A DNA stretch of 64,000 bases from Janibacter cremeus (GTDB taxonomy: Bacteria > Actinomycetota > Actinomycetes > Actinomycetales > Dermatophilaceae), in assembly GCF_029395675.1 (NCBI RefSeq), contig NZ_CP115184.1, positions 558,001 to 622,000 of the forward strand, in the 5' to 3' direction. Positions 1 through 64,000 of this stretch are shown in pieces; position 1 is the first letter of the stretch, and each line of letters starts with the position of its first letter. The position numbers were made by a program, and so were the translations under genes. Under the pieces are notes generated by a model. The model worked only from the letters and a program-made list of their open reading frames with translations, searched no databases and was not told the origin of the DNA.

Positions 1-31
1 GAGGGTGTGATCTCCCCAGGAGGATGGAGTC

Positions 32-352
32 ATGCCTGCACCGAGGAAGTATCCCGATGAGCTGCGCCAGCGAGCTGTGAGGCTGGTGCGTGACCGTGTT
101 GCTGATGAGCCCGCGCTACCGGTCTCTCGTGCCTGCCGGCTCGTGGGTGAACAGCTAGGGATCAACGGCGACACGCTGCGTAACTGGGTCCGCTCCGAGC
201 GCGTCGATGCCGGCGAGCTGCCGGGCACCACCAGCGCCGACGCGATGCGGATTGCCGAGTTGGAAAAGGAGGTTCGTGAGCTGCGCCGTGCGAACACGAT
301 CCTTCGCCAGGCGAGTGCCTATTTTGCGCAGGCGGAGCTCGACCGCCGCTGA
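32..352 (+). CDS. IS3-family transposase OrfA (helix-turn-helix subunit)
   Basis: This 106-residue protein is the DNA-binding part of an IS3-type transposase. The N-terminal half (PRKYPDELRQRAVRLV, then a segment around ACRLVGEQLGINGDTLRNWV) matches the helix-turn-helix of OrfA proteins. The C-terminal part (IAELEKEVRELRRANTILRQ, about residues 75-94) is the leucine-zipper-like coiled coil that joins OrfA and OrfB. A good ribosome site (AGGAGG) lies just before the ATG. The frame closes at 350-352 while the -1 frame stays open, so a fused OrfAB is probably made by ribosomal frameshifting. No canonical A-rich slippery heptamer was seen. Confidence 0.93.
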   Translation: MPAPRKYPDELRQRAVRLVRDRVADEPALPVSRACRLVGEQLGINGDTLRNWVRSERVDAGELPGTTSADAMRIAELEKEVRELRRANTILRQASAYFAQAELDRR

Positions 353-1302
353 AGGACGTTGATGCGTTCATCGACGATCACCGCGATGAGCATGGGGTCG
401 AGCCGATCTGCACCACCTTGGCCGAGGCCGGGGTCCAGATCGCCCCGAGTTCGTACTACGCCCGCAAGGCCCGGCCGCCCTCGGCGCGGGCTCGTCGCGA
501 CGCGGTGCTGGACGAGCGGCTGGCGATGGTGCACGAGGACAACATGGGCGTGTACGGAGTGCGCAAGATGTGGAAGACGATCAACCGGCTCTACCCGGGC
601 GAGCAGGTGGCCCGGTGCACCGTGGAGCGCCGGATGCGCGCGCTGGGATTGGCGGGGGTCACCAACGCCAGGTCGACCCGCACGACCCGCCCAGCTCCGG
701 CGGCGGACGCGCGCCCGCAGGACAGGGTCAACCGCGACTTCACCGCCGCGGCGCCCGACCAACGATGGGTCGCAGACATCACCTACGTCCCGACGTGGGC
801 AGGGTTCGTCTACGTCGCGTTCGTCATGGACCTCTTCTCCCGGCGGATCGTGGGCTGGCGGGTGTCGACGTCGCTGCGCACCGACCTCGCGCTGGACGCC
901 CTCGAGCACGCCATCTGGACCCGGCAACGTGACCAGCGTGACCTGTCTGCGCTGATCCACCACAGCGATCACGGCTGTCAATACCTGTCGATTCGCTACA
1001 CCGAGCGCCTCGCCGAGGCCGGCATCGAGGCCTCCGTGGGATCCGTGGGCGATTCCTACGACAACGCCGCTGCCGAGGCATTGAACAAGCTCTACAAGAA
1101 GGAACTCATCTGGCGCCGGGGACCCTGGAGCGGCCTCGACGCCGTCGAGATCGCCACCCTCGAATGGGTCGACTGGTACAACAATTCACGACTTCACGGC
1201 CACTGCGGAGACATCCCGCCCGCCGAGCTCGAAGCCACCTACTACGCTGACACGACCACCGACCCGGCAACCGCCGAGACGGCACAACCCGCCCTCCACT
1301 AA
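349..1302 (+). CDS. IS3-family transposase OrfB (DDE catalytic subunit)
   Basis: OrfB carries the rve/DDE integrase core that cuts and joins the IS ends. The acidic triad is visible: D in RWVADITY, D in LIHHSDHGCQY, and E in NAAAEALNKLYKKE. The start used here is the point where recognisable OrfB sequence (LKDVDAFIDDHRDEHGVEP) begins in the -1 frame relative to OrfA. The first ordinary start codon in frame (TTG at 418) would drop conserved residues, so expression as an OrfAB frameshift fusion is inferred. The frame appears intact to its stop, and the element may still be active. Confidence 0.9.
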   Translation: MKDVDAFIDDHRDEHGVEPICTTLAEAGVQIAPSSYYARKARPPSARARRDAVLDERLAMVHEDNMGVYGVRKMWKTINRLYPGEQVARCTVERRMRALGLAGVTNARSTRTTRPAPAADARPQDRVNRDFTAAAPDQRWVADITYVPTWAGFVYVAFVMDLFSRRIVGWRVSTSLRTDLALDALEHAIWTRQRDQRDLSALIHHSDHGCQYLSIRYTERLAEAGIEASVGSVGDSYDNAAAEALNKLYKKELIWRRGPWSGLDAVEIATLEWVDWYNNSRLHGHCGDIPPAELEATYYADTTTDPATAETAQPALH

Positions 1303-1317
1303 ACCCGGGGCGATCCA

Positions 1318-2306
<989 letters not shown>

Positions 2307-2310
<4 letters not shown>

Positions 2311-2951
2311 GCAAGAGCGTGAAGTTGTCCGTGGCCATGGTGGTGGCCGTCATCGTGGCCCTGACCGCCGCGGTGGTACTCAGCCGCCCCGGCGATTCCG
2401 CCAGCCCGACCAGCTCCGGTGATGGCGCGCCCGCGCCGTTGGTGCGCCAGGACAGTCCTCGGCTGACCTCCGGCAAGGACGCGGTCTTCGTGGAGTTCCT
2501 CGATTTCGAGTGCGAGGCCTGCGGCGCGGCGCATCCGGTGCTCGAGGACCTGCGCGAGCAGTACGGGGACCGGGTCTCCTTCGTGGTGCGCCACATGCCT
2601 CTGCACAACAACTCGATGAACGCGGCCCTGGCCGCAGAGGCCGCCGCCGAACAAGGCGAGTTCGAGGCCATGCACGACAAGCTCTTTCAGACCCAGGCCG
2701 AATGGAGCCACCAAGAGGCCTCGCAGATGGAGACCTTCGTCGGGTACGCCAAGGAACTGGGCTTGGACATGAGGCAGTTCCGTGCGGATCTGGAAGACCC
2801 GGCCCTCACGGAGCGCATCGAGCAGAGCAAGCAGGACGCGCTGGACCTGGGCGTCACCGGGACGCCCACCTTCTTCCTCGACGGCGAGAAGCTCGAGCTG
2901 ACCACCGTCGCCGACCTCGAAGCCGCGCTCGATGCCGCTGTCGACGACTGA
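2307..2951 (+). CDS. DsbA-like thiol-disulfide oxidoreductase, membrane-anchored
   Basis: This 214-residue secreted or membrane-tethered thioredoxin-fold protein probably oxidises cysteine pairs outside the membrane. An N-terminal hydrophobic segment (about residues 6-26) is followed by a low-complexity linker. The DsbA fold then carries the redox motif CEAC (in FLDFECEACGAAHP), and the cis-proline loop GTPTFF lies near the C terminus. The TTG start overlaps the stop of the truncated ATPase. The next gene encodes a VKOR protein, the usual partner that re-oxidises DsbA in actinobacteria. The gene lost its original upstream context when the IS inserted, so its promoter may now lie inside the IS. 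Confidence 0.88.
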
Positions 2952-3570
2952 TCGGAACGCACTGGCCACACCCAGTTCTGGGTCTGCTGAACGCGGGCTG
3001 GGGCTGCTGTACCTCATCGCAGGTTTGCTCGGTCTGCTCGCCGCCGTGGTGCTGCTCGTGGAGAGCATCGCGCTGCTGAAGAAACCCGACTACGTCCCCA
3101 CCTGCAGCATCAACCCCGTCCTTTCCTGCGGGTCGGTGATGAACACCCCCCAAGCAGCAGCGTTCGGGATCCCCAACCCGATCATCGGCGTCGCCGGCTT
3201 CGCGGCCCTGTCGATGCTCGCCGTGGTGGTCCTCACCGGCGCCACCATCCGCCCGTGGCTGTGGACGGCCACCCAGGCCAGCGTCACCTTCGCCGTGCTC
3301 TTCCTCCACTGGCTGATCTACCAGAGCCTCTACGTCATCGGCGCATTGTGCCCCTACTGCATGCTCGTGTGGGTCGTGACCATCGCCGTCTTCTGGTACA
3401 CCACCATCCACACCCTGCAACGCCGCCGCCACGGTCCAGCCGACTCACGTCCACGAGGGATCGTGGCCGCGCTCAGCGACTACCGCGCAGCAGTCCTAAC
3501 TGGCTGGTACCTGGTGATCATCGTGCTCATTGCGCACCGGTTCTGGGACTACTGGATCACCCTCGTCTGA
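2932..3570 (+). CDS. Vitamin K epoxide reductase (VKOR) family protein
   Basis: This 212-residue integral membrane protein is expected to pass electrons from the DsbA partner to quinone. A first membrane helix is followed by the loop cysteines CSINPVLSCGSVM. The quinone-side active motif is CPYC in GALCPYCMLVW. Roughly five hydrophobic helices are visible. The ATG lies inside the 3' end of the DsbA gene, so the two are translationally coupled. The pairing is the well-known VKOR-DsbA disulfide-forming module. Confidence 0.92.
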   Translation: MPLSTTDRNALATPSSGSAERGLGLLYLIAGLLGLLAAVVLLVESIALLKKPDYVPTCSINPVLSCGSVMNTPQAAAFGIPNPIIGVAGFAALSMLAVVVLTGATIRPWLWTATQASVTFAVLFLHWLIYQSLYVIGALCPYCMLVWVVTIAVFWYTTIHTLQRRRHGPADSRPRGIVAALSDYRAAVLTGWYLVIIVLIAHRFWDYWITLV

Positions 3571-3585
3571 CGCCGGGCACCACGG

Positions 3586-3602
3586 TGAATCGCCCCGGGT
3601 TT
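3586..3602 (+). repeat. Solo remnant of an IS3 terminal inverted repeat
   Basis: TGAATCGCCCCGGGTTT here matches 16 of 17 bases of the inward-reading terminal repeat of the IS ending at 1317. No transposase sequence follows, so only the tip of an IS end is left. Together with the IS end at 1317 it brackets the segment carrying the ATPase fragment, DsbA and VKOR. Confidence 0.7.
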
Positions 3603-3718
3603 CGGCCCTCAGTCGTCAACGTCGTTGTCTATGTCCGGTCGTTGCGGCTAGCGTCGCAACGGTGACCATCCTGTCCGGCCTGGCCGACCACGCGCCTCTC
3701 GTGGAGCTCTCCTGATCG

Positions 3719-5263
3719 ATGAGCATTGGCTTCCGCCTCCCCGACACCGTGCGGCGAACGAGGAGCGCGACTTCGCGTGGGTCGGTGCTGGATGCCGCCC
3801 TGATGGTGACGGCTGCGACCCTCTGGTGGTTGGCGTTGCCACCACGCGGGTGGTGGGAGCTTTTCCCGCTGGGGGTTACTGCATTCATGCTGGCCCTGGC
3901 TGGTCGTCCGCTGCGTGAACGTCTGTGGCTCGGCGCGCTGGCTGGAGTCGTCCATTACGGCATCGCCCTGCGCTGGCTCACCGACTTCACCGGCGGCGGG
4001 TACCTGGCCGTCGTCGTTCTTGAGACAGCACTGCTGGTGCTCGTCGCAGCGGTGTCGTTCGGGGGCCCGACACGGGCGGGCGCAGTCACCCGGCGTCCCG
4101 GGAGGCGGGGCTGGTGGCTGACCACCCCCGCCGCGCTCGTGCTGCTGGAGGCGGTGCAGAACCGCTTCCCCTTCGGCGGGTTCCCGCTCCCGTCTCTGGG
4201 CTTCAGCCAGGTCGACGGGCCGTTCCTGGGCGCGGCCCCTGTCGGTGGTTCCCTGTTGGTGACCGGACTCGCGGCGTTGACCGGAGCCGCGGTGGCTGCT
4301 CTCGTCCTCGAGTCGAAACGGACCCGCGCTGTCGCTGCGATCAGTGCCTTGGTGGCGCTCGTCGTGCCACCGGCGCTGCCGGACACCCCAGGGACCGCGG
4401 CAGCGGGCACGCTCGACGCGGTGCTCGTCCAAGGAGGCGGTGCACGGGGGGTGCACGTGATCCAGTCGGTGGATGCCACGGCCGAGCACCTGCGAGCCGC
4501 CCGAGGCATCACCGGATCACCGGACCTGGTGCTCATGCCGGAGAGTATCGCCCACGTCGACGGTCCGATAGGCCAGACATCCGTGGGTGCACGCTTCGCC
4601 GACCTGGCCCGACGGCTCGAGACCAACCTCGTCGTCGGGACCACCGAAGCCGAAGGGCGGGACCGCTTCCGCAACGCGTCCGTCCTGTGGGGCCCGGAGG
4701 GGAACCTGCTGGGTCGCTACGAGAAGCACCACCGCGTCCCCTTCGGCGAGTACCTGCCGATGCGGGATCTGGTCGAGCCACTCAGCGACCTGACCCGACT
4801 GGTGCCGCGCGATGCCATCGCCGGCCAGGGCCCCGCAGTGCTCCAACCGCGTGGGACACCACCGTTGGGCATCGTCATCTCCTACGAGACGTTCTTCCCC
4901 GACCGGGTCGCCGCGGCGGTGCATGCCGGCGGACAGCTGGTCCTCGCTCCCACGAGCGCCTCGTCCTTTACCGGCCGGACCGTCCCCGCCATCGAAGTCG
5001 CCGCGTCCCGCCTGCGCGCCCGGGAGTTCGGTCGCGCTGTCTTGCAGGCCGCACCCACGGGGTACTCGGCCATCATCCGACCCGACGGTGCGCTGACCGA
5101 TCTCAGTGGTCTGGGGACGCGAGAGCTGATGAGGGCCAGCGTCCCGTTGCGGACCGGGTTGACTCCCTATGCGCGCATGGGCGACACCCCGATGCTCGTG
5201 CTCGCACTACTCGTTCTCATCGCACCGGTGGGCGTCCACGCCACCCGTCGGCGCTCCGTCTGA
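3719..5263 (+). CDS. Apolipoprotein N-acyltransferase-like protein with Ser at the nucleophile position
   Basis: This 514-residue protein has several N-terminal membrane helices (about residues 25-210) followed by a nitrilase-like domain. This is the layout of Lnt, which adds the third acyl chain to lipoproteins at the outer face of the membrane. Glu275 (in LMPESIAHVDG) and Lys336 (in YEKHHRVPFGEY) match the catalytic Glu and Lys of E. coli Lnt (E267, K335). The nucleophile position reads VISYETFF, giving Ser388 where E. coli has Cys387. I recall similar I-S-W/Y-E variants in other actinobacterial Lnt-like proteins, so this may be a subfamily rather than a mutation. Acylation activity is therefore uncertain. 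The island encodes several lipoproteins (13377, 14434, 9383) that could be substrates. Confidence 0.82.
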   Translation: MSIGFRLPDTVRRTRSATSRGSVLDAALMVTAATLWWLALPPRGWWELFPLGVTAFMLALAGRPLRERLWLGALAGVVHYGIALRWLTDFTGGGYLAVVVLETALLVLVAAVSFGGPTRAGAVTRRPGRRGWWLTTPAALVLLEAVQNRFPFGGFPLPSLGFSQVDGPFLGAAPVGGSLLVTGLAALTGAAVAALVLESKRTRAVAAISALVALVVPPALPDTPGTAAAGTLDAVLVQGGGARGVHVIQSVDATAEHLRAARGITGSPDLVLMPESIAHVDGPIGQTSVGARFADLARRLETNLVVGTTEAEGRDRFRNASVLWGPEGNLLGRYEKHHRVPFGEYLPMRDLVEPLSDLTRLVPRDAIAGQGPAVLQPRGTPPLGIVISYETFFPDRVAAAVHAGGQLVLAPTSASSFTGRTVPAIEVAASRLRAREFGRAVLQAAPTGYSAIIRPDGALTDLSGLGTRELMRASVPLRTGLTPYARMGDTPMLVLALLVLIAPVGVHATRRRSV

Positions 5264-5474
5264 CCGGCGGTCCATCCTCAACCTGCATGGGTGGCTGCGG
5301 CGGTCCGGCAATCGTCGAACCTCCGTCAGTCCCACGGAATGTCGACGGACGGGGCGTCCGCCCCACCGCAGCCCAGGACCGCGGAGGCGTCACCGAAACA
5401 TGCGTCAGGGTGACGCGCTCCTGAGGCCTGCCAAACCGTAGAGGCGAAGGAGGGTGTAGCGGATCATGGTGGCC

Positions 5475-6440
5475 TTACTGGGCGTAGCTGTGCATGCCGA
5501 TGAAGTAGAAGTTGACGACGGTGTAGTTGATGATGATGCACGCGAACCCCGCGACGGCGATCCAGTTCGCGGTCCGGCGCGGGGTGGTCTTCGTCGCGCG
5601 CGCGTGCAGGTAGGCGGCGTAGACCGTCCAGATGACGAAGGTCCACACCTCCTTGGGGTCCCACGTCCAGTACGCACCCCAGGCCTCGCGCGCCCAGATG
5701 GCGCCGGCGATGAGGGTGAAGGACCACAGCGGGAAACCGATGATGTGCAGGGAGTACGAGAACTTCTCCAGCCACTGCGCCGGGGGCAGCTTGCGCCAGA
5801 ACCGCTCGCCGCCCACCTCGCGATCGCTGAGCAGGTAGAGCCCACTGACGATCGCGCCCACAGTCAAGACACCGACCGCCAGGGTAGCCACGGTCACGTG
5901 GATCGGCAGCCAGTAGGACTGCAGCGAGGGCACGACCTCGTCGGCCTCGACGTACCAGGAGGTCGAGGCGACCATGAGCAGCAACGTGACGAAGGCGGTG
6001 ACGAACACCCCGAGCCAGCGCAGGTCGCGGCGCGTCGAGGCCACGCTGAACGTCGCCAGGGCGAAGAAGGCCCCGCCGATGCTGAACTCGAAGAGGTTGC
6101 CCAGCGGGAATCGGTCCACCGCGAACCCGCGCAGCGCGAACGACAGCAGCAGGAACCCGGCGCCGAGCCACGAGAGGGAGCCGGCGACACCGGCGGCCTT
6201 GCGTGCCCGCACCGCGGTCTCACCAGCGGTCGCGGAGCCGGTCTCGGCTGGGGCAGACCCCCCTTCGCCATCGGCCGGACCGCCCACGATCGCCGGGACC
6301 TTGGACCCGACCTCGGCGCGCTCACGCATCGGCACGGCCTGCGCGAGGTAGAGGGCGTAGCAGAGCATCGCCACGGTGATGACCAGCGCGGCCGAGGCCA
6401 GCGCGTAGTTGGCGTACTGGGCCAGCATCTCGTTGTTCAT
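5475..6440 (-). CDS. ccsB: Cytochrome c biogenesis protein CcsB/CcsA type (haem handling)
   Basis: This 321-residue multi-helix membrane protein is half of the System II cytochrome c synthetase, which delivers haem to apocytochrome outside the membrane. The haem-handling signature is present as WGAYWTWDPKEVW (residues about 254-266), with conserved histidines in the flanking helices (SLHIIGFPLW and the C-terminal GMHSYAQ). It is the last gene of a four-gene minus-strand operon, and its ATG overlaps the resB stop by 4 bases. A proline/alanine/glycine-rich insert at about residues 48-80 is a cytoplasmic linker. Confidence 0.93.
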   Translation of the reverse strand: MNNEMLAQYANYALASAALVITVAMLCYALYLAQAVPMRERAEVGSKVPAIVGGPADGEGGSAPAETGSATAGETAVRARKAAGVAGSLSWLGAGFLLLSFALRGFAVDRFPLGNLFEFSIGGAFFALATFSVASTRRDLRWLGVFVTAFVTLLLMVASTSWYVEADEVVPSLQSYWLPIHVTVATLAVGVLTVGAIVSGLYLLSDREVGGERFWRKLPPAQWLEKFSYSLHIIGFPLWSFTLIAGAIWAREAWGAYWTWDPKEVWTFVIWTVYAAYLHARATKTTPRRTANWIAVAGFACIIINYTVVNFYFIGMHSYAQ

Positions 6441-8014
6441 GATGTCCTCGATTCTCCCACGAGCCGGTCTCGCACCTGCTTGACCACCTCGGTCAGTCCC
6501 TCGTCGTCGTCACGGCTCATGCCGCCCACCTCGACCCGCACCCGGCCCTCCTCCTCGTGCAGCCGCACGAAGACCCGCCGCCGCTTGACCAGCAGCGTGG
6601 TGATGAGGCCACCGAGCGCCAGCAGCGCGGAGACCAGCATCAGTTCTTCGCCCGGGTCATGGCGCACGGAGAAACCGGCGTACCGCTCGATGCCGTCGAA
6701 GGTGATCGTGCCCCGGTCACCGGGCAGCGTCTTGGTGTCGCCGGGGGTCAGCCACAGCCGCGTCTGGTCGGTGCCGTCGGCCGTCTCGACCTTGTCCATC
6801 GACTTCGTGTCGAGGGTGAAGACGGACTGCGGTTGGCCCCCGGGGTACAGCTCACCGGTGTAGAGGCTCAGCGCGAGGGCCGGCGCGCGGGTGTCCGGGA
6901 AGACCGAGACCGGGCCCTGCTGGTCGTCGATCATCGCCGTGGGCAGGAAGAGCCCGACGAAGCCGAACTGCTCGGGCTGCGTGGCCGCCCCGACCTTGAT
7001 CGCACCCGTGGAGCGGTAGTTGCCGTCCTGCGCGAGGAAGGGGGTCGCCCCCTTGTAGAGGACCTCCCCCTGCGCGTCCTTGACCGTGACGACGGGGGCG
7101 TAGCCGTTGCCGAGCAGGAAGACGGTCGCGTCCGTCATCTCCAACGGTGCGTTGACCTTGATCTCGTCGGTGAAGGACTCACCCTCGACCGGGTCGACAC
7201 GCACCTGTGCCTCGAAGTCGCGCGGCTGGCCGAAGCTGCGGGCGTTGGGATCGACGTCGTTGAAGTCCGCCGTCATCTCGTCGACCGCGACGACGAAGGG
7301 AGCCAGCGATGACTCGTCGACCAAGGGCCCCGGCGCCCAGGTGTCGAAGCGGGTGACGGTGCTGACGAAGGACTCGCCCGAGGGGACGATGATGTCGGCC
7401 TTCCACCCCCACAGGTAGCCGATCGCGACGCCGATGATCAGCGCGACCAGGCTCGTGTGGAAGATCAGGTTGCCGGTCTCCTTGAGGTAGCCGGTCTCGG
7501 CTGAGACGCTGACGTCGTCGTGGCTCGCGACGCGGTAGCGGCGCCCCCGCAGCACCGTGGTCGCGGCCTCGCGGACCTCCTCGAGACTGCCCTCGACCTC
7601 GCCCTCGGCGTGGGCCTCGAGGCGGGCCAGGCGTCCCGGGGCGCGCGGGGGCCTGCCGCGCAGGGCGCGCAGGTGGACCCCGGTCCGGGGGATGATGCAG
7701 CCGATGAGCGAGATGAACAGCAGCAGGTAGATCGCCGAGAACCAGGGCGAGGAGTAGACCTCGAAGGCTCCGAGCTTGTCGAGGATCGGGCCGGTCGTCT
7801 CGTGCCGGTCGATCCAGTCCGCGACTCGGCCCGGATCGAAGCTGCGCTGGGGGAAGACCGAGCCGGGCACCGCGCCGATCGCCAGGAGGAGCAGCAGGAA
7901 GAGCGCGGTGCGCATGCTCGTCAGCTGTCGCCAGCCCCACCGCGCCCAACCGACGACACCGAGCCTGGGTTGGGTGATGTCCTGCTTCGGGTCGGGCTTC
8001 GTGCCGATCGCCAT
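6437..8014 (-). CDS. resB: Cytochrome c biogenesis protein ResB
   Basis: This 525-residue partner of CcsB has clustered N-terminal membrane helices (about residues 30-110), another helix near 180, a large extracytoplasmic domain and a final helix near residue 470. The open frame extends upstream to 8161, but that extension is out-of-frame shadow of ccdA. The ATG at 8014 begins the recognisable MAIGTKPDPKQD sequence and shares one base with the ccdA stop (TGATG), which fixes the start. Confidence 0.9.
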   Translation of the reverse strand: MAIGTKPDPKQDITQPRLGVVGWARWGWRQLTSMRTALFLLLLLAIGAVPGSVFPQRSFDPGRVADWIDRHETTGPILDKLGAFEVYSSPWFSAIYLLLFISLIGCIIPRTGVHLRALRGRPPRAPGRLARLEAHAEGEVEGSLEEVREAATTVLRGRRYRVASHDDVSVSAETGYLKETGNLIFHTSLVALIIGVAIGYLWGWKADIIVPSGESFVSTVTRFDTWAPGPLVDESSLAPFVVAVDEMTADFNDVDPNARSFGQPRDFEAQVRVDPVEGESFTDEIKVNAPLEMTDATVFLLGNGYAPVVTVKDAQGEVLYKGATPFLAQDGNYRSTGAIKVGAATQPEQFGFVGLFLPTAMIDDQQGPVSVFPDTRAPALALSLYTGELYPGGQPQSVFTLDTKSMDKVETADGTDQTRLWLTPGDTKTLPGDRGTITFDGIERYAGFSVRHDPGEELMLVSALLALGGLITTLLVKRRRVFVRLHEEEGRVRVEVGGMSRDDDEGLTEVVKQVRDRLVGESRTS

Positions 8015-8793
8015 CAGATGAGGACCTCCACGTCGCTGATCAGCTGGGTCTGCAACCACCGGGTCAGGTAGTCCCAGCCGCCGGTGAGCAGGAGCAGACC
8101 CACGATGATCAGCAGGATCGCGCCAGCGACCTGGATCCTGCGCTGGTAACGCAACAACCATGCGGACACCGGGGCCCAGCGCTCGTAGGCGGCCGCGATG
8201 AGCACGAAGGGCAGACCCAGCCCCAGGCAGTAGGCGACAGCGAGGATCACCGCACGGGTGGTCGACGCATCACCGGCGAGGTTGAGGGCGAGGACCGCCG
8301 CCAGGGTCGGACCCATGCACGGCGCCCACCCGAGGCCGAACACGGCGCCGAGGAGCGGCGCCCCGGCCAGCCCGGTCGCGGGTTTGACCGGTAGGCGGAA
8401 GGTCCGCTGCGTGCCTGCCCCCAGGAAGACCAGGGCCATCAGGATCACCACGACGCCGCCGACGCGCATCAGCAGCACCCGGTGCTCCACCAGCGCGCGG
8501 CCGGCGGTGGCCACGAACAGCGACGCGAGGACGAAGACGAACGTGAAGCCGAGGATGAACAACAGCGCACCCGCGATCATCCGGCCGCGGCTGCGCTCCT
8601 CAAGAGCGACGTCGGACAGCCCGGTGACGTACCCGAGGTAACCCGGCACGAGCGGAATCACGCACGGGGTGGCGAAGGAGACCAGGCCGGCGAGGGCGGC
8701 CACGAGCACTGCGAGCGGCAGGGCCCCGCCGGCGACCTGGTCACTCAGCTCAGCAGGCACGGAGATGAGCGCCGGGAGCCCGGAAGTACTCAT
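8014..8793 (-). CDS. ccdA: CcdA-type thiol:disulfide membrane transporter
   Basis: This 259-residue protein with about six membrane helices carries reducing power across the membrane for apocytochrome c cysteines. Family hallmarks are ATPCVIPLVPGYLGYVTG near residue 42, with one active-site cysteine, and GLGWAPCMGPTLAAVLAL near residue 155, with the second. It lies between the thioredoxin-like lipoprotein, whose stop it overlaps by 4 bases, and resB, which matches electron flow CcdA to ResA to apocytochrome. Confidence 0.94.
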   Translation of the reverse strand: MSTSGLPALISVPAELSDQVAGGALPLAVLVAALAGLVSFATPCVIPLVPGYLGYVTGLSDVALEERSRGRMIAGALLFILGFTFVFVLASLFVATAGRALVEHRVLLMRVGGVVVILMALVFLGAGTQRTFRLPVKPATGLAGAPLLGAVFGLGWAPCMGPTLAAVLALNLAGDASTTRAVILAVAYCLGLGLPFVLIAAAYERWAPVSAWLLRYQRRIQVAGAILLIIVGLLLLTGGWDYLTRWLQTQLISDVEVLI

Positions 8794-9383
8794 CCCTCCT
8801 CCGACAGGGTGTCCTCGATGATGCCGACGAGGGTGCTCTCGGTCACCGGGCCGAGGACGACGGCGGCGATGCGCCCCTCACGATCCAGGACCGCGGTCGA
8901 GGGCTGGGTGGTCATCTTGCCCTGCATGTCGATCGCGGTCGAGCCGCTCTCGTCGTAGATCGAGGGCCAAACGAAGCCCCACGTCTCCGCCTGCGCCAGC
9001 CCGGTCGCCACCGAGGACTCGCGGTAATCGATGCCGACAAAGGCGACGTCCTGCCCCTTTGTCGCCTCATAGGTGTCCACCAGGTGCGGCGCCTCCTTGG
9101 CGCACGGACCGCACCAGCTGGCCCAGAGGTTGACCACGACCACCTCGCCGCGGTGCTCGGCCGAGTCCCACGTCGTGTCGCGGATGGTCTCCCCTGCGAG
9201 CTCGACCGGCTCGTCGCGCTCGTCCGCGGGGATGAGGTGCAGGGTGCCGTCACCGGAGCGGTACCCGGCGTCCTGGGCCGCATCCGCGGTGTCGGAGGAG
9301 GACGAGCAGCCGGAAACCGCCATCACTGCGAGGGTGCTCGCGGCGGCGACGACGGTACGGCGGGTGGGACGGTGGGCAGTCAT
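8790..9383 (-). CDS. ResA/TlpA-like thioredoxin lipoprotein
   Basis: This 197-residue lipoprotein has the thioredoxin active site WCGPC (Cys91, Cys94) inside VVNLWASWCGPC, and a TTQPSTAVLD cis-proline loop. The N terminus is a lipoprotein signal with twin arginines (TRRTVVAAAS) and lipobox AVSGC. The frame continues upstream to 9482, but the ATG at 9383 places the signal peptide correctly. It is the first gene of the cytochrome c maturation operon and should reduce the CxxCH cysteines before haem attachment. Confidence 0.9.
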   Translation of the reverse strand: MTAHRPTRRTVVAAASTLAVMAVSGCSSSSDTADAAQDAGYRSGDGTLHLIPADERDEPVELAGETIRDTTWDSAEHRGEVVVVNLWASWCGPCAKEAPHLVDTYEATKGQDVAFVGIDYRESSVATGLAQAETWGFVWPSIYDESGSTAIDMQGKMTTQPSTAVLDREGRIAAVVLGPVTESTLVGIIEDTLSEEG

Positions 9384-9618
9384 CGAGGGGCAGGCTCCAA
9401 GGTCATCGAACTGCGCGCGTACAGGCGTGCAGCCGAAGGTGCGGTCGGGCGAAGGGCGGTCGACCAAGAATCGGGTTGCCAACCAGAGAGGAATCGATCA
9501 GGCTCACCTTCTGCTGACTCATGGCACCGATCCTCTCAGGCTAGACCCGGAGCCCAAGGTCAGGGGTGTCAGTACTTGGGTCCTAGCATTGCATCAGGCT
9601 TTCGGCGAAATCGTTCTA

Positions 9619-10737
9619 TCAGCGCACGAGCGGCAGGGAGATGGTGAAGCACGAGCCCCTTCGGGGCCCGGGGCTGGACGCGGTGAGGTCCCCATGGTGC
9701 GCGTCGATGATGGCCTTGCTGATGGTCAGGCCGATGCCGGAGCCTCGTCGGTCGTTGGTGCGGGCCGAGTCCCCGCGATAGAAGCGTTCGAAGGCGTGCT
9801 GCACCTGGTCGGGTGTCATACCTTCACCGGTGTCGGTGACGGTGATGATGGCCTCACCGCCCTCGCGGCCCGCCGCGAGGGTGATCGTTCCGCCTGCAGG
9901 TGTGTGCCTGAGGGCGTTGCTGAGGAGGTTGGTCATGACTTGGGCGAATCGGACGGGATCGACCAGGGTCTCGAGTCCTGTCGCCTCGTCAACCTCCAGG
10001 ACCAGGTTGAGGCCCTTCTCCGAGTAGCTGTCCCGCATGCCCCCGTAGGCTGCCCACAACAGGTCAGCGACCTTGTGGCGCTGGATGTCGAGGGCGAGGT
10101 GTCCTTCTTCGGCCGTGGAGACCTCGTTGATGTCCTCGGCCAGTCGCGCGAGTCGTTTCGTCTGGGCGGTCAACGCCATACGAGAGTCATCACCGAGGGT
10201 GACGACACCGTCGTGCAGTCCCTCGTGGTAGGCGCTCAGGGTCGCGATCGGCGTGCGTAGTTCGTGGGCGAGGTCGGACAGCATCCGCCGTCGGGTGTCC
10301 TCGACCCCCTGCATGCGGGCCGCCATCACGTTGAAGGCGCCGGTGAGGGTCTCGAGCTCAGTCCCCGCACCAACATGTGGCACCCGGGTGGAGTAGTGGC
10401 CACGGCTCAGTTCGCGCGCGGCATCGGTCATCTGCGCCAACGGTTGGCGCAACCGTCGGGCGAGGAACCAGGCCACCGCGGTCGCCCCAATCAGAGAGAT
10501 GAGCAGGCCTACACCCAAGGCGATGAGCGAGGCGTCCCGGTAGGCCATCTCGATGTGGACCAACTCGGCCGCGTTCTCCCGGTGCCCGGCTTGGAGGAGA
10601 TGGTCGTGGAAGATCGAGGGACCGATGACGGCGGCGACGAGCCCGGTGGTCAGTGCTCCCGCAAGCAGCACCAGGATCTGTCCCGCCAGCAACCGGGGGG
10701 CCAGCCCTCGGGAGAGCATGTCGGTGCGGTTGTTCAT
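9619..10737 (-). CDS. Sensor histidine kinase, likely metal/envelope stress
   Basis: This 372-residue membrane kinase has two membrane helices (about 14-38 and 70-92) around a very short extracytoplasmic loop. A HAMP domain ends near 145. The H-box DLAHELRTPIATL holds His158, and N, G1 and G2 ATP-binding boxes follow (NLLSNALRHT, TDTGEGM, GSGIGLTI). Its start overlaps the response-regulator stop by 4 bases. The short sensor loop leaves little room for a ligand domain. A decayed copy of the second-helix region of a close relative is found at 20274-20340. Confidence 0.92.
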   Translation of the reverse strand: MNNRTDMLSRGLAPRLLAGQILVLLAGALTTGLVAAVIGPSIFHDHLLQAGHRENAAELVHIEMAYRDASLIALGVGLLISLIGATAVAWFLARRLRQPLAQMTDAARELSRGHYSTRVPHVGAGTELETLTGAFNVMAARMQGVEDTRRRMLSDLAHELRTPIATLSAYHEGLHDGVVTLGDDSRMALTAQTKRLARLAEDINEVSTAEEGHLALDIQRHKVADLLWAAYGGMRDSYSEKGLNLVLEVDEATGLETLVDPVRFAQVMTNLLSNALRHTPAGGTITLAAGREGGEAIITVTDTGEGMTPDQVQHAFERFYRGDSARTNDRRGSGIGLTISKAIIDAHHGDLTASSPGPRRGSCFTISLPLVR

Positions 10738-11456
10738 CCCGGCCCCATCCGGTAGCCGATGCCGCGCACCGTGGTGATGTAGCGAGCCAGATCGGGATTG
10801 TCTCCGAGCTTGCGCCGAAGGTGAGCGATGTGGACGTCGACCAGGTGCTCGTCACCGACCCAGCCGCCACCCCAGACCTCTTCGATCAGCTGGGTGCGGG
10901 AGAGGGCCATCGAGGGTCTGTGGGCGAGGGTCATCAGCAGATCCCGTTCGGTAGGGGTCAGCGAAACTGGTTCCCCCTTCAGGTGAACCTGCTGCCCGAG
11001 AGGGTCGACCTGAAGGTCGCCGAATACCCACGGAACTGCCGCAGCGGTGGGGTTGCCGGGGGTCCCGCCCCGTGGGCGACGCAGGACCGTCTGGACACGT
11101 GCCACTACCTCTCGCACGCTGAAGGGTTTGGTGACGTAGTCATCGGCGCCCACGGACAGCCCGATCAGGGTGTCCACCTCGTCCGTCCGGGCGGTCACGA
11201 CGATGACGTAGCAGTCGCTGAAGGTGCGGATCTGGCGGCAGACCTCGATGCCGTCCAGTCCGGGCAGCCCCAGATCCAGGATCACCACGTCGGGGGACTG
11301 CGCTCGTGCTGCGTTGACTCCGGCGACGCCGTCGTGCTCGATTGCGGTCTGGTACCCGTTGCGAGTGAGATAGGCGGCGATCATCTCTGCCAGTGTCTTC
11401 TCGTCCTCGATGACGAGCACCTTCGCCAACGGCTCGACAGGAGTTGGTGTGCTCAC
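10734..11456 (-). CDS. OmpR/PhoB-family response regulator
   Basis: This 240-residue regulator has an N-terminal receiver (acidic pair E17/D18, phosphoacceptor Asp61 in VVILDLGLPG, Lys in YVTKPFS) and a C-terminal winged helix (SLTPTERDLLMTL through VRGIGYRMGPG). It is co-transcribed with the kinase downstream. It sits divergently from the copper cluster at 11620-15045, and the shared intergenic region holds an 8-bp inverted repeat, so control of that cluster is likely but inferred. A CopR-like role in copper response is the best guess. Confidence 0.92.
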   Translation of the reverse strand: MSTPTPVEPLAKVLVIEDEKTLAEMIAAYLTRNGYQTAIEHDGVAGVNAARAQSPDVVILDLGLPGLDGIEVCRQIRTFSDCYVIVVTARTDEVDTLIGLSVGADDYVTKPFSVREVVARVQTVLRRPRGGTPGNPTAAAVPWVFGDLQVDPLGQQVHLKGEPVSLTPTERDLLMTLAHRPSMALSRTQLIEEVWGGGWVGDEHLVDVHIAHLRRKLGDNPDLARYITTVRGIGYRMGPG

Positions 11457-11547
11457 GACAGACAGTCTCTCCCGAGGAGGTCGTGACAGCGCTCGTCGGT
11501 GGTGAAGCGAGGAGGATCTTCGTCAAACCTCAACGCGGAAACCATCA

Positions 11548-11576
11548 GTCCATGACATTTCCGCCAGATCATGGAC
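11548..11576. promoter_or_regulatory. Inverted repeat in divergent promoter region, possible regulator site
   Basis: GTCCATGA at 11548-11555 is perfectly repeated as TCATGGAC at 11569-11576 with a 13-base spacer. It lies between the response-regulator gene (leftward) and the SHOCT/multicopper-oxidase genes (rightward). Position and symmetry suggest the regulator's binding site, although OmpR-type sites are more often direct repeats. Confidence 0.4.
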
Positions 11577-11619
11577 ATATGACGGTGCGTGACGAGAAGA
11601 GCCCACGAAGGAGCATCCG

Positions 11620-11850
11620 ATGATGAACTCCGGCTGCGACATGATGTGGCTGGGCATGCTTGCGGGGGTCCTCGCCTTCTGGGTCATCGTCGTGCTGGCC
11701 GTGCGCGCGCTCTTTCCCGGGCAGAAGAGCGCCGGTGCGGACCGTCCCCGACCTGACGCGTTGGTGCTTCTCGACGAAGCATTGGCTCGCGGCGATGTGA
11801 GCATCGACGAGTACGAGAAGCGTCGGCACCTGCTCATCAACGGCCGCTGA
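11620..11850 (+). CDS. Small SHOCT-domain membrane protein
   Basis: This 76-residue protein has one membrane helix (about residues 8-28, MWLGMLAGVLAFWVIVVLAV). It ends in a SHOCT domain (ALVLLDEALARGDVSIDEYE), a short motif often found on membrane proteins of metal and stress clusters. A strong ribosome site (AAGGAG) precedes it, and Met, Cys and Asp are grouped at the N terminus (MMNSGCDMMW), possible metal ligands. It opens the copper operon, 33 bases before the oxidase start. Confidence 0.85.
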   Translation: MMNSGCDMMWLGMLAGVLAFWVIVVLAVRALFPGQKSAGADRPRPDALVLLDEALARGDVSIDEYEKRRHLLINGR

Positions 11851-11883
11851 CGTACGTCGGTGCGGCGACGCGTGGAGGGAAAC

Positions 11884-13380
11884 ATGAAGACCATCACACG
11901 CCGTGGACTGCTGATCGGCGGTCTCGGTGCTGCTGGCGCAGCGGGCGTGGGAGCCTATGCCGCCACCCGAGGACCGGGTGCACGCGCGCCGAGGGGCCCC
12001 TTTGGTGCTCCGACGCCTGTCTCACCTGAGTCTGGTCAGACGGTGGTGACCAAGTCGTTGACGGCCAAGCCGGTCACCCTCGATCTGGCGGGCCACACCG
12101 TCTCGACCTGGGGATACGGCGACTCCGTGCCTGGTCCGCTTCTGCGAGCCACCGCCGGCGACTTCCTGCGCGTCACCCTCGACAACCAGCTTCCGGACGA
12201 GACCACCATCCACTGGCACGGGATTCGTCTGCGCAACGCCGCCGACGGCGTCCCCGGCATGACCCAGGACCCGGTGAAGCCAGACACCTCCTACGTCTAC
12301 GAGTTCACTGCGCCCGACCCGGGCACGTACTTCTTCCACCCCCACGTCGGCGTCCAGCTCGACCGTGGGCTGTACGCCCCGATGATCATCGACGACCCGA
12401 ACGAGCCAGGCGGCTACGACACCGAGTGGATCCTTCTCCTCGATGACTGGATCGACGGAACGGGCACCACGCCGAAGCAGGTCCTGGAGAAGCTCCTTGC
12501 CAATGACTCCGGGTCCGGGGGCATGGGCGGCATGGACCACGGCGAGATGGATGGCATGAACCATGGCGCCATGGGCGAGGCCGGGCCCTGGGGCGACGCC
12601 GGAGACGTCGCCTACCCCTATTTCCTCATCAACGGACGGCCGCCAGCAGACCCCGAGACGCTCACGGCCAAGCCGGGGCAGAGGGTCCGTCTGCGCATCA
12701 TCAACGCCGCCTCCGACACCATCTTCACCGTCGCTCTCGGGGGGCATCGGATGACGATCACGCACAGCGATGGATTCCCGGTCGAGCCGACCGAGACGGG
12801 CGCCATCTACATCGGGATGGGCGAACGTTACGACGCGATCGTCACCCTCGACGACGGGGCCTTCCCCTTGGTGGCCAAGCCGGTCGCCAAGACCAGCGGC
12901 GGCCAGGCCATGGCCCTGGTCCGCACCGGAAACGGGGCCGCACCCGGTGAGGACGCCAACCCACGAGAATTGACTGGACGGGTCCTCGTCGGCTCCGACC
13001 TGAGACCCGCGCAGGCAGCCAAGCTGCCCAGCAGGAGACCCGATGCGATCACGCGGCTCGCTCTGACTGGGTCGATGCAGCACTACGAATGGGGGATGAA
13101 CGGAGCTCCATTCGGCAAGAACGAACCCCTGACCGTCCAGGCCGGGCAACGACTGCGGATCAACGCCACCAACATGACGATGATGACCCACCCGCTGCAC
13201 GTGCACGGCCACACCTTCGCCCTGCCCTCCGGGCTCAGGAAGGACACCGTCCTCATGGCCCCCATGCAGTCATTCGCCATCGACCTCGACGCCGACAACG
13301 AAGGCGACTGGATGATCCACTGCCACAACATCTACCACGCAGAGGCCGGCATGATGATCGCCCTGGAGTACACCGCATGA
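11884..13380 (+). CDS. Multicopper oxidase (Tat-exported, CueO/CopA-like)
   Basis: This 498-residue exported oxidase probably oxidises Cu(I) to the less toxic Cu(II). A twin-arginine signal (MKTITRRGLLIGG) is followed by cupredoxin domains. The copper sites are intact: HWH at 110-112, HPH at 152-154, HPLHVHGH at 436-443, and HCHNIYHAEAGM giving type-1 ligands Cys480, His485 and Met490. A Met/His-rich stretch (GGMGGMDHGEMDGMNHGAMG, about 216-235) is a likely extra copper-binding loop, as in CueO. The frame is open upstream to 11860, but the ATG at 11884 has the better ribosome site (GGAGGG) and a correct signal peptide. Its stop overlaps the next start by 4 bases. Confidence 0.93.
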   Translation: MKTITRRGLLIGGLGAAGAAGVGAYAATRGPGARAPRGPFGAPTPVSPESGQTVVTKSLTAKPVTLDLAGHTVSTWGYGDSVPGPLLRATAGDFLRVTLDNQLPDETTIHWHGIRLRNAADGVPGMTQDPVKPDTSYVYEFTAPDPGTYFFHPHVGVQLDRGLYAPMIIDDPNEPGGYDTEWILLLDDWIDGTGTTPKQVLEKLLANDSGSGGMGGMDHGEMDGMNHGAMGEAGPWGDAGDVAYPYFLINGRPPADPETLTAKPGQRVRLRIINAASDTIFTVALGGHRMTITHSDGFPVEPTETGAIYIGMGERYDAIVTLDDGAFPLVAKPVAKTSGGQAMALVRTGNGAAPGEDANPRELTGRVLVGSDLRPAQAAKLPSRRPDAITRLALTGSMQHYEWGMNGAPFGKNEPLTVQAGQRLRINATNMTMMTHPLHVHGHTFALPSGLRKDTVLMAPMQSFAIDLDADNEGDWMIHCHNIYHAEAGMMIALEYTA

Positions 13381-14270
13381 AACCCCGTCGACGACGTGCC
13401 GCCCGAGGTATCGCTGCCGTCGCTGTCGTGGCGCTGCTGGCCGGGTGCTCTTCGACATCCGATAACGGGACACCCCAGTCCACCGGCGGCGAATCGTCCA
13501 GCCCAGCAGCGGGCGAGGCGGCCGAGCAACCCGCACCCTTGATCCACGTTCATGGCATCGCTCGTCACCCACGCACCGACGACCTGCTGGTGGCGACCCA
13601 CCAAGGCTTGTTCCATCAGGTCGACGGTGAGTTCGTCCGCAAGGGTCCTGCCATCGACCTGATGGGCTTCACCATCGGCGATGACGGCACTCTCTATGCC
13701 TCCGGCCACCCAGCGCCGGGCACCGACCTTCCTCAGCCAGTAGGTCTCATCACGTCGCAGGACACCGGCCGCACCTGGCAGGTCGCTTCCCTCGGTGGAC
13801 AATCGGACTTTCACGCGCTGACCGCCGGCCCGAACGGTGCCATCGGGTTCGACGGAACGCTTCGACACACCGAGGACACCAAGACCTGGGACACGCGGGA
13901 CATCCCTTCGCCGCCCCGGGTACTGGCCGCCTCCCCCACGTCCGGGAAAATACTGGCCACCACAAGCGCCGGCCTGCTCATGAGCCACGACGAGGGCACC
14001 ACCTGGACCTCCCTGGCCCCGCCGCAGACCGCCGTCCTCGCCGCCTGGGCCGACGAGGAGACCATCGTGGTCTCGTCCGCCGAAGGAAGACTCGCAACCA
14101 GCAGCGACGCCGGCCAGACCTGGACCCTTCACCCCACAAGCATCGGGCCGGCCGAAGCGCTGTGGGCGGGCCGCACCACCGACGGGCAGCTGGAGATCAT
14201 TGCGTCCGTCGACGGGCGCGTGATCAGCACCACGGATGCAGGAAGGACCACCCAGACATTGGTCCAGTGA
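13377..14270 (+). CDS. BNR/sialidase-like repeat lipoprotein of copper clusters
   Basis: This 297-residue predicted lipoprotein (lipobox LLAGC after MKPRRRRAARG) has a repeated beta-propeller pattern with Asp-box-like motifs: SQDTGRTWQ, SHDEGTTWT, SSDAGQTWT and STDAGRTTQ. The opening LIHVHGIARHPRTDDLLVAT is typical of the F510_1955-type glycosylhydrolase-like family found beside multicopper oxidases. No catalytic role is evident, and a scaffold or metal-handling role is possible. The ATG overlaps the oxidase stop. The long opposite-strand open frame here is a shadow. Confidence 0.8.
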   Translation: MKPRRRRAARGIAAVAVVALLAGCSSTSDNGTPQSTGGESSSPAAGEAAEQPAPLIHVHGIARHPRTDDLLVATHQGLFHQVDGEFVRKGPAIDLMGFTIGDDGTLYASGHPAPGTDLPQPVGLITSQDTGRTWQVASLGGQSDFHALTAGPNGAIGFDGTLRHTEDTKTWDTRDIPSPPRVLAASPTSGKILATTSAGLLMSHDEGTTWTSLAPPQTAVLAAWADEETIVVSSAEGRLATSSDAGQTWTLHPTSIGPAEALWAGRTTDGQLEIIASVDGRVISTTDAGRTTQTLVQ

Positions 14271-14433
14271 GTCGTCGCCGTCATCCCTGCGACCAGGTCC
14301 CGGACTCCGCATCGCCGACCCTCCACCGGCAGCGCGGTGGCCTTCATCCAACCTCCACACGATCGGGATCGAATCATCATCCCGCGACGTGAAGGTTGGT
14401 CCAGTCCTCGAACATTCTGCGAAGGAGTCCCCG

Positions 14434-15045
14434 ATGACCCGCCCTGGACGGCGCGCTGCCCGCGTGGTCGCGACAACCCTCACCGTAGGCGCCCTGGCTG
14501 CCTGCTCCAGCGGCTCGGACGGATCCATGTCCGGGATGGACCACGACAAGACACCGATGAGCACCAGCGAGACCTCGGCGACGGCGGACGGGCGGCAAGG
14601 CGACATCATGTTCGCCCAGATGATGATCCCCCACCACGAGCAGGCGATCGCGATGGCCGACCTCGCTCTCGATCCTTCCGCCAAGGCGTCGGAGCAGGTC
14701 CGCGACTTCGCGAAGGACATCAAGGACGCCCAAGGCCCCGAGATTCAGACGATGGCAGGGTGGCTCGAGGACTGGGACGCTCCCACCACGAGCTCCACCG
14801 GCATGGACCACGGGTCCGGGATGATGACGCAGGAGGAGATGGCCATCCTTGAGACGGCCACTGGCGCCGAATTCGACCGGCAGTGGCTCACCCTCATGAT
14901 CCAGCACCACCAGGGCGCTGTGACCATGGCGGATCAAGTTCTCGCCACGACCGAGGACGACGCAGTCCAACGGATGGCCAAGGCCATCGTCAGGACGCAG
15001 GAGGACGAGATCAAGGCCATGCAGCGAGCTCTGAGCGCGGCATGA
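14434..15045 (+). CDS. DUF305 copper-associated lipoprotein
   Basis: This 203-residue lipoprotein (lipobox ALAAC) has two DUF305 halves marked by paired histidines, MMIPHHEQAIAMADLAL and LMIQHHQGAVTMADQVL, each in a four-helix-bundle-like repeat. A Met/His linker (SMSGMDHDKTPM, and later GMDHGSGMM) adds further copper ligands. Proteins of this family bind copper outside the membrane. The frame extends upstream to 14236, but the ATG at 14434 follows a good AAGGAG site and starts the signal peptide. It ends the copper operon. Confidence 0.88.
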   Translation: MTRPGRRAARVVATTLTVGALAACSSGSDGSMSGMDHDKTPMSTSETSATADGRQGDIMFAQMMIPHHEQAIAMADLALDPSAKASEQVRDFAKDIKDAQGPEIQTMAGWLEDWDAPTTSSTGMDHGSGMMTQEEMAILETATGAEFDRQWLTLMIQHHQGAVTMADQVLATTEDDAVQRMAKAIVRTQEDEIKAMQRALSAA

Positions 15046-15104
15046 CCTTGATGGGCCCGGCTGGCCGGACCCAGGGTGGCGCGCGATCCGCGCCCGGTGG
15101 ACAG

Positions 15105-15511
15105 TCAGGTGAGCGAGTTGATCAGCGCGCGGCACGCCTGCTCGCACCGCCGGCACGCCTCGGCGCAGATGCGGCAGTGTTCATGCATCGAGGCATGTTC
15201 CTCGCAGCTGTCGCCGCACGACGTGCAGGCTGTTGCGCAGGCTTCAAGGAGGGCCCGCGTGACATTGGCTCATAACCGGTGTGGCGCGAGAGCGCCGACC
15301 CGGTCGTCGTACAGATGTCCGCGCAATCGAGGTTGGCGCGGATGCACTTGGTGAGATCAGCGACCGAGTCTTCGCTCAGACAGGCGTCAGCACAGGCAAT
15401 GCAGGTCTGTGCACACTCGAAGCAGGCTTGGATACATTCGCTCAACTTGGCCCGGTCGATGTTCCCCAAGTCCTGCGGGTAGGTCTCAAGCATTTGCTCC
15501 ACGGTGTGCAT
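15105..15511 (-). pseudogene. Four-helix-bundle copper-storage protein (Csp-like), frameshifted
   Basis: The first 80 or so codons encode a cysteine-rich helix bundle ([20 protein letters not shown], then [16 protein letters not shown]) like the Csp/DUF326 copper-storage proteins. After RHTGYE the frame shifts. Deleting nothing, the protein ends in unrelated sequence at 15122. In the next frame the family sequence continues ([41 protein letters not shown]) to a stop at 15105. A single missing base near 15267-15271 explains this. It is either a real inactivation or a sequencing error. An intact relative lies at 16978. Confidence 0.85.
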
Positions 15512-15686
15512 GCTTTCTCCTTCATCCTGTCGCGCGATGCGAAGGCTGTTCTTGCGCGGCGCATCGACGAATGTCTGGGCCCAGTACCCGGGCGAGGTAT
15601 CCCGAAACAGGCGCCCGGTTGACTACCCACTCGCCAGCACGGTTCCTGATACCTAACGGGCGTATACGTGACGGAGGTCGATCGGA

Positions 15687-16303
15687 ATGCTGGTGGGGTA
15701 CGTTCGTGTGTCGAATGCCGCCGGGTCGCAGACCACGGACCTGCAACGCGACGCGATGGTCGCGGCTGGCCTGGCCCCGAGCGGGTGTATGAGGACCGCG
15801 CCTCCGGCGCCAAGGATGACCGGCCTCAGCTGTCCGCCTGCCTGAAGGGGCTGCGCGAGGGGGACACGTTGGTGGTGTGGAAGTTGGACCGCCTCGGGCG
15901 GAACCTGCGCCATCTGGTCACCATCGTCGATGACCTCACCACTCGGGGCGTCGGGTTGCAGGTCCTGACCGGGCAGGGCGCGGCTATCGATACCACCACG
16001 GCGGCGGGCAAGCTCGTGTTCGGGATCTTCGCCGCACTGTCCGAGTACGAACGGGCCCTGATCTCCGAACGCACCGTCGCCGGGTTGGCCTCCGCCCGGG
16101 CGCGGGGACGCACGGGCGGACGCCCGTTCAAGATAACGCCCGCCAAAGTCCGTCTGGCCGCAGCAGCGTCCGTGGGGCAACCCGATACCAACGTCGGTGA
16201 CCTCCGCAAGGAACTCGGCGTCACTCGGCAGACTCTCTACCGGCATGTCTCAACCGCCGGCGAGCTTCGAGACGACGGAAAGAAGGTGCTCGGCCGACAG
16301 TAG
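15687..16303 (+). pseudogene. Serine resolvase/invertase, frameshifted near residue 30
   Basis: The true N terminus begins at the ATG at 15687 (MLVGYVRVSNAAGSQTTDLQ, with the catalytic Ser in YVRVS), but that frame runs out of family sequence at GLAP. The rest (ERVYEDRASGAKDDRP, then KLDRLGRNLRHLV, FAALSEYERALISERT and a C-terminal helix-turn-helix LRKELGVTRQTLYRHV) is in another frame. One base missing from the C-run at 15775-15778 accounts for the shift. Restored, it would be a Tn3-type resolvase of about 205 residues. It suggests the metal genes moved on a transposon. Confidence 0.87.
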
Positions 16304-16511
16304 AACGAGCCAACTGGTTGGTGCCGCATGTCGGCCCGGTCCCGGTGAACGCTCCGGACGGGTCAACCGGGACGCCGACAAGTGGCGGCCCGCGAGGCCG
16401 CCGCTGAATGTGCACCGTTACCGGTCCCCGTTCGGCTTGCGGGACGGTCGTAACCTCGCACCAACGAGGACCACCCTTCCCGCTGGCTGTAGGGTCGAGT
16501 CGGAGGTTGCG

Positions 16512-16949
16512 ATGAGGATTGGTGAGCTGGCCGGCCGACTGGACGTGAACCCGAAGACGATCCGGTACTACGAGTCGATTGGGCTGCTGCCCGAGCCGGA
16601 ACGCACGCGTTCGGGCTACCGGGACTATGACGAAGGCGCCGTCGAGCAGCTGACGTTCATCCGCACCGCGCAGCGGCTCGGGGTCACCCTCGATGAGGTG
16701 AAGGAGATCCTCGGGCTTAGGGAGCGGGGGGAAGCGCCGTGTGCGTATGTCCGAGGGGTGCTCGATGCGCAGGTGCACACCATCGACCGGCGCATCACCG
16801 AGCTACAGGAGTTGCGAGGTCAACTCGTAAACCTTGCCGCCGAAGCCGACGACCTACCGCCGGCGGACGCGGGGGTGACCTGCCAGCTCATCGAGCATGT
16901 CCGACAGAAGGGCGGCGGTGCGGGTACAGCCCCAACCGTGCGCAGTTGA
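16512..16949 (+). CDS. MerR-family metal-responsive regulator
   Basis: This 145-residue activator has an N-terminal MerR helix-turn-helix (MRIGELAGRLDVNPKTIRYY), a dimerisation helix and Cys77 (GEAPCAYVRGV), the position used by MerR/ZntR-type metal sensors. Cys124 (GVTCQLIEH) is a second possible ligand. It lacks the CueR-type C-terminal two-cysteine loop, so metal choice is open. Neighbours (Csp, CopZ, P1B ATPase) argue for copper. Two MerR-type promoters with 19-base spacing lie downstream at 17364 and 17417 and are its probable targets. The frame reads on upstream to 16197, but homology begins at the ATG at 16512. Confidence 0.88.
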   Translation: MRIGELAGRLDVNPKTIRYYESIGLLPEPERTRSGYRDYDEGAVEQLTFIRTAQRLGVTLDEVKEILGLRERGEAPCAYVRGVLDAQVHTIDRRITELQELRGQLVNLAAEADDLPPADAGVTCQLIEHVRQKGGGAGTAPTVRS

Positions 16950-16977
16950 GACCGCCCCGGCCGCCCGGGCGGGCGGG

Positions 16978-17307
16978 TCAGGCGGCGCTGGCAATCTGAC
17001 GACAGGCTTCGGCGGCGTTGCGGCAGGTCTTGGCGCACTCGGTCATGCCGGTCCGCTCGCACTCCTGCGCGCACTGCTCGCAGACGTCGGCGCACAGGCG
17101 GCACAGCTCCGCGGAGAACTCGCTGCCGCGGGCAAGCAGCGAGATGCACGCCTGACACAACGTGGCGCAGTCCAGGCACAGGCTGATGCAGCCGGCCAGG
17201 TCGGCCTTGCCTTGGCTGGCGCAGTCCTTCGCGCACGCCTCGCACTTGGCGACGCAGTCTGCGAGGACATTGATCAGCTGCTGGGTGTGGTCGTCGACGA
17301 GAGACAT
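16978..17307 (-). CDS. Four-helix-bundle copper-storage protein (Csp-like), intact
   Basis: This 109-residue cytosolic protein is rich in cysteines with CxxxC spacing along its helices (CVAKCEACAKDC, CISLCLDCATLCQAC, CRLCADVCEQCAQEC, CAKTC). This is the pattern of Csp proteins that store many Cu(I) ions inside a four-helix bundle. The longer open frame to 17388 lies within the promoter. The ATG at 17307 has a good GGAAGG site and begins MSLVDDHTQQ. It is divergent from copZ-ATPase and shares their MerR-type control region. Confidence 0.88.
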   Translation of the reverse strand: MSLVDDHTQQLINVLADCVAKCEACAKDCASQGKADLAGCISLCLDCATLCQACISLLARGSEFSAELCRLCADVCEQCAQECERTGMTECAKTCRNAAEACRQIASAA

Positions 17308-17363
17308 GTCGGTTCCTTCCGGTCGGCCCTGAGGGCATGGGAGTGCGGTACATGCCCACTCTG

Positions 17364-17388
17364 GACCTTCCTGCGGCTGGAAGGTCAA
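17364..17388 (-). promoter_or_regulatory. MerR-type promoter/operator of the Csp gene
   Basis: A perfect 8-bp inverted repeat (GACCTTCC at 17364-17371, GGAAGGTC at 17379-17386, 7-base spacer) overlaps a minus-strand -35 TTGACC (17388-17383). A -10 candidate CAGAGT follows after 19 bases. Long 19-20 base spacing with a central dyad is the hallmark of MerR-activated promoters, and the ACCTTCC half-site resembles copper/zinc-type MerR operators. Confidence 0.75.
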
Positions 17389-17416
17389 CAGTGGCTGCGC
17401 GTGGGGGCAGTGAGGC

Positions 17417-17447
17417 TTGACATTCCAGTCGAGTGGAAGGATTACCT
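17417..17447 (+). promoter_or_regulatory. MerR-type promoter/operator of copZ-ATPase
   Basis: The -35 TTGACA (17417-17422) and a -10 candidate TTACCT (17442-17447) are separated by 19 bases. Between them lies a dyad TTCCA (17423-17427) / TGGAA (17434-17438). The layout matches the divergent Csp promoter at 17364, so both are probably switched by the MerR protein at 16512. Confidence 0.7.
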
Positions 17448-17555
17448 TGGTGGCTACGGCTCAGCAATCTGCGCGGGAGCTCGTCCGGACTGAGTCTGCG
17501 CAGGGTGAGCACGACACGTGTGGGCCCTATGACTACTGCATATTGGAGGTACACC

Positions 17556-17789
17556 ATGGCGGAGAACGTGACCCTGCAAGTCGAGGGCATGACCTGCACC
17601 GGCTGCGAGCAGCGCGTGAGCAAGGTGCTGCGCCGACTGGACGGGGTCCGGGAGGCGACCGCGGACCACCGCACTGGCCAGGTACGGGTGCGCTTCGACC
17701 CGATCGTGACCGACCGCGCAGTGCTGGAGACCCAGATCGAGACTGCCGGCTACCAGGTCACCGACGACCAGCAAGGTGGGTCTCGATGA
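17556..17789 (+). CDS. CopZ-like heavy-metal-associated (HMA) metallochaperone
   Basis: This 77-residue single HMA domain carries copper in the cytosol and hands it to the pump encoded next. The ligand motif is MTCTGC (Cys14, Cys17). A GGAGGT ribosome site precedes the ATG. The stop overlaps the ATPase start (ATGA at 17786), so chaperone and pump are translationally coupled. Confidence 0.9.
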   Translation: MAENVTLQVEGMTCTGCEQRVSKVLRRLDGVREATADHRTGQVRVRFDPIVTDRAVLETQIETAGYQVTDDQQGGSR

Positions 17790-20221
17790 CCGCTCCGGCC
17801 GACACCGATAAGGAACAGCTGTGGGCGGAGGAGCCGAGCCACGTGGCAGGGCACGCCCGGATTCGGGCTCGGATCGCGGGCCTGCACTGCTCGTTGTGCA
17901 CCGGCACGATCGAGAAGGCTCTGGGTCGTCAGCCGGGGGTGGACCAGGTCGCGGTCAGCCTCACCCACGAGCAGGCCCTGGTCGACTACGACCCGGCGCT
18001 GATCGGGCCGCAGGACATCCTGTCTACGCTGCGCGACCTCGGTTACGACCTGTACGACCCGCGCAAGCTGCGCCCGTTCGAGGAGGAGGAGGCCGACCTC
18101 GTCCGCGAGGGCAAGCGGCTGCTCGCCGCGGTGGCGGCGAGCATGGCCGCGATCGCGCTGATCCTCGAGGTCGATGGCGTCTGGTCGGTGCTGGTGCCGG
18201 CCTCGGTGGCAGCCCTGATGGTGCCGGTCGCCTACGCCATCCTGCGCCCCGCCGGGAAGGTCCGGGCGGCTCTCGGTGCGCTGGCGATCATCGCCCCGGC
18301 GGCGCTGGCCTACGCCGCCCGGGAGACCGGGGTGATCGGTGACACCGCAGCCGGGTGGCTCACCGGGGCGCTGGCCGTGGTTGTGGTGTTCGGGGTCGCC
18401 CCGCACATCCTGCGGATGGCCTACCAGGCCGGCCGGCGGCGCATCCTCAATCAGCACGTGCTGTTGGAGGTCGGCGCGTTCGCCGGCATCGCCGGCGGCG
18501 GCATCGGCCTGACGAGCCTGCTGCCGGACTACCCGACGGCGCCATTCTTCGCGGTGACCGTGCTGGTGACGAACTACCACATCTTCTCCGAGTGGCTTTC
18601 GCTGCTGGTCAAGACCCGCTCCAGCCAGGCGGTGAAGAAGCTGCTCGACCTGCAGCCCGACACCGCCCGGGTGGTCCGCGACGGCGTCGAGCGCGACGTC
18701 CCGATCGCCGAGGTCGCCGCCGGCGACCTGGTCCGGATACGCCCCGGGGAGCGCATCCCGGTCGACGGGCGGGTCACCGACGGGTACTCCACCGTCGACC
18801 TGTCGCTGGTCACTGGTGAGTCCGTGCCGGTCGAACGCGGCGCCGGGGATGAGGTCATCGGTGGGTCGATCAACGCCTCCGGGACCCTGCTGGTGGAGGC
18901 GACCTGGGTCGGTGCTGACAGCTTCCTGGCTCAGGTGGTGCGCCACGTCGAGGACGCCCGAGCGCTCAAGCCCGGCATCCTGCACCTGGTCGACCGGGTG
19001 CTGCGGGTCTACACCCCCACCGTGCTGATCGTGGCCGTGCTCGCGCTGCCCGGCTGGCTGGCCGGGTCGTGGCTGCTGGCCGGGGAGCCCGACGTGCGCC
19101 GCGCGGTGTTCGCCGGGCTCGGGGTACTCGTGATGGGATACCCGTGCGCGGTCGGGATCGCGGCCCCGCTGGCGATCGTGCGCGCCGCGGGGGAGGCCGC
19201 CGACCTGGGCATCATCATGCGCACCGGGGAGGCGTTCCAGACCTTCGGGCAGGTCCAGCGCATCGTGCTGGACAAGACCGGCACCCTGACCGAGGGACGG
19301 CCCGCCGTCCGGGAGATCGAGGCGCTGGTCGACGAGGACGACCTGCTGGTCACCGCGGCGGCGGCGGAGTCCTCCTCCGAGCACCCCCTGGCCCGCGCCA
19401 TCGTCGATGCCGCCACCGATCGGGATCTCACCATGGCGGCCGCGGAGAACTTCGAGTCGGTCACCGGCTTCGGCGTGATCGCCCGGGTCGCCGGCCGACA
19501 CGTCTTGGTGGGGCGCCCAAGGTTTCTCACCGAGCGGGGCGTGGACCTGGACCGGCTCGCCCCGGCCATCGACCGGCTGGAGGCCGCCGGGCGCACCGTG
19601 GTGGCCGTGGCCGCCGACGGCGAACTCCTCGGCGTGATCGCCCTGGGCGATGAGATCCGCGCCGACGCCATCGAGGCCCTGGCCCAAATACGGGACGCCG
19701 GTCTGTCCCCGGTGCTGGTCACCGGCGACAACGAACGCGCCGCCCGCCACGTCGCCTCCCAGCTGGGGATCACTGATGTCCGCGCCGGCGTGCTGCCCGA
19801 GGGCAAAGCCGACATCGTCCGTGACCTCCAGGCCGACGGGACCCGCGTAGTCATGGTCGGGGACGGCATCAACGATGCCCCCGCGCTCATGCAGGCCGAC
19901 GTCGGCATCGCGATGGGCGGTGGCACCGATATCGCGGTCGAGTCCGCCGACGTCATCGTCGTCCGCGACGATCTGCGCTCGGTCCTCACCGCTCGGGAGA
20001 TCAGCCGCTCCAGCTACCGCCGCACCCGCCAGAACGTCGCTCTGGCGTTCCTGTTCAACGGCGTCGGCATCCCGTTGGCCACCACCGGGCTGGTGTATCC
20101 GGTGTGGGCGATGGTCGCCATGGCCCTGTCCGTGACCACCATCTTCATCAACTCCATCGGCGGTCGACCCTCCCTGCTGTTCCAAGCCATCGGCAGCGTC
20201 GGGCGCACCGACACCACCTGA
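17786..20221 (+). CDS. P1B-type heavy-metal ATPase with YPC transport motif
   Basis: This 811-residue efflux pump has an N-terminal HMA domain (LHCSLC, Cys35/Cys38), membrane helices, the actuator motif TGESVPVE, Asp496 in LDKTGTLTEG, the N-domain SSEHPLA, and GDGINDAPAL. The membrane metal site reads MGYPCAVG (Tyr452-Pro453-Cys454) instead of the CPC of Cu(I) pumps, the SPC of Co pumps or similar. The last helices (LFNGVGIPLA and MALSVTTIFINS) resemble Cu(I) pumps (YN..G..P.A and M..SS) but with changes. Copper is inferred from CopZ, Csp and the oxidase. A variant specificity is possible. Confidence 0.88.
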   Translation: MTAPADTDKEQLWAEEPSHVAGHARIRARIAGLHCSLCTGTIEKALGRQPGVDQVAVSLTHEQALVDYDPALIGPQDILSTLRDLGYDLYDPRKLRPFEEEEADLVREGKRLLAAVAASMAAIALILEVDGVWSVLVPASVAALMVPVAYAILRPAGKVRAALGALAIIAPAALAYAARETGVIGDTAAGWLTGALAVVVVFGVAPHILRMAYQAGRRRILNQHVLLEVGAFAGIAGGGIGLTSLLPDYPTAPFFAVTVLVTNYHIFSEWLSLLVKTRSSQAVKKLLDLQPDTARVVRDGVERDVPIAEVAAGDLVRIRPGERIPVDGRVTDGYSTVDLSLVTGESVPVERGAGDEVIGGSINASGTLLVEATWVGADSFLAQVVRHVEDARALKPGILHLVDRVLRVYTPTVLIVAVLALPGWLAGSWLLAGEPDVRRAVFAGLGVLVMGYPCAVGIAAPLAIVRAAGEAADLGIIMRTGEAFQTFGQVQRIVLDKTGTLTEGRPAVREIEALVDEDDLLVTAAAAESSSEHPLARAIVDAATDRDLTMAAAENFESVTGFGVIARVAGRHVLVGRPRFLTERGVDLDRLAPAIDRLEAAGRTVVAVAADGELLGVIALGDEIRADAIEALAQIRDAGLSPVLVTGDNERAARHVASQLGITDVRAGVLPEGKADIVRDLQADGTRVVMVGDGINDAPALMQADVGIAMGGGTDIAVESADVIVVRDDLRSVLTAREISRSSYRRTRQNVALAFLFNGVGIPLATTGLVYPVWAMVAMALSVTTIFINSIGGRPSLLFQAIGSVGRTDTT

Positions 20222-20273
20222 GACGGTGTCCATTGCACCGGCTAATCACAAAGGGGCCTGCGCCCCGGCAAAC

Positions 20274-20340
20274 GATGGCCTACCGGGACGCCTCGTTCAT
20301 CGTCCTTGGTTGAGTCTGCTCATCTGACTGGGGCTACCGG
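20274..20340 (+). pseudogene. Fragment of a second histidine-kinase gene
   Basis: Starting ATGGCCTACCGGGACGCC, this stretch is nearly identical to the coding strand of the histidine kinase at 9619-10737, at the codons for MAYRDASLIALG and the following second-helix region. The match then decays (CTGCTCATCT, TGGGG and ACCG still align with small gaps) and contains a stop. It is plus-strand here, while the kinase is minus-strand. It looks like the relic of a paralogous sensor gene that once followed the ATPase. Confidence 0.7.
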
Positions 20341-20371
20341 GCAAGGGGACGCGACTCGCGATGAGACTGTT

Positions 20372-20668
20372 CTATGACAGCACCTCCGTCAATTGGTCCA
20401 CGGTCGGGGCTCCGTCGGGCCCGTTGGCTGTGAAGAACACGCGACAGGCTAGGGCCGGCTGCTCGTCACCTCGGGCAAACGGGTCGCGGCCGTCTACGAG
20501 GACCGTGGGCGAGCCGATGAAGCCCAGTCGCAGGGCATCCTCAGGTGTCTGGACCAGCACCTTGGTGATGGCCTCCTCCTGGCCAAGTCCCGTTAGAGCG
20601 GCACGGACTGGATGCTCGGCAAGCTCCCAGTGCGGGCACCCCTCGAAGTACAGCAGACGTATATCCAT
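20372..20668 (-). CDS. Small thioredoxin-fold protein (YFEGCPHW family)
   Basis: This protein of about 98 residues begins MDIRLLYFEGCPHWELA. A single cysteine motif CPHW sits at the thioredoxin active-site position, followed by GSPTVLVDGRDPFA as the cis-proline loop. I recall this family from metal and mercury resistance regions, including selenocysteine forms, but its reaction is not known to me. An in-frame ATG at 20689 would add seven residues, and neither start has a clear ribosome site. It faces the ATPase and lies before the CadD/CmtR pair. Confidence 0.7.
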   Translation of the reverse strand: MDIRLLYFEGCPHWELAEHPVRAALTGLGQEEAITKVLVQTPEDALRLGFIGSPTVLVDGRDPFARGDEQPALACRVFFTANGPDGAPTVDQLTEVLS

Positions 20669-20806
20669 GCATCCATCGTGAGCGGCCATCGTTCATTTCT
20701 CTATCGCAATCTGCCCCGTCGTCGAGCCATCTCCCAACCGGGACCCACTTGCACAATGACATCCGAATCGGAGTTGCCCCCCGTCCTCTTGGTCGCTGTG
20801 GCTTCG

Positions 20807-21400
20807 TTAGAGACCGAAAGCTCCACCGCTGACGAGGATGACGATGCCGAGGCCGATCAGGACGATGGGGAACAGGATGTGTTCCCAGCGTTCCAGGACT
20901 TCGGCGATCAGTGGGCGGGTGGCGACGAACTTGGCGAGTATGACCAGGACAGCGACGAGCGCGAGGAAGACGATGCAGTAGGCAACCACCGCCATGGGTT
21001 CCACACTCAGGAAGACGGGGGTGTAGACGCCGATGTTGTCACCGCCGTTGGCGAAGGTAACCCCTGCGACGGTCCATGCGCTGACCTTCTTGCCCGCGAC
21101 CTTGGCGTCATCGTCGTCATCGCCGCCGCGCCAGACTTGCCACGCAGCCCAGAGACCAAGAGCGAGAGGGATGAGCCCGAAGTACGGGATAGCCGCTGAG
21201 GGCAGGAAGGCTCCGGCTCCGATGGTCACCAGCACTGCGGCACCGAGGATTCCGGCGAACCCAAGGTACTGCCCGGCCAGGATGCGGGCGGTCGTGCCGC
21301 GCTGGCCCGCACCTCGAGCGAAGAAGAGGGAAAGCACGATGATGTCGTCGATATTGGTCGCCATGAACAGGCCGATCGCCTGTAGTGCCGTTGTCAGCAT
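20807..21400 (-). CDS. CadD-family cadmium resistance transporter
   Basis: This 197-residue membrane protein of about five to six helices begins MLTTALQAIGLFMATNIDDI, matching CadD/LysE-like cadmium transporters. The repeated acidic motifs ATNIDDIIVLS and FANGGDNIGVYTPVF are the two symmetric halves of the family. A DDDDD loop (in GGDDDDDAKV) lies mid-protein. Its ATG shares one base with the stop of the CmtR-like regulator (TGATG), so the two form an operon. The upstream in-frame extension to 21427 is not needed. Confidence 0.88.
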   Translation of the reverse strand: MLTTALQAIGLFMATNIDDIIVLSLFFARGAGQRGTTARILAGQYLGFAGILGAAVLVTIGAGAFLPSAAIPYFGLIPLALGLWAAWQVWRGGDDDDDAKVAGKKVSAWTVAGVTFANGGDNIGVYTPVFLSVEPMAVVAYCIVFLALVAVLVILAKFVATRPLIAEVLERWEHILFPIVLIGLGIVILVSGGAFGL

Positions 21401-21759
21401 CACGCGTCCACCTCCCCTGCGCAGCAACCAGGCACCGAGCAGGCGGGATCAATGCACGGGGCGTTCTCGTCGACCGCGAGGGTGGCGTCGACCAGCGCCG
21501 TCAGGGCCTGCGCGAGATGCGAATCGGCGATCTCGTAGCGCGTCTTGCGGCCCTCGGGCTCGGCAATGACGATCCCGCAGTCGCGCAGGCAGGCCAGATG
21601 GTTGGACACGTTGGAGCGCGTCAGGCCCAGATCGTGGGCCAGCTCTGCTGGGTAGGCCGGTCGGTCGAGCAGGGTCAAGATGATCCGGGACCTCGTCGGG
21701 TCGGCCAGCGCGCGGCCCAGCCGGTGCATCACGTCCAAGCGAGAAGTAATAGTCAGCAT
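21400..21759 (-). CDS. CmtR-like ArsR/SmtB-family Cd/Pb-sensing repressor
   Basis: This 119-residue winged-helix repressor (LGLTRSNVSNHLACLRDCG) conserves, at the same numbers, the three cysteine ligands of Mycobacterium tuberculosis CmtR: Cys57 and Cys61 (ACLRDC) and Cys102 (ENAPCID). Extra C-terminal cysteines (ACSVPGCC) are an addition. It should leave DNA when Cd(II) or Pb(II) binds and so release its own operon with cadD. The direct repeats at 21763-21788 lie just before its start. Confidence 0.92.
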   Translation of the reverse strand: MLTITSRLDVMHRLGRALADPTRSRIILTLLDRPAYPAELAHDLGLTRSNVSNHLACLRDCGIVIAEPEGRKTRYEIADSHLAQALTALVDATLAVDENAPCIDPACSVPGCCAGEVDA

Positions 21760-21762
21760 CTG

Positions 21763-21788
21763 CTGAACTGTACAGCATGGACTGAACT
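21763..21788 (-). promoter_or_regulatory. Direct-repeat candidate operator of the CmtR-cadD operon
   Basis: The plus-strand 7-mer CTGAACT occurs at 21763-21769 and again at 21782-21788, 19 bases apart (about two helical turns), immediately upstream of the regulator start at 21759. Autoregulatory ArsR-type sites usually occupy this position. The regulator match is inferred. Confidence 0.4.
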
Positions 21789-22033
21789 ATGATCGTCGAG
21801 TCCGCAGCAATCAGGCGCCCCCGCTCTCCGTCTCCAAAGAGTGACCCTCAACCGCGGACCTCCACGGCAGGGCCCGCTTTCGCGCCGTCGCGACGATGGT
21901 CTCCCCGCTATCCCGTCCGGCTTGCAGTTCCGGGACAGGGGGCGCTCTACGGCCCAGGCCGGGCTACGTCGCTTTCGTCGCTCACCTTGAGCGCACTTCG
22001 GCACAGCGCTCTCTCTGCGGCATGTGGAGGCAG

Positions 22034-22423
22034 TCAGGCTCGGGGCGTGCAGATAATGCGACTGTCGCAGCCGTTGTGGCCACCGTCCACCTCGACGGCG
22101 TCGCTCCAGGCCTGGCCGAAGTGCGCGCGGTCGTACCCCGTCTGCGGGGCGCGCCCCTTGACCGGGAGGGTGCCCAGCGCGGCGAGCGCGGGGGAGGGCG
22201 CGCCGGCGGTGGAGGAGGCACCCGACTCCGCGGCCGGTCGTGCCGTCTCGGTCGCCGTCACCGGGGACGGCGTGACGGTCTCGGGCGGGGCGGTGTCCGT
22301 CGCCGTCGTCGTCACCGTGGTGGTGGTCGTCGAGGCGGCCGTCGGCTCGCCCGGTGCGGTGCACGCCGCCCCCAGGGTGCTGACGACCAGGAGCGCGATC
22401 GTGCCGCGCAACCGCGTGGTCAT
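22034..22423 (-). pseudogene. HNH/DUF1524-type lipoprotein, 3' truncated at island edge
   Basis: The frame begins as a normal lipoprotein (MTTRLRGTIALL, lipobox LGAAC, a Thr/Pro-rich linker). It then enters the conserved start of the HNH (DUF1524) nuclease family, LGTLPVKGRAPQTGYDR and FGQAW, up to NGCDSR. Family members continue with RND and the HNH domain, but here the reading changes to IICTPRA and stops. The break is near 22057. Bases 21790-22057 carry no gene I can support. The missing 3' half should lie at the other end of the inserted island if the insertion was simple. Confidence 0.72.
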
Positions 22424-22570
22424 GACCGAACGGTAGCCCGCGGCACCGACAGCCCCGACACCGCCTCTGCGGGTCCCGGGCGTTCTCCGACACAGTGTCC
22501 GATTCCCGACGGTGCAGTTGCGTCACCCGGCGCGATGACGGCGGCCCGCAGCCCTCGTAGCGTCGTCGTC

Positions 22571-23797
22571 ATGGAGCAGACACCCCACGACGACGTGGTG
22601 ATCATCGGCGCCGGCATCGGTGGGCTCACCCTGGCCCTCGCCCTGCGCGAGCGTGGCATCGACGCCACCGTCCTCGAGCGCACCGCGGAGCTGCGGGAGG
22701 TCGGGGCCGCGGTCGCGCTCTCGGCCAACGCGACGACCCTCTTCCGCCGCCTGGGCATCTACGACGCCCTCGAGGAGGTGTCCTGGGCGCAGACGGACCT
22801 GGTCTTCCGGGACGGCCGGACCGGGGCGACCCTGGGTCGCACACCCGTCGGGAGCGCCTACCGGGAGCGCTTCGGCGCGGACTACTGGGGCGTGCACCGC
22901 GCCGACCTGCAGCGGGTGCTCTCCGACGCCGTCGGCGCCGAGCGGATCAGGCTGTCCCACCACGTGCTCGACCTGCACGAGGAGGACGACCGTGTCCTGC
23001 TCGACCTCGCCGACGGGTCGCGACGCAGCGCGGGGATCGTCGTCGGTGCCGACGGGGCGCGCTCGCTCCTGCGCCGGTGGGTCGTCGGGTACGACGACGC
23101 GATCTACTCCGGACGCTCCGGGTTCCGCGGGATCGTCCCCACCGAGCAGCTGACCGAGCTGCCCGACCCGAGGGCGATCCAGTTCTGGATCGGACCGACC
23201 GGCCACCTCCTGCACTACGCGATGGGTGGGCAGGGCCAGGACGTGAATTTCCTCGCCGTCAGCCGCACCCCGCAGGAGTGGACCGCCGAGGGCTGGGTCG
23301 AGCCGGCGAGGGACGAGGAGAAGTTCCTCCCCTTCGCAGGGTGGCACCCGGCCGTCACGCAGATGCTGGGGGCCGGCGAGGTCGACCAGCGGTGGGCCCT
23401 GATGCGCCGGCCCCCGCTGTCGACGTGGCACCGCGGCCGGGTCGTGCTCCTCGGCGACGCCGCGCACGCCCTCGTCCCGCACCACGGCCAGGGCGCCAAC
23501 CAGTCGATCGAGGACACGTGGGCCCTGGCAGAGGAGCTCGCCGCCGCGGACCCTGCCGATCCGACGCCGGCCTTCGAGGCCTACGAGGGGAGACGTCGCC
23601 TGCGCACGCGTGCCGTCCAGTTCGCCTCGTGGCAGGTCGCGGAGGTGCTCCACCTCCCGGACGGGCCGGCGGCGGAGGCGCGCAACGCCGAGATGGCGAC
23701 GACGGACTACTTCGAGGACAAGCTCGCCTGGATCCACGGCTACGACCCGACCGTCGACTCGGGGATCCGGCCGGGGGCCCGCGTCCTCAACCGGTGA
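22571..23797 (+). CDS. FAD-dependent aromatic monooxygenase (salicylate/3-hydroxybenzoate hydroxylase-like)
   Basis: This 408-residue class A flavoprotein monooxygenase shows the FAD dinucleotide motif VIIGAGIGGLTLALAL at the N terminus, the DG motif VVGADGARSLLRRWV near residue 160, and the GD motif VVLLGDAAHALVPHHGQG near residue 295. Such enzymes hydroxylate aromatic acids with NAD(P)H and O2. The substrate cannot be told from sequence. The upstream open frame to 21896 is not homologous, and the ATG at 22571 is right. Its last codons overlap the 3' end of the convergent PucR regulator by 11 bases. Confidence 0.88.
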   Translation: MEQTPHDDVVIIGAGIGGLTLALALRERGIDATVLERTAELREVGAAVALSANATTLFRRLGIYDALEEVSWAQTDLVFRDGRTGATLGRTPVGSAYRERFGADYWGVHRADLQRVLSDAVGAERIRLSHHVLDLHEEDDRVLLDLADGSRRSAGIVVGADGARSLLRRWVVGYDDAIYSGRSGFRGIVPTEQLTELPDPRAIQFWIGPTGHLLHYAMGGQGQDVNFLAVSRTPQEWTAEGWVEPARDEEKFLPFAGWHPAVTQMLGAGEVDQRWALMRRPPLSTWHRGRVVLLGDAAHALVPHHGQGANQSIEDTWALAEELAAADPADPTPAFEAYEGRRRLRTRAVQFASWQVAEVLHLPDGPAAEARNAEMATTDYFEDKLAWIHGYDPTVDSGIRPGARVLNR

Positions 23798-24974
23798 GCA
23801 TCCCGGCCAGGCGCGCCACCCGCAGGCCGGTGTGCAGCTCGCGGCGCGCCACCCCGGCGCGCAGGTCCGCGCCGGTCGTGGTGCGGATGCGGGTGAGCCG
23901 GTAGTACAGGGTCGAGCGGTGGATGCCCAGGTCGATGGCCGTGGCCCGCGCGTCCCCACCGGCGGCGAGGTAGGCCTCGAGCGTGGGGACGTCGACCTCG
24001 CGGTGGTCGCTCGCCAGGAGTCGGGCCACGCCCTCGGGCAGGTCGTCGGCGGTCAGCCGTGCCAGCGGCAGCCGCAGCAGCAGCTTGTCCAGACCGAGGT
24101 CGGACCAAGTCGTCACCCGGGGGTGCGTCGCCGGGTCGAGGCACGCCGCGCGCCACGCCCGGCCGGCCTGCTCGTGGCTCGTGGCCACCTCCGTGAGGTC
24201 GGTGACGACTCCGCCGATCCCGGCGCGGACCTCGCCGAGCCCGGGCGCCGCGAGCACCCGCTCGAGCCGGTCCCGCACGACCGGCCGGGGGAAGACCAGC
24301 ACCCCGTGGCCCTCGACGAGGCCGCCGACGACCGTGGCCGTGGAGGTGCGCGCCACGAAGTCGAGGGTGGTCTCGACGGCGGTGCGCGCGGTCCAGGTGC
24401 CGTCCGGGTGGTCGGTGCCGTCCGGGTAGTCGGTGCCGTCCGGGTCGACCGCGGGTACACCGAGGACGACCGCGCAGTACTGACCGGTGGCACCGACCAA
24501 CCCCTCGGCGACGAGTGCCGCCGCGGCGCGCCCACGCTCGACCGCCGGTGCCTGCGTCGCGAGGAGCGACGACAGCAGCTCGCCCGCACGCGCGGCCTCG
24601 CGCTCGGCGGACCTCGCCCGCAGCGACAGCAGCACCCCCAGGTGGGCGGCGCCGTCGGCGAGGGCCGCCGCGTCGGGTGCGGGGACCCCCTTCGCCCGCA
24701 CGTGCAGGAGGTGACCGACCCGGTGACGATCGTCGCGAAGGGGATGCAGCACCCACCGCGTTCCGTCACCGGCCTCGCGGACGACGGGACCGTCGGCGCC
24801 CGCGGGCAGCGGGGGCCAGGTGTCGCTGTGCGCGAGGAGGTGGGAGAGGCGGGCGCGGTCCTCCTCGGACTCGTGGATCGAGTAGGCGATGACCCGCATC
24901 CGCTCGTCGAGCACGACGAGGCGGTGCTGCACGGCCTCGGAGAGGTCCTGCAGGGCGTCGTCGAGGTTCGTCAC
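23787..24974 (-). CDS. PucR-family transcriptional regulator
   Basis: This 395-residue regulator ends in the PucR helix-turn-helix (LEAYLAAGGDARATAIDLGI, then HRSTLYYRLTRI). The central region has the GGDEF-like/PucR sensing fold (VVGGLVEGHGVLVFPRPV). The N terminus begins at GTG 24974 (VTNLDDALQDLSEAVQ), 11 bases downstream of the VOC gene stop. The longer frame to 25400 is shadow. It contains a short tandem repeat at 24397-24446. It probably controls the adjacent monooxygenase or VOC gene. Confidence 0.88.
   Translation of the reverse strand: MTNLDDALQDLSEAVQHRLVVLDERMRVIAYSIHESEEDRARLSHLLAHSDTWPPLPAGADGPVVREAGDGTRWVLHPLRDDRHRVGHLLHVRAKGVPAPDAAALADGAAHLGVLLSLRARSAEREAARAGELLSSLLATQAPAVERGRAAAALVAEGLVGATGQYCAVVLGVPAVDPDGTDYPDGTDHPDGTWTARTAVETTLDFVARTSTATVVGGLVEGHGVLVFPRPVVRDRLERVLAAPGLGEVRAGIGGVVTDLTEVATSHEQAGRAWRAACLDPATHPRVTTWSDLGLDKLLLRLPLARLTADDLPEGVARLLASDHREVDVPTLEAYLAAGGDARATAIDLGIHRSTLYYRLTRIRTTTGADLRAGVARRELHTGLRVARLAGMLTG
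24397..24446. repeat. 18-bp tandem repeat inside the PucR gene
   Basis: GTGCCGTCCGGGTGGTCG at 24397-24414 is repeated at 24415-24432 with one change and in part at 24433-24446. On the minus strand it encodes repeated PDGTDY/PDGTDH/PDGTW. It lies in an apparent linker and may vary in copy number between strains. Confidence 0.8.
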
Positions 24975-24985
24975 CGGTGGGGTGG

Positions 24986-25339
24986 CTACCGGGCGAGCGG
25001 GCTGTAGAGGACCAGGCCGTTGCCCTGCGCGTCGTAGACCACGGCACGGCGCTCGTGCGCGTCGTCGTAGGGGCCCTTGGCGATGGCGCCGCCCCCCGCC
25101 TCGATCGCGGTCGCGGCACCGTCGACGTCGTCGGTCCTGATGCCGGGGACGACCTTGCCGGGCATCGGGTGGTCCACGGAGGTCGCGAGCGCGATGGTGA
25201 CCGACCCGCCGTCGAGGGCGGCGAAGTGGGCCCCGTCGCGGAACTTCAGCGGCATCCCCAGGGTCTCGGTGTAGAAGGCGATCGACGCATCGAGGTCGTC
25301 GGTCGAGAGCATGATCATCCGGACGTCGTGGTTGCCCAC
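24986..25339 (-). CDS. VOC/glyoxalase-family protein
   Basis: This 117-residue vicinal-oxygen-chelate fold protein (VRMIMLSTDDLDASIAFYTE, then GNGLVLYSPLAR) carries paired beta-alpha-beta-beta-beta modules. A GTG start at 25339 follows a good GAGGAGG site. It resembles lyase/dioxygenase-like VOC proteins, and the substrate is unknown. It is the first gene of a two-gene minus operon with the PucR regulator. The open frame reaching 27841 is shadow. Confidence 0.82.
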   Translation of the reverse strand: MGNHDVRMIMLSTDDLDASIAFYTETLGMPLKFRDGAHFAALDGGSVTIALATSVDHPMPGKVVPGIRTDDVDGAATAIEAGGGAIAKGPYDDAHERRAVVYDAQGNGLVLYSPLAR

Positions 25340-25507
25340 GGGCGCCTCCTCGGGAGTCGGGTGGGAGGTCCTGACCGGCCGGTCGGCCGCTCGTGCCCAC
25401 GAGGCCAGATTAGTCCCGGGTCCGCGCACTCCCGCCCGGGGTGTCAGCACCGCGATTGTGGGTATCAGGCCACCGGACCCACCCCCGACAGACAGGAGTC
25501 GACGGAC

Positions 25508-26428
25508 ATGGTCGATGCTGCGGTCTTCGCCCCCTCGCCGTTGCTGACGGTCACCGTCGAGCAGGACGCGAACGACGAGGCGGAGGTGCACCTGCACGCG
25601 GGCGGCCAGGGATTCTGGATCGCCCGGATGGTCGTGGCTCTGGGGGGAGGTGCCCTCCTCTGCGCGCCCCTGGGCGGGGAGGGCGGACCGGTGCTGCGCG
25701 CCCTGGTCGAGGCCGAGGGGGTCACGCCGATCTCCGGCGCCGCCACCCGCGCCAACGGCGCCTACGTGCACGACCGCCGTGGCGGTGACCGGACGGTCGT
25801 GGCGGAGATGCGACCGGCGGTCCTGTCCCGCCACGAGGTCGATGCCCTCTTCAGCGCGACGCTGGCCGCCGGGCTGGCGGCCGACGTCGCCGTGCTGGGT
25901 GGCCCGCACGCCCCCGACGTCGTGCCGGCGGACGTCTACCGCCGGCTCGCCGCCGACCTGCGCTCCGCCGGAGTCGACGTGGTCGCAGACCTGTCGGGGG
26001 AGCCCCTGTCGGCGGCACTCGAGGGTGGGGTCACCGTCATCAAGGTCAGCCACGAGGACCTCATGGAGGACGGCCGCCTCGCCGACGACGACCCGGCGAC
26101 CCTGCTTGAGGCCATGCACGATCTCGCCCGTGAGGGCGCGAACCACGTGGTGATCTCCCGGGGAGGCGATCCCACGATGGCGCTGGTGGACGGTGAGCCG
26201 CTGACGATCTCGGGGCCGCAGATGCAGCTCGTCGACCACCGAGGGGCCGGCGACTCGATGACCGCCGGGATGGCGGTGGCGCTCGGTGGCGGTGAGGACA
26301 TGCGCGAGGCCCTGCGGCTCGGCGCCGCGGCCGGCACCGCCAATGTCACCCGGAAGGGACTGGCCACCGGCCAGCGACGGCTGGTCGAGCAGCTGGCCCG
26401 ACGCATCGACGTGCAGCCACTGCGGTGA
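25508..26428 (+). CDS. PfkB-family carbohydrate kinase (1-phosphofructokinase-like)
   Basis: This 306-residue ribokinase-fold enzyme has the C-terminal PfkB signature with catalytic Asp (VDHRGAGDSMTAGMAVAL, about residues 238-255). The N-terminal sugar loop is short. The layout (TVTVEQDANDEAEVHLHAGG, then GGEGGPVLRALVEAEGV) resembles the 1-phosphofructokinase/tagatose-6-phosphate kinase branch. No sugar transporter is adjacent, so the substrate is open. The stop is 12 bases before surE. Confidence 0.85.
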   Translation: MVDAAVFAPSPLLTVTVEQDANDEAEVHLHAGGQGFWIARMVVALGGGALLCAPLGGEGGPVLRALVEAEGVTPISGAATRANGAYVHDRRGGDRTVVAEMRPAVLSRHEVDALFSATLAAGLAADVAVLGGPHAPDVVPADVYRRLAADLRSAGVDVVADLSGEPLSAALEGGVTVIKVSHEDLMEDGRLADDDPATLLEAMHDLAREGANHVVISRGGDPTMALVDGEPLTISGPQMQLVDHRGAGDSMTAGMAVALGGGEDMREALRLGAAAGTANVTRKGLATGQRRLVEQLARRIDVQPLR

Positions 26429-26440
26429 GGAGGTGATCAC

Positions 26441-27202
26441 GTGCACGCGCTGGTGACCAATGACGACGGGATCGACAGCCGGGGCCTGGGCACGCTCGCC
26501 CGGGTCGCGGTCGAAGCGGGCCTCGACGTGGTGGTGGCCGCTCCGGACGAGGAGTTCAGCGGTGCGAGCGCGTCGCTGACCGCGCTGGAGGCCGACGGCC
26601 GCCTGCGGACGCACGCGCGTCGGCTCGAGGGGCTTGCGGGGGTGCGCACGCTCGGGGTCGAGGCCAGCCCGGCCTTCATCACCTTCGCGTCGGTCCACGA
26701 GGCCTTCGGACCGGCCCCCGGGGTCGTGCTCTCGGGGATCAACCACGGTCCGAACGTCGGGCAGGCCGTGCTGCACTCCGGCACGATCGGGGCGGCGCTC
26801 ACCGCGCGGACCCACGGGATCCCGTCGCTCGCGATCTCGTGCACCTCTCCCGAGCCGGTCCACCTGGACACCTGCGCCCGGGTGGCCGCACGCGTCCTCG
26901 CCTGGTTGCTCGAGCGGCCGGGTGACGGGGCGATCGTCCTCAGCGTCAACGTCCCCGACGTGCCCCCGGACGAGCTGCGCGGTCTGCGCCCGGCCCGGTT
27001 GGCGTCCTTCGGTGCCGTCCAGGCCGAGGTGGGGGAGATCGGTGAGGACCACGTGACGATGACCATCCGGGAGACCGATGACGAGCTCGAGCCGGGCACG
27101 GATGCCGCTCTGACAGCGGACGGTTGGGCCACCGTGACCACCCTCGCGGCGCCCTGTGAGGTGCACGATGTGGATGTCGCCGGCCTCGACGACAGCGGAT
27201 AG
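26441..27202 (+). CDS. surE: 5'-nucleotidase SurE
   Basis: This 253-residue metal-dependent nucleoside-monophosphate phosphatase has the metal site TNDDGIDSRG at the N terminus and the SGINHGPNVG motif near residue 100. A GTG start follows the strong site GAGGAGG. It may trim nucleotides under stress. The gene runs in tandem with the PfkB kinase. Confidence 0.93.
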   Translation: MHALVTNDDGIDSRGLGTLARVAVEAGLDVVVAAPDEEFSGASASLTALEADGRLRTHARRLEGLAGVRTLGVEASPAFITFASVHEAFGPAPGVVLSGINHGPNVGQAVLHSGTIGAALTARTHGIPSLAISCTSPEPVHLDTCARVAARVLAWLLERPGDGAIVLSVNVPDVPPDELRGLRPARLASFGAVQAEVGEIGEDHVTMTIRETDDELEPGTDAALTADGWATVTTLAAPCEVHDVDVAGLDDSG

Positions 27203-27252
27203 CGCTCGATTGCGGCACCATGGGAGGTCGTGCAGTCGACCAAGGAGTGACC

Positions 27253-28008
27253 GTGTCCCCAGGACCGCTCTCGGCCGAGGTGGCCGAGGACGAGGCGCTG
27301 GCCCGCCTGCTCGAGGAGGGCCAGCGCGGCGACACCGGGACCGTGGAGCATTACGGCGCCGCGACGGACGCCGTCGTCGAGCGCTACGGGCCGGTGGACG
27401 CCCCGGCGATCGTGCTGGTGCACGGGGGGTACTTCCGCCCGGGCGTGGACCGGACCCACTCGCGGCCCCAGGCGCGGGCACTCGCTGCTCAGGGGTGGCA
27501 GGTGCTGCTCCCCGAGTACCGACGGGTGCCCGGTGCGGCGTGCACCACGACCGAGGACCTCGCTGCCCTGGACGCCCACCTGCGTGATCAGCACGTCGAC
27601 GTGCGCGCGTGGGTCGGGCACTCCGCCGGTGGGGCACTAGTGCTCTGGCGGGCGCTGGCCCCCGAGCTGCCACCCGTGCGCGTGGTCGCCCTCGCGCCCG
27701 TGGCCGACCTCGATGCCGCGGTCGCGCAGCGCCTCGGGGGCGACGCGGTCCGGGACTGGGTCGGTGCCGGTCCGCGCGACGCGCCCATGACCTATGCCCG
27801 GCTGGACCCGATCCGCCTGGCGGCGCGTGCCCCGGAGGCACTCGAGCGCGTCCACCTCGTGCACGGCACCAGCGACGCGACGGTCCCCGTGGGCCAGACC
27901 GAGGACTTCCCGGCCGCCCGGACCCTCGTGCGCGACGCGCACCACTTCGACCTCATCGACCCTGCGTCCCGGCACTGGCCGGCCGTCCTCGGGGCCATCC
28001 GCGGCTGA
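27253..28008 (+). CDS. Alpha/beta hydrolase, candidate kynurenine formamidase
   Basis: This 251-residue alpha/beta hydrolase has an oxyanion HGG motif (VLVHGGYFRPG) and nucleophile elbow GHSAGG (AWVGHSAGGALVL). A late Asp (HGTSDATVPV) and His (DAHHFDLID) complete the triad. The HGG-Y/W start resembles arylformamidase-type hydrolases. It faces the kynA-kynU operon, which lacks a recognisable formamidase, so hydrolysis of N-formylkynurenine is a reasonable inference and not proven. GTG 27253 is chosen for the AAGGAG site 6 bases upstream. ATG 27220 is an alternative. Confidence 0.72.
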   Translation: MSPGPLSAEVAEDEALARLLEEGQRGDTGTVEHYGAATDAVVERYGPVDAPAIVLVHGGYFRPGVDRTHSRPQARALAAQGWQVLLPEYRRVPGAACTTTEDLAALDAHLRDQHVDVRAWVGHSAGGALVLWRALAPELPPVRVVALAPVADLDAAVAQRLGGDAVRDWVGAGPRDAPMTYARLDPIRLAARAPEALERVHLVHGTSDATVPVGQTEDFPAARTLVRDAHHFDLIDPASRHWPAVLGAIRG

Positions 28009-28069
28009 GGCGGGCGTGCGCAGGGGGGTGGCGTCCGTCTCCGTCCCGTAGGGGAGAGGTGTGTCCTGT

Positions 28070-28135
28070 GCAGGCTTGTGCCCTACCTCATCCCGTGGGA
28101 CGCATCCCACGGGATGAGGTAGGGCACAAGCCTGC
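28070..28135. terminator. Perfect 31-bp hairpin, bidirectional terminator candidate
   Basis: GCAGGCTTGTGCCCTACCTC begins a 31-base arm (28070-28100) that is perfectly repeated in inverse at 28105-28135 around the loop CGCA. It sits between two convergent genes (hydrolase ending 28008, kynU ending 28216). The length and perfection are unusual for a bacterial terminator, and there is no T-run. Confidence 0.7.
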
Positions 28136-28215
28136 CGAAGAGAGGTCGGAGTGGCCCGCCCGAGGCGGTCCCCAGTCAGCCCGCGTGCCAGGTCCGGTGT
28201 CCGGCGTGCCCGGGG

Positions 28216-29442
28216 TCAGTGTCCCGGTCGCTCGAGAAGGGCCTCGATCCGCGACAGCGCGTCGGCCACCTCGGTGAAGCTGGTGCTCAGTGGGGAGAGG
28301 CCCAGCCGGATCCCGTCGGGCTCACGGAAGTCGGGGATGACGTCCTGCGCCCACAGGTCCCGGGTGAGCTCGCGGGAGCGCGGGTGCCCGATCGTCACGT
28401 GCCCCCCGCGGCGGGAGTCCTCGCGCGGCGAGACCACGCGCACCCCGTGGTCGGCCAGCAACTCGTCGACGCCGTCGATGACGAAGCGTCCCAGGGCGCT
28501 CGCCTTGGCCCGGACCCGGTCCAGCCCCACCCGCTCGATGAGGTCGACGGTGTCCTCGATGCCGGCCATCCCCAGCACGGACGGCGTCCCGGAGACGAAG
28601 GCGCGCATCCCCGCTCCGGGCCGGTACCCCGGACCCATGGCGAACGGCTCGGCGTGGCCCATCCACCCCTGGATCGGCTGGCGCAGCCTCTCCTGGTGGC
28701 GGGCGGCGACGTATCCGAAGGCGGGTGCACCCGGGCCGCCGCCGAGGAACTTGTAGCTGCAGCCGACGGCGAGGTCGACCTGGTGTGCGTCGAGGTCGCT
28801 CGGGAGGACGCCGACGGAGTGGCACAGGTCCCACAGGACGAGCGCGCCCGCGTCGTGGGCGAGGGCGGTGATCGCCGGCAGGTCGGCGACCCACGCCGAC
28901 TTGTACGCCACGTGGGAGAGGAGGACGACACCGGTGCGGTCGGTGAGGGCACCGGCGACGAGCCCGGGGGTGACCCCCTTCGCCGGGTCCGGCTCCAGCC
29001 AGACCAGCTCGGCGCCGGTCTCCGCCGCGATCCCTTCTGCGACATAGCGGTCGGTGGGGAAGTTCTCCGTGTCGAGCACGATCTCCGGGCGCTGCGGGCC
29101 GGCGGCGGCGACCGCGGCGCGCAGCAGCTTGTAGAGCATCACCGTCGTGGAGTCACCGAGGACCGTCTGCCCGTACGCCGCGCCGAGGCAGACCTGCCCG
29201 ATCCGGTCGCCCAGGCGCAGCGGCAGCTCCATCCACTGCTCGTCCCACGAGCGGATGAGCCGGGTGCCCCAGTCGTGCCGCACGAGGTGCTCCATCCGCT
29301 CCGCGGTGGCGCGGAGGGGGCGACCGAGCGAGTTGCCGTCGAGGTAGGCGACGAGCCCCTCTGCCGGGAGGAACTCCTCCCGGCAGGCGGCCAGCGGGTC
29401 GCCGGCGTCGAGCTCGGCGGCACGGGTGTGCAAGAGGCTCAC
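28216..29442 (-). CDS. kynU: Kynureninase
   Basis: This 408-residue PLP enzyme cleaves kynurenine to anthranilate and alanine. The N-terminal substrate loop is [11 protein letters not shown] and the PLP lysine lies in [17 protein letters not shown]. The phosphate-binding and WDLCHSVG motifs are normal. The GTG at 29442 overlaps the kynA stop (GTGA), so the two are coupled. It is last in the DUF1989-MFS-kynA-kynU operon. Confidence 0.95.
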
Positions 29443-30287
29443 GCGCCGATCTCCGTGCGCACGGCGAAGAGCTCGGGGAAGAAGGTCAGGTCGAGCGCCT
29501 GCTGCAGGAAGCCGACGCCGGAGCTGCCGCCGGTGCCCCGCTTCATGCCGATGATGCGTTGGACGGTCTTGAGGTGGCGGAAGCGCCACAGCTGGAAGTT
29601 GTCCTCGAGGTCGACCAGCTCCTCGCACGCCTCGTAGACGTCCCAGTGCTCCTCGGCGTCCTCGTAGATCCCGCGGAAGAGCGCCGTGAGCTCCTGGTCG
29701 AGCTCGTGGGCGCGGGTGACGTCCCGGGTGAGGACCCGCTCGGGGATCGCATAGCCACGGCGGGCGAGGTGGCGCAGGAACTCGTCGTAGAGGCTCGGGG
29801 CCTCGAGCAACTCGGCCAGCCGGGCCCGGGCGTCCGGGTCGTCGGCGAAGACCCGCAGCATGCCGGCGTGCTTGTTGCCGAGGGCGAACTCGACGGCGCG
29901 GTACTGCCAGGACTGGAAGCCCGAGGCGTGGCCCAGGTGCGGGCGCAGCTCCTGGTACTCGGTGGGCGTCAGGGTGGCCAGGACGGACCACTGCTCGGTG
30001 AGGGTGCGCTGGATGTGCTTGACGCGGGCGACGCGCTTGAGGGCGATGCGCATCTCGTCCTGCGCGAGCAGCGCCATCGCCGAGCGCGTCTCGTGCAGCA
30101 CGAGCTTCAGCCACAGCTCCGAGGTCTGGTGCTGGATGATGAAGAGCATCTCGTCGTGGTGCTCCGGGACGCTGATGGGGCGCTGCGCGTCGAGGAGCGT
30201 GTCGAGGGCGAGGTAGGAGCCGTAGGACATCTCCTCGCGGAAGTCGTGGTGGACGCCGTCCTCGATGTCACGTGTGTTGCCGGTCAC
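29439..30287 (-). CDS. kynA: Tryptophan 2,3-dioxygenase
   Basis: This 282-residue haem enzyme opens the indole ring of tryptophan to N-formylkynurenine. The haem-ligand region ([20 protein letters not shown]), the substrate-binding SGFQSWQYR, and the N-terminal [15 protein letters not shown] signature are all present. Length matches the family. It is preceded by the MFS gene at 9 bases, and its stop overlaps the kynU start. Confidence 0.96.
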
Positions 30288-30296
30288 CCCGACACC

Positions 30297-31646
30297 CTAC
30301 GACCCCTGCGAGACCTCCGGCAGGCGCGCCGAGGCGAGCACACCGAGGAGTCCCAGGCCCGCGAGGAAGAGCAGCGCCCAGGTGACGCCGAACGTGGCCA
30401 GCGCCGAGCTGAGGGCGCCGACGACGAGCAGGACCAGCCCCATCGCGGAGTTCGACACCGCGACGTAGGTGGTGCGTCGGTCACCCTCGGCCAGGTCCAC
30501 GATGTAGGTCTTGCGGCCCACGCGGACGCCGGTGTGGGTCAGGGTGAGCAGGAAGTAGCAGCCGACGAAGAGCACGTAGGCGAGCACGGATCCGTCGGGG
30601 ACGTCGAGGACGGTGACGGCGAGCACGAGCAGCACGATGACCCCCGAGGCGAAGGCGGCGCCACCGGCCATCAACCGCTTGCTGGAGCGGTCGGCCAGCC
30701 GGCCGAAGACCCGTCCCCCGAGCAGGGCCGCGACTCCCGAGGCGAGGATGAAGCCACCGAGCCCGCCGAGTCCCTCCGTGCCCGAGCGCACGGCGAGCAC
30801 GACGACGAAGGGCGGGGACAGCGCCGAGACGAGCAGGAAGCTGCGGACGGTGACGAAGGTGCGGAAGGCCTGGTCGCGCCGCAGCATCGAGAAGGTCTGG
30901 ACGAACCAGTTCGGCTCCTCGTCCGTGCCGCGGATCGACGGTGCCGCGGTGTCGTCGGCGGGCTCGCGGACGGTGATGTACACCGCCGCGACGAGAACCC
31001 AGAGGGCCGCGCCGGCCGCGAGCAGCCAGACCAGCTGCGCCGCTGCGATGTCGCCGCCCCCGACCGTGCGCACCCCGAGCCCGAGAGTGATCGCGACGAG
31101 GCCCGAGGCGGTCGTGGCGAGGCCGTTGATCTGGCCGCGTTCCCCCTTCGGCACGGTGCGGCCCTGCACGTCCTTGGAGGAGATCGAGCACAGGCACCGA
31201 CCGAGGGCGAAGACCGCGAGGGCGGCGATGATGACCACGCCGGCCGCCAGCCCGCGGCCGAGCGCAGCCGTGCCCGCCATGACGGCCACGGATGCGGCCT
31301 GCACCAGTGCGCCGGCGACGAAGACGTGCTTGCGGTGGCGCACCCGCAGCACGAGCGGGGTCAGCAGGGCCTGGGGGAGCATCGACCCGGACTCGCGGAT
31401 CGGCACGAGGACACCCGTGAGTGCCGCGGGCACGCCGAGGGCGTGGAAGAGCCACGGCAGGACGGTCGAGGCGTTGACCGTCTGGTCGCCCGAGGACTGC
31501 AGCGCGTTGGCCAGGACCAGCCGGAGGCCGTTGCGGGGGACGTCCCGGCGCACACCCTCGGGCAGTGCCTGCTCGGCCTCGACGTCGCGCCGGATCAACC
31601 GGTCGTGGATCCGCTCGCTGGTGCTCACCGAGGGAGTATCCCGCAT
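30297..31646 (-). CDS. MFS transporter of the kynurenine operon
   Basis: This 449-residue 12-helix major-facilitator protein has a charged N terminus and loop motifs such as GRVFGRLADRSSKR. It lies 9 bases upstream of kynA and 25 bases downstream of the DUF1989 gene, so it may import tryptophan-like compounds or export anthranilate. Its substrate is not shown by sequence. Confidence 0.85.
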   Translation of the reverse strand: MRDTPSVSTSERIHDRLIRRDVEAEQALPEGVRRDVPRNGLRLVLANALQSSGDQTVNASTVLPWLFHALGVPAALTGVLVPIRESGSMLPQALLTPLVLRVRHRKHVFVAGALVQAASVAVMAGTAALGRGLAAGVVIIAALAVFALGRCLCSISSKDVQGRTVPKGERGQINGLATTASGLVAITLGLGVRTVGGGDIAAAQLVWLLAAGAALWVLVAAVYITVREPADDTAAPSIRGTDEEPNWFVQTFSMLRRDQAFRTFVTVRSFLLVSALSPPFVVVLAVRSGTEGLGGLGGFILASGVAALLGGRVFGRLADRSSKRLMAGGAAFASGVIVLLVLAVTVLDVPDGSVLAYVLFVGCYFLLTLTHTGVRVGRKTYIVDLAEGDRRTTYVAVSNSAMGLVLLVVGALSSALATFGVTWALLFLAGLGLLGVLASARLPEVSQGS

Positions 31647-31671
31647 GCGGGAGGCTTGTCGGACACGTGCG

Positions 31672-32511
31672 TCAGGCCCAGGGGCGTGCCCTCAGTCCGT
31701 GGTCCTGCGCGTAGGCCGCCCGCTGCGGCGGCTGCCAGCCGGCCAGGGCCTCGTCCGGCACCGAGTAGACCTCGATGCCCAGCGGCCGGCAGACCGCCTC
31801 CGTGTCCCCGGCCTCGGGTCCGAACATCGGCACCGACAGGTCACCGCCGGGACACGCCGACAGGGCGGCGAGGAGGTCGATCTCGGCGAAGAACTCGAAG
31901 TAGTCGCCCTTCGTGGCGGGACAGGTCTTCATGAAGTACTCGTCGCGCTCGTTCAACCCCGTGCACTGGAAGACGTTGAGCACGTCGTGCACGTCGAACT
32001 CGGTCAGGTGCCACGGTCGCACGGCCCGGGTGAGGTTGGAGTGGCAGTGGTAGTCGAAGGGGGCGTCATTCAGCATCTGGTTGACGTACGGGTCGCACCG
32101 GGTGCCGAGCAGGTCGTGGACGCGCCCCCCTTCCTCGTCCACGCCGTAGTCCTCGAGGGAGTCGCCGGTGATCGTCACGAGCGGGCGGAGGAAGGGCAGC
32201 GTCGACCACAGCCGGTCGAATGTGCTCACGTGTGCCGACTGCAGCTGTCGGGTGCGGGCGGCCCAGAGGCGCTCGCGGGGGTCGTGGCGGTTCCACAGGT
32301 TGAGGTCGGCCACCTGTGGGCCCTCGATCGTGACGATCCGGCAGACGTGCCCGGCCGGCACCTCCCACGCCCGACCGCTGCGGATCGGGACGACGAAGGA
32401 GTCCACGAGCTCGCGCCCCTCGGTCATCGACCCGATCCGGCCGTAGAGGTCACGGTCGAGGTCGAGGGGACCGCCGGGGTCGGACTGGTACGCAGCATCG
32501 GTGAGGCTCAT
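31672..32511 (-). CDS. DUF1989 (urea-carboxylase-associated) family protein
   Basis: This 279-residue cupin-like protein of the DUF1989 family shows LNLWNRHDPRERLWAARTR, VTITGDSLEDYGVD, and the cysteine/histidine-bearing FDYHCHSNLTRAV and FMKTCPATKGDYFEFF. Members often accompany urea carboxylase and amine catabolism. None of those genes is here, so its role in the kynurenine operon is unclear. The ATG at 32511 begins MSLTDAAYQSD. The frame remains open upstream and appears coding (see 32524-32819). Confidence 0.82.
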   Translation of the reverse strand: MSLTDAAYQSDPGGPLDLDRDLYGRIGSMTEGRELVDSFVVPIRSGRAWEVPAGHVCRIVTIEGPQVADLNLWNRHDPRERLWAARTRQLQSAHVSTFDRLWSTLPFLRPLVTITGDSLEDYGVDEEGGRVHDLLGTRCDPYVNQMLNDAPFDYHCHSNLTRAVRPWHLTEFDVHDVLNVFQCTGLNERDEYFMKTCPATKGDYFEFFAEIDLLAALSACPGGDLSVPMFGPEAGDTEAVCRPLGIEVYSVPDEALAGWQPPQRAAYAQDHGLRARPWA

Positions 32512-32523
32512 GGACCCATCGTG

Positions 32524-32819
32524 ACCCACGAGCGCCGACCCTGACGATGGCTGAGGCGCGCAGGCTCCCACCTCAACCACCGGTGGCTGGGGTGGGAGGA
32601 GCTCTGCGACGACCCTCGAAGCCACCTGCTCGTGGCTCGGCGCCTCCGCCTCGCCGGCGCTGGCCCGGACGAGGTCGACGACGGCCTCGTCGATGTCACC
32701 GCAGCCCTCGACGAGCGGGTCGTCCTTGCCGACCCGGCCGCCGAAGAGCCGTCCGGTCGTGCCGTCGTCCCGGGCGATGGGCAGGTCCTGACCGTACGGC
32801 CAGATGCCGCGCAACAGTA
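32524..32819 (-). pseudogene. Cobalamin-adenosyltransferase-like fragment, in frame with DUF1989
   Basis: Upstream of the DUF1989 start the same frame has strong coding-type third-position G/C and reads ARDDGTTGRLFGGRVGKDDP and LVEGCGDIDEAVVDLVRASA. This resembles the N-terminal ATP-binding motif of PduO-type ATP:cob(I)alamin adenosyltransferases (GDDGTTGL..G.RV.KDD..VE..G.VDE). Less than a third of such an enzyme is present and no ordinary ATG starts it. It is either a relic or an N-terminal extension of the DUF1989 protein. The rest of the 343 bases between 32512 and 32854 holds the divergent promoters. Confidence 0.4.
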
Positions 32820-32854
32820 AGGTGGTGGTGCCAAGTGGTCGGGGAAGTGGTGCG

Positions 32855-35593
32855 ATGACGCAGCAGGAGGCAGGGTCCGAACTCGCGCACACCCTGCGTG
32901 GCGAGTGGCCCTTCACGAGCCGCGACGCCGAGCTGCACCTCGTCACCGCGCTGCTGGGCCCGACCAACGGCCATCCGACCGGTCCCCGGGGCGCGGTCGT
33001 GGTGGCGCCCGCCGGTGTCGGGAAGACCCGGTTGCTGCGCGAGGTGCGTTGGTGGGCGGAGTCCAGGGGACTGGTGACCTCCTCGGTCATCGCCACGCGA
33101 GCGGCCTCCCGCACGCCCTACGGCGCTGTCCTGCACCTGCTGCCCGAGGGCGCGGCCGACCAACCGGACCCGGCCGCGTGGCACGGTTCGTTCTCCGCGC
33201 AGCTGCGGTCCGAGGGGCGACGGACGGTGGTGCTGGTCGACGACGCGCACCACCTCGACCAGGCCAGCGCGGCCCTGCTGCTGCAGCTGAGCCTCGACGG
33301 CGTGGCGATACCGGTGGTCACCGTGCGGCGCGGCGAGAGCGTCCCGGACCCGGTCACCGCACTGTGGAAGGAGGACTTGGCGCTGCGGGTGGACCTGCAG
33401 CCCCTCTCGACGACGGAGATGGGCGGCCTCATCCGCCGGGCGCTGGGCGGACCGGTCAGCGACCGGACCGTCGCTCGGCTGACCGCGGTCAGCGGCGGCA
33501 ACGTGCTCTACGCCCGCGAGCTGGTCATGGCCGCCGCCGAGCGCGGGTCACTGAAGGTCCGGGACGGGGTGTGGATGTGGGACGAGGAGGTCGTGCTCGC
33601 TCCCCGCCTGGTGGATGCGGTGTGGGCTCGCCTCGAGGCCCTGGACCCGGCCCAGCGCCACGCCCTGGCCGCGGTCGCCATCGGGGAGCCCCTGCCGCTG
33701 AGCGTGGCCGAGGCCCTCGCCTCCACGGAGGTGCTCTCCGGGCTGGAGGAGCTCGGCCTCGTGCACGTGGACGACTCCGACGCGCGCGGGGTCCTGCGTC
33801 TGGGGCACCCGCTCTACGGCGAGGTGCTCGTGGCCCGGATCGGCTCGATCGGGCGACGGCGGATGGTGGGCGCCCTGGCGGAGGCCTTCGACGCGGCCGA
33901 CCCCCGCGAGGCGGAGGCCTCCCGGGTGCGCATCGTGACCTGGCGCCTGGACGCCGGTCGCACGCAGAGCCGGGAGACGTTGCTGGACGCGGCGGTCCGG
34001 GCGAACCAGGTCTTCGCGCACCCGCTGGCGGCACGGTTGGCGCAGGCGGCGCTGGAGGCCGGCGACGCGGATCCCGCCGGACGCGCACCGGTCGTAATCG
34101 AGCTCGGTCGGGCACTGGTGGGCTGCAACCGCGCCGAGGAGGCACTTCCCCTGCTGACCGAGGTCGAGGACGCCGTGCTCGCGAGCGCCGACCCGCAGCT
34201 GGTGGACGACTACGTCGAGGTGCGCTTCCGGGCGAAGTACTACGGCCTGGGTCACGGCGAGGAGGTCGAGGCCCTCCTGGACCGCGTCGGCGGCGGGGCC
34301 CGCGCCCCGGAGGGCGGCGACAGCACCCCGAGCCGCGCGGAGCGGCTGGCGCCCTACCGAGCGAGCATCGTCCTGGGCCGGGGCCGACCACGGGAGGCGC
34401 TGGACATCGTCGAGCCACTGCTCGACCGCTCGGACATCTCCCCGCTGCACCGGATGATGGCCCTGGAGATCGCCGGTGAGGCGCTGGGTGAGCTGGGGCT
34501 GCACCGGCAGGCGGAGGGGGTGTGGGACCGCCTGCGGCAGTTCCCCGTCGGTGCGACCGCCCGGGCCTCCGGGGCGGCCGCCGAGGCGGACCTCCAGGCC
34601 GTCTTCAGCGGCATGCTGGACGGTCGCATGACCGACGTGCTCCCGGCGCTCACCCGGGTGCACGCGGCGATGTCCGACAGCCCGGACGTGATCAACCGAG
34701 GGCTGGCGTGCCTGGGGCTGGGCCGGGCCCTCCTGCACGTCGGGCGGCTCGCGCAGGCGCGCGCCGTGCTCCTGGACGCTGTCGAGGACTTCCGCAAGGT
34801 CGACCTGGGGGAGTCGCTCGCCTGGTCGCTGACCCTGCTCAGCCAGACGGCCGCGGTCAGCCACCGGGTCGACAGGGCGCGGCGGCGGTGGGAGGAGGCG
34901 GCGGCGGCACGACGGGGCACCGCACCCGCGTGGCAGGCCGCCGACGTCGTCATGGCGGAGGTGTGGCTGAAGGTCGCCGAGGGTGATCGCACGGCCGCGG
35001 CGGCGATCGCCCTCGCGGGGGCGGAGCAGTACCCGCAGTTGGAGCTGGCCCGTGCCGGTCTGCTCCACCTGGCCTGCCGGTTGGGCGAGCGGGGCGCGGA
35101 GGTGACCACCTCCCTTCGCCGGATCGCCGATCGCGCCGAGTGCGCGTACCCGACCCTGCTCGCGGACCACGCGGACGCGATGCGTGCAGATGACCGGCGC
35201 GCCCTGGAGGAGGTCGCCGAGCGCTTCGCCGAGCGCGGGCTGATCCCGTTGGCGGTCGAGGCCGCAGGGCAGTCCGCGCACGCCCACCGGGCCGTCGGGT
35301 CGGCCGACGGTGCGCGGCGCATGACCGGCCGGGCGCAGATCCTCGCCCGGCAGATCGACGGCGGGGCCGCCCAGACCCTGGCCCCGCAGGAACCGGTCAT
35401 CGGACTGAGCCGTCGCGAGCACGAGGTGGCGGCGCTGGCCGCGGCCGGGATGAGCAATGCCGACATCGCACAGCGGCTCGTGGTCTCCGTGCGCACGGTC
35501 GAGTCGCACCTGTACCAGGTCTTCGCCAAGCTGGGCATCACCACACGCTCCGACCTGGAGAAGTACCTGCCCCCGTCCGCGGGCCCACCGTGA
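32855..35593 (+). CDS. Large LuxR-family ATPase regulator (LAL/MalT-like)
   Basis: This 912-residue regulator has a Walker A (VVVAPAGVGKTRLLRE, about residue 50), a Walker B (TVVLVDDAHHLD, about 128), a long TPR-like helical middle, and a C-terminal LuxR helix-turn-helix (LSRREHEVAALAAAGMSNAD, ending VRTVESHLYQVFAKLG). Such ATP-dependent activators respond to a ligand bound by the helical domain. The start is the ATG at 32855 after GGGGAAG. It is divergent from the DUF1989/kyn operon and could regulate it, which is inference. Confidence 0.88.
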   Translation: MTQQEAGSELAHTLRGEWPFTSRDAELHLVTALLGPTNGHPTGPRGAVVVAPAGVGKTRLLREVRWWAESRGLVTSSVIATRAASRTPYGAVLHLLPEGAADQPDPAAWHGSFSAQLRSEGRRTVVLVDDAHHLDQASAALLLQLSLDGVAIPVVTVRRGESVPDPVTALWKEDLALRVDLQPLSTTEMGGLIRRALGGPVSDRTVARLTAVSGGNVLYARELVMAAAERGSLKVRDGVWMWDEEVVLAPRLVDAVWARLEALDPAQRHALAAVAIGEPLPLSVAEALASTEVLSGLEELGLVHVDDSDARGVLRLGHPLYGEVLVARIGSIGRRRMVGALAEAFDAADPREAEASRVRIVTWRLDAGRTQSRETLLDAAVRANQVFAHPLAARLAQAALEAGDADPAGRAPVVIELGRALVGCNRAEEALPLLTEVEDAVLASADPQLVDDYVEVRFRAKYYGLGHGEEVEALLDRVGGGARAPEGGDSTPSRAERLAPYRASIVLGRGRPREALDIVEPLLDRSDISPLHRMMALEIAGEALGELGLHRQAEGVWDRLRQFPVGATARASGAAAEADLQAVFSGMLDGRMTDVLPALTRVHAAMSDSPDVINRGLACLGLGRALLHVGRLAQARAVLLDAVEDFRKVDLGESLAWSLTLLSQTAAVSHRVDRARRRWEEAAAARRGTAPAWQAADVVMAEVWLKVAEGDRTAAAAIALAGAEQYPQLELARAGLLHLACRLGERGAEVTTSLRRIADRAECAYPTLLADHADAMRADDRRALEEVAERFAERGLIPLAVEAAGQSAHAHRAVGSADGARRMTGRAQILARQIDGGAAQTLAPQEPVIGLSRREHEVAALAAAGMSNADIAQRLVVSVRTVESHLYQVFAKLGITTRSDLEKYLPPSAGPP

Positions 35594-35601
35594 CCCGGCC
35601 T

Positions 35602-35875
35602 CCAGTAGTGGACCACTGAGGTGGCCACGGCCCCGTCGTGCTGGGGTGGGCCCATGACCAGCAGCGAGTGGGAGAGACGGGTCGACGCGATGTCGCCGGC
35701 CCACGGTGTCGCCCTCCGTCTGCGCCGCGCCGGGTACGAGGACGTCGTCATCGCCACGGCGCTGGGGGTGCCCGTGGAGTCGGTCGCCGCGTTGCTGCTG
35801 GTGGCGCAGGGCAAGTTCGACGGCAACGGTGACGCCGTGGAGGAGGCGGAACCAGTAGTCGACCACTGAGGTGGC
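35602..35875 (+). repeat. 24-bp direct repeats flanking a small gene
   Basis: CCAGTAGTGGACCACTGAGG at 35602 begins a 24-base unit (35602-35625) repeated at 35852-35875 with one change. Each copy has a short AGTGG-A-CCACT dyad. They border the small gene at 35654-35869, whose last codons (EPVVDH) come from the second copy. They may be regulatory, or the footprint of a duplication or of a small mobile unit. Confidence 0.65.
35654..35869 (+). CDS. Small helix-turn-helix-like protein, unknown role
   Basis: This 71-residue protein begins MTSSEWERRVDAMSPAHGVA. The middle segment (LRLRRAGYEDVVIATALGVP, then VESVAALLLVAQGKF) reads like a sigma-factor region 4-type helix-turn-helix with a short tail. 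A start at 35621 is possible but less likely. It follows the LuxR regulator by 60 bases on the same strand. I do not recognise a named family. Confidence 0.55.
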   Translation: MTSSEWERRVDAMSPAHGVALRLRRAGYEDVVIATALGVPVESVAALLLVAQGKFDGNGDAVEEAEPVVDH

Positions 35876-35932
35876 GGGGGGCCGCGCGAGCCTACTGTCA
35901 GGTCAGTTCAGATCTCCGGGGGGAGAGAAGTG

Positions 35933-35967
35933 AGGGGCCCGTCCGGGACGAACCGGGACGGGCCCCT
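35933..35967. terminator. Hairpin terminator between convergent genes
   Basis: AGGGGCCCGTCC (35933-35944) pairs with GGACGGGCCCCT (35956-35967) across an 11-base loop. It lies 24 bases beyond the stop of the minus-strand gene at 35991 and near the end of the rightward small gene. It may serve both. Confidence 0.7.
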
Positions 35968-35990
35968 CCCCTCGTCCGGGTGGGGTTTGC

Positions 35991-36635
35991 TCAGTGCCCG
36001 ACGGTGAACCGCTGCCGGGGGTGGTCCCCGCGCTCGATCTCGTCGAGATAGGCCGTCGCGTAGTCGGTGCCGGAGATCTCGGACGAGCCGTCGTCCTTGA
36101 CGACCAGCTCGTCGAGGCCGAGACGGTAGCCACCGGTGGTCTCGCCGGGGGCGAAGGAACCGAAGAGCGCGGCGGGGGAGACGTAGAACCAGTCCAGCTC
36201 CGCCGGGGCCTGACGGATCGCGTCGAGGACCTTCGCGTGCGCGAGTGCCTCCGGCTTCCAGTCCTCGTGGAAGTCCGGGGTGTCGACGAGGCGGGGACCC
36301 CCCTTCGCCACGTGGAGGGTGCCGGCGCCACCGACGAAGGACAGCCGCGCGCCGTGCTCGATCGACGCCTGCACCAGGCGGTCGACGTGGTCGACGAGCG
36401 GGGACCCGCCGACGTCCCGGCCGTGGGTGGCGACGACGAGGTCATCGGCGTCCGCCGCGGCCTGCGCGACGACGGTGTCGTCGGTCAGCGACCCGGTGCG
36501 GTACTCCACGCCCTCGGCGCGCTCGCTCGGCTCGGAGCGGCTGTAGGAGATGACCCGGTGGCCGCGGGAGACGGCCTCGCGGGCGATGTGGCCTCCGGCG
36601 TAGCCGGTGCCGCCGAGGATGACGATCGTGGACAT
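35991..36635 (-). CDS. NAD(P)-binding Rossmann protein (NmrA/SDR atypical type)
   Basis: This 214-residue protein begins with the nucleotide motif IVILGGTGYAGGHIA. RSEPSERAEG is probably the NADP phosphate-binding arginine region, and FVGGAGTLHV follows. It belongs to NAD(P)H-binding atypical SDRs such as NmrA/YwnB-like sensors, whose substrates are mostly unknown. It ends just before the terminator hairpin at 35933. Confidence 0.85.
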   Translation of the reverse strand: MSTIVILGGTGYAGGHIAREAVSRGHRVISYSRSEPSERAEGVEYRTGSLTDDTVVAQAAADADDLVVATHGRDVGGSPLVDHVDRLVQASIEHGARLSFVGGAGTLHVAKGGPRLVDTPDFHEDWKPEALAHAKVLDAIRQAPAELDWFYVSPAALFGSFAPGETTGGYRLGLDELVVKDDGSSEISGTDYATAYLDEIERGDHPRQRFTVGH

Positions 36636-36719
36636 GGGTGGAGCCTTCCTGTGGGGGGTGGGCGATGGTTGAGGTGCGAGCGACGGGCCGCGAAACCTGA
36701 GGTGCGGGCCCCGACGCCG

Positions 36720-37769
36720 TCAGGCCGGCAGACCGCGGACCGGGCCGTCGGTGTTGGGACGCCAGCCGAGGGACGGGGCGACGTGCTCGGCGAAGGCCCG
36801 CAGCACGTGCAGGTTGTAGTCGACGCCGAGCTGGCTGGGGATGGCGAGCATGACGGTGTCCGCGGCGGCGATCGCCGGGTCGGCCCGCAGCTGCTCGACC
36901 AGGACGTCCGGCTCTTCGGCGTAGGTGCGGCCGAAGGTCGAGCGCAGGTTGTCGATGATCCCGACCTGGTCGCTCGAGGCCTGGCCGCGCAGCCCGAAGA
37001 GCTGCCGGTCGATGTCGCTGACGAGCGGGAAGATGCTGCGGGAGACCGACACCCTCGGGGCCCAGTCGTGCCCGGCCTCGCGCCACGCCGCGCGGTAGCG
37101 GTCGATCTGCTCGCGCTGCAGGTCGCCGAAGGAGGCGCCCGTGGCCTCGGTGAGCAGGGTCGAGCTCATGAGGTTCACGCCCTGGCGGGCGGTCCACTCG
37201 GCGGTCTCGCGGCTGCCGGCGCCCCACCAGATGCGCCGGTCGAGGCCGGGGGAGTGCGGCTCGACGCGCAGCCGCCCGGCCGGGCCCATCTGCGGGTCGG
37301 CGTCGACGACCTGCTCGCCACGGACAGCGGACAGGAAGCCGTCGAAGTGCCCGTAGGCGATGTCGGCGCCGCGCGGATCGCTCGAGCCGGTGTATCCGAA
37401 GGCCTCCCAGCCGCGCTTCGCGGGCTCGGGTGACCCCCGGGAGACGCCGAGCGCGACGCGGCCGTCGGCGATGAGGTCGAGTGCGGCGGCCTCCTCGGCG
37501 AGGTGCAGCGGGTTCTCGTAGCGCATGTCGATCACGCCGGTGCCGACCTCGATGCCCCGGGTGCGGGCGGCGATCGCCGACAGCAGCGGCATCGGGGAGG
37601 CGGCCTGCCGGGCGAAGTGGTGGACCCGGAAGTACGCGCCGTTCACCCCGAGCTGGTCGGCGCCGACACCGATCTCGACGGCGTCGTGGAGGGCCTGGCG
37701 GGCGTCCGGGTCACCGAGCCCGGTCCCGTGGCCGTAGTGACCGAAGCTGAGGAATCCGAAGGCATGCAC
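36720..37769 (-). CDS. LLM-class (luciferase-like) flavin-dependent oxidoreductase
   Basis: This 349-residue bacterial-luciferase-fold enzyme begins HAFGFLSFGHYGHG, with the typical ADQLGVNGAYFRVHHFARQ and GRVALGVSRGSPEP segments. GTG 37769 is taken as start because homology begins there. The frame to 37940 runs into the divergent OYE gene. The usual cofactor is FMN or F420. The substrate is unknown. Confidence 0.85.
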   Translation of the reverse strand: MHAFGFLSFGHYGHGTGLGDPDARQALHDAVEIGVGADQLGVNGAYFRVHHFARQAASPMPLLSAIAARTRGIEVGTGVIDMRYENPLHLAEEAAALDLIADGRVALGVSRGSPEPAKRGWEAFGYTGSSDPRGADIAYGHFDGFLSAVRGEQVVDADPQMGPAGRLRVEPHSPGLDRRIWWGAGSRETAEWTARQGVNLMSSTLLTEATGASFGDLQREQIDRYRAAWREAGHDWAPRVSVSRSIFPLVSDIDRQLFGLRGQASSDQVGIIDNLRSTFGRTYAEEPDVLVEQLRADPAIAAADTVMLAIPSQLGVDYNLHVLRAFAEHVAPSLGWRPNTDGPVRGLPA

Positions 37770-37827
37770 AATCGCGACAACATGGTTGATGGTGAAACTA
37801 TTTCCTCCGCTTGCGAGGATGGGGCCC

Positions 37828-38901
37828 ATGACCTCCATCCCTGACCTGCACGACGACCTCGACCTGGTCCACGGGCCGTCCTGGGCCAACCGCTTCGCGC
37901 TAGCGCCGCTGACCAACACCCAGAGCCACGCCGACGGCACCCTCTCCGAGGACGAGTACCAGTGGCTGGTGGCCCGTGCCGAGGGCGGCTTCGGCCTGAC
38001 GATGACCTGCGCGACCTATGTGTCGCCCGCGGGACAGGCCTGGGCCGGGCAGCTGGGCATCAGCGATGATCGGCACCTGCCGGGACTGACCCGTCTGGCC
38101 GATGGCATCCGCGCGACCGGGAGCGTGTCCTCGGTGCAGCTGCACCACGCCGGCCGGCGGGCCGACCCGGACGTGCACGGCGGAGCGAATGTCGCCCCGT
38201 GGGACGACGCGGAGAAGAACACCCGGGCGCTGACCACGGCGGAGGTGGAGCAGGTGGTCGAGGACTTCGTCGTCGCCGCCCGGCGTGCCGAGCGGGCGGG
38301 CTTCGACGGGGTCGAGGTGCACGGCGCGCACGGCTACCTCCTCACGCAGTTCCTCGACGGTCGCCACAACGACCGCACCGATGGCTACGGCGGCTCGCTC
38401 GAGGACCGCTCGCGGGTGCTCCTCGACGTGCTGCGCGGCGTGCGCGGAGGCACCCACGACGACTTCCAGGTCGGGGTGCGGCTCACCCCGCGGGGCAACG
38501 GTGTCGTCCTCGACGAGGGCGTCACCGTCGCCCGGTGGGTCCTCGACTCTGGCCTCGTCGACTACGTCGACATGTCGCTGTGGGACGCCTTCGCGACGGT
38601 CGACGAAGGGGGCTCCCTCCTCATCGACCGGTTCACCCGGTTGCCGCGCGGCGCCACGAGGCTCGGGGTGGCGGGCAAGATCCGTACGAGCGAGCAGGCG
38701 CGCTGGTGCATGGAGCACGGCGCCGACTTCGTCGACCTGGGGCGCGCGGCGATCGTGCACCACGACTTCCCGCGCCGGGCGGTCGACGCCGACTTCGCGA
38801 TGGCGCAGCTGCCGGTGACCCGGGAGCACCTGCGCGCCCAGCGCGTGGGGGAGGACTTCATCGACTACCTCGACGCCGGATGGCCCGACTTCGTGGCGTG
38901 A
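37828..38901 (+). CDS. Old yellow enzyme-type NADH:flavin oxidoreductase
   Basis: This 357-residue TIM-barrel FMN enzyme of the OYE family reduces activated C=C bonds. Hallmarks are LAPLTNTQSHADG, VQLHHAGRRA and GFDGVEVHGAHGYLLTQFLD, followed by HNDRTDGYGGS. Starts at 37819 and 37828 are both possible, and 37828 was chosen. Its stop overlaps the MFS start at 38898 (GTGA). It is divergent from the LLM oxidoreductase with a very short shared promoter region. Confidence 0.9.
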   Translation: MTSIPDLHDDLDLVHGPSWANRFALAPLTNTQSHADGTLSEDEYQWLVARAEGGFGLTMTCATYVSPAGQAWAGQLGISDDRHLPGLTRLADGIRATGSVSSVQLHHAGRRADPDVHGGANVAPWDDAEKNTRALTTAEVEQVVEDFVVAARRAERAGFDGVEVHGAHGYLLTQFLDGRHNDRTDGYGGSLEDRSRVLLDVLRGVRGGTHDDFQVGVRLTPRGNGVVLDEGVTVARWVLDSGLVDYVDMSLWDAFATVDEGGSLLIDRFTRLPRGATRLGVAGKIRTSEQARWCMEHGADFVDLGRAAIVHHDFPRRAVDADFAMAQLPVTREHLRAQRVGEDFIDYLDAGWPDFVA

Positions 38902-40253
38902 GCAGCCCGGGGCTGCTCTTCACCACCCTGGTCCTGCTCACGACCATCACCGCCGTCGCCGGCAGCCTCGGTGCCCCGCTCGTGCCCGGCATCGCCCGCG
39001 ACTTCGGCGTCCCACTCGGCGCGGCCCAGTGGTCGTTGACCCTGACGATGCTCGCCGGTGCCGTCGCGACCCCGGTCATCGGGCGGTTGTCCGGCGGGCG
39101 GGCCCGCATGCGTGCCGTGGTCCTCGGTCTCGGTGGGGCGACGCTGGGTGGCCTGCTGTGCGCACTCCCGCTCGGATTCGGTGCCTTCCTCGCCGGCCGC
39201 ACGCTGCAGGGTCTGGGCTACGGCCTCACCCCCGTGGCCATCGCGATCGCGCGCGAGGCCATCCCGAGGCAACGGCGCGCGGGCGCCATCGCGATCCTGT
39301 CGGTCACCACCGTCGCGGCCGCGGGCCTGGGCTACCCGGTCGCGGCCGTCATGGCCGACCTGTGGGGGATCCGCGTCGCCTTCGGCGTCGCCACCGCACT
39401 CTGCGCGGCCACCTTGGTGCTGGCGCTGCTGACGCTCCCGCCGAGCCCGGACACCGAGGGCACCCGGGTCGACTGGTGGGGCACCGTGCTCCTCGCCGGG
39501 GGGACGACGACGATCCTCATCGCGCTGGCCGAGGTGTCCGTGCTCCCGATCGGCCGCGTCGCGCTCCTGGCCACCGTCGGCATCGTCGCCTGCGCCGCCT
39601 GGGTGTGGTGGAGCCGACGCGTGGCCCACCCCCTGGTCGACGTCACCCTGGCCGCGCGGCCGGTCCCGCTGCTGACGCACGCCACCTCGATGCTGATGGG
39701 CGTGGGCGTCTACCTGCTCTTCCCGCTCGTCGTCATCGTCGTGCAGGACCCGACGTGGGGGATGGGGTACGGAGCGACCGTCGCCGGCCTGCTGCTCGTG
39801 CCCTACGCCCTCGCCAGTGTCGTCGGCAGTCGCCTGAGCCAGCGCCTCATGACGCGGGTCGAGGCCACGACGCTGCTCCCGCTGGGATCGGCGACCTACC
39901 TCTCGGCCTTCGTCCTGCTGGTCGTCGCTCACGACACCGTCTGGCAGCTGCTGCTCGCCATGGCCATCGCGGGCCTGGGCAGCGGCCTGGGCTTCGCCGG
40001 TATCCCGGGACTGCTGGTCGGGTCGGTGCCGCGGTCGGAGACCGGCAGTGCGATCGCCTTCACGATGGTCGTGCGCTACCTCGGCTTCTCGGTCGGCTCC
40101 GCCCTGGCCGTGACCGCCCTGACCTTCGGTGGCGAAGGGGGTGAGGCCGGCTTCGTGCGCGCCCTCCTCGTCGCGTGCGCCGTGGGGGTCCTCACGGTCG
40201 TCCTCACCACGTGGCTGTCGTTGCGGGTGCGAGGGGGCGTCGGGCGCTGGTGA
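38898..40253 (+). CDS. MFS drug/compound transporter, likely 12-14 helices
   Basis: This 451-residue major-facilitator protein opens SSPGLLFTTLVLLTTITAVA and has the loop motif GRLSGGRARMRAVVLG. Motifs GRTLQGLGYGLTPV and VMADLWGIRVAFGV are typical of DHA-type exporters. The GTG overlaps the OYE stop, so enzyme and transporter are coupled, and a shared substrate is likely but unknown. The upstream extension of the frame (to 38199) is shadow of the OYE gene. Confidence 0.87.
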   Translation: MSSPGLLFTTLVLLTTITAVAGSLGAPLVPGIARDFGVPLGAAQWSLTLTMLAGAVATPVIGRLSGGRARMRAVVLGLGGATLGGLLCALPLGFGAFLAGRTLQGLGYGLTPVAIAIAREAIPRQRRAGAIAILSVTTVAAAGLGYPVAAVMADLWGIRVAFGVATALCAATLVLALLTLPPSPDTEGTRVDWWGTVLLAGGTTTILIALAEVSVLPIGRVALLATVGIVACAAWVWWSRRVAHPLVDVTLAARPVPLLTHATSMLMGVGVYLLFPLVVIVVQDPTWGMGYGATVAGLLLVPYALASVVGSRLSQRLMTRVEATTLLPLGSATYLSAFVLLVVAHDTVWQLLLAMAIAGLGSGLGFAGIPGLLVGSVPRSETGSAIAFTMVVRYLGFSVGSALAVTALTFGGEGGEAGFVRALLVACAVGVLTVVLTTWLSLRVRGGVGRW

Positions 40254-40260
40254 GCAGGGT

Positions 40261-40344
40261 GCAAGAGCCCAGGCAGTTGCAGAAGAGAACTCGCAAGAGC
40301 CTGAGCAGTTGCGGGAGAGGACCCGCAAGAGCCTAGGCAGTTGC
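40261..40344. repeat. 32-bp tandem repeat, about 2.6 copies
   Basis: Units begin GCAAGAGCC at 40261, 40293 and 40325, each with GCAGTTGC 12 bases later, and differ at several positions. Each unit has an imperfect palindrome GCAA...TTGC. It fills the gap between the convergent MFS and fumarylacetoacetase genes and may act as a terminator. There are no spacers, so it is not a CRISPR array. Confidence 0.75.
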
Positions 40345-40350
40345 GAATCC

Positions 40351-41577
40351 TCAGGTCGCGGGCAGGATCGTCCCCACGCACTCACCGAAGTCGATGACCG
40401 ACCCGTCGGGACCGGGCGCCGTGCCCCGCAGGGTGATCGTCTGCCCGTCGGTGAGGAAGGCCTGCTCGCGGCCGTCGGCGAGCCGCAGCGGCTCCTTGCC
40501 GCCCCAGGACAGCTCCATCAGCGACCCGCGCTCGTCGACCTCGGCGCCGGAGACGGTGCCGGATCCGAAGAAATCACCCGGGCGCAGGCTCGCGCCGTTG
40601 ACCGTCATGTGCGCGACCATCTGCGGCGCGGTCCAGTAGAGCGTCTTCACCGGCGGGTGCGAGACGACCTCTCCGTCGACGTCGACCTCCATCGTGATGT
40701 CCAGACCCCACGGCTCGCTGCCCGAGTCGTCCAGGTACTCGGCGAGCTGGTGCTCCCGTGCCGGCGGCGCGACGCGGGCATCGGCCAGCGCGTCGAAGGG
40801 CACGACCCACAGCGAGATCGACGAGGCGAAGGACTTGCCCAGGTACGGGCCGAGCGGCACGTACTCGTACCCCTGGATGTCCCGGGCGGACCAGTCGTTG
40901 AAGAGCACCACACCGAAGACGTGCTCCGCCCCGGCGCGATCGACCGACACCTCGCCCTCGGGCACGGACCCACCGAGGACGAAGCCGAGCTCGGCCTCGA
41001 TGTCCAGCCGGCGCGACGGACCGAAGCTGGGGGTCCCCCCTTCCTCCGGCCGCAGGCCCTTGGGGCGCGGGAACGCGGTGCCGGAGGGGACGACGGTGCC
41101 GGCGCGGCCGTGGTAGCCGACGGGCAGGTGCTTCCAGTTCGGCAGGAGCGGGTCCTGGTCGGGGCGGAACATCCGCCCGATGTTGGAGGCGTGGTGCTCC
41201 GAGGCGTAGTAGTCGACGTAGTCGGCCACGGTGAAGGGCATGTGCAGGGACACCTCGGCGACCGGGGTCGAGGCGTCCTCCACCGCGCCGTCGAGGCCGT
41301 CGGTCGTGACGACCTCCTGCAGCCAGGCGCGCAGCGGCCGCCAGACCGTGTGCCCGGCAGCGAGGAGCGCGTCGAGGTTGGCTGTGCCGACCGCGCCACG
41401 GGCGGTGGGTTCCAGCGCCGGGGTGGTCGTGGCGTCGGCCAGGGCGGCGATGCCGATGACCCGGTCCCCGAGGCGCACACCCAGTCGCCGTTCACCCCCG
41501 GCGACGGAGAAGGAGGCGTAGGGCAGGTTGTGCGGGCCGAAGCCCGTGGTCGCGAATCGCTCGGCGGCGCTGGTCAT
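40351..41577 (-). CDS. fahA: Fumarylacetoacetase
   Basis: This 408-residue enzyme splits fumarylacetoacetate to fumarate and acetoacetate at the end of tyrosine/homogentisate breakdown. The metal- and substrate-site motifs GYHGRAGTVVPSGT, LDIEAELGFVLGG, VLFNDWSARDIQGYEYVPLG and DFFGSGTVSG are all intact. It is last in the operon: its ATG overlaps the preceding stop by 4 bases. Its product acetoacetate could feed the acetoacetyl-CoA ligase at 51237. Confidence 0.95.
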   Translation of the reverse strand: MTSAAERFATTGFGPHNLPYASFSVAGGERRLGVRLGDRVIGIAALADATTTPALEPTARGAVGTANLDALLAAGHTVWRPLRAWLQEVVTTDGLDGAVEDASTPVAEVSLHMPFTVADYVDYYASEHHASNIGRMFRPDQDPLLPNWKHLPVGYHGRAGTVVPSGTAFPRPKGLRPEEGGTPSFGPSRRLDIEAELGFVLGGSVPEGEVSVDRAGAEHVFGVVLFNDWSARDIQGYEYVPLGPYLGKSFASSISLWVVPFDALADARVAPPAREHQLAEYLDDSGSEPWGLDITMEVDVDGEVVSHPPVKTLYWTAPQMVAHMTVNGASLRPGDFFGSGTVSGAEVDERGSLMELSWGGKEPLRLADGREQAFLTDGQTITLRGTAPGPDGSVIDFGECVGTILPAT

Positions 41578-42446
41578 GGATGCTCCTGGGTCGTGGTCAG
41601 GGTCGGGAAGAGGTCGAGTCGGCGCAGGCTGTCGGCGGGCTCGCTGACGCTGCACGTGCCGAAGGACCGGAAGGACTCGCGCCACGCGCCGTCCGAGGCA
41701 GCCGCGACCGTGCCGAGCAGGTCGGGGTCGGTCTGGGCGAGCCACGCGGCGATGCTCTCGGCCGGCTCCCCGTCCCGCGCCGCCTGGGTGGCGAGCGCGA
41801 TGTTGAGGAAGCCGTGGTGGTGGAAGCCGGTCGCGTCGTTGGTGTAGCGCACCGCCTCGTGCAGACCGGCGGTCAGCTTGAAGGGCAGCCCGGCGGCGAC
41901 CGCCCTCGCGAGCACGTCACCGAGCTCCTGCGGGGTGGGGAAGAGATGCGCCTCGATCCCACCGGTGCGGTACTTCAGCGCCAGCCCGGTGTCGACGAGG
42001 AGCTCGAGCGCGTCGTCGGCCACCTGGGCCGCGGTCAGCTCGACGAAGACCGGGATCCCCTGCACCGCAGCGGCGTCGGCGATCTGCTCGGCCATGACCG
42101 CGCGGTCCCGCGGGTCGGTCTTCAGCTCGATCGCGACCACCTCCAGCTGCGGCCGCACGTCCTCGACCGCCTCGAGCGCCTCCGCGAGCGCGCCGGCCGG
42201 GGTGACGACGGAGACCTCGACCGGCCGGCCGCTCAGGTCGAGGGCGTCGGCGACCTCCCGGGCCCGCCGCAGGTCGGCCAGGGCGAGCACGGCCGGCCCC
42301 ACCGCCGGGACGAAGGGGGAGGAGCGTCGCGCCACGTGGTCGGTCACCGCCTGCTCGACCGGGGCGAGCCCGGGCGGGAAGGTCGCCGCGTCGTCGAAGA
42401 AGCCGAGGAACTGCTCGGGGACTGTCTGTTGCGACGTGGCGCTCAT
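41574..42446 (-). CDS. Uncharacterised protein of the homogentisate operon
   Basis: This 290-residue soluble protein (MSATSQQTVPEQFLGFFDDA) lies between hmgA and fahA and overlaps both by 4 bases. Segments LEVVAIELKTDP, LALKYRTGGIEAHLFPTPQE and FKLTAGLHEAVRYT suggest a TIM-barrel-like fold. The genes for phenylpyruvate and maleylacetoacetate steps are absent nearby. Mycothiol- or thiol-independent maleylacetoacetate isomerisation by this protein is a speculation worth testing. I do not recognise a defined function. Confidence 0.75.
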   Translation of the reverse strand: MSATSQQTVPEQFLGFFDDAATFPPGLAPVEQAVTDHVARRSSPFVPAVGPAVLALADLRRAREVADALDLSGRPVEVSVVTPAGALAEALEAVEDVRPQLEVVAIELKTDPRDRAVMAEQIADAAAVQGIPVFVELTAAQVADDALELLVDTGLALKYRTGGIEAHLFPTPQELGDVLARAVAAGLPFKLTAGLHEAVRYTNDATGFHHHGFLNIALATQAARDGEPAESIAAWLAQTDPDLLGTVAAASDGAWRESFRSFGTCSVSEPADSLRRLDLFPTLTTTQEHP

Positions 42447-43663
42447 ACGTCTTTCCGCTCGCCGAGCCAGCGCCCGCCGGTCCACGACGAGGCGTACTTG
42501 CCGTCGTCGGTGGCGCGGGCCGCGGGGCCGAGGTCGAGCGGGCGGAAGGTGTCGACCATGACGGCGGTCTCGTCGAAGTACTCCACCCCCATCGACGCCT
42601 CGACCGCGCCCGGCTGCGGGCCGTGGTTGTGCCCACCCGGGTGGATCGAGATCGAGCCCTTGCCGATGCCCGAGCCCTTGCGCGCCTCGTAGTCGCCGTC
42701 GACGTAGAACATGATCTCGTCCGAGTCGACGTTGGAGTGGTAGTACGGCACGGGCACGGCCAGCTCGTGGTAGTCGACTTTGCGCGGCACGAAGTTGCAG
42801 ATGACGAAGTTGTTGCCCTCGAAGACCTGGTGGACCGGCGGCGGCTGGTGAACCTTGCCCGTGATCGGCATGAAGTCGCGGATGTTGAAGGTGTACGGGT
42901 AGAGGTACCCGTCCCAGCCGACGACGTCGAAGGGGTGGGTCGGGACGGTGTGCACGGTGCCGGCCAGACCCCCTTCGCCCCGCCCGCGGTGCTTGATGTA
43001 GACGTCGACGTCGCTCTCCTCGCGCAGCAGCGGCTCGGTCGGGCCGTGCAGGTCGCGCTCGCAGTAGGGCGCGTGCTCGAGGAACTGACCGTAGCGGGAG
43101 AGGTAGCGCCTCGGCGGAGCGATGTGGCTGTTGGCCTCGACGGCGTAGAGGCGGGCGGTCTCACCCTCGCGCAGGACCCAGCGGTGGATGGTGGCGCGGG
43201 GGATGACCACGTAGTCGCCCTCGGCGACCTCGAGCGCGCCGAACTGCGTCTCCACGAGGGCCGAGCCGCGCTCGACGTACACGCACTCGTCGCCAATTGC
43301 GTTCTTGTACAGCGGGGAGGTGGTCCCGACCCACGCGTAGGAGATGCGCACGTCGCCATTGCCGAGGACGAGCTGGCGGCCGGTGACGGCGTCCGTCCCG
43401 GCGGCCTGCTCCTCGGTGAAGAGGTCGTGCAGCGTCAGGTGGCGGGGCAGGAGCGGGTGGTTGGCCACCAGGGACTGGTCGGGCAGCGTCCACTCACGGG
43501 CGCCGACGATGCCCGAGGGGATGTGGCGGTGGTAGAGCAGCGAGCTGTCGGAGGAGAAGCCCTCCTCGCCCATGAGCTCCTCGGACAGGATGTTGCCGTC
43601 CCCGTCCTTGAAGAGGGTGTGCCGCTGCTGGGGCACCGGTCCGACCTGGCGGTAGTGGGCCAT
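42443..43663 (-). CDS. hmgA: Homogentisate 1,2-dioxygenase
   Basis: This 406-residue cupin dioxygenase opens the homogentisate ring. Fe(II) ligands are present: His and Glu in PYYHSNVDSDEIMFY and the second His in ISIHPGGHNHGPQPG. The N terminus (MAHYRQVGPVPQQRHTLFKD) fits the actinobacterial short form. It is first in the operon with two coupled downstream genes. The IclR gene upstream on the same strand is the probable regulator. Confidence 0.95.
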   Translation of the reverse strand: MAHYRQVGPVPQQRHTLFKDGDGNILSEELMGEEGFSSDSSLLYHRHIPSGIVGAREWTLPDQSLVANHPLLPRHLTLHDLFTEEQAAGTDAVTGRQLVLGNGDVRISYAWVGTTSPLYKNAIGDECVYVERGSALVETQFGALEVAEGDYVVIPRATIHRWVLREGETARLYAVEANSHIAPPRRYLSRYGQFLEHAPYCERDLHGPTEPLLREESDVDVYIKHRGRGEGGLAGTVHTVPTHPFDVVGWDGYLYPYTFNIRDFMPITGKVHQPPPVHQVFEGNNFVICNFVPRKVDYHELAVPVPYYHSNVDSDEIMFYVDGDYEARKGSGIGKGSISIHPGGHNHGPQPGAVEASMGVEYFDETAVMVDTFRPLDLGPAARATDDGKYASSWTGGRWLGERKDV

Positions 43664-43775
43664 GGGGTTCCTTCACGTCGTTGTGCGGTGAGCGTGTAAA
43701 TGCGTGCGCTCATCGCACAGCCTATCGATGCCGGAACGGCGTGGTCAACGTGTCCGGTGGCCCGCGACCGTGTGG

Positions 43776-43868
43776 TCAGACCCGCGAGCCGCCCCGGCGC
43801 CGCTGCCGCATGACGAGACGGGCGATTCGACGCGCGATCCTGATGATGATCCCGACGGGTGCAGCCAT
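43776..43868 (-). CDS. Possible 30-residue arginine-rich peptide
   Basis: MAAPVGIIIRIARRIARLVM starts a 30-residue amphipathic, highly basic peptide between the IclR gene and hmgA. A weak AGGAAT ribosome site precedes it. No longer homologue is recognised. It may be a real small membrane-active peptide or chance, since random GC-rich sequence often gives arginine-rich frames. Confidence 0.3.
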   Translation of the reverse strand: MAAPVGIIIRIARRIARLVMRQRRRGGSRV

Positions 43869-43887
43869 GGTGATTCCTATCGGTGAG

Positions 43888-44565
43888 TCAGTACTGGCGG
43901 GTGAGCGAGTCGCGGGCGGCCTGCACGAGCGGCAGGAGGGCGTCGACGTCGAGGTCGCCCGGTCGGCCCAGGCGGATGATGCCGATGGATGCCTCGGCGT
44001 CGCTCGTGAAGGCACCCCCGGTGGCGACGGCCAAGCCGACGGTGCCGGACTGGATCTCACCCTCGGTCAAGGCGTAGCCGAGGGTGCGGGCGCGGGTGAC
44101 GGCGGCGATGTCGGAGTCGCGCTCGGGGCGCTGGGCGAGGATCGCCAACCCATCGGCGCCGTGCTCGAGGGGATGCCGTGCGCCCATCGTGTAGCGCACG
44201 CCGATGTCACCACGGGCGGCCGGCTCGGCGACGGCGATGGCGACCGACTCGTCACGGTCCGCGATGGACACGAACGCGGTGCATCCGGTCGCGTCGGCGA
44301 GCTCTTGGACGACCGGCTGCGCGGCAGTGCGGTACTGGCTCATGAAGCGCCCGGCGACGACGAGCGCGCCGCTGCCGAGGCGGTAGAGGCCGTCGTGGCC
44401 CTTGGCCACGAGGTGACGCTGCTCGAGGGTGGCGAGGATCCGGTAGGCGCCCGCGCGGTGCACACCGAGCTCGTCGGCGAGGGCGGCGGGGGAGATGCCG
44501 CCCGTGCGCCGGGAGACGATGTCGATCGCCTCGAGCCCGCGGTCGAGCGTCTGCAGGGTGCTCAT
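43888..44565 (-). CDS. IclR-family transcriptional regulator
   Basis: This 225-residue regulator has an N-terminal helix-turn-helix (ISPAALADELGVHRAGAYRI) and a C-terminal IclR effector domain (ELADATGCTAFVSIADRDES, then GYALTEGEIQSGTVGLAVAT). IclR proteins commonly control aromatic catabolism, and the homogentisate operon lies directly downstream on the same strand, 224 bases after its stop. Confidence 0.9.
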   Translation of the reverse strand: MSTLQTLDRGLEAIDIVSRRTGGISPAALADELGVHRAGAYRILATLEQRHLVAKGHDGLYRLGSGALVVAGRFMSQYRTAAQPVVQELADATGCTAFVSIADRDESVAIAVAEPAARGDIGVRYTMGARHPLEHGADGLAILAQRPERDSDIAAVTRARTLGYALTEGEIQSGTVGLAVATGGAFTSDAEASIGIIRLGRPGDLDVDALLPLVQAARDSLTRQY

Positions 44566-44623
44566 GGTCTGGGGAGTCTACGCAGCGCGGTGGCGCCCGG
44601 GGTGGGGCTGTGCCGCGCGGATG

Positions 44624-44646
44624 CCCCGCCGACGGTGCCGGCGGGG
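44624..44646. terminator. GC-rich hairpin between small ORF and IclR gene
   Basis: CCCCGCCG (44624-44631) pairs with CGGCGGGG (44639-44646) across a 7-base loop, just past the stop of the 41-residue minus-strand ORF at 44661. It could end that transcript. There is no T-run, which is usual in this GC range. Confidence 0.5.
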
Positions 44647-44660
44647 CGGGTGCCGCGGCG

Positions 44661-44786
44661 TCAGCGCGCGCGACGGTGGTCATGGGCCGGGTCGGTCATC
44701 AGGGTCTTCTCCACCCACGCCATGGCGAAGGGGAGCAGGGCCCCGGCGACCATCCCGGCCGCCGCAAGGGCGACAGTCAGTGCCAT
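44661..44786 (-). CDS. Small single-helix membrane protein, 41 residues
   Basis: MALTVALAAAGMVAGALLPF opens a hydrophobic helix, and the tail (WVEKTLMTDPAHDHRRAR) is charged, so it looks like a type of small membrane protein. GGGAG lies about 13 bases upstream and a hairpin follows the stop. It lies in the 502-base space between the IclR gene and the M20 peptidase. In the rest of that space (44787-45067) I see only the peptidase promoter region. Confidence 0.45.
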   Translation of the reverse strand: MALTVALAAAGMVAGALLPFAMAWVEKTLMTDPAHDHRRAR

Positions 44787-45067
44787 ACACGTCACCGTTT
44801 CACTCCCTGCGCGGGTCATGCGGCATTTCGCGGCCGTGAACCGCCGGGTGTCATCGGATGGTTACCTGCGGCCCCGCTGCCGTCGCTGGTTTCAGGGCTT
44901 CGTCACCTACTCACCCGTACCGCTTCACGGACTGGCAAGTGCATCGGAAAGGCCCCGTCCGTCGGTCTCAGCAAGCGACCGCTCACCGAATCTCCGGGGT
45001 GGGGACCGTTGTGCGACAGGGGTCGTGGGGCCAGCGTGCTGAGGACCCACACGACAAAGGAGTCGAC

Positions 45068-46624
45068 ATGGATCACCAGCTCGAGCACCCTTCCCACGAG
45101 GCCGCACTGCCACGACGGACCGTTCTCGGCGGCATCGGGGCCGCCGCACTCGGCCTGACGGCAGCCGGGGGCGCCACCGCCTACGCGCGACCGTCACAGT
45201 CCGCGACGAGCCTGACCGGGGCGGCGATCCCGGCGGCCGACAAGGACCCCGTCGACCTGCTCAAGCGCATGCTGTCCTACGACACCCAGAACTACGGCCA
45301 GGGTGGCACCACCCGTCCGCACGGCGAGTGGCTCAAGGGCGTCTGGGAGAACGCCGGTGTACCCGTCGAGATCATCGAGACGCCGCAGGCCGACAACGTC
45401 CACGTGATCGCCCGCATCCCCGGCACGGGAGACGCGGAGCCGCTGCTCCTGCTGGGTCACTCGGACGTCGTCCCGGTGGAGGAGGAGAACTGGGACGTCG
45501 ACCCCTTCGCCGGGAAGGTCGTCGACGGCGAGATCTACGGCCGCGGTGCCCTCGACATGAAGGGCGCCAACTCCGCCTTCATCAGCGCCATGCTGCGCCA
45601 CATCGACGAGGGCTCGCAGTTCGACCGGGACATCATCGTGCTCACCGATTGCGACGAGGAGGCCGGCTCCTACGGCTCGCGCTGGCTGGCCGAGAACCAC
45701 TGGGACAAGATCGCCGCCGGGTCGGTCCTGACAGAGGGCGGGTGGTTCCTCGCGCAGAGCGACCGGACGACGCCGATGCTCATCACGGCCACCCGCCAGG
45801 ACAACGTCTACTTCAACCTCGACATCACGGCGAAGGGGGTCGCCACCCACTCCTCGAAGCCGATCCCCGACGAGACGGCGATCGTCACGCTCTCCCGGGC
45901 GGTGAGCGAGCTGGGGGAGTGGGAGGCGCCGGTGCACCTGACCGAGGTCACCCGCGAGTACTTCACCGCGGTGATGGAGGCGACCGACGACGAGCGCTTC
46001 GCCAAGGCGATCCGGCTGATGCTCAATGCCAGGAGCCAGCCGGCGCGGGAGCGGGCGGCGAAGCTCGTCGTCTCCCGGTCGGACTACCCCTACCTGCACC
46101 GTGCGCTGCTGCGCACCACGCACGCCTTCGTCATCGAGGAGGCGGGGTACAAGGAGAACGTCATCCCGTCGTCGGCGGAGGTGCGCGTGAACTGCCGTGG
46201 GATCCCCGGTGGCGAGAAGCCGCGGGAGTTCCTCGCGAAGGTGCGTGAGCTGCTGGCCGACCGAGAGGTCGAGGTCGCCCTGGTGACGTACGACGGCGAG
46301 AGCGAGGAGGAGGCGCTCGCCGGGCTCGACGAGACGTGGGCGACCCCGCCCGCCGACCTCGACACCGATCTCTACCGCTCCCTGACCGGGGCCGCGGAGA
46401 AGGTCTACGAGGGGACCCCCTTCGCCCCGGCGCTCTTCGAGGCCGGCACGAGCCTTGGGCCCTGGCGTGCGGAGGGAGTGCCCGGCTACGGCGTGTACCC
46501 GTACGTGCTCAGCAACGAGCAGCTGATCGGGATGCACGGCAACAACGAGCGCATCTTCGTCGAGGCGCTCAAGCAGGGCACGGACTTCATGTACGAGGTC
46601 TTCGCCGGCTTCCTCGCGAAGTAG
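45068..46624 (+). CDS. M20-family metallopeptidase, Tat-exported
   Basis: This 518-residue di-zinc amidohydrolase/peptidase has a twin-arginine signal (PRRTVLGGIGAAALG, ending near residue 42). Metal-site residues are in LLLLGHSDVVPVE, YGRGALDMKGA and LTDCDEEAGSYGS, with late ligand regions GTSLGPWR and GMHGNNERI. It probably trims peptides or acyl-amino acids outside the cell. An AAGGAG site precedes the ATG at 45068. The frame upstream to 44858 is not part of it. Confidence 0.88.
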   Translation: MDHQLEHPSHEAALPRRTVLGGIGAAALGLTAAGGATAYARPSQSATSLTGAAIPAADKDPVDLLKRMLSYDTQNYGQGGTTRPHGEWLKGVWENAGVPVEIIETPQADNVHVIARIPGTGDAEPLLLLGHSDVVPVEEENWDVDPFAGKVVDGEIYGRGALDMKGANSAFISAMLRHIDEGSQFDRDIIVLTDCDEEAGSYGSRWLAENHWDKIAAGSVLTEGGWFLAQSDRTTPMLITATRQDNVYFNLDITAKGVATHSSKPIPDETAIVTLSRAVSELGEWEAPVHLTEVTREYFTAVMEATDDERFAKAIRLMLNARSQPARERAAKLVVSRSDYPYLHRALLRTTHAFVIEEAGYKENVIPSSAEVRVNCRGIPGGEKPREFLAKVRELLADREVEVALVTYDGESEEEALAGLDETWATPPADLDTDLYRSLTGAAEKVYEGTPFAPALFEAGTSLGPWRAEGVPGYGVYPYVLSNEQLIGMHGNNERIFVEALKQGTDFMYEVFAGFLAK

Positions 46625-46670
46625 GGTTCCGCTGTGCCGGGGCGGTGGTGGGCCGTCCCGGCACAACCGG

Positions 46671-47273
46671 TCACTCTCCCTTCGCCCCGACGATCCGGCG
46701 CGCGAAGTCCAGGTGCCGCTCCACGACCTCGTCCTCGGTCAGGGGCCCGTCGGGCTGGTACCACGTGGCGATCGAGACCGACAGCGAGGAGATCGCGCGC
46801 GCCGCGTCGGCCGGGTAGGCGCTGACGAAGCTGCCGTCCGCGACACCGTCGGCGATCGCGTCCGCGAGCAGGCGCTGCTGCTGGTCCCGCTGGGCGATGT
46901 GACGGGCGCGCACCTCGGGCTCCATGCTGCGCATCTCGGTCGAGGCCAGGAAGGCGTGGTCGCGGCGCTCCATGTGGAAGCGGGCCAGTGCCTCGACGAG
47001 GTTGTCGAAGCGCCCGCGCGGGGTGCCGTCGGAGTCCTCCTCGGCGGCGTGGCTGTGGGCGAGCATCTCGGTCATCGTCGCCGTGACGATCGCGTCGAGG
47101 ATCGCCTGCTTCGAGCGGTGGTGGTGGTAGAGGCCCGGGACGGAGAGGCCGGCCGCTTCGGCGATCGAGCGGATCGAGGTGCCGTGGTACCCCTCCCGGA
47201 CGAAGACGCGGAGCGCGGCCTGCAGCGGGGGCGTGAGCATGTCCGGGCCGAACGTGCGCCAGTCCGTGGTCAT
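46671..47273 (-). CDS. TetR-family repressor
   Basis: This 200-residue TetR protein has the N-terminal helix-turn-helix (FVREGYHGTSIRSIAEAAGL, then SVPGLYHHHRSKQAILDAIV). It is divergent from the acyl-CoA ligase operon, and a perfect 20-bp palindrome lies between them. Fatty-acid or acyl-CoA responsive TetR repressors are common in this arrangement. ATG 47273 is chosen over 47294 because homology begins at MTTDWRTF. Confidence 0.88.
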   Translation of the reverse strand: MTTDWRTFGPDMLTPPLQAALRVFVREGYHGTSIRSIAEAAGLSVPGLYHHHRSKQAILDAIVTATMTEMLAHSHAAEEDSDGTPRGRFDNLVEALARFHMERRDHAFLASTEMRSMEPEVRARHIAQRDQQQRLLADAIADGVADGSFVSAYPADAARAISSLSVSIATWYQPDGPLTEDEVVERHLDFARRIVGAKGE

Positions 47274-47330
47274 GCGTGGCTCCTGTCGTCTCACCTGTCG
47301 GGCTCCTCGACCCTAGTGCGGTTCGCACCC

Positions 47331-47389
47331 TTGACATCCGAAGGTCTCCTCACCCACAGTACAAGGGCCGACCGAGCGATCGCTCGGTC
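47331..47389 (+). promoter_or_regulatory. Promoter and TetR palindrome of the acyl-CoA operon
   Basis: A -35 TTGACA (47331-47336) is followed after 18 bases by CACAGT (47355-47360). The palindrome GACCGAGCGATCGCTCGGTC (47370-47389) sits just downstream, where bound repressor would block transcription. ACCGAGCGATCGCTCGGT-type palindromes are typical TetR operators of lipid-catabolic clusters in actinobacteria. Confidence 0.7.
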
Positions 47390-47412
47390 CACAAGGAAGT
47401 GGGTGACCAGGC

Positions 47413-49056
47413 ATGGATGACGTGACAGTGCACGAGCTCGACGCGGACGGACCGCACGAGCGGCCGGCGCGACCGGGGACGGTGACCGAGGCCTGGCACC
47501 GACGGGTCGCTGCCGGACCGGACGCGCCCGCGATCGCGTGGTTCGACGCCACCTACACCGTGGCCGAGGTCGACGACCTCGCGGGCTCGCTCGCGGTCGC
47601 CCTCGCCGAGCGCGGCGTCGGCGCGAAGGATCGCGTCGGGATCCACCTGCAGAACGTCCCCCAGTACGCGATCAGCCTGCTCGCCCTGTGGAAGCTCGGC
47701 GCCACCGCCGTCGTGCTCAACCCGATGTACCTCGGCGGCGAGCTCGAGCAGCCGGTCGCCGACTCGGGTGCGATCGGCATCATCACGACCGACCGGGACG
47801 TGGCGGCCGTGCGCGAGAGCGTGCAGCGCACCGCGGTCCGGTGGGTGCTCAGCACCGACGAGCGCGACCTGCAGGGACGCGATGACCCGCGTATGTTCCC
47901 GGAGCAGGCAAGGGTCGAGGCTTCCGCCGACGGCGACCTCGTGGACCTCATGCGGCGCCACGCCGGCCGGCAGCCCGAGCCGGTCGGGACCGGACCCGAG
48001 GACCTCGCCCTGCTGACCTACACCTCGGGGACGACCGGCCCGCCGAAGGGGGCGATGAACTCCCACGCGAACGTCGTCACCGTTGCGACGACCTTCGCCG
48101 AGTTCGTCGGGGTGGAGGACGGCGACGTCGTCCTGGCCATCGCCCCCCTCTTCCACATCACCGGCGCGGTCATCAACGCGGTGCTCGGCCTGGTCCACGG
48201 GACGACCCTCGTCTTCACCGGACGGTTCCATGCCGAGGTCGTGCTCGACGCCTTCCACGAGCACGGCGTCACCTTCACCATCGGGTCGATCACGGCGTTC
48301 AACGCGCTGATGCGCCTCGAGCACGCGAGCGCCGAGCACTTCGCCTCGGTGAAGACGCTCTACAGCGGTGGCGCACCGATCCCGCCATCGACGGTCGAGC
48401 GCTTCGAGGAGCGCTTCGGCCACTACATCCACAACGGCTACGGCATGACCGAGACCACCTCCGGTGTCATCGCGGTCCCACCCGGCAGTCGGGCACCCGT
48501 CGACGGGGCCAGCGGCACGCTGTCGATCGGCAAGCCCCTTCCCGGTGTGGGCGCCGCGGTGGTCGGTCCGGACGACCGTTCGGTCGCACCGGGGGAGCAG
48601 GGCGAGCTCGTCCTCACCGGTCCCCAGGTGGTGCGCGGCTACTGGCGGAACCCGGCGGCGACCGAGGCGACGATGCCCGGCGGGCGCCTGCACACCGGCG
48701 ACGGCGCGGTCATCGACGAGGAGGGCTGGGTCTACCTCGTCGACCGGCTCAAGGACCAGATCAACACCTCCGGCTACAAGGTGTGGCCACGCGAGGTCGA
48801 GGACGTGCTCTACCAGCACCCGGCCGTCTTCGAGGCGGCTGTGGTCGGCCTGCCCGACGAGTACCGCGGCGAGGAGGTCACCGCCTTCGTCTCGCTCAAG
48901 GAGGGAGCGAAGGGGGACGAGGACGAGCTGCGACAGTTCGTCGCCGACCGCCTCGCCGCCTACAAGCGACCGCGCCACGTCCACGTCGTCGGCGACCTGC
49001 CGAAGACCCAGACGGGCAAGATCCGCCGCCGCGCGCTGCGTGACGAGGCGGTCTGA
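47413..49056 (+). CDS. Acyl-CoA ligase (AMP-binding)
   Basis: This 547-residue adenylate-forming ligase activates a carboxylic acid to its CoA ester. The P-loop YTSGTTGPPKGAMNSHAN, the motif NGYGMTETTS, the hinge region VDRLKDQINTSGYKVWPREV and the catalytic lysine end QTGKIRRRALRD are all intact. It is first in the TetR-controlled operon. The acyl substrate cannot be read from sequence, though medium or branched-chain acids are likely. Confidence 0.92.
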   Translation: MDDVTVHELDADGPHERPARPGTVTEAWHRRVAAGPDAPAIAWFDATYTVAEVDDLAGSLAVALAERGVGAKDRVGIHLQNVPQYAISLLALWKLGATAVVLNPMYLGGELEQPVADSGAIGIITTDRDVAAVRESVQRTAVRWVLSTDERDLQGRDDPRMFPEQARVEASADGDLVDLMRRHAGRQPEPVGTGPEDLALLTYTSGTTGPPKGAMNSHANVVTVATTFAEFVGVEDGDVVLAIAPLFHITGAVINAVLGLVHGTTLVFTGRFHAEVVLDAFHEHGVTFTIGSITAFNALMRLEHASAEHFASVKTLYSGGAPIPPSTVERFEERFGHYIHNGYGMTETTSGVIAVPPGSRAPVDGASGTLSIGKPLPGVGAAVVGPDDRSVAPGEQGELVLTGPQVVRGYWRNPAATEATMPGGRLHTGDGAVIDEEGWVYLVDRLKDQINTSGYKVWPREVEDVLYQHPAVFEAAVVGLPDEYRGEEVTAFVSLKEGAKGDEDELRQFVADRLAAYKRPRHVHVVGDLPKTQTGKIRRRALRDEAV

Positions 49057-49103
49057 CCCGTTCGCCCCTGCTCCTGCTCCCCAATCCCCTGGAAGGCAAC
49101 GAC

Positions 49104-49229
49104 ATGACCACCTCACACACCAGACACGTGTCCGCCGGTGACATCCGCACCGGCCCCGAGCCCACCACCCGCACCAACCCCTCCGCCCGACGATCCCTCG
49201 TCGCGAGCACGGTAGGCCGGCCTTCCTGA
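49104..49229 (+). CDS. Possible 41-residue leader ORF before the phosphotransferase
   Basis: MTTSHTRHVSAGDIRTGPEP starts a 41-residue frame with a GGAAGG ribosome site. Its TGA shares a base with the ATG of the next gene (TGATG at 49227-49231), which looks like translational coupling. The peptide is polar and has no recognised family. It may be a leader or the relic of a lost gene. Confidence 0.35.
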   Translation: MTTSHTRHVSAGDIRTGPEPTTRTNPSARRSLVASTVGRPS

Positions 49230-50386
49230 TGAATGAGAGCGGGGCATCGACCTGCACACGGTCGGTCAGCGCTGACCGCCCGACGAGACCTGGAGGCCCT
49301 TTCGTACACAGCACCGACACCCCGACCCTCGACCCGACACTCGAGCAGATTCTGAGACCCGACGTCGTCGGACCCCGGCTCGTCGCGGCCACCGGCCGCG
49401 AGGCGTGGCGGGACTTCTCCGCCGAGCTCATCGCCGGCGGGAAGTCCAACCTCACCTTCGTGCTGACCAGCGCGGACGGTGACCGACTGATCCTGCGGCG
49501 CCCACCGACCGGGGACCTGTTGCCCAGCGCCCACGACATGGGCCGCGAGGCACGGATCCAGACCGGGCTGGCCGGGTCCGGCGTCCCCGTCGCGCACGTC
49601 GTCGTCAACGAGACGAGCGGGGAGGACCTGGGCGTGCCGTACTACGTGATGGAGGAGGTCGTCGGCCACGTCGTCCGCGACGAGCTGCCGGCGGACTACG
49701 CGCAGGACGAGCGGAGCAAGGAGGCGATGACCGATGCCCTCGTCGATGCGCTCGTCGCGCTGCACGCGGTCGACCCGGACGAGGTCGGCCTGGGTGACCT
49801 CGGCCGCCGCGACGGTTACCTCGAGCGGCAGCTGCGCCGGTGGCTGGGCCAGTCGGAGAAGGCCACCAAGTCGGTGCAGGCGCCGCGCCTACCCGACCTG
49901 GCCGCCCGACTGGGGGAGTCGATGCCGACCTCGCCCCCGTCGCGGATCGTCCACGGCGACTACCGGATGGACAACTGCGTCTACGACGCGGACGACCCGG
50001 GGCGCATCCGGGCGGTTCTCGACTGGGAGCTGTCCACCCTCGGTGACCCGATCGCCGACCTGGCGCAGACCGCGATGTACTGGGGCGACGCCGACGGTCC
50101 TGCCATGCCGCTCATCCCGAGCCTGAGCCGGGAGGCGGGGTGGCCCCCTTCGTCCCACCTCGTGGAGCGCTACTGCGCGGCGTCGGGGACCGACCCGGCC
50201 GTCCTGCCGTGGTACCGGGCCTTCGCGTGCTTCAAGTTCGCCGCCATCGCCCAGGGCGTGGCCACGCGTGCCGCGGCCGGGGACATGGCCGGCCAGGAGT
50301 TCGGCGACATCGGGGACAGCATCCGCCACCTCGTCGACCACGCCCACTCGATCCTCGACGACCACCCGGGAGGGACCCGTGCCTGA
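49229..50386 (+). CDS. APH-like phosphotransferase of acyl-CoA clusters (ACAD10 N-domain type)
   Basis: This 385-residue kinase-like protein has the ATP-binding start LIAGGKSNLTFVLTSADG, the Brenner-type catalytic motif SRIVHGDYRMDNCVYD and the metal motif VLDWELSTLGDPIADL. Bacterial relatives and the N-domain of human ACAD10 cluster with acyl-CoA dehydrogenases, and 4-hydroxy-acid phosphorylation has been described for such proteins. The N-terminal 25 or so residues are poorly conserved and the start at 49229 is uncertain. Confidence 0.85.
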   Translation: MNESGASTCTRSVSADRPTRPGGPFVHSTDTPTLDPTLEQILRPDVVGPRLVAATGREAWRDFSAELIAGGKSNLTFVLTSADGDRLILRRPPTGDLLPSAHDMGREARIQTGLAGSGVPVAHVVVNETSGEDLGVPYYVMEEVVGHVVRDELPADYAQDERSKEAMTDALVDALVALHAVDPDEVGLGDLGRRDGYLERQLRRWLGQSEKATKSVQAPRLPDLAARLGESMPTSPPSRIVHGDYRMDNCVYDADDPGRIRAVLDWELSTLGDPIADLAQTAMYWGDADGPAMPLIPSLSREAGWPPSSHLVERYCAASGTDPAVLPWYRAFACFKFAAIAQGVATRAAAGDMAGQEFGDIGDSIRHLVDHAHSILDDHPGGTRA

Positions 50387-51194
50387 TCCGCACCGCACCC
50401 CGATCGACCCCCGCACGGGCGAAGGGGGCGAGGGCTCGCTCCTCGACCGCTTCCGTCTCGACGGCCGCGTCGCGATCGTCACCGGTGCCTCCTCCGGGCT
50501 CGGCGCGGGCTTCGCCCGGGCGCTGGCCTCGGCGGGCGCGACCGTCGTCCTCGCCGCCCGACGACGCGAGCGCCTGGAGTCACTCGCCGAGGAGATCCGC
50601 GCTGGCGGTGGCACCGTGTCGACGGTCTCCTGCGACGTGGTCGACCCGCAGCAGTGCGCAGATCTGGTGCAGGCCGCGATGGCCGAGCACGGGCGGGTTG
50701 ACGTCCTCGTCAACAACGCGGGCCTGGGCACGGCGGTACCGGCGCTGAAGGAGTCGCCCGAGGACTTCCGCAGGGTCGTCGACGTCAACCTCAATGGCGC
50801 GTACTGGATGGCCAAGGAGTGCGCGGCGGTCATGGGGCCGGGCTCGAGCATCGTCAACATCGCGAGCATCCTCGGCCTGACCGCCGGCTTCGCGCCACAG
50901 GCGGCGTACTCCTCGTCTAAAGCCGCTGTCCTCGGCCTGACGCGCGACCTCGCGGCGCAGTGGGGCAGTCGGCGGGGGATCCGGGTCAACGCGGTGGCGC
51001 CGGGCTACTTCGCCTCCGAGATGACCGACGAGATCCCCGGGGCGCTGCTCGAGACGATCACCTCCCGCACGCTCTTCGGCCGGCTCGGTCGGCAGCAGGA
51101 GCTGGACTCCGCGGTGCTCTTCCTGGCATCGGACGCCTCCTCCTTCATCACCGGCACGACGCTCGCCGTCGATGGTGGGACGACACTGCACTGA
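50379..51194 (+). CDS. Short-chain dehydrogenase/reductase
   Basis: This 271-residue classical SDR has the cofactor motif VAIVTGASSGLGAGFARALA, NNAG at VLVNNAGLG, and catalytic Ser/Tyr/Lys in NIASILGLTAGF...AAYSSSKAAV. The family end ITGTTLAVDGGTTLH is intact. The GTG at 50379 overlaps the phosphotransferase end by 8 bases after a GGGAGGG site. A role in hydroxyacyl-CoA oxidation within the operon is plausible. Confidence 0.92.
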   Translation: MPDPHRTPIDPRTGEGGEGSLLDRFRLDGRVAIVTGASSGLGAGFARALASAGATVVLAARRRERLESLAEEIRAGGGTVSTVSCDVVDPQQCADLVQAAMAEHGRVDVLVNNAGLGTAVPALKESPEDFRRVVDVNLNGAYWMAKECAAVMGPGSSIVNIASILGLTAGFAPQAAYSSSKAAVLGLTRDLAAQWGSRRGIRVNAVAPGYFASEMTDEIPGALLETITSRTLFGRLGRQQELDSAVLFLASDASSFITGTTLAVDGGTTLH

Positions 51195-51236
51195 CCCTTC
51201 ACCTCCTGCCGCACACCGACAGACAAGGAACGAAGC

Positions 51237-53222
51237 ATGGAACGCACGCTTCTCTGGCGACCGTCCCCCGAACGGATCGCCGACTCGCAGATCCGCCGCT
51301 ACCAGGCCTGGCTCGCACAGACGGCCGGCGTCGAGACCGGCGACTACGCCGACCTACACGCGTGGAGCGTGGCTCACGTCGACGAGTTCTGGCAGTCGAT
51401 CTGGGACTTCTTCGGAGTGGTCGGTGACCGCGGGGACGGACCGGTGCGTTGCGGCGAGGACATTCAAAGCACACGGTGGTTCCCCGGCGCGCAGGTCAAC
51501 TTCGCGCAGAACCTGCTGCGCTGGTCACAGGAGCGGCCGGATGAGGAAGCAATCGTCGGGCTGCACGAGACCGGGCCGCGTGAGTCGGTGACCTGGGCCG
51601 AGCTGACCGGTCGGGTTGGCGCCCTCGCTGCTCACCTGCGGGCGGTCGGAGTGCAGCCCGGCGATCGGGTGTGCGCGGTCCTGCCCAGCTCGCCGGAGAC
51701 GGTGGTCGCCATGCTCGCCACTGCGACCGTGGGTGCCACCTGGTCGGTGGTCAACACCGACTTCGGGGTGCAGGGGATCAGCGACCGCTTCAAGCAGATC
51801 GAGCCGCGGGTGCTGTTGACGACCGACTCCATCGAGTTCGGCGGGCAGCACAGAGATCAACTGGCGCTGCTTCCCGCGATCCTGCAGGCGCTGCCGAGCG
51901 TGGAGCACCACGTGCTGATCGACACACGTGATGGGGTGGCGCCGGATAGCCTCCGGGTGCCGAGCACACGCATATCGGAGATTCTCGCGGAGCCAATCGA
52001 GCCGGAGTTCGAGCCGGTCGAGTTCTCCCACCCCCTGTGGGTGCTCTACTCGTCGGGCACGACCGGCCGGCCGAAGGGGATCGTCCACTCCCACGGCGGG
52101 ATCGTTCTCACAAGCCTCAAGGACAACGCGCTCCAGTACGACCTCACTCCCGGATCGCGCTGCTACTACGCAGTGTCGACTACGTGGGTGGTGTGGAACC
52201 TGCTCGTACAGTCGATGTTCGTCGGCGTCACGATCATCACCTACGACGGCGCACCGACCCACGGGTCGCCGGCACGACAGTTGCAGATCTGCGCTGAGGA
52301 GGACGTCGAGTTCTTCGGGACAGGCGCGGCGATCCTGTCGGCGATCGAGCGGGCAGGTATCTCGCCGAAGGAGTTGTGGAATTTCGACAGCCTCCGCTCG
52401 ATCCTTTCGACCGGGTCGCCCCTGCCGGACTCGACCTGGCGATGGTTCTACGAGCACGTTGCCGGGGACGTGCGGCTGGGTTCGGACTCCGGGGGCACGG
52501 AAATCGCCTCCGGCATCCTCGGATCAAACCCGCTGGATTCCGTGTACCTCGGTGAGCTGATGGCACCGTATTTGGGCGTCGATGCGCGGACCGTCGATAC
52601 GAAGGGGGAGAGCGTCACCGGCGAGGTCGGTGAGTTGGTGATGACCTTGGCGCTGCCATCGATGCCGATCGCGTTCTGGAACGACCCGGGCGGGAGGCGA
52701 TACAAGGAAGCGTACTTCGACGCGTTCGACGGGCTGTGGCGGCAGGGCGACTGGGCGACACGCAACGCGGAGGGCGGCTGGATGATCCACGGACGCTCAG
52801 ACGCGACGATCAACCGCGGCGGCATCCGGATGGGGTCAGCCGACATCACCAGCATCGTGAACACCGTTGTGGGAGTGGCTGACTCGATGGTCCTCGGCGC
52901 AGAGCTCGACGGCGGCGAGTACTACATGCCGCTTTTCGTCGTCCCGGAGGCGGGCGTCGACGTGGACGCGGCCCTCCGAGATCGCATTGTTGCGACGATC
53001 CGTGAACAAGTCTCCCCACGCTACGTCCCCGACGAGATCCTTGCCGCGCCGTCAATTCCGCGCACGCGTACCGGAAAGATCCTCGAGGTTCCGATCAAGC
53101 GGGTCTTCCAAGGTAGCGACCCAGACGCGGTCAACCGCACAGCGGCCGCGGACGTCGCTTCGCTCGAGTGGTACATCGAGCAGGCGACGCGCTTTGCGCA
53201 GAACAGACGGAGTCTCGTCTGA
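51237..53222 (+). CDS. Acetoacetate--CoA ligase
   Basis: This 661-residue adenylate-forming enzyme makes acetoacetyl-CoA. The AACS-type start (LLWRPSPERIADSQIRRYQA), the motif TRWFPGAQVNFAQNLL, the P-loop YSSGTTGRPKGIVHSHGG and the catalytic lysine region PRTRTGKILEVPIKRV support this call. It follows the SDR by 42 bases. Acetoacetate from the fumarylacetoacetase step or from leucine breakdown would be its substrate. Base composition begins to fall in its 3' part. Confidence 0.92.
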   Translation: MERTLLWRPSPERIADSQIRRYQAWLAQTAGVETGDYADLHAWSVAHVDEFWQSIWDFFGVVGDRGDGPVRCGEDIQSTRWFPGAQVNFAQNLLRWSQERPDEEAIVGLHETGPRESVTWAELTGRVGALAAHLRAVGVQPGDRVCAVLPSSPETVVAMLATATVGATWSVVNTDFGVQGISDRFKQIEPRVLLTTDSIEFGGQHRDQLALLPAILQALPSVEHHVLIDTRDGVAPDSLRVPSTRISEILAEPIEPEFEPVEFSHPLWVLYSSGTTGRPKGIVHSHGGIVLTSLKDNALQYDLTPGSRCYYAVSTTWVVWNLLVQSMFVGVTIITYDGAPTHGSPARQLQICAEEDVEFFGTGAAILSAIERAGISPKELWNFDSLRSILSTGSPLPDSTWRWFYEHVAGDVRLGSDSGGTEIASGILGSNPLDSVYLGELMAPYLGVDARTVDTKGESVTGEVGELVMTLALPSMPIAFWNDPGGRRYKEAYFDAFDGLWRQGDWATRNAEGGWMIHGRSDATINRGGIRMGSADITSIVNTVVGVADSMVLGAELDGGEYYMPLFVVPEAGVDVDAALRDRIVATIREQVSPRYVPDEILAAPSIPRTRTGKILEVPIKRVFQGSDPDAVNRTAAADVASLEWYIEQATRFAQNRRSLV

Positions 53223-53317
53223 TCGGCCATCTTCGTACTGACGACAACCGAGCACGAAATCACACACAACCCCGTTCGGCATCCACGCCGGGCAACGACG
53301 AATTGGAATAGATCACT

Positions 53318-54427
53318 ATGAAGAAGCCCCTGATGCTTACCGCCCTCACCCTCGCACTAGGGATGACCACCGCCGCATGCGGCAGCGGTGGTGGTGCCGG
53401 TGGCGACGACACACAGACGCTGCGCTTTGCCACCGGATTCACTTCACAGAATGGCTGGTGGGTCGGGACCTACAAGCCGTGGATGGATCGTGTGGAAGAG
53501 CTGAGCGAGGGTGCTGTCGAATTCGAAGCGTTTAATGGCGGCGAGTTGGTCGCGGCTGGTGACGAGCTCGAGGCACTCAATCAAGGCATCGCTGACATCG
53601 GTAGTGTCGCGCCGCCGTACCTGCCCGACCAGTTCACCGCTGGCGAGGTCACAATGCTGCCCCTTGCCGAATCGGATGTGCGGATCGCCTCTAAGGCATA
53701 CAAGGCTCTTCTGGAGAGCGATGAGAAAATCATCGACGGGAAGACGTACTACGAGTCGCAGTTCGAGGAAAACGGGCTCAAGGCGTTCCCCGTGCCCACG
53801 ACTGCTGAGTACACGATTTCAACTACGGGGAAGGAATTCAATTCCGTATCGGCGGTGAAGGGTCTCAATATCCGCGCATCATCGCGAACACATGAGATCT
53901 TGGCTGAATCGATGGGGATCAACCCCGTGGCCATCCCAAATGCAGAGGCGTACGACGCCCTCAACAGAGGCACGCTTGATGGGAACTTCTCGAGCGTCGC
54001 TGATTGGTCGGGTTACGGCTTCCAGGACCTCTTCAAGTACACCCTGAAGGGGATCAATTTTGGGCACTTCAACGGCACCATGGCAATGACGGAGGAGACC
54101 TGGAACGGTCTTGACCCCGAAGTTCAGGAAGCCATGGAGCAGGCTAATGAGGAGCTGTACCTGGATCCCGGGGCGCAAGAGTGGGTGGATCGCGCGGACA
54201 AGATGGTCAAGGTCAATCGGGAGTCCGGCGGAGAGTTTGTTGAATTCGACACGCTGAATCCGCAGGTGCAGGAGCTCTTCCTCGATGGCGTGGATAAGAC
54301 TTGGAACAACTACATCGCGCAGCTCGACGGCAAGGGACTGGATGGCGAGGCCGTGGTGAGCCATTGGCGCGACCTGCTCGTTGAAGCCGGTGGCGAGGTG
54401 CCGGAGAGCGCCAAGGATCTCAACTGA
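53318..54427 (+). CDS. TRAP transporter solute-binding lipoprotein (DctP family)
   Basis: This 369-residue extracytoplasmic binding protein has a lipobox (TTAAC) and the DctP fold, LRFATGFTSQNGWWVGTYKP through GLNIRASSRTHEILAESMG. The latter holds the conserved arginine that binds a carboxylate. Position after acetoacetyl-CoA ligase suggests a small carboxylic acid such as acetoacetate. The gene is clearly less GC-rich than its neighbours, with A/T third bases frequent. Confidence 0.9.
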   Translation: MKKPLMLTALTLALGMTTAACGSGGGAGGDDTQTLRFATGFTSQNGWWVGTYKPWMDRVEELSEGAVEFEAFNGGELVAAGDELEALNQGIADIGSVAPPYLPDQFTAGEVTMLPLAESDVRIASKAYKALLESDEKIIDGKTYYESQFEENGLKAFPVPTTAEYTISTTGKEFNSVSAVKGLNIRASSRTHEILAESMGINPVAIPNAEAYDALNRGTLDGNFSSVADWSGYGFQDLFKYTLKGINFGHFNGTMAMTEETWNGLDPEVQEAMEQANEELYLDPGAQEWVDRADKMVKVNRESGGEFVEFDTLNPQVQELFLDGVDKTWNNYIAQLDGKGLDGEAVVSHWRDLLVEAGGEVPESAKDLN

Positions 54428-54463
54428 TGGTGTATCGAAACCCTACCGTTAAGGGAGGCGCCG

Positions 54464-55777
54464 GTGTCTAGCACTCTAGTTATCGCGGTCATCGTCGTTC
54501 TGTTCGCCGTGCTCCTCTTGGCCGGCGGCTATATCCATACTGTTCTGTTGGTGGCAGGTATCGGTGGCGTATTGCTTCTGTCAGGCACCGACATCTTGGG
54601 CGGTCTGTTGGGGCCACTACCCTTCTCGCGGACGGCCTCGTACACGCTCACCACCATTCCACTCTTCGTCTTGATGGCGCAGTTTGTCCTACAGGCAGAC
54701 ATAGTCAAGGACCTCTTCTATGTGGTCAACCGGGTCTCGAAAAATCGCAACGGAGTGCTCGGGTCTTTGACCCTAGTGGCAGGGGCGATGCTCGGCGCCG
54801 TCTCAGGCTCAGGTGTGGCGGCTGCCGCATCTCTCGGTCAGGTGGCAGTGCCGGAGTTGGAGAAGAGTGGCTTCAAGCGAGCTCACGCTGGTGCGGTGGC
54901 GGCGGCCGCCGGCTCATTATCGGGAATCGTTCCGCCAAGCATCATTTTGATACTTTTTGGTGTTGCGACCGAGACGCCCATCGGCGATCTCTTCATCGGG
55001 GCGGTCATCCCCGCAGCCGCGGTGACCCTGGTGTTCATCTTGGTCATGATGTTCTACCTTCGACGGGACCATGCGAAGGCTGAGCTGGCGAACTGGCCAG
55101 CGGCGCCGGTCGAGTCAATCGGCGTGCCCCGCCTGATCGTGTCGATGAGCGTCATGGGAGTCATCGTTTTCGTTGTCCTGGGAGGCATCTATGCCGGGAT
55201 GGTGACCGCGACAGAGGCTGGCGCCATCGGAGCCTTTTCGGCACTTTTGGCAGCCATAGTGCTCGGTCAGTTCAGCCTCAGGTTCCTCAGGGACAGTTTT
55301 CTTGAGACCGTGAAGATTACCAGTATGGTGATGCTGATCCTTATCGGGGCACAAATTTTCGGTAAGTTCGTCACCCTGTCGCTGCTGCCTCGTCGTCTGA
55401 TCGATCTGCTAGGGCCGCTCGTCGACAACCCCGTAGCGATGATCGCGATCCTCTCAGCGGTCTTCTTCATCCTCTTCATGTTCATCGAGGGCGCCGCTGT
55501 GATCTTGATGACCATCCCAGTCATATTGCCCATCATCAACGCGATGAATATGGACCTTCTGTGGTTCGGTGTCTTCGTTGCCATGATTTGTACCGTTGGA
55601 CTGATCACTCCTCCGGTCGGCCTGAGTGTGTATGCCGTGTCAGGGGCCAGCGGCGTGTCTTCAGGCGGAATATTCAAGTACGCAACAGGTTTTGCGGTCC
55701 TCGCGGTGTTGATCGTGGCAGCGATGATGACGATCTTCCCGCAAATGGCCACATGGCTGCCCTCGGTCGCCGCTTGA
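54464..55777 (+). CDS. TRAP transporter large permease (DctM)
   Basis: This 437-residue 12-helix subunit transports the solute using a Na+ or H+ gradient. GAMLGAVSGSGVAAAASLG and GIVPPSIILILFGVATETPI match DctM signatures. It precedes the small subunit gene, reversing the usual P-Q-M order. A GTG start follows a good GGGAGG site. Composition is AT-richer than the flanks. Confidence 0.92.
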   Translation: MSSTLVIAVIVVLFAVLLLAGGYIHTVLLVAGIGGVLLLSGTDILGGLLGPLPFSRTASYTLTTIPLFVLMAQFVLQADIVKDLFYVVNRVSKNRNGVLGSLTLVAGAMLGAVSGSGVAAAASLGQVAVPELEKSGFKRAHAGAVAAAAGSLSGIVPPSIILILFGVATETPIGDLFIGAVIPAAAVTLVFILVMMFYLRRDHAKAELANWPAAPVESIGVPRLIVSMSVMGVIVFVVLGGIYAGMVTATEAGAIGAFSALLAAIVLGQFSLRFLRDSFLETVKITSMVMLILIGAQIFGKFVTLSLLPRRLIDLLGPLVDNPVAMIAILSAVFFILFMFIEGAAVILMTIPVILPIINAMNMDLLWFGVFVAMICTVGLITPPVGLSVYAVSGASGVSSGGIFKYATGFAVLAVLIVAAMMTIFPQMATWLPSVAA

Positions 55778-55824
55778 ATGAGGATGAGTAATTTCCATTG
55801 GGCTTTTGAAGGACGTGTGAATCA

Positions 55825-56358
55825 ATGCTTGTGAATGCTTACCGTTGGTGGAACTCAATCAAGATGGCCGGGGGTGTGTTCAGCGGCTTCGTCATTCTGT
55901 TGCTGATGTTGTTCATTGTCGCCGATGTCATCATGAGAAACGTCTTCCATAACTCAATTCCGGGTGGCTTCGAGATCGCCCAGAACTACTTCCTTCCCCT
56001 GTCTGTTTTCCTAGCCTTGCCATATGTGTATGGCACGGGCACGTTGCCCAAGATGGATTTGCTGATGCACCGGTTTCCGGTAGGCGTGCAGAGCGCAGTG
56101 ATCTATCTTCTTCTTGGTCTCGAGGTGCTTGTTTTCTTGGCGCTTACCTTCTTTAGCTTTGGGTATGCTGTTGATTCGTTGGACCGCGGCCGCGCCTTTC
56201 CGGCTGGTGGTTTGTTGCTTCCCATTTGGCCGGTGTTGTTCTTGGTGCCCGTGAGTTTCCTGATGATGTTCATCGAGGCAGTTTTCACTATATCCAAGAA
56301 TGTGGCTCGAGGTTCTGTTACTTATTCACTTGGGACTGACGCGCCAGAAGGGATCTGA
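55825..56358 (+). CDS. TRAP transporter small permease (DctQ)
   Basis: This 177-residue four-helix subunit is recognised by FHNSIPGGFEIAQNYFLPLS and the hydrophobic helices around ALPYVYGTGTLPKMD. It is the partner of DctM and completes the TRAP system. Its gene is the last and most AT-rich part of the island-like segment. A return to high GC occurs near 56360. Confidence 0.9.
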   Translation: MLVNAYRWWNSIKMAGGVFSGFVILLLMLFIVADVIMRNVFHNSIPGGFEIAQNYFLPLSVFLALPYVYGTGTLPKMDLLMHRFPVGVQSAVIYLLLGLEVLVFLALTFFSFGYAVDSLDRGRAFPAGGLLLPIWPVLFLVPVSFLMMFIEAVFTISKNVARGSVTYSLGTDAPEGI

Positions 56359-56497
56359 CGGGCGCGGTGGTCGAACGTGTCGACCGGCGCACATCAGGCT
56401 ACGAGCCGCGCCTGCTGCATGACCCTGCGCCGCATCTGTCATGGAGATTGCTTATCGGTGACGACCGACAACGTGGACCCTCCGGCACACTGGAGAC

Positions 56498-57505
56498 GTG
56501 GTGGACGACTTCCTCATCGCCCGCAACCCCGGGCCGGACAGCCGCTTGCCGTACCTGGTGCGCATCCCGCTCGGGGAGGGGGTCGTGCTCAAGACGAAGG
56601 ACGTGTGGCCGCGCACAGCCAAGTTCTACTGCCACCGCACCCACGAGTGGCCCGAGGACGCGGAGATCATCGAGCGCGTCCCCGCCCGTTCTTGCACTTC
56701 ACGCGGAGCAGCGATCGACCTCCTCCTCGACCGGCGGCGGGAGAGCCGCTCCCAGTTCGTCATCACCCGCATCCGCGGGGGTCGGCAGGCGATCTTCTGG
56801 CAGACCGCGCGCACGACCAAGCAGGCCCGGCCCAACGTCGGTCTGCCGACCGCGCGGGCGCAGGGGGTGGAGGACCTGCAGATCCTCGTGGACAGCCACG
56901 AGCGGTACCCGTGGCGGTTCACCCACCAGCAGGCCGTGACGAAGCGTTGGGGGTTGCCCTGCGGCGACTACGCCGTCACCGACGGAGAGCAGGTCGCCGC
57001 CGCCGTCGAGCGCAAGAGCCTGGCCGACCTCAGCTCGAGCCTCACCAGCGGCAAGCTCACGTACGTCCTGGTCGAGCTGAATGACCTGCCGCACGCGGCG
57101 GTCGTCGTCGAGGAGCGGTACTCGCAGGTCTTCGCCCTCGAGCACGTGCGTCCGGCCGTCGTCGCCGAGGCGATCGCGGAGAGCCAGGGGCGGTTCTCGA
57201 CCGTGCCGATCATCTTCGCCGAGAACCGACAGCTCGCACAGGAGTGGACCTACCGCTTCCTCGCGGCTGCACGGGAGGAGCTGCGCATGGGTGCCCCCAC
57301 CGCGGAGGCCATCTCGACCATGGCCGCGGCCAACCCGGCACCTCCGGCCGGACCGACGCCGCGCGAGATCCGGGCCTGGACGAGGGAGCACGGGTGGACG
57401 GTCTTCGACCGTGGACGCATCCCCGCCGAGGTGCGGCGAGCGTACGAGCAGGGTAGACCCGTCGAGCGATCTCGCCCTGCTGCGCCGTCGTCGGCTCGAT
57501 CGTGA
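56498..57505 (+). CDS. ERCC4-family nuclease fused to an Lsr2-type DNA-binding tail
   Basis: This 335-residue protein holds an ERCC4/XPF-type nuclease core: Asp132 and Glu135-Arg136 (LVDSHERYPWRF), Gly156-Asp157-Tyr158, and Glu171-Arg172-Lys173-Ser with Asp177. This matches the catalytic pattern GDXnERKX3D. The tail from about residue 287 (TPREIRAWTREHGWTVFDRG, RIPAEV) matches the AT-groove-binding C-domain of Lsr2, with RGR at 305-307. The N-terminal 120 residues are unassigned. A structure-specific nuclease targeted to AT-rich, probably foreign, DNA is inferred. The GTG start is preceded by TGGAG. Confidence 0.82.
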   Translation: MVDDFLIARNPGPDSRLPYLVRIPLGEGVVLKTKDVWPRTAKFYCHRTHEWPEDAEIIERVPARSCTSRGAAIDLLLDRRRESRSQFVITRIRGGRQAIFWQTARTTKQARPNVGLPTARAQGVEDLQILVDSHERYPWRFTHQQAVTKRWGLPCGDYAVTDGEQVAAAVERKSLADLSSSLTSGKLTYVLVELNDLPHAAVVVEERYSQVFALEHVRPAVVAEAIAESQGRFSTVPIIFAENRQLAQEWTYRFLAAAREELRMGAPTAEAISTMAAANPAPPAGPTPREIRAWTREHGWTVFDRGRIPAEVRRAYEQGRPVERSRPAAPSSARS

Positions 57506-57850
57506 TCTCGAGTGAGCGATGAGGTCGTGGAGTCGGGCGCCGTGCGAGGTGGACCGGGGGTCGGCAACGATCGACACCTCGAGCCGGGGGGCCAGGCGCG
57601 GACGATGCTGTGCGCCTTGTCGACCTTCGCCGTCACCCTGTGTTGCTGCTCGCGTACTTCAGGCCTGTCGTGGGTGTCCTTCGTGCCTACGCTCCTGCTC
57701 CACCTCGCGGTCAGTGCCCGTGAGGTGGAGCAGGAGCGTAGGCAGTTCTACGCGCTGCGCATCGTCGACGGCCCCGACAACGTGCTCCGGCGGACCGTCG
57801 CCCGGGGAGCTGAAGCGGACACCGCCCTTCGTCGGTTGGGGCCTCACCCC
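57506..57850. other. Intergenic region without a supported gene
   Basis: 345 bases between convergent genes. Apart from the long hairpin at 57684-57744, a plus-strand stretch from about 57747 reads LRIVDGPDNVLRRTVARGAE with coding-like third bases. It has no start and no full-length relative, and could be a gene relic. Confidence 0.5.
57684..57744. terminator. Long hairpin (23-bp perfect arms), bidirectional terminator candidate
   Basis: TGCCTACGCTCCTGCTCCAC begins the 23-base arm 57684-57706, perfectly inverted at 57722-57744. Inner bases extend the stem by a G-T wobble and three more pairs, leaving a 7-base loop. It lies between the convergent ERCC4 and kinase genes, like the hairpin at 28070. 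Confidence 0.7.
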
Positions 57851-59242
57851 TCACGTGGGCGGCGGTGCGGCGGGCAGGCAGACGCGGAAGACCGTGTCGC
57901 CCGGCTCGGACTCGATCTCGATGGTGCCGCCATGCCGCTCGACGACGATCCGCTGGGCGATGTCCAGCCCGAGACCGGTGCCCTGCCCGACCGGCTTGGT
58001 GCTGAAGAAGGCCTCGAAGGCCCGCGCGGCGACCTCCGGCGGCATGCCGGGTCCCGAGTCGCGGATCTCGACGACGACACCATCATCGGCGCCGGGGCGG
58101 GTGGTGATGCGCAACGTCCCGGTCCCGCCCATGGCGTCGAGCGCATTGCCGATGAGGTTGGTCCACACCTGGTTGAGTTCGCCGGCGTAACCCTCGATGG
58201 TCGGCACGTCGGCGTAGTCCTTGACGACCTCGACCGTGCCCTCGCGCAGCTGGTGCCCCAGCACCAGCAGTGTGCTCTCGATGCCCTCGGTGACGCTGAG
58301 CTGTTGCAGCGGGGCGCGGTCCAGCTGCGAGTAGGAGCGCACCGCCGCGACCAGCTCCGAGATCCGTCGCGTCGACTCGGCGATCTCCGCCCGGAGCACC
58401 GTGGACTGCAGGCTCGCCACGATCCAGTCCAGACCGGCCTGCAGCGACCGCGGGTCGACCACCCCCGCGAGGCGCTCGCACCACTGCTCGTCGGCGTTGG
58501 CCGAGGCCAGCACCGGCGCGGCCACCCAGCTGCGGTCGACCCCGCTCGCGTCGAGACGCTCGGCGAGTGCGTCCTCGATGTCGACGCGGTCCACGTATGC
58601 CGGGGCGGGCCGTGAGGCCAGGTCGCGGCGCAGGTCGTCCAGCGCGGTGAACTGCTCGGCGGTGATGCCCTGCGCGGCCAGCTCACTGAGAGCGGTGAAG
58701 AGGGTGTCGTCAGCCGTTCCCAGCGCGGCCGTGGCCCGCGTGGCCGCGGCCGACGGGTTGTTGATCTCGTGAGCGAGCCCGGCCGCGAGCTTGCCGAGGG
58801 CCGCCAACGAGTCGCGTTGGCGGGCCGTCGACTCGACGTACAGGGCCATGCCGTAGACGCCCTTGATGAGGTGGCTGCCGAAGGGGAACCACCGCGCGGT
58901 CAGGTCGCGCAAGTCGCTCGCCGGCACCTTGAGCATGCGTCCGGCGACGAGACCTCGGGCGCCGGCGAGGTAGCGGCCGGTCTGCACCCAGGCCCGGAAC
59001 CCGCCGGCCCACCGGCCGGGGGCGTCCATGCGTCCGACCACCATGTCCTCTCGTTCGCTGCGCCTGACCAGCTCGACGACCCCGTCGATGAGCACCCACC
59101 AGTGGTCGGCGTGACCCCCTTCGTCCCAGATCCGCTCGTCGGGCGCGAAGGCGACCTCCTCGCCGGCGGCCAGGAGCTCCTCGAGCTGTCCGGTGGTCAG
59201 CCCGGCGAAGAGCTCGATCGGTTGCAGGTCGGCGATGTCCAC
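57851..59242 (-). CDS. Sensor histidine kinase with cyclic-nucleotide-binding-like domain
   Basis: This 463-residue soluble kinase begins with a CNMP-type beta-roll (LFAGLTTGQLEELLAAGEEV, IWDEGGHADHWWVLIDGVVE, about residues 8-120). A helical H-box (AAGLAHEINNPSAAATRATA) follows, then an HATPase domain (NLIGNALDAMGGTGTL, DSGPGMP, GTGLGLDIA). There are no membrane helices, so it senses a cytosolic ligand. Its GTG start lies inside the 3' end of the receiver-reductase gene, overlapping by 46 bases, so the two are translationally linked partners. Confidence 0.87.
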   Translation of the reverse strand: MDIADLQPIELFAGLTTGQLEELLAAGEEVAFAPDERIWDEGGHADHWWVLIDGVVELVRRSEREDMVVGRMDAPGRWAGGFRAWVQTGRYLAGARGLVAGRMLKVPASDLRDLTARWFPFGSHLIKGVYGMALYVESTARQRDSLAALGKLAAGLAHEINNPSAAATRATAALGTADDTLFTALSELAAQGITAEQFTALDDLRRDLASRPAPAYVDRVDIEDALAERLDASGVDRSWVAAPVLASANADEQWCERLAGVVDPRSLQAGLDWIVASLQSTVLRAEIAESTRRISELVAAVRSYSQLDRAPLQQLSVTEGIESTLLVLGHQLREGTVEVVKDYADVPTIEGYAGELNQVWTNLIGNALDAMGGTGTLRITTRPGADDGVVVEIRDSGPGMPPEVAARAFEAFFSTKPVGQGTGLGLDIAQRIVVERHGGTIEIESEPGDTVFRVCLPAAPPPT

Positions 59243-60936
59243 GAGGCTCCGCAGGTGGTGGCGAGGTAGCGGTGGACGAAGTGCACCGCCATGGCGCCCT
59301 CGCCGACGGCGGAGGCGACTCGTTTCATCGAGTCCAGCCGCACGTCGCCGGCGGCGAAGACGCCCGGCAGGCTCGTCTCGAGGGCGAACGGTCCGCGCGG
59401 CAGCCCCCACGCTCCGTCGGCGGCGCGGAGCATCTCCGGGCCCGTGAGCACGAAGCCCTTGTCATCACGCACGATCGCCTCGCCCAGCCAGTCGGTGCGG
59501 GGGACCGCGCCGATGAAGACGAAGAGCCAGCTCGTCGCGACCTCCTCGGTGGCGCCGGAGTCGCGGTCGCGCAGGGTGAGGGACTGCAGGTGGCCGTCGC
59601 CGCTGCCGGCGATCGCCTCGCTGTGGTGACGGACGGCGATGTTGTCGGCAGCGAGGATGCGGTCGACGAGGTAGCTCGACATCCCGTCGGCGACGTCGGC
59701 ACCGCGAACGAGGAGCGTGACGTGCGAGGCATGCCGGGCGAGGTTCAACGCGGCCTGCCCCGCCGAGTTGGCCGCACCGACGACGTAGATCTCGTCCCCG
59801 GCCACCTGACTGGCCTCGCTCGCCGTTGTCCCGTAGTAGACTCCCCGCCCGGTGAACTCGTCCAGGGTGCTCGCGCCGAGCCGGCGGTAGGAGACGCCGG
59901 TGGTGACGATCACCGACCGGGCCTCGACCTCTGCCTGCCCGGCGCCGTCCGGGCCGTCCGTCGCCGGACCGTCTAGGAGGACGGCGCGCACCGGTCCGCG
60001 CTGCTCGAGCCCGATGACGTCCCGGGCGACCACCATCTCGGCCCCGAAGCGGATGACTTGGGCGACCGCACGCTGGGTGAGGTCGGACCCGCTGAGGCCG
60101 CGGGGGAAGCCGAGGTAGTTCTCGATCGAGGCGCTCTGGCCGGCCTGCCCGCCGGGCGCTTCGCGCTCGACGATCACCGTGCGCAATCCTTCCGAGGCGG
60201 CGTACACCGCCGACGCCAGCCCAGCGGGTCCGCCGCCGACGATGCACACGTCGTAGAGCGTCTGGTCTGCTCGGGTGCGCAGCCCGAGGGCGCCAGCGAG
60301 CTCCATGCTCGAGGGGGAGCACAGGGACGCGCCGTCGGGCACGAGCACCAGCGGCAGCCGGTCGCTCGCCACCCCCGCCGCCTCCAGAAGGCGCGGGCCC
60401 TCCGGCCCCTCCTCGATGTCGATCCACCGGTAGGGCACGTGGTTGCGGGTGAGGAAGGTCTTGGTCGCGTGGCTGCGCTCGGACCACCGGTGGCCCACCA
60501 CCCGGAGCTCGGCGGTGTGGGTGGGGTTGGCGCTGCGCCAGTCGCCGAGCAGGTCGTCGACGATGGGGTAGAGACGCTCGTCCGGCGGGTCCCAGGGTTT
60601 GAGCAGGTAGTAGTCGAGTCCGACCTTGTTGATCGCGCGGATCGCAGCGTCGGTGTCGGCGTAGGCGGTGAGGAGCAGCTGCTTGGCCGTCGGTGCCTGG
60701 AGGTGGGCCCGCTCGAGCATTTCGATGCCGGTCATCTCCGGCATCCGCTGGTCGGCGACGATGAGCGCGACCGCTTGGTCGCGCAGGGCCAGCTTGCCGA
60801 GGACCTCGAGCGCCTCCGCGCCCGAGGTCGTACCCAGCACCCGGTACTCCCTGCCGTACTGCTCGCGCAGGTCGCGGGTGATCGCGGCGGACACCATCGG
60901 GTCGTCGTCGACCGTGAGGATGACTGGTTTGCTCAT
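59197..60936 (-). CDS. Receiver / thioredoxin-like / FAD reductase fusion protein
   Basis: This 579-residue protein has three parts. An N-terminal response-regulator receiver has acidic Asp10-12, phosphoacceptor Asp62 in VADQRMPEMTG, and a conserved Lys in YYLLKPWDPP. A glutaredoxin/thioredoxin-like segment (about 145-235) reads HRWSERSHATK where Cys would be expected. A thioredoxin-reductase-like FAD/NAD(P)H domain starts YDVCIVGGGPAGLASAVYAA. The redox pair CxxC of thioredoxin reductase is replaced (RGVYYGTTASEA), so electrons must go elsewhere. Phosphorylation by the paired kinase may control the flavoenzyme. ATG 60936 is the start; the frame to 61164 is not homologous. Confidence 0.87.
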   Translation of the reverse strand: MSKPVILTVDDDPMVSAAITRDLREQYGREYRVLGTTSGAEALEVLGKLALRDQAVALIVADQRMPEMTGIEMLERAHLQAPTAKQLLLTAYADTDAAIRAINKVGLDYYLLKPWDPPDERLYPIVDDLLGDWRSANPTHTAELRVVGHRWSERSHATKTFLTRNHVPYRWIDIEEGPEGPRLLEAAGVASDRLPLVLVPDGASLCSPSSMELAGALGLRTRADQTLYDVCIVGGGPAGLASAVYAASEGLRTVIVEREAPGGQAGQSASIENYLGFPRGLSGSDLTQRAVAQVIRFGAEMVVARDVIGLEQRGPVRAVLLDGPATDGPDGAGQAEVEARSVIVTTGVSYRRLGASTLDEFTGRGVYYGTTASEASQVAGDEIYVVGAANSAGQAALNLARHASHVTLLVRGADVADGMSSYLVDRILAADNIAVRHHSEAIAGSGDGHLQSLTLRDRDSGATEEVATSWLFVFIGAVPRTDWLGEAIVRDDKGFVLTGPEMLRAADGAWGLPRGPFALETSLPGVFAAGDVRLDSMKRVASAVGEGAMAVHFVHRYLATTCGASWTSPTCNRSSSSPG

Positions 60937-61078
60937 GCTGTACCCGCCTTCTCCCCAGACCGGGTGAGCAGGTTCAGTCTCGGGACCGCGGTCTTGCGGC
61001 GATAGAGCGCGCGGGCCTCGACCCGGAACCGGGATACGACGGCTCGAGCAGCGAGTCAGTCGACGGTGGACCCGCTCC

Positions 61079-62539
61079 TCAAGAGTGCGCCCGCGGACCA
61101 CGGCCACGCTCGGCCAGCTTGCCGAGAAGGTCGTCCTCGGCCTCTGGCCCGGGCCTGACGCCACCGGGGAGGCGGATGAGGAACACCAGGCCCAGCAGCC
61201 ACCAGAGCCCGAAGATGACGTAGGGCTGGATGTCGAGCGCGGCAGGCATGCCGGGTATGTAGAGGGCCAGCAGGCACGCGGTGGCGATCACGGCTGCCAC
61301 GCCGATCGCTGCCCCGCCGCCCGGCGCACGGCCACCGATCCTCAGGGGTCGGTCCATCGTGGGCTCGTGTCGCCGCAGCACGAGGAAGACGACGGACACG
61401 AGCAAGTACGTGATCACGATCGACGGTGAGCTGGAGGCGACGAGCCAGCCCATCATCACCTCTCCGAAGAAGGGCGCGATCGCGCAGACAGTGCCGATGA
61501 AGATCAGGGCATTGCTCGGGGTGCGGTGAGTCGGGTGCAGCTTCGCGAACCACGTCGGCAACATGCCCGACCTGGCCATGGCCCACATCAGCCGGGAAGC
61601 ACCGATGAGGAAGGCGTTCCACGATGTCGTCAACCCCGCGAGCCCGCCGGCGATGACGAGGTTGCTACCGAACCCACCGGCGAGTGCGTCCATCGCATCG
61701 GCGGTCGCGAGGTCGAAGTCCTGCATCTCCGCTGCCGGAAGGGCCGTCGATGTGGTCAGGATGATGACGATGTAGAAGAGCGTGGCCATCGTCACCGAGA
61801 TGAGCACCAGCCGGCCGATCTTGCGCGGAGGGACGTTGATCTCCTCCGCCGACTGCGGGATGACGTCGAAGCCGACGAAGAAGAAGGGCACGACGACCAG
61901 CACGGCCAGCAGCCCGGCGCTGTCGACGAAGAGCGGTTGTGCGTTGCTGACGTCGCCCTCGAAGAAGGTCAGGCCGATCATGGCCAGGGCCATGACGATG
62001 AGAAAGAGGACGACCGAGGTCTGCAGGAGGCTGGCGGACTTGATGCCGCGGATGTTCAGGGCCGTGAGGAGCGCCGCCGTGGCGGTCCCGATGAGCGCCC
62101 ACACCAGGTAGACGTCCGAGTCCGCGACGGTCCACAGCGGTACCGAGTACACCTCGGGCACGATGTAGGCGATGGTCCTCGGGATCGCCACGGCCTCGAA
62201 TGCGGCGACACTGATGTAGCCACCGACGATCCCCCAGGACCCGATGAAGGCCAGTCGCGGACCGAAGCCGCGCAAGAGGTAGTTGTGCTCCCCTCCCGCG
62301 CGCGGCATCGCCGACACCAGCTCCGCGTAGACGAGCCCGACGAGGGCCATGATGGCGCCGCCGATGACGAATCCGAGCGCTGCGCCGAGCGTCCCGGCGT
62401 CGTTGAGCCAGGTGCTCGTCGTCGTGATCCAACCGAAGCCGATCATCGCGCCGAAGCCGATGAAGAAGGTCTCCACGCGCCCCAGGGAGCGCTTCAGCTG
62501 CCCCTCGGCGGGAGCCGGTGGCGTGTTCGTCCGTCCCAT
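61079..62539 (-). CDS. APC-family amino-acid permease
   Basis: This 486-residue, 12-helix amino-acid/polyamine/organocation transporter begins LKRSLGRVETFFIGFGAMIG, and FGWITTTSTWLNDAG is the unwound first helix. It has AELVSAMPRAGGEHNYLLRG and GFDVIPQSAEEINVPPRKIG. Substrate is unknown. It stands alone, upstream of the receiver-reductase gene on the same strand with a 142-base gap. Confidence 0.9.
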   Translation of the reverse strand: MGRTNTPPAPAEGQLKRSLGRVETFFIGFGAMIGFGWITTTSTWLNDAGTLGAALGFVIGGAIMALVGLVYAELVSAMPRAGGEHNYLLRGFGPRLAFIGSWGIVGGYISVAAFEAVAIPRTIAYIVPEVYSVPLWTVADSDVYLVWALIGTATAALLTALNIRGIKSASLLQTSVVLFLIVMALAMIGLTFFEGDVSNAQPLFVDSAGLLAVLVVVPFFFVGFDVIPQSAEEINVPPRKIGRLVLISVTMATLFYIVIILTTSTALPAAEMQDFDLATADAMDALAGGFGSNLVIAGGLAGLTTSWNAFLIGASRLMWAMARSGMLPTWFAKLHPTHRTPSNALIFIGTVCAIAPFFGEVMMGWLVASSSPSIVITYLLVSVVFLVLRRHEPTMDRPLRIGGRAPGGGAAIGVAAVIATACLLALYIPGMPAALDIQPYVIFGLWWLLGLVFLIRLPGGVRPGPEAEDDLLGKLAERGRGPRAHS

Positions 62540-62671
62540 TCCCTCGTACTCCTTCGGACAAGGTGTCTTCGGCCCTGTGTGGGTGCCCGGAGCATAGGGC
62601 TTGGGAGTCGGACGTGCAGGACATCAGAACGCTGCTTCCTCAGCGGCTGTCCTGGTCGGGCAGGTCGTCGA

Positions 62672-63754
62672 TCACGGTGCCAGCGCGACGTTACGCAGCG
62701 CCTCGAGCGACTTCTTCTCGATCTGCCGGATCCGCTCACGCGTCACGCCGAAGTGCTGACCGATCTGGTCGAGCGTCATCGGCTCCTGGCCGGTGAGGCC
62801 GAAGCGCATCTCCAGGATCGTGACCGCACGACTGCCCAGGCCCGCCAGCATCGCCAGGTGCTCGGACAGGTCGGCCCACGTCTTCGCATCGGCCGCGCGC
62901 TCCACCACGAGGTCGAGGGCAGGGTCCTCGTCGTCAACGATGTCGAGCTCGTCGCTGACCTCCTCGAGGCTGAGGCAGGGACGGAGCAGGTCGCGTGCTC
63001 GCTCGACACTCGTCACGTCAGCGTCGGCACCCAGCCGCGTCGGGTCGGCAACTGCCTCGCCCCAGGTGAGCTCCGCCCTTCGCCGAGCAGTGTCGAGCAT
63101 GCGGCACTTGTCAGCCATGTGGACGGGGATGCGGACGGTCCGAGACTCGTCGTCGACGGCACGGCCGATGCTCTGCTTGATCCACCACGTGGCGTAGGTG
63201 GAGAACTTCAGGCCGAGCGTGTGGTCGAACTTGTCGACTGCGCGCATCAACCCCAGGAGACCGGCTTGCCGCATGTCCTCGAAGTCCATCGAGGTGGTCG
63301 CTCGCGGGAGGAACTGTCGGGCGATCTTGTTGACCAGGCGGATGTTAGCCACGGTCATCGCTTCGCGGGCCTCCTCGCCCTCACGGATGACGTGCCACAT
63401 CCCGCGGCGTTCGGTGCGCTTGAGCTCGATGCCGGAGTTGAGGCGTTCCCGCGCGAAGACACCGGCTTCGATCCGTCGGGCGAGAGTCACCTCGTCCTCC
63501 GCGGTGAGGAGCCGTATGCGGTTGACCCGGCGGGAGAACGCGTTAGTACCCACGGCGGGGGAGTCGTCCCAGTCGTCGACTGCGTGGTCGAGGGTCCACG
63601 GCTCGGTGTCCTCGGTCGCCGGCGTATCGCGGAGGACGTGGAGCCGCGCGAGGTGGGCCTCCAGCGTTGAGACCTCCTCATCGATGTCGATGGACGAAGG
63701 GAGCGGGGTCACCGTCGTCGGCTGCGTTGCCGGCCTCGTCGCCATGTCGGTCAT
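62672..63754 (-). CDS. Sigma-70 family factor, group 2/3-like
   Basis: This 360-residue sigma factor has region 1.2 (NRIRLLTAEDEVTLARRIEA), region 2 (EDMRQAGLLGLMRAVDKFDH, then KFSTYATWWIKQSIGRAV), region 3 and region 4 (TLDQIGQHFGVTRERIRQIE). The divergent N-terminal 60 residues and lack of a long region 1.1 fit an alternative (HrdB/SigB-like) factor rather than the main one. It may serve stress or stationary phase. Confidence 0.9.
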   Translation of the reverse strand: MTDMATRPATQPTTVTPLPSSIDIDEEVSTLEAHLARLHVLRDTPATEDTEPWTLDHAVDDWDDSPAVGTNAFSRRVNRIRLLTAEDEVTLARRIEAGVFARERLNSGIELKRTERRGMWHVIREGEEAREAMTVANIRLVNKIARQFLPRATTSMDFEDMRQAGLLGLMRAVDKFDHTLGLKFSTYATWWIKQSIGRAVDDESRTVRIPVHMADKCRMLDTARRRAELTWGEAVADPTRLGADADVTSVERARDLLRPCLSLEEVSDELDIVDDEDPALDLVVERAADAKTWADLSEHLAMLAGLGSRAVTILEMRFGLTGQEPMTLDQIGQHFGVTRERIRQIEKKSLEALRNVALAP

Positions 63755-63858
63755 GGTGAGTGTCTATCGGTGGGTACCGACAACGCACACGGTCTCGTCG
63801 GCTCGTCCGGTGCTGCTGGTCGAACGGTCACGTCCGACCGACCGGAGGGCGGACGGAG

Positions 63859-64000
63859 GAGACCTTCCGCAACGAGGAGGAGGCAGCCTTCTTCAACTGC
63901 ATCGACTGCGCGCCCGGTGACCGCGTCGGACTGGGGGTCAGCGACCCGGTCGACGGGAAGTTCCGCATCATCCGCACCACCGACGGGGGAGCCAGCTGGG
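63859..64000 (+). pseudogene. Partial Ycf48-like beta-propeller (oxidoreductase) gene, likely 5' truncated
   Basis: The frame reads ETFRNEEEAAFFNCIDCAPG and then LGVSDPVDGKFRIIRTTDGG, ending at the window edge in GASW. This is the inner part of the Ycf48-like BNR-propeller family (AFFxxIDxxxxxxGLxxSDPVDGKFRI). In full-length relatives about 100 residues precede it, yet the divergent sigma gene begins only 105 bases upstream, and no start or signal peptide fits. It appears to have lost its 5' end, or the family start is unusually short here. Confidence 0.55.

Follow-up and report, generated by a model that had tools for sequence, protein, structure and literature searches.

Regulators in which a receiver (REC) domain is fused to a thioredoxin reductase (TrxR)-like module are already in print. 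The architecture of REC with thioredoxin reductase has been noted as Mycobacterium-like (PMC5847659), and a TrxB output has been tabulated for a cyanobacterium (PMC9953108) and for S. coelicolor, in which SCO7297 and SCO7298 are given as a pair (PMC9739842). The SCO7298 transcript rises with polysulfide (PMC9952706) and with acid shock (PMC2631018). In the sections of these papers available to us, the data on the TrxB-output regulators are catalogue or expression data, and no assay of phosphotransfer or of enzyme activity on a protein with a receiver turned up in the open-access literature searched. A related type is the cNMP-TrxR, with the same glutaredoxin (Grx)-like and TrxR-like module as the protein studied here but with a cNMP domain in place of REC before the module and no family kinase called at its loci. 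One such protein from a brine pool, ATII-TrxR, is described in the accessible part of its paper as reducing DTNB and thioredoxin with NADPH, and with NADH too, and its redox centers are named as Cys206-Cys223 and Cys376-Cys467 (PMC6544261).

The window analyzed here, the whole 64,000-nucleotide stretch of Janibacter cremeus DNA, contains a gene for a 579-aa response regulator-flavoprotein with an ATG start (59197..60936) and a gene for a 463-aa soluble histidine kinase with a GTG start (57851..59242). Both genes lie on the minus strand, as do all features given below. The first-pass annotation had described a soluble kinase overlapping a receiver-flavoprotein by 46 bases, and this overlap (59197..59242) is borne out. 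It is present because the regulator is extended at its C terminus: its final 18 residues are missing from a 91%-identical relative (P0004, 561 aa), and residues 564-579 have a pLDDT below 50 in the structure model. The gene pair is far beyond chance, since the closest relative among the matches listed is 91% identical over 561 residues. A scan for promoters and terminators found none. As in SCO7298, REC is fused to a TrxR-like module, and in S. coelicolor, too, an adjacent histidine kinase is listed; compared by published description, no difference in kind is seen, and the window protein looks like a member of the TrxB-output group.

Judged from sequence, the pair is thus a new instance of a known and common architecture. 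The same annotation had called the signaling-redox system undescribed, a claim that falls with the published examples (PMC5847659, PMC9739842, and PMC9953108, as far as their available sections go) and with at least 7,999 clustered relatives of the flavoprotein in a protein search, all at E < 0.001. Among the 120 top-scoring relatives listed, almost every one carries both receiver and Pyr_redox domains. Many relatives bear the source name "thioredoxin reductase (NADPH)", and the rows examined lack the residues of that enzyme. In a survey of genomes drawn from Actinomycetota, the window's own phylum to judge by the nearest named relatives (Ornithinimicrobium and Janibacter), 96/396 match the flavoprotein at E 1e-60. 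A contig search gave 151 loci, of which the best 80 were kept (these loci and the survey places are designated L with a number); the tail matches the receiver alone, and L063-L066 and L068-L080, which match only the receiver, were left out. The loci come from Actinomycetota, Bacteroidota, Chloroflexota, Acidobacteria, Cyanobacteria, Proteobacteria, other phyla, and one archaeal bin. Survey matches that were fragmented, split, or at contig edges, and most of those starting near residue 140, were also left out.

The receiver domain of the flavoprotein (residues about 1-135; 60532..60936) matches Pfam Response_reg with 59.8 bits and carries the acidic pair (D10 and D11), the acceptor D62, T90, and K113. 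D10, D11, D62, and K113 are invariant in 59/59 aligned loci, and T90 is present in 58/59. Asp62 (codon 60751..60753) had been named as the phospho-acceptor position, which agrees with the intact quintet. The fusion of a TrxR-like module to the receiver is confirmed by Pfam (Pyr_redox_2, 99 bits) and by the structure model; this FAD/NAD(P) module spans residues 226-561 (59254..60261), and its FAD and NAD(P) motifs, like its GGQA loop, show strong conservation across the aligned loci. Between them lies a Grx-like domain (residues about 142-218; 60283..60513), delimited by alignment with the CPDC-bearing Grx domain of sensor-less relatives. This region has no Pfam match of its own, Glutaredoxin included; the aligned region of one sensor-less relative (L137), with CPDC, is a Pfam Glutaredoxin domain at 41.6 bits.

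The two redox domains had been said to lack the usual cysteine pairs, and both sites confirm it. In the Grx-like domain the Cys pair is replaced and the site reads WSERSH (residues 151-156), which is neither CxxC nor CxxS; in the NADPH domain the former CxxC loop (residues 366-375; 59812..59841) reads VYYGTTASEA. The window protein shares the FAD and NAD(P) fold with TrxB, but it differs in the absence of CxxC and in the added REC and Grx-like domains, and its score against the thioredoxin-disulfide reductase model TIGR01292 is 196.7 bits versus a cut-off of 343.45. AhpF shares the layout of a redox domain with a TrxR-like module, and AhpF structures rank first in Foldseek with the window model, while the TIGR03140 score is 145.9 bits versus a cut-off of 502.9. 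Unlike the window protein, AhpF retains its Cys pairs and lacks a receiver. The window protein has four cysteines (206, 231, 562, and 571), none of which is conserved family-wide; Cys231 is found in 116/120 close relatives listed, but in 9/59 loci. We considered Cys378 as a replacement nucleophile and rejected it, since the window protein has Val at this position, while Cys is found there in 72/117 rows with D62, T90, and K113. Two CxxC-bearing relatives are encoded elsewhere in the window's genome and could be its ordinary reductases.

We compared the modeled reductase module with the two forms of L. lactis TrxR. The rmsd is 2.0 over 302 residues with the flavin-reducing (FR) form (5mh4) and 7.4 over 299 residues with the flavin-oxidizing (FO) form of the same enzyme (5mjk), and Foldseek agrees with FR over FO. 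The labels of 5mh4, 5mjk, and 5w4c were read from the entry titles where given, and those of the other structure entries are what we take them to be. The reductase module is thus predicted by the model to adopt the FR conformation. In the established TrxR mechanism, NAD(P)H can reduce FAD in the FR pose without any dithiol.

The kinase has the H box with a phospho-donor His (His158, codon 58769..58771, in a GLAHEINNP box) and the N box, and H158 and N366 are each present in 165/165 aligned kinases. Together with the domains of the flavoprotein, these signature residues bear out the earlier reading of a kinase/receiver pair with a flavoprotein output. The ATP-binding domain (residues about 310-461; 57860..58315) matches HATPase_c with 91.5 bits, whereas HisKA scores 18.1 versus a cut-off of 26.9. 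In the structure model, this domain is interrupted by a helical insertion, a four-helix segment (residues about 195-261; 58460..58660) that separates the two DHp helices. Consistent with the insertion, the span from H158 to N366 is 207-214 residues in 162/165 aligned kinases, compared with about 105-120 in ordinary kinases. No counterpart of the insertion is apparent among the fold-search rows, which were filled by the ATP-binding domain.

The N-terminal domain of the kinase (residues 1-118; 58889..59242) had been called a cyclic-nucleotide-type sensor. This stands for the fold, with a cNMP_binding (PF00027) match of 29 bits that passes the cut-off of 27.5, but less well for cAMP as the ligand. 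The canonical phosphate-binding motif of cyclic-nucleotide domains is GE...PR[TS]A (GE...[RK][TS]A), and, unlike in CRP/CNBD sensor domains, it is not found in the window kinase; it is also absent from L001, L003, L004, L006, and L055. The strict motif is present in 17/101 kinases, with L037, L038, and L045 (GE...PRMA) scored as motif-less by this strict pattern. A match to a class III cyclase profile in the fetched locus accompanies 10/17 motif-bearing kinases and 4/84 others (Fisher p 7.5e-7, a value that ignores phylogeny and locus length and counts weak matches). With matches above 200 bits only, the counts are 5/17 and 1/84, and the strong cases are from Devosia, Sphaerobacter, Chloroflexi, and one archaeal bin; the Pfam check of the cyclase-linked loci covered L008 and L047. 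These results suggest cAMP or cGMP as the ligand in the motif-bearing clades; in the clade of the window kinase, the site may bind something else or be worn. As the lead ligand in that clade, cAMP was rejected, as the motif is absent and the sole class III cyclase match in the genome is about 1 Mb off.

We then related the state of the receiver to the presence of the kinase. A family kinase was called at more than 100 bits and more than 250 profile positions, adjacency not being required (the kinase is about 2.0-2.1 kb off the module in L019, L025, L032, and L041). Besides the window's own kinase, the profile comprised 45 contig-search kinases and 119 database relatives, with the survey kinases excluded, and the survey kinase search and the zf-UBP search given below covered 80 of the 96 matching genomes. 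Among 89 distinct receiver-type places in the survey, 53 have the complete quintet and 36 are degraded, the duplicate L189 (= L112) and the truncated L182 being removed. A kinase is found near 52/53 complete receivers (49 full kinases and 3 contig-edge fragments, in L091, L112, and L157) and 0/36 degraded receivers. The one complete receiver without a kinase is L149, which has a related kinase about 22 kb away. With a looser requirement of D62, T90, and K113, the survey gives 49 places with and 8 without a kinase, versus 0 and 34 for the remainder.

The 60 contig-search loci contain 59 complete receivers, of which 50 have a called kinase, 2 a partial kinase (located at the contig edge in L053, fragmented within the contig in L036), and 7 none; L027, L043, and L052 are among the kinase-less loci, some of which lie at contig edges. 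The sole degraded receiver, L057, has no kinase. In these loci alone, receiver state and kinase presence are not significantly associated (Fisher p 0.30), because only L057 and the interrupted L056 counted as degraded. On the tree, 36/37 degraded receivers fall in one clade (support 0.98), with L188 apart, so the absence of the kinase with receiver decay represents about two events, not 36. The pattern seen across these sequences is that the complete receiver is retained alongside the kinase, and the kinase and the response regulator-flavoprotein are very probably a cognate two-component pair.

The DNA of 174 rows was read, and the tree contains 172 distinct sequences, at least one place being present twice. 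The genes of L056 and L059 are interrupted and were left as they are, and L182 is truncated; L059 was called cNMP and L056 was called as having no such domain, and both were treated as REC on the tree. The rows fall into four classes. Class A (L137 and L190-L196) comprises Grx-TrxR proteins in which neither a REC nor a cNMP domain was detected and for which no kinase was called, and 8/8 keep CPDC or CGDC, and CATC; Pfam Glutaredoxin was confirmed in this class for L137. Class B has a complete receiver on the module and a kinase nearby, and class C has a degraded receiver and no kinase nearby. Class D (L061, L086, L088, and L128-L136) has a cNMP domain directly on the module and no called kinase, and these relatives, like the window protein, lack both CxxC. 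The Cys spacing of L086 (Cupriavidus metallidurans) fits the first pair of ATII-TrxR, not the second, and L086 is possibly not the 87% match mentioned in the accessible part of that paper.

Cys pairs are retained in 0/151 REC-called rows and 0/13 cNMP-called rows (0/164 sensor-bearing rows). The pattern seen in these sequences is therefore that gain of a sensor accompanies loss of both thiol relays. With the tree rooted on class A, 10/12 cNMP forms branch first (clade support 0.89), and the REC clade has a support of 0.78. The other two cNMP forms, L088 and L131, group within the REC clade (support 0.997 for the pair and about 0.77 for its placement), so the REC and cNMP domains have apparently substituted for each other on at least one further occasion. 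Since cNMP-Grx-TrxR single chains for which no kinase was called also exist, the phospho-input and the cNMP-fold input look interchangeable.

The reading that we prefer is that phosphorylation gates the flow of electrons from NAD(P)H through FAD to a non-dithiol acceptor, which we give an even chance of being correct. Binding of a signal to the cyclic-nucleotide-fold domain of the kinase would alter autophosphorylation at His158, and the phosphate would pass from His158 to Asp62 of the receiver. Phosphorylation of Asp62 would then alter NAD(P)H-to-FAD electron transfer in the TrxR-like module. Because both Cys relays are lost, the reduced flavin would have no access to thioredoxin along the usual path; in the FR conformation, it may react with a non-dithiol acceptor such as O2, a quinone, or a partner protein, and the output would be gated NAD(P)H oxidation. 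We infer the phosphotransfer, the direction of control, and the acceptor, and the comparative data strengthen the case that phosphorylation may control redox chemistry. A very different reading is that the two genes are adjacent without being partners, the kinase serving another regulator and the receiver being phosphorylated by another kinase. L027, L043, and L149, complete receivers that lack a nearby kinase despite room on both sides, would fit it, but the contrast of 52/53 with 0/36 across genomes of many families, and the location of the kinase on the same strand as the module in 98 of the 100 REC-called rows for which a family kinase was called, make it very improbable.

The flavoprotein might instead be a sensor or scaffold that reads the NAD(P)H/NAD(P)+ ratio via FAD and reports to a partner or back to the kinase, at a sensitivity set by the receiver. 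All sensor-bearing rows examined have lost both Cys relays, as expected for an enzyme turned sensor, and a zf-UBP gene recurs nearby elsewhere: in 80 genomes, 28/93 zf-UBP genes are within 10 kb of the module versus about 0.6 expected if the mean genome size is taken as 4.7 Mb, and such genes accompany classes B, C, and D. However, the strong conservation of the FAD and NAD(P) motifs, a modeled pose that would let NAD(P)H reduce FAD, and the lack of a zf-UBP match in the window's genome leave this reading unlikely. The same missing match led us to reject a zf-UBP protein as the partner here in spite of the strong association elsewhere. Against a purely non-thiol output stands the published activity of ATII-TrxR on DTNB and thioredoxin (PMC6544261, in the part of the paper available), and Cys378, kept in many relatives, could still carry out thiol chemistry. 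On these grounds the flavoprotein would still reduce disulfides or persulfides by way of other cysteines, and would serve in sulfane-sulfur or thiol stress under phospho-control, as the induction of SCO7298 by polysulfide and acid shock (PMC9952706 and PMC2631018, in their available sections) might suggest. With Val378 in the window protein and four cysteines that are not conserved family-wide, we regard this as decidedly unlikely here.

For the family, we tentatively suggest, as an idea that we hold at somewhat less than even strength, that these are widespread signaling flavoproteins in which a Grx-TrxR fusion gave up both thiol relays in exchange for an N-terminal regulatory input, REC with its kinase and cNMP being interchangeable inputs, and in which a gated NAD(P)H-flavin output goes to a non-thiol acceptor, possibly the zf-UBP partner where present. 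The overlapping pair, the kinase-less forms with degraded receivers, and the cysteine-bearing relatives provide ready-made controls. If phosphorylation gates the flavin chemistry, many annotations would need correcting. This would be a two-component pathway with redox power instead of transcription as its output, in which two-component signaling would set the cellular redox flux directly.

The gene for the response regulator, a receiver/glutaredoxin-like/thioredoxin-reductase-like flavoprotein (REC-TrxR), follows an amino-acid permease gene (window 61079-62539, minus strand) on the same strand, with 142 bases between the end of the permease gene and the downstream regulator gene, and the two genes may share a transcript. 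Genes on the plus strand near the kinase/regulator pair encode a protein with an ERCC4-type nuclease domain fused to an Lsr2 DNA-binding domain (window 56498-57505), and an acyl-CoA-synthetase-like protein followed by the TRAP transporter proteins DctP, DctM, and DctQ (window 51237-56358).

Among relatives in other genomes, three loci carry a gene for a small protein of about 90 residues beside the regulator gene (L013, 3137-3400; L039, 5658-5936; L053, 5600-5935), and a Pfam scan of the small proteins from L013 and L039 gave no match. ABC transporter genes separate the kinase from the regulator gene in four Bryobacter-type Acidobacteria loci (L019, L025, L032, and L041), and Pfam assigned the transporter genes scanned from L019 and L025 to the glycine-betaine type.

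In 80 survey genomes of Actinomycetota, zf-UBP genes cluster with the glutaredoxin-like/thioredoxin-reductase-like modules, 28 of 93 lying within 10 kb of one. The zf-UBP gene of a Tsukamurella locus (L087, 9137-9487) is followed by an S-(hydroxymethyl)mycothiol dehydrogenase gene. Six survey genomes (G130, G195, G227, G237, G248, and G327) have two or three tandem kinases of the cyclic-nucleotide-fold family adjoining a single REC-TrxR gene, which suggests that one receiver is fed by several signals.
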